Assembly (NCBI GenBank): GCA_028293265.1
Contig: JAQGPB010000166.1
Location: forward strand, 1 to 8,932
DNA: 8,932 bases
Direction: 5' to 3'
Source: Pedosphaera sp.
GTDB lineage: Bacteria > Verrucomicrobiota > Verrucomicrobiae > Limisphaerales > Pedosphaeraceae
Position 1 is the stretch's first letter; each line of letters starts with the position of its first letter. Below are positions 1 through 8,932 of this stretch, piece by piece. The position numbers and the translations under genes were made by a program. Below the pieces are notes generated by a model, which did no database searches, was not told the origin of the DNA, and was given only the letters and a program-made list of their open reading frames with translations.

Positions 1-2
1 CC

Positions 3-1265
3 GAGAAGCCGATCACCGCCGACCCGTTGACGAGGGAAGCGCGGGAAATTGTTGATCTGGCGCCGGAAAAACGGACGCCAGACCAGGAAAAACAATTGTT
101 CGCTTTTTATCGGACGCTCGACCCCAAATGCGCCGACGCGAACAAGCAAATCGCCGATTTGCAAAAAGACTGGCCCGCCGCGGATACGACGATGGTGCTC
201 GCCGCACGCCCGCAACCGCGTCTCACTCATGTTTTCCAGCGCGGCGATTTCCGCAATCCCGCCGAGGTGGTCACGCCCGGCGTGCCGGCGTTTATGCCGC
301 CCCTCCCCAAGGACGCGCCAACGAACCGGTTGACCTTCGCGAAATGGCTCGTGGACCAAAAAAATCCGCTCACGGCGCGTGTCGTCATCAACCGCTTTTG
401 GCAGTCATACTTTGGTCGCGGCATCGTCATCACCGCCGAGGATTTCGGCACGCAGGGCGACAAACCGTCGCACCCCGAGCTGCTCGACTGGCTCGCCTGT
501 GAATTCATGCAGCGCGGCTGGGACGTCAAGGCCATGCAACGGCTGATTGTCGAATCTGCCACTTACCGGCAGTCCTCGAAGGTGACACCCGAACTCTACG
601 CGGCGGACCAATACAATCGTCTGCTCGCCCGCGGGCCGAGGTTCCGCGTCGAAGGCGAGGTCGTGCGCGACATCGCCCTGCGGGCCAGCGGCCTGCTCAG
701 CGAGAAGATCGGCGGGCCGAGTGTTTATCCGCCGATTCCCGACGGCGTGCTGAATCTCGCCTACGGCGCGCCCATGAAATGGGAGACCAGCACCGGCGAA
801 GACCGTTATCGGCGAGGGCTTTATACGTTTTGGAAGCGCACCATTCCTTATCCCGGCCTCTCCATTTTTGACGCGCCCAATGCCGACGTCACCTGCGTGC
901 GGCGCGTGATGTCCGACACCCCGTTGCAGGCTTTGACGACGCTGAACGACACCGTGTTTACCGAAGCCGCCCAAGCCCTCGCCCTCCGCGTCTGGAAGGA
1001 AGGCGGACCCGCCGACCGCGACCGTGCGATTTATGCTTTCCAACTTTGCACCGGCCGCAAGCCCGACGAAACTGAATTGGCACGCGTTCTCGCATTGGTG
1101 AAAGAACAGGAACATTATTTCGAAGACCGCACCACTGTGGCCATCGACGTTGCATCGCCCGACAAAAAAAATCCGACACCCGGCGTGAACCTGCACAAAG
1201 TCGCCGCATGGACGGTCGCTTCACGGGTGCTGCTGAACTTGGACGAGACGATCACGAAAGAGTAG
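3..1265 (+). CDS. DUF1553 (PSD1) domain protein, C-terminal part, 5' end cut by the window edge
   Basis: The reading frame is open from the first complete codon at base 3 to the TAG at 1263-1265, giving 420 visible residues. The true start lies outside the window; the TTG at 27 is only an internal in-frame codon. The domain recognisable as PSD1/DUF1553 starts near visible residue 109 with [19 protein letters not shown], continues through [34 protein letters not shown] and [15 protein letters not shown], and closes with a [19 protein letters not shown] stretch near residue 297. In complete PVC proteins this domain usually follows a PSCyt1 heme domain and a PSCyt2/DUF1549 domain, which would lie upstream here. 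No CxxCH is present in the visible part. The biochemical role of the family is unknown; the proteins are thought to be extracytoplasmic. The DUF1501 gene follows after 133 bases, a common pairing in Planctomycetota and Verrucomicrobiota. The family call is secure, the function is not. Confidence 0.93.
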
Positions 1266-1266
1266 A

Positions 1267-1391
1267 AAAGTACCCAATGACGAAATACCGAAAGAAATCT
1301 AAAATACGAATCACCGGGACTAACGCTCCGAGTTGGTGCTTGGGAATTGGGTATTCTTTGGGTATTTCGTCATCGGGTGCTTGGGTACTTT
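1267..1391. repeat. Intergenic imperfect inverted repeat between the DUF1553 and DUF1501 genes
   Basis: The left arm at 1267-1296 is complementary to the right arm in two blocks. Bases 1277-1296 pair with 1354-1373 (20 positions, one mismatch at 1290/1360). Bases 1267-1276 pair with 1382-1391 (10 of 10). The right arm carries eight extra bases, 1374-1381, between its blocks. The loop is 57 bases (1297-1353). The right arm also holds short related units, with GCTTGGG at 1338-1344 and again at 1379-1385, and GGGTAT at 1349-1354 and 1360-1365. The element fills almost all of the space between the stop at 1265 and the ATG at 1399. It resembles a degenerate dispersed intergenic repeat more than a simple terminator, since no T-run follows. 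Whether it attenuates transcription into the downstream gene is inference. Confidence 0.7.
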
Positions 1392-1398
1392 ACAAACC

Positions 1399-2853
1399 AT
1401 GAACTACGAAAAAGAAATTGATCGCGAAGCCCGCGCGCTCCTCACCCGTCGTCATTTTTTCCGCGACTGCGGCGTCGGGTTGGGTGCCATCGCTCTCGCT
1501 TCATTGTTGAATGACACCAAGGTATTGGGCGCGACGTCATCTCCAAAAAGCAGCGACCCGCTCGCGCCGCGCGCCCCGCATTTCGCGCCGAAGGCCAAGC
1601 GCGTCATTTATCTGTTCATGGCCGGAGCACCGAGCCAGCTCGACATGTTCGATTACAAGCCGACGTTGAAAAAATACGACGGCCACCCGGTTCCCGCCGA
1701 AGTGGTCAAGGATCAGCGGTACGCCTTCATTCCCCGCGACGCGGCATTGTTCGCCACCACGATGAAGTTTTCCAAATACGGCCAGTGCGGCGCGGAACTT
1801 TCCGAGGTCTTGCCGCATCTGGCCGAAGTAGTGGATGACATCGCCATCGTCAAATCCATGACGACCGATGCGTTCAATCACGCGCCGGCCCAGATTTTCA
1901 TGAACACTGGCGCGACGCAGTTTGGCCGCCCGAGCATGGGATCATGGGTGACGTATGGTCTGGGCAGCGAATCACAATCGCTGCCGGGATTTGTGGTCTT
2001 GAGTTCTGCCGGCGGGACCAGCGGCGGCGCGTCGAATTGGGGTTGCGGTTTTCTGCCGACGGTTTTCCAAGGCGTGCCTTTCCGTCGCTCGGGCGATCCC
2101 ATCCTGAGCTTGTCCAATCCCGCCGGCATCACTCCCCAGATGCAGCGGCAATCACTCGACCTGCTCAAGAGCCTCAACCAGCATCACCTCGACGAAGTCG
2201 GTGATCCGGAAATTGCGACCCGCATCAACAGTTTCGAAATGGCGTATCGCATGCAAACCAGCGCGCCGGAATTGATGGATATTTCCCAGGAAACCAAGGC
2301 GACCCTCGACATGTACGGCGCGGAACCGGGCAAAAGTTCATTTGCCAACAATTGCCTGTTGGCGCGGCGCCTGGTGGAACGCGGCGTGCGGTTCGTCCAG
2401 CTTTATCACGAAGCTTGGGACCATCACAGCGAAGTCATCAAGGGCGTCAAGGACCAGTGCGGGCTGACCGACAAGCCCGCTGCGGCGCTGATCAAAGATC
2501 TCAAGCAACGCGGCCTGCTGGAGGAAACGCTGGTCATCTGGGGTGGGGAATTTGGCCGCACACCGATGGTGGAAACCAACGAATCCGCCGGCCGCAAAAT
2601 GGGCCGTGATCACCATCCGCAAGCCTTTACCATGTGGATGGCCGGCGGCGGCATCAAGCCGGGCCTGACGATGGGCGAGACGGATGAGTTTGGTTTTCAC
2701 ATCGTCCGCGACCGTGTTCATGTTCATGACCTGCACGCGACGCTGCTCTATCTTTTAGGCTTCGACCACACGAAACTGACTTACAAATTCCAAGGCAGGA
2801 ATTTCCGGCTTACGGATGTGGAGGGAGAATTGGTGGAGAAGCTGTTTGTGTAA
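1399..2853 (+). CDS. DUF1501 domain protein with twin-arginine-type leader
   Basis: This 484-residue protein belongs to the DUF1501 family, which is related to the sulfatase/alkaline phosphatase superfamily and has no defined substrate. The ATG at 1399 is preferred because it places the leader [20 protein letters not shown] (R17-R18-x-F-F followed by a hydrophobic stretch) near the N-terminus. An upstream TTG at 1333 would add 22 residues encoded by the inverted repeat. Family landmarks are [20 protein letters not shown] after the leader, [21 protein letters not shown] (Y336-S344), WGGEFGRTP (W381-P389), GRDHHP (G402-P407) and HVHDLHAT (from H441). The Asp/His-rich motifs are plausible metal ligands by analogy with the superfamily. 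The length is normal, so the gene is probably intact. It follows a DUF1553 gene, as often in PVC genomes, and the product is probably Tat-exported. No Shine-Dalgarno sequence is apparent before the start. Confidence 0.93.
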
Positions 2854-3061
2854 TCGGGTGTTTACCACCCACTTTTCGACGAAAGCCTCTTCAGCACCCA
2901 CCTTCGAAACATTGCGGCTTTCGATGCCGGGCTTTTCAAGAAAGTAGTCGCGCTAATGTCGCACAAATCATTAGTTCGCCGGTCGTCGCATCGCCAAGGA
3001 ATCGGTAATATCGCTCAAAATGGGAAAGAATGGAATGCGCCTTGCTGTCTCATGATCCACG
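2854..3061. other. Intergenic region with a small hairpin; no gene seen
   Basis: These 208 bases separate the DUF1501 gene from the propeller gene. Right after the stop, 2856-2860 (GGGTG) and 2866-2870 (CACCC) form a 5-bp stem with a 5-base loop, followed by a short TTTT at 2873-2876; it could be a weak terminator. A second complementary pair, 2880-2887 (CGAAAGCC) with 2916-2923 (GGCTTTCG), has a 28-base loop. A TAATAT at 3006-3011 resembles a -10 box, but no -35 box is visible at suitable spacing. No reading frame here looks coding. The promoter of the downstream pair of genes probably lies in this gap, but I cannot place it. Confidence 0.4.
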
Positions 3062-4492
3062 ATGAAGGGCAAAAGCTTCTTTTGGGCCGCATTATTTCTA
3101 TTTGGATTTGTCTGGCAGTCGGATGCCGGAAGTCTCCAGCGCATTGGTCATACGACTTTGACCCCGCGCCACTCCCTTCCCGATGACAAAGGGATGTATG
3201 CCGCAGTCATAGACCCGGTCGGCGGCTACGCCTATTTTTTCGGCAACTACTTGTTCAAGCTCGACATCACTGGGAATCTTCCCGTGATGGTCGGCACGAA
3301 CATCCAGACTGGACAGTCCGCCGAGGCCGCAATTGATCCGGCAGGCGGATTTGCCTATCTGCCGAAGGGGAATGGACTCATCAACCGCTACGCGCTTGGA
3401 TCTGGAAACAATTCACCCGCCAGCGCCGGCTCCCTCACGTTGCCAGGCTCCGGCCCCGTCTCCATCGTCATTGATGACTCGGACCCGAATCCAACCAATC
3501 ACTATGGTTACGTGCTTACCTCCGGCACTCCCGCCAAGGTGGTCAAGGTGGCCCTCTCCAATTTTACCGCCGTCTCCTCGGTGACGCTCAATGCCGGGGA
3601 AAATAATTTTGCCTGGGGGCAGATTGACACCAAGAATGGCTATGCCTATTTCGCAAGTTATATTCTCTATACCAGCCCCGCCATCCCGCAAATTCTCAAG
3701 ATTAAATTGACGCCCGGCACGAATGCGCCCATCCGTATCGGCACCGTCAACCTGGGCGCAACGCCCGTTCCGCTTTGGACATCTTCCATTGATACCTTGC
3801 ATGGTTACGCCTACTACTCAACGGACAACGGCACGACCAACATTCCAGAAACCGTTTTCAAAGTGAAGCTGGGCGACGGCGATGCCTTGCCAACGCCGGT
3901 GCCGTTCGGCGGCGTCAGCTTTCACACCAACGAGGTGCAGATCATTTCCCAAATCATTGACCCTGTCGGCGGCTATATTTATTTTAATGATGACAATACC
4001 TATCCCGGCCGGGTTTATCAATTTACCCTGAACGGGACTAACCCGCCCGTGGAACTTGGTTATTTGCAACTTCAAGGTGGTACGCAAACACCTCCGCCCA
4101 ACGGCATCACCGCCAATAATACCACCACCAATGCCGACGGGATCGTTCCCTTTGGGGAGGTCTTTCTGCGCTCGGCGGTCTTCGACCCCGTGCGTGGGTT
4201 TGCCTATATCGGCCAGGACTGCCGCCCCAATCAAGTCGTCAAAATCCAGGTCGCTCGCGATGTGCCCGTCATGACCAGTGCGGGAACTCAGCCGGGCGGC
4301 GTGTTTCAATTCAGCTACACCAATACGCCGGGCGTGGCAGGCGTCATACTGGCAGCCACGAACGCCGCATTGCCGGCGACCAACTGGACCGCACTCGGCA
4401 CTGCCGCAGAAATTTCGTCGGGCCTGTTCGTGTTCGCCGACCTGCAGGCCACGAACAGCCCGCAACGCTTCTACCGGGTCCGTTCACCCTGA
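3062..4492 (+). CDS. Secreted seven-repeat (probable beta-propeller) protein with C-terminal module
   Basis: This is a 476-residue protein with no family name that I recognise. Residues 1-22 form a Sec signal peptide (MKGKSFFWAALFLFGFVWQS, probable cleavage at SDA-G). Residues about 45-400 hold seven imperfect repeats built on the pattern Ile-Asp-Pro-x-x-Gly-Tyr-Ala-Tyr followed by a Val-x-Lys-hydrophobic strand. The repeats are anchored at D51, D92, about D139-D141 (the most divergent), D189, D244, D300 and D375. Seven units of 40-75 residues fit a seven-bladed propeller of the YVTN/lactonase type. Residues about 415-476 form a separate module containing TNWTALGTAA and ending QRFYRVRSP, similar to the end of the next gene's product. 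There is one cysteine (C387) and no CxxCH. The next gene starts 57 bases downstream on the same strand, suggesting an operon. Base composition looks less GC-rich than in the neighbours. The role may be extracellular binding, but this is unproven. Confidence 0.85.
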   Translation: MKGKSFFWAALFLFGFVWQSDAGSLQRIGHTTLTPRHSLPDDKGMYAAVIDPVGGYAYFFGNYLFKLDITGNLPVMVGTNIQTGQSAEAAIDPAGGFAYLPKGNGLINRYALGSGNNSPASAGSLTLPGSGPVSIVIDDSDPNPTNHYGYVLTSGTPAKVVKVALSNFTAVSSVTLNAGENNFAWGQIDTKNGYAYFASYILYTSPAIPQILKIKLTPGTNAPIRIGTVNLGATPVPLWTSSIDTLHGYAYYSTDNGTTNIPETVFKVKLGDGDALPTPVPFGGVSFHTNEVQIISQIIDPVGGYIYFNDDNTYPGRVYQFTLNGTNPPVELGYLQLQGGTQTPPPNGITANNTTTNADGIVPFGEVFLRSAVFDPVRGFAYIGQDCRPNQVVKIQVARDVPVMTSAGTQPGGVFQFSYTNTPGVAGVILAATNAALPATNWTALGTAAEISSGLFVFADLQATNSPQRFYRVRSP

Positions 4493-4549
4493 CGGCCGCA
4501 TTAGTCAGTTGCCTGTCATAAACAACCGATCAACTAAAAAAATAACCCC

Positions 4550-7234
4550 ATGAGACACCTTAAATGGCTCTGTCGGCTGATATTCGCAGCCGGATTGCTG
4601 GCAACGTCGGCCGAGGCTTCCGTCACGCTGACGAATCCCATCGTCTTCGTCACGCAGCCGCCGATTCCGCGCGAACTCAACAGTTCGGTGTCCAACACCT
4701 TTCTGTCGGTTGTCACAATTTTTGGCAATCACCTGCCCGACACCGCCCATTGCGCCCGCGGCGGGGATTTGTGGCTCCGTTACACCAACGGGGCGCTGCT
4801 CAATCTCACCCGCGCCGCCGGTTATGGCCTCGATGGCATCCAGCACACCAACGGCATCGCCGTGCGCGATCCGCAGATTTCCTGGGACGGCAGCCGCATC
4901 CTCTTCAGCATGGTCGTCGGCGCGCCGCGTTTCTCCGGCGACACCAACATTTTCTTTTGGCAGCTTTACGAACTGAACAATCTTGCTGCCGTCATCGCCA
5001 ATTCGAACATTCCGCCCGTCATCGTCAAGGTTCTCAATCAACCGGCTAACTGCAACAACGTCAGCCCTTGCTACGGCTCCAACGGGCGCATCATTTTCAC
5101 CAGCGACCGCCCGTTCAACAACCAGTCCTGGCTTTATCCCCAGCGCGACGAATACAAAGGCGCGCCGACTGTCACCGGCACTTACAGCCTCGATCCCGTC
5201 AGCGGCAATCTGGTCATGCTCGAACATCTCCCCAGTGGCGTGTTCAATCCTTTCGTGGACAGTTTCGGGCGGCTCATCATCACACGCTGGGATCATCTGG
5301 TGCAGGATTCCAGCGCCACCGGCGACCGCCTTGGCCGCACGACCAACGGCTCCTTTACTTTCACCAGCGAAGCGTCAAATGCCGTCGTCCTCGCCTCGAA
5401 CCCGCTCGAAAATTTTCCCGAACCCGTGGATTTCGACACCAACTACGCCGCCGCTCTCGGCGTAAATCCTAACGGCTTCAATTTCCTGCTTCCTTGGGCG
5501 CTCGATCAAGCAGGCGGCAACGAGGAAGTGCTCAATCACGTCGGGCGGCACGAGTTGCTTCCCGGAGTGGCTCCATCGTTCACCAACGACCCGAACCTCA
5601 TCGCGTTCACCAATGCCGCCACGCGCGGAGCCTTCGGCATCGAAAGTTCCAACACCAATTTCATCCAGAACTTCATCCAGATCACCGAGGATCCGCTCCA
5701 TCCGGGAACCTATTTCGGCGTGGACGCGCAGGATATTTCCATCTTCGGCGGCCAGCATGCGTCCGGGCAGATCGTCTCGCTCACCGGCGCAATGGGCTTG
5801 AATCCCACCAACATGGCCCTCAGTTACATCACTCCCAAATCCGGCGCGAACGGACCGAACAATCCCGTCGGCCTCTTTCGCAATCCCCTGCCAATGTCTG
5901 ACGGTTCTCTCGTCGCCGCCTATACGCGCACCTTTACGGGAACCAACTTCGGCGGTTGGGACACTAACCTCGGCTCCGTCGCCGCCCCCATCTCCATGTA
6001 TTCCTTCCGGCTCATGACCTTGGTTAACGGCGGCGCAGCATGGGCAACCAACACCTTCCTCACCGGCGGTTTGACGAACCCAGCCACTTACTGGGATGGC
6101 ACCACGCTCGTTTCCAACGCTGGTCCGCTTTGGGAATTGCAACCCGTGGAAGTTCGCGCGCGCCCCGTTCCGCCCTTGATCGTGACGCCGCCCGCCTCCA
6201 TCGAACAACAAGTTTTCGCCTCCGAATCCGTGGACCTGCCCACGTTCCAGGCCGACCTCGCGCAACGCAACCTTGCGCTGGTCGTGAGCCGCAACGTCAC
6301 CGCCCGTGACGCCGCCGACAAGCAACAGCCCTACAATCTTTCCGTGCCCGGCGGCGTCCAGACGCTCGGCACCAACACCGGAAAAATCTACAACATCACC
6401 CACCTGCAATACCTCCAGGCCGATTATCTGCGCGGCTACAATTTCGGCAACACCAACACCATTCAACCCGGACGCCGCATCCTCGCGACACCCCTGTACG
6501 CGTCTGCCGCCTTCAATTACGCCAGCACCCTCAGCAACGCGCCCGTGGGCGGCATTCAACTCATGTCCGACGGTTCGCAGGCGACCATTGTTCCCGCTGG
6601 CCGCGCCATCACCTGGCAGCTTACCGGCGTCACCAACGAAAGCATCGTCAAGGAACGCTACTGGCTCAACTTCCGCGCTGGCGAAATCCGCACCTGCGCG
6701 AATTGCCACGGCATCAACGACGTGGACCAGGCTGGCCGGCCCGCGCCCACCAACGCCCCGCTCGCCCTTCGTCAACTCCTGCGTTTTTGGCGCACCAATT
6801 CGGCGAACGCCTATTCGCTCACCGTCAGCAATGGAAATGGCGGCGGCAATTTCGGTGCGGGCAGCATCCTGACCTTGACCGCGAATCCCGCGCCCACGGG
6901 CAAGATTTTCTCGCAATGGACCGGCTCCGGCGTGAGCAACTTCTTGTCGCCAGCCACTCTCTTCACCATGCCCGCCGGCAATGCGTCCGTCACCGCCGTC
7001 TATTCCGATCTCCCGCCGCCCATACTCGGCGGCATCCAATTGCTTGGCGGCACGAATCTTTTGATTACCGCCGCCGGACTCGCAAACCAGCCATGGGTTT
7101 TGCAATCCTCCACCAACCTCGTGGCCTGGACCGACATCAGCACCAACCTCGCCGACGCCTTGGGCCACTTGCAGCTCACCAACGTTTCCACGTCCGGCGC
7201 CGGGCAGAAATTCTTCCGGCTGAAGTCTCCTTAA
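4550..7234 (+). CDS. Secreted HzsA-like monoheme protein with InlB-like repeat and C-terminal module
   Basis: This is an 894-residue exported protein. Residues 1-23 are a Sec signal peptide (cleavage at AEA-S). The first half has PD40/TolB-like strands such as SWDGSRILFSM and GSNGRIIFTSDRPFNNQ, then GVFNPFVDSFGRLIITRWDH. The central region has NPLPMSDGSLVAAYTRT and LWELQPVEVRARPVPP, which I recognise as typical of proteins annotated as related to the hydrazine synthase alpha subunit. Near the end of this core lies one heme c motif, CANCH (C716-H720), preceded by RYWLNFRAGEIRT. Residues about 755-819 are an InlB B-repeat-like domain (YSLTVSNGNGGG through FTMPAGNASVTAVYSD). Residues about 824-894 form a module with QSSTNLVAWTDIST, ending KFFRLKSP. 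Other cysteines are C8, C68, C168 and C174. The substrate is unknown; homology does not imply hydrazine synthesis. It follows the propeller gene by 57 bases. Confidence 0.82.
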   Translation: MRHLKWLCRLIFAAGLLATSAEASVTLTNPIVFVTQPPIPRELNSSVSNTFLSVVTIFGNHLPDTAHCARGGDLWLRYTNGALLNLTRAAGYGLDGIQHTNGIAVRDPQISWDGSRILFSMVVGAPRFSGDTNIFFWQLYELNNLAAVIANSNIPPVIVKVLNQPANCNNVSPCYGSNGRIIFTSDRPFNNQSWLYPQRDEYKGAPTVTGTYSLDPVSGNLVMLEHLPSGVFNPFVDSFGRLIITRWDHLVQDSSATGDRLGRTTNGSFTFTSEASNAVVLASNPLENFPEPVDFDTNYAAALGVNPNGFNFLLPWALDQAGGNEEVLNHVGRHELLPGVAPSFTNDPNLIAFTNAATRGAFGIESSNTNFIQNFIQITEDPLHPGTYFGVDAQDISIFGGQHASGQIVSLTGAMGLNPTNMALSYITPKSGANGPNNPVGLFRNPLPMSDGSLVAAYTRTFTGTNFGGWDTNLGSVAAPISMYSFRLMTLVNGGAAWATNTFLTGGLTNPATYWDGTTLVSNAGPLWELQPVEVRARPVPPLIVTPPASIEQQVFASESVDLPTFQADLAQRNLALVVSRNVTARDAADKQQPYNLSVPGGVQTLGTNTGKIYNITHLQYLQADYLRGYNFGNTNTIQPGRRILATPLYASAAFNYASTLSNAPVGGIQLMSDGSQATIVPAGRAITWQLTGVTNESIVKERYWLNFRAGEIRTCANCHGINDVDQAGRPAPTNAPLALRQLLRFWRTNSANAYSLTVSNGNGGGNFGAGSILTLTANPAPTGKIFSQWTGSGVSNFLSPATLFTMPAGNASVTAVYSDLPPPILGGIQLLGGTNLLITAAGLANQPWVLQSSTNLVAWTDISTNLADALGHLQLTNVSTSGAGQKFFRLKSP

Positions 7235-7246
7235 AACCAACCTTCT

Positions 7247-7357
7247 ACGGGGCGCGGGTCTCCGACCCGCAGCAACGGTGTGACGACGAGCGCGCAGGCA
7301 AGCTACCGGGACGTCCCGGTTTTCGGGCGTGCTGCGGGTCGGAGACCTGCGTTCCGT
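7247..7357. repeat. Hairpin-forming intergenic element between convergent genes
   Basis: The left arm 7247-7274 and the right arm 7330-7357 are inverted copies of 28 bases with three mismatches, all of which would be G-U pairs in a plus-strand transcript. The inner 21 positions (7254-7274 against 7330-7350) differ at one base only. The 55-base interior contains a perfect 16-base palindrome at 7305-7320. A short direct repeat CTACGGGG occurs at 7245-7252 and 7365-7372, just outside or at the edges. The element fills most of the 159-base gap between the plus-strand stop at 7234 and the minus-strand stop at 7394. It could act as a bidirectional terminator, or be a dispersed REP/MITE-like unit. 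Its copy number cannot be judged from this window. Confidence 0.8.
7305..7323 (+). terminator. Possible intrinsic terminator after the HzsA-like gene
   Basis: ACCGGG (7305-7310) and CCCGGT (7315-7320) form a 6-bp GC-rich stem with an ACGT loop, followed by T's to 7323, so four T's run from 7320. It lies 71 bases downstream of the plus-strand stop, inside the larger inverted repeat. The T-run is short, and the large outer stem would compete with or reinforce this small hairpin, so the call is tentative. Confidence 0.35.
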
Positions 7358-7393
7358 CTAGAAACTACGGGGGATTGAACCTCCCTTTGATCT

Positions 7394-8932
7394 CTATTTC
7401 ACCGTCGTCATTTCAAACTTCGGGTTCACTTCCAATCGCAGTTCCTTGAACCGGACTTCCATCGGGCCGCCGGCGTGCATTTGCAAACCGGTGATGCCGC
7501 GCTTTGAGATTTGCGGGTCATCCAAATCCACGCAGAGATGGCCGTTGATGGCGGTGCGGATTTTGCCGTCCACGGCCAGGATTTCGTAGGTGTTCCAATC
7601 GTCCGCGTTCACATACGGATCGCCCGGCTTGTTGGAAAGAATGGCGCGGCCGTTTTCCTCATAGAGCTTGCCCCACCAGCCGGCGCCAACGTCCGCCTGC
7701 GGGCCTTTCATTTCGTAATCGCCGAATTTTTCGCTGCGGAATTGCACGCCGCTGTTTTCCTTGTTTGGCGTCAGCTTGATCTTCAACACCAAGCGGAAAT
7801 TTTCGAGCGTCATCTGGCTTTTCAAGAATTCGTTGTGCTTCAAGCCGGTAGTGGTGCTGCCGACAATCTCGCCGTTCTCGACGTGCCACAAATGTGGGTC
7901 TCCGTCCCAGCCGATCAGGTCTGTGCCATGAAAAAAGTCGCCCGGATTGGCCGGGACTTCGCTCACCGGCGGCAGCGGCACCTGGCCAGGGCGGCTGAGA
8001 TAATACAGCAGGTCGCGGACTTCCTGTTCGGTGAGCTGCTGGAGCAGCCCCTCTGGCATCATCGAGAGCGGGCTGATTTTCTGCGACTCAACCTCGTCCT
8101 TCGGCAGCACAAGCTGTTCATTCGCGGTAACGACGGTGAGCGCCTTGTCGTCCTGCTTGGTGACGATGCCGGTGATGCTGCGGCCATCCTTCATTTCAAT
8201 GTTGGACGCGCGATATTCATTGGGAATGACAGCGTTCGGGTCAACGATGTTCAGCAGGATGTAATCAAGATCGGCGCGCTGCGAACCGGTGAGGTCGGGA
8301 CCGACGTGGCCGCCGCTGTCAAACAGGGTGTGGCATTGCTGGCATGTCTTGGCAAAGACGGCGCGGCCGCGCGAGGCGTTGCCGGGTTGCGAACCGCCGG
8401 CCTGGTAAATGCGTTTGAACTTCGCGATGTCAGCCTTCATCTCCGCGCTGCTGTCGCGCGAGACGCCCCAGAGTTTCACGATGTATTGCTCGACCTCCTT
8501 GTCCTTGAGATTGCGAAGCTGCCGGACGAGGTCGGCGGTGAGGTCTTTCGCGTTGATGCTGCCCTGGGAAATTGTTGCGAGCAAAGGCTTGGCAAAATTG
8601 ACGCGCGCAACGAGGGTGCTGAGCGCATCGCGTTTTTGGCCGGCAGCGAGCGTGGAATAAACGGCGAGAATGGTGTCGGGAGTTTTGGCGTCGTCATAAC
8701 CGGCGAGGCCGCGCAACGCGGGGCCTTGGAGATCGCGGTTGTTGAGCAGCTCTTGGAGGAGCGGCGCGAGGCCGGTGTCGTGCGCGGCCAGGAGGGAATC
8801 CATGGCGGTGCGACGCGCGCCGGCGTCGGCGGAATCGTCCATGAGCGTTTTGCGGAGCGAGGCGAGCGCGCTGGAACTGCCGAAGATGAGCGAAAGCGAC
8901 TGGACTTGAGCGCGGATATCGGCATTCGCGCT
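7394..8932 (-). CDS. HEAT-like, heme c and DUF1080 fusion protein, N-terminus cut by the window edge
   Basis: The minus-strand frame is open from the right edge to the TAG at 7396-7394, giving 512 visible residues. An ATG at 8842 is in frame, but coding continues upstream of it, so the start is outside the window. Visible residues 1 to about 150 are helical and HEAT-like (DSLLAAHDTGLAPLLQELL, LRGLAGYDDAKTPDTILAV). A Pirellula/Verrucomicrobium-type heme-binding domain follows, with GRAVFAKTCQQCH (CQQCH at 197-201), GGHVGPDLTG, ILLNIVDPNAVIPNEYRA and the closing LTEQEVRDLLYYLSRP. From about residue 330 to the end lies a DUF1080 domain (FFHGTDLIGWDGDPHLW, NSGVQFRSEKF, YEENGRAIL, ADDWNTYEI, GITGLQMHAGG), now called a 3-keto-disaccharide hydrolase domain, with a concanavalin-like fold. 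The role may be periplasmic breakdown of 3-keto-glycosides coupled to electron transfer. A membrane-bound dehydrogenase-type N-terminal domain may precede, as in relatives. Confidence 0.92.
   Translation of the reverse strand, partial: SANADIRAQVQSLSLIFGSSSALASLRKTLMDDSADAGARRTAMDSLLAAHDTGLAPLLQELLNNRDLQGPALRGLAGYDDAKTPDTILAVYSTLAAGQKRDALSTLVARVNFAKPLLATISQGSINAKDLTADLVRQLRNLKDKEVEQYIVKLWGVSRDSSAEMKADIAKFKRIYQAGGSQPGNASRGRAVFAKTCQQCHTLFDSGGHVGPDLTGSQRADLDYILLNIVDPNAVIPNEYRASNIEMKDGRSITGIVTKQDDKALTVVTANEQLVLPKDEVESQKISPLSMMPEGLLQQLTEQEVRDLLYYLSRPGQVPLPPVSEVPANPGDFFHGTDLIGWDGDPHLWHVENGEIVGSTTTGLKHNEFLKSQMTLENFRLVLKIKLTPNKENSGVQFRSEKFGDYEMKGPQADVGAGWWGKLYEENGRAILSNKPGDPYVNADDWNTYEILAVDGKIRTAINGHLCVDLDDPQISKRGITGLQMHAGGPMEVRFKELRLEVNPKFEMTTVK

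Follow-up and report, generated by a model that had tools for sequence, protein, structure and literature searches.

A probable exported monoheme cytochrome built on the propeller and middle domain of the hydrazine synthase alpha fold in Verrucomicrobiota

We suggest that the 894-residue protein encoded at 4550..7234 (+ strand, stop codon within these coordinates) of the 8,932-nucleotide stretch analysed here, hereafter the window, is an exported stand-alone c-type cytochrome with a single heme, built on the propeller and middle-domain half of the hydrazine synthase (HZS) alpha chain. Taken together with the role proposed for it below, we consider this reading the probable one. That the protein has an HZS-alpha-type fold, carries one heme and is extracytoplasmic is very likely, and a catalytic redox role is an even bet. 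The protein almost certainly does not make hydrazine. An HzsA-like heme protein with C-terminal extensions had been noticed in a preliminary description of this DNA, and our analysis confirms that observation.

The gene is one of five large ORFs in the window. Residues 1-23 (4550..4618) form a probable Sec signal peptide, as judged by eye and with a helix at residues 2-17 in the predicted model, and the protein is probably secreted. A TolB-like propeller core follows (about residues 26-545, 4625..6184), of the kind that HZS alpha has in its N-terminal region; TolB itself is not known to have a heme domain. The match to the HZS_alpha middle domain, found by Pfam and by profile-profile comparison, spans residues 662-720 (6533..6709). 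Its last five residues are the only CxxCH of the protein, the heme c attachment motif CANCH (residues 716-720, 6695..6709), assigned from the sequence and its conservation in the family. The single heme motif and two extra C-terminal modules are as described before. The first module is an InlB B-repeat-type domain (residues 755-819, 6812..7006), where PF18998 (Flg_new_2, divergent InlB B-repeat) scores 34.4 bits and passes the curated gathering score of 23.6; unlike in its usual setting, it is here an accessory behind a cytochrome-like core. The second is an Ig/FnIII-like tail module (residues 824-894, 7019..7231).

Kinship with the HZS alpha chain, proposed earlier along with PD40-like strands, is upheld by profile-profile comparison and by the fold. 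The PF18582 (HZS_alpha) match reaches 24.0 bits (E 5.6e-5), which is below the Pfam gathering score of 26.6, and the PD40 repeat (PF07676) gave no Pfam match at E <= 1, the fold being a propeller. The family profile, however, aligns with 17 other PF18582 proteins at E 2.6e-22 and with HZS plus intermediates at E 1.3e-33. PF18582 is present in 115 of the 120 listed relatives, the family copy in genome G001 scores 30.9 bits against it, and a close relative (P0069) is named 'hydrazine synthase alpha subunit-like' by JGI. When anammox HZS alpha is taken by itself, the alignment with the family profile covers only 56 residues (E 3.5e-4, probability 37), and a search of the PDB by sequence with this profile found no HZS alpha chain. 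The predicted model shares the propeller plus middle-domain fold of HZS alpha (HzsA; PDB 5c2v; NCBIfam NF052339) over 463 residues, and the match stops at chain residue 614. Superposition of the whole chain is poor (Foldseek TM 0.39-0.46, rmsd about 9). Because the alignment to HZS alone is short and the PDB sequence search returned no HZS alpha, the kinship rests on the intermediates and the fold.

For the heme site, we compared 27 complete or nearly complete anammox alpha chains, relatives outside anammox and the family by two alignment routes, profile-profile and MAFFT. The comparison and the tree took 20 of the 166 family rows and 52 of the 87 fetched proteins (27 anammox, 25 others), with fragments and weak hits omitted. 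His587 of HZS, in the CxxCH of heme alphaI, aligns with H720 in both routes. Tyr591, given as the iron ligand of heme alphaI in sections of PMC12607021 and PMC12758564, corresponds to Tyr in 27/27 anammox rows and in 0/20 family rows; it is also missing from 24/25 intermediate rows and 17/17 other PF18582 rows. According to a section of PMC12758564, clades I-III of that paper have a gap at this position; the simplest interpretation of the present protein is therefore likewise a heme with ordinary His ligation. Cys303 of HZS alpha aligns with H334 in both routes and is Cys in only 9 of the 27 anammox rows; family position 330 has no counterpart. Anammox HZS alpha carries Tyr591 and a second-heme (alphaII) domain, whereas the 894-residue protein has a counterpart of neither but does have the InlB and tail modules. 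The two- and three-heme PF18582 proteins ('HzsA-related' or 'HZS_alpha domain-containing'), which include HZS-alpha homologues covered in a section of PMC12758564, have the same core domains and middle-domain pattern as the family. They differ in heme number: two or more CxxCH occur in 16 of the 17 other PF18582 rows and 21 of the 25 intermediate rows, against one in the family.

The single-heme proteins form a clade of their own. In a FastTree phylogeny of 89 sequences (505 columns; midpoint rooting put the root on the branch of the family), the 20 family rows cluster together (support 1.0) and are set apart by a long branch, and the two- and three-heme proteins lie outside it. The 27 anammox chains group at 0.965, with nine other PF18582 proteins as their sister. 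The family is marked by the loop NHxGRHE, which alignments place at residues 329-335 of our protein (NHVGRHE, 5534..5554). This motif is absent at that place from the 27 anammox, 25 intermediate and 17 other PF18582 rows; the non-family rows printed have two residues missing at the loop, and GRHE occurs there in none of the 42 PF18582 rows (17 + 25). The exact motif is found in 134 of the 148 unique rows of the first set, and the remaining 14 comprise 11 close variants and three rows unmatched by the pattern. In the second set, 118 of 120 proteins match the pattern or a close variant, and the other two read NHVGRNE and NRVGRHE. CHGxN follows the heme in all 119 second-set proteins having CxxCH (one of the 120 has none), and G721, N723 and Q727 after CANCH are kept in the family. 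Because some loci among the 166 family rows (148 unique) were picked for holding CxxCH, heme counts in that set are biased; those from the second set and the 23 loci are free of this bias. Of the 120 listed proteins, A1 took in 92 and A4 34.

Conservation in the core is strongest among polar residues that are candidates for a site next to the heme. Over 286 rows, which include some overlap between proteins and loci and have a median pairwise identity of 0.49, conservation reaches at least 98% at 84 of 719 core positions. Glu, His, Asp and Arg are strongly conserved; the most-kept types are Glu (10 of 19) and His (5 of 11), against none of 86 Val and Ile. H249 is kept in 286/286 rows, H330 in 285/286, H403 in 284/286 and H226 in 283/286, and further kept acidic residues are E274, E291, E326, E380, D237 and D253. 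H334 (5549-5551), beside the near-invariant H330, is kept in only 265/286 rows, with Asn in one and Gln in 20; since the change to Gln is spread over about 17 separate clades, H334 is not essential. At the positions of the kept H226, H249, H403 and H330, the anammox chain P0121 has Tyr250, Ala273, Trp335 and a gap; the propeller of the family thus bears a polar set of its own. Alignment to HZS would put the kept histidines close to the heme, and this polar set may face it.

We therefore propose a working mechanism, in conditional terms. The protein would be exported and heme c attached at CANCH, with His720 as an ordinary iron ligand. The heme would then face the propeller site lined by the histidines and acidic residues named above, where a small molecule could bind and be oxidised or reduced, with an electron partner that is either soluble or at the surface. 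The InlB and tail modules would keep the protein at the cell surface or sort it there, and would be exchangeable. The same residues could serve a pure electron-transfer or electron-storage cytochrome, with a six-coordinate heme ligated by His720 and a kept propeller histidine such as H330 or H249, and a propeller that only docks partners. The near-invariant H226, H249, H330 and H403 could indeed give a sixth ligand, and such a protein would be expected to have one heme motif and to lack an evident enzyme partner, as seen here. However, the kept acidic and Arg residues are more than a two-ligand heme needs, and a section of PMC12607021 describes the homologous heme in HZS, alphaI, as high-spin and proposes that it is catalytic. 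We regard this alternative as rather unlikely.

A surface binding protein or adhesin, in which the heme is structural or sensory and the function lies in the InlB, Calx-beta and Ig-like modules, would account for the adhesin-type C-terminus and for a tail module that is widely shared. Speaking against it are core polar residues that stay constant while the modules change: among relatives these are an InlB repeat, a Calx-beta domain or none named, and many second-set proteins have no Pfam domain named besides PF18582. We think this explanation unlikely. The tail module is not special to the 894-residue protein and is common to many others; the upstream 476-residue neighbour ends in the same kind of module (its residues 395-476, 4244..4489). 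One 7.7 Mb genome (G326) holds 87 matches to it, and in 30 of 30 fetched loci of that genome (L125-L154) it stands at the protein end. Neither Pfam nor NCBIfam gave a match to it in the tested proteins, and it is a candidate sorting or anchoring tag.

A bolder idea, which we consider improbable, would make the clade a new type of heme enzyme: the kept propeller histidines (H226, H249, H330, H403), together with the acidic side chains, would coordinate a non-heme metal next to the c-type heme. If true, Verrucomicrobiota and Myxococcota would display a mixed heme/non-heme redox centre at their surface, on a branch separate from HZS alpha and out of the same stock.

The stand-alone character of the cytochrome was judged from its neighbours. 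The preliminary description had read a function from the pairing with a propeller protein, and this part is not sustained. The upstream protein (476 residues, 3062..4492, + strand) has no Pfam match at E <= 1; with six repeats of the type xxIDPxxGYAYF it is fairly called propeller-like, although no model names it. That the two genes form a functional pair is suggested by their spacing (57 bases apart on the same strand, as in an operon) and by the shared kind of tail module, but the pairing is not seen in the 22 other loci, where the neighbour has no cluster mate. Of 16 genomes searched, 4 have a full-length relative of the neighbour, and in each its contig differs from that of the HzsA-like gene or genes found; we judge such a pair very unlikely. 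Neighbour clusters, built with a simple longest-ORF caller on contigs that are often short, recur in at most 3 of 23 loci, the window included. A fixed partner should have shown in 23 loci in spite of the caller and the short contigs, and we accordingly favour a solitary gene. Against this, the gene immediately upstream in 3/23 loci (L069, L071, L073), on the same strand, encodes an Ig-domain protein (cluster c2), and because of this recurrence that protein may be a partner in part of the family. Ten hand-picked neighbours range over ThiC, a GDSL lipase, a PAS sensor, a PQQ propeller and Ig-domain proteins, and among the neighbours in the 22 other loci, which lie on short contigs and were judged for HzsB/HzsC likeness by CxxCH counts, one ORF has two CxxCH (L082).

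An unrecognised hydrazine synthase or other N-N forming enzyme is hardly credible despite the 463-residue fold match: the protein has no NCBIfam match at E <= 1 and so is unmatched by NF052339 (cut-off 800 bits; anammox P0121 scores 1549.4), it lacks Tyr591 and has one heme motif, Pfam recognised no HzsB/HzsC-like gene among the five ORFs of the window, and a section of PMC12758564 argues likewise for the homologues examined there. The earlier expectation of a function other than hydrazine synthesis agrees with these features. The same description called that function undescribed, which is partly superseded: PF18582 and HZS-alpha homologues outside anammox are described in a section of PMC12758564, while our searches of open-licence papers found no description of the single-heme clade.

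The clade is part of a little-studied bacterial protein family and bears on the origin of hydrazine synthase. A section of PMC12758564 (2025) argues that the enzyme derives from existing heme-binding periplasmic proteins, and the clade shows the same scaffold used without the HZS-specific ligand or second heme. Cultured genera are represented by name among its members (Pedosphaera parvula, Prosthecobacter vanneervenii, Luteolibacter sp. LG18, Pyxidicoccus parkwayensis), so that its chemistry can be tested at the bench. Source names among the listed relatives are mostly Verrucomicrobia (Pedosphaera parvula, Prosthecobacter vanneervenii, Luteolibacter), with Myxococcota (Pyxidicoccus parkwayensis, Hyalangium, Polyangia) and one partial planctomycete record. 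The family is patchy, since an order-level sample of one relative gave a match at E <= 1e-30 in 33 of 293 genomes and a class-level sample gave matches over 500 bits in 8 of 188 (some match in 38 of 188). At most four candidates per genome were scored in the class sample and three in the order sample, so copy numbers are lower bounds.

Several minor observations accompany these results. Three clade members (P0301, P0305, P0306) bear myxobacterial names (Hyalangium, Polyangia with MYXO-CTERM annotation, Pyxidicoccus), a hint that the gene may have moved between Verrucomicrobiota and Myxococcota. PF18582 is found in 23 of 58 genomes sampled and is expanded in single genomes of the same order, with 35 (G212), 25 (G225) and 17 (G198) matches. 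Two family gene copies (G278:C52 and G243:C297) have an internal stop or are in two pieces alongside intact copies, and are apparently decaying or mis-assembled paralogues. The other ORFs of the window were assigned by Pfam. The C-terminal part of a PSD1 (DUF1553) protein (3-1265, + strand) is related to the PSCyt/PSD proteins of Verrucomicrobia, which a section of PMC5615132 lists as having no known function. The DUF1501 protein (1333-2853, + strand) has a listed TTG start that is probably too early; by eye, an ATG at 1399 is followed by a twin-arginine-like TRRHFFRD signal. The last ORF (7394-8932, - strand) encodes the C-terminal part of a protein that unites a cytochrome c domain (CQQCH) with a 3-keto-disaccharide hydrolase domain.
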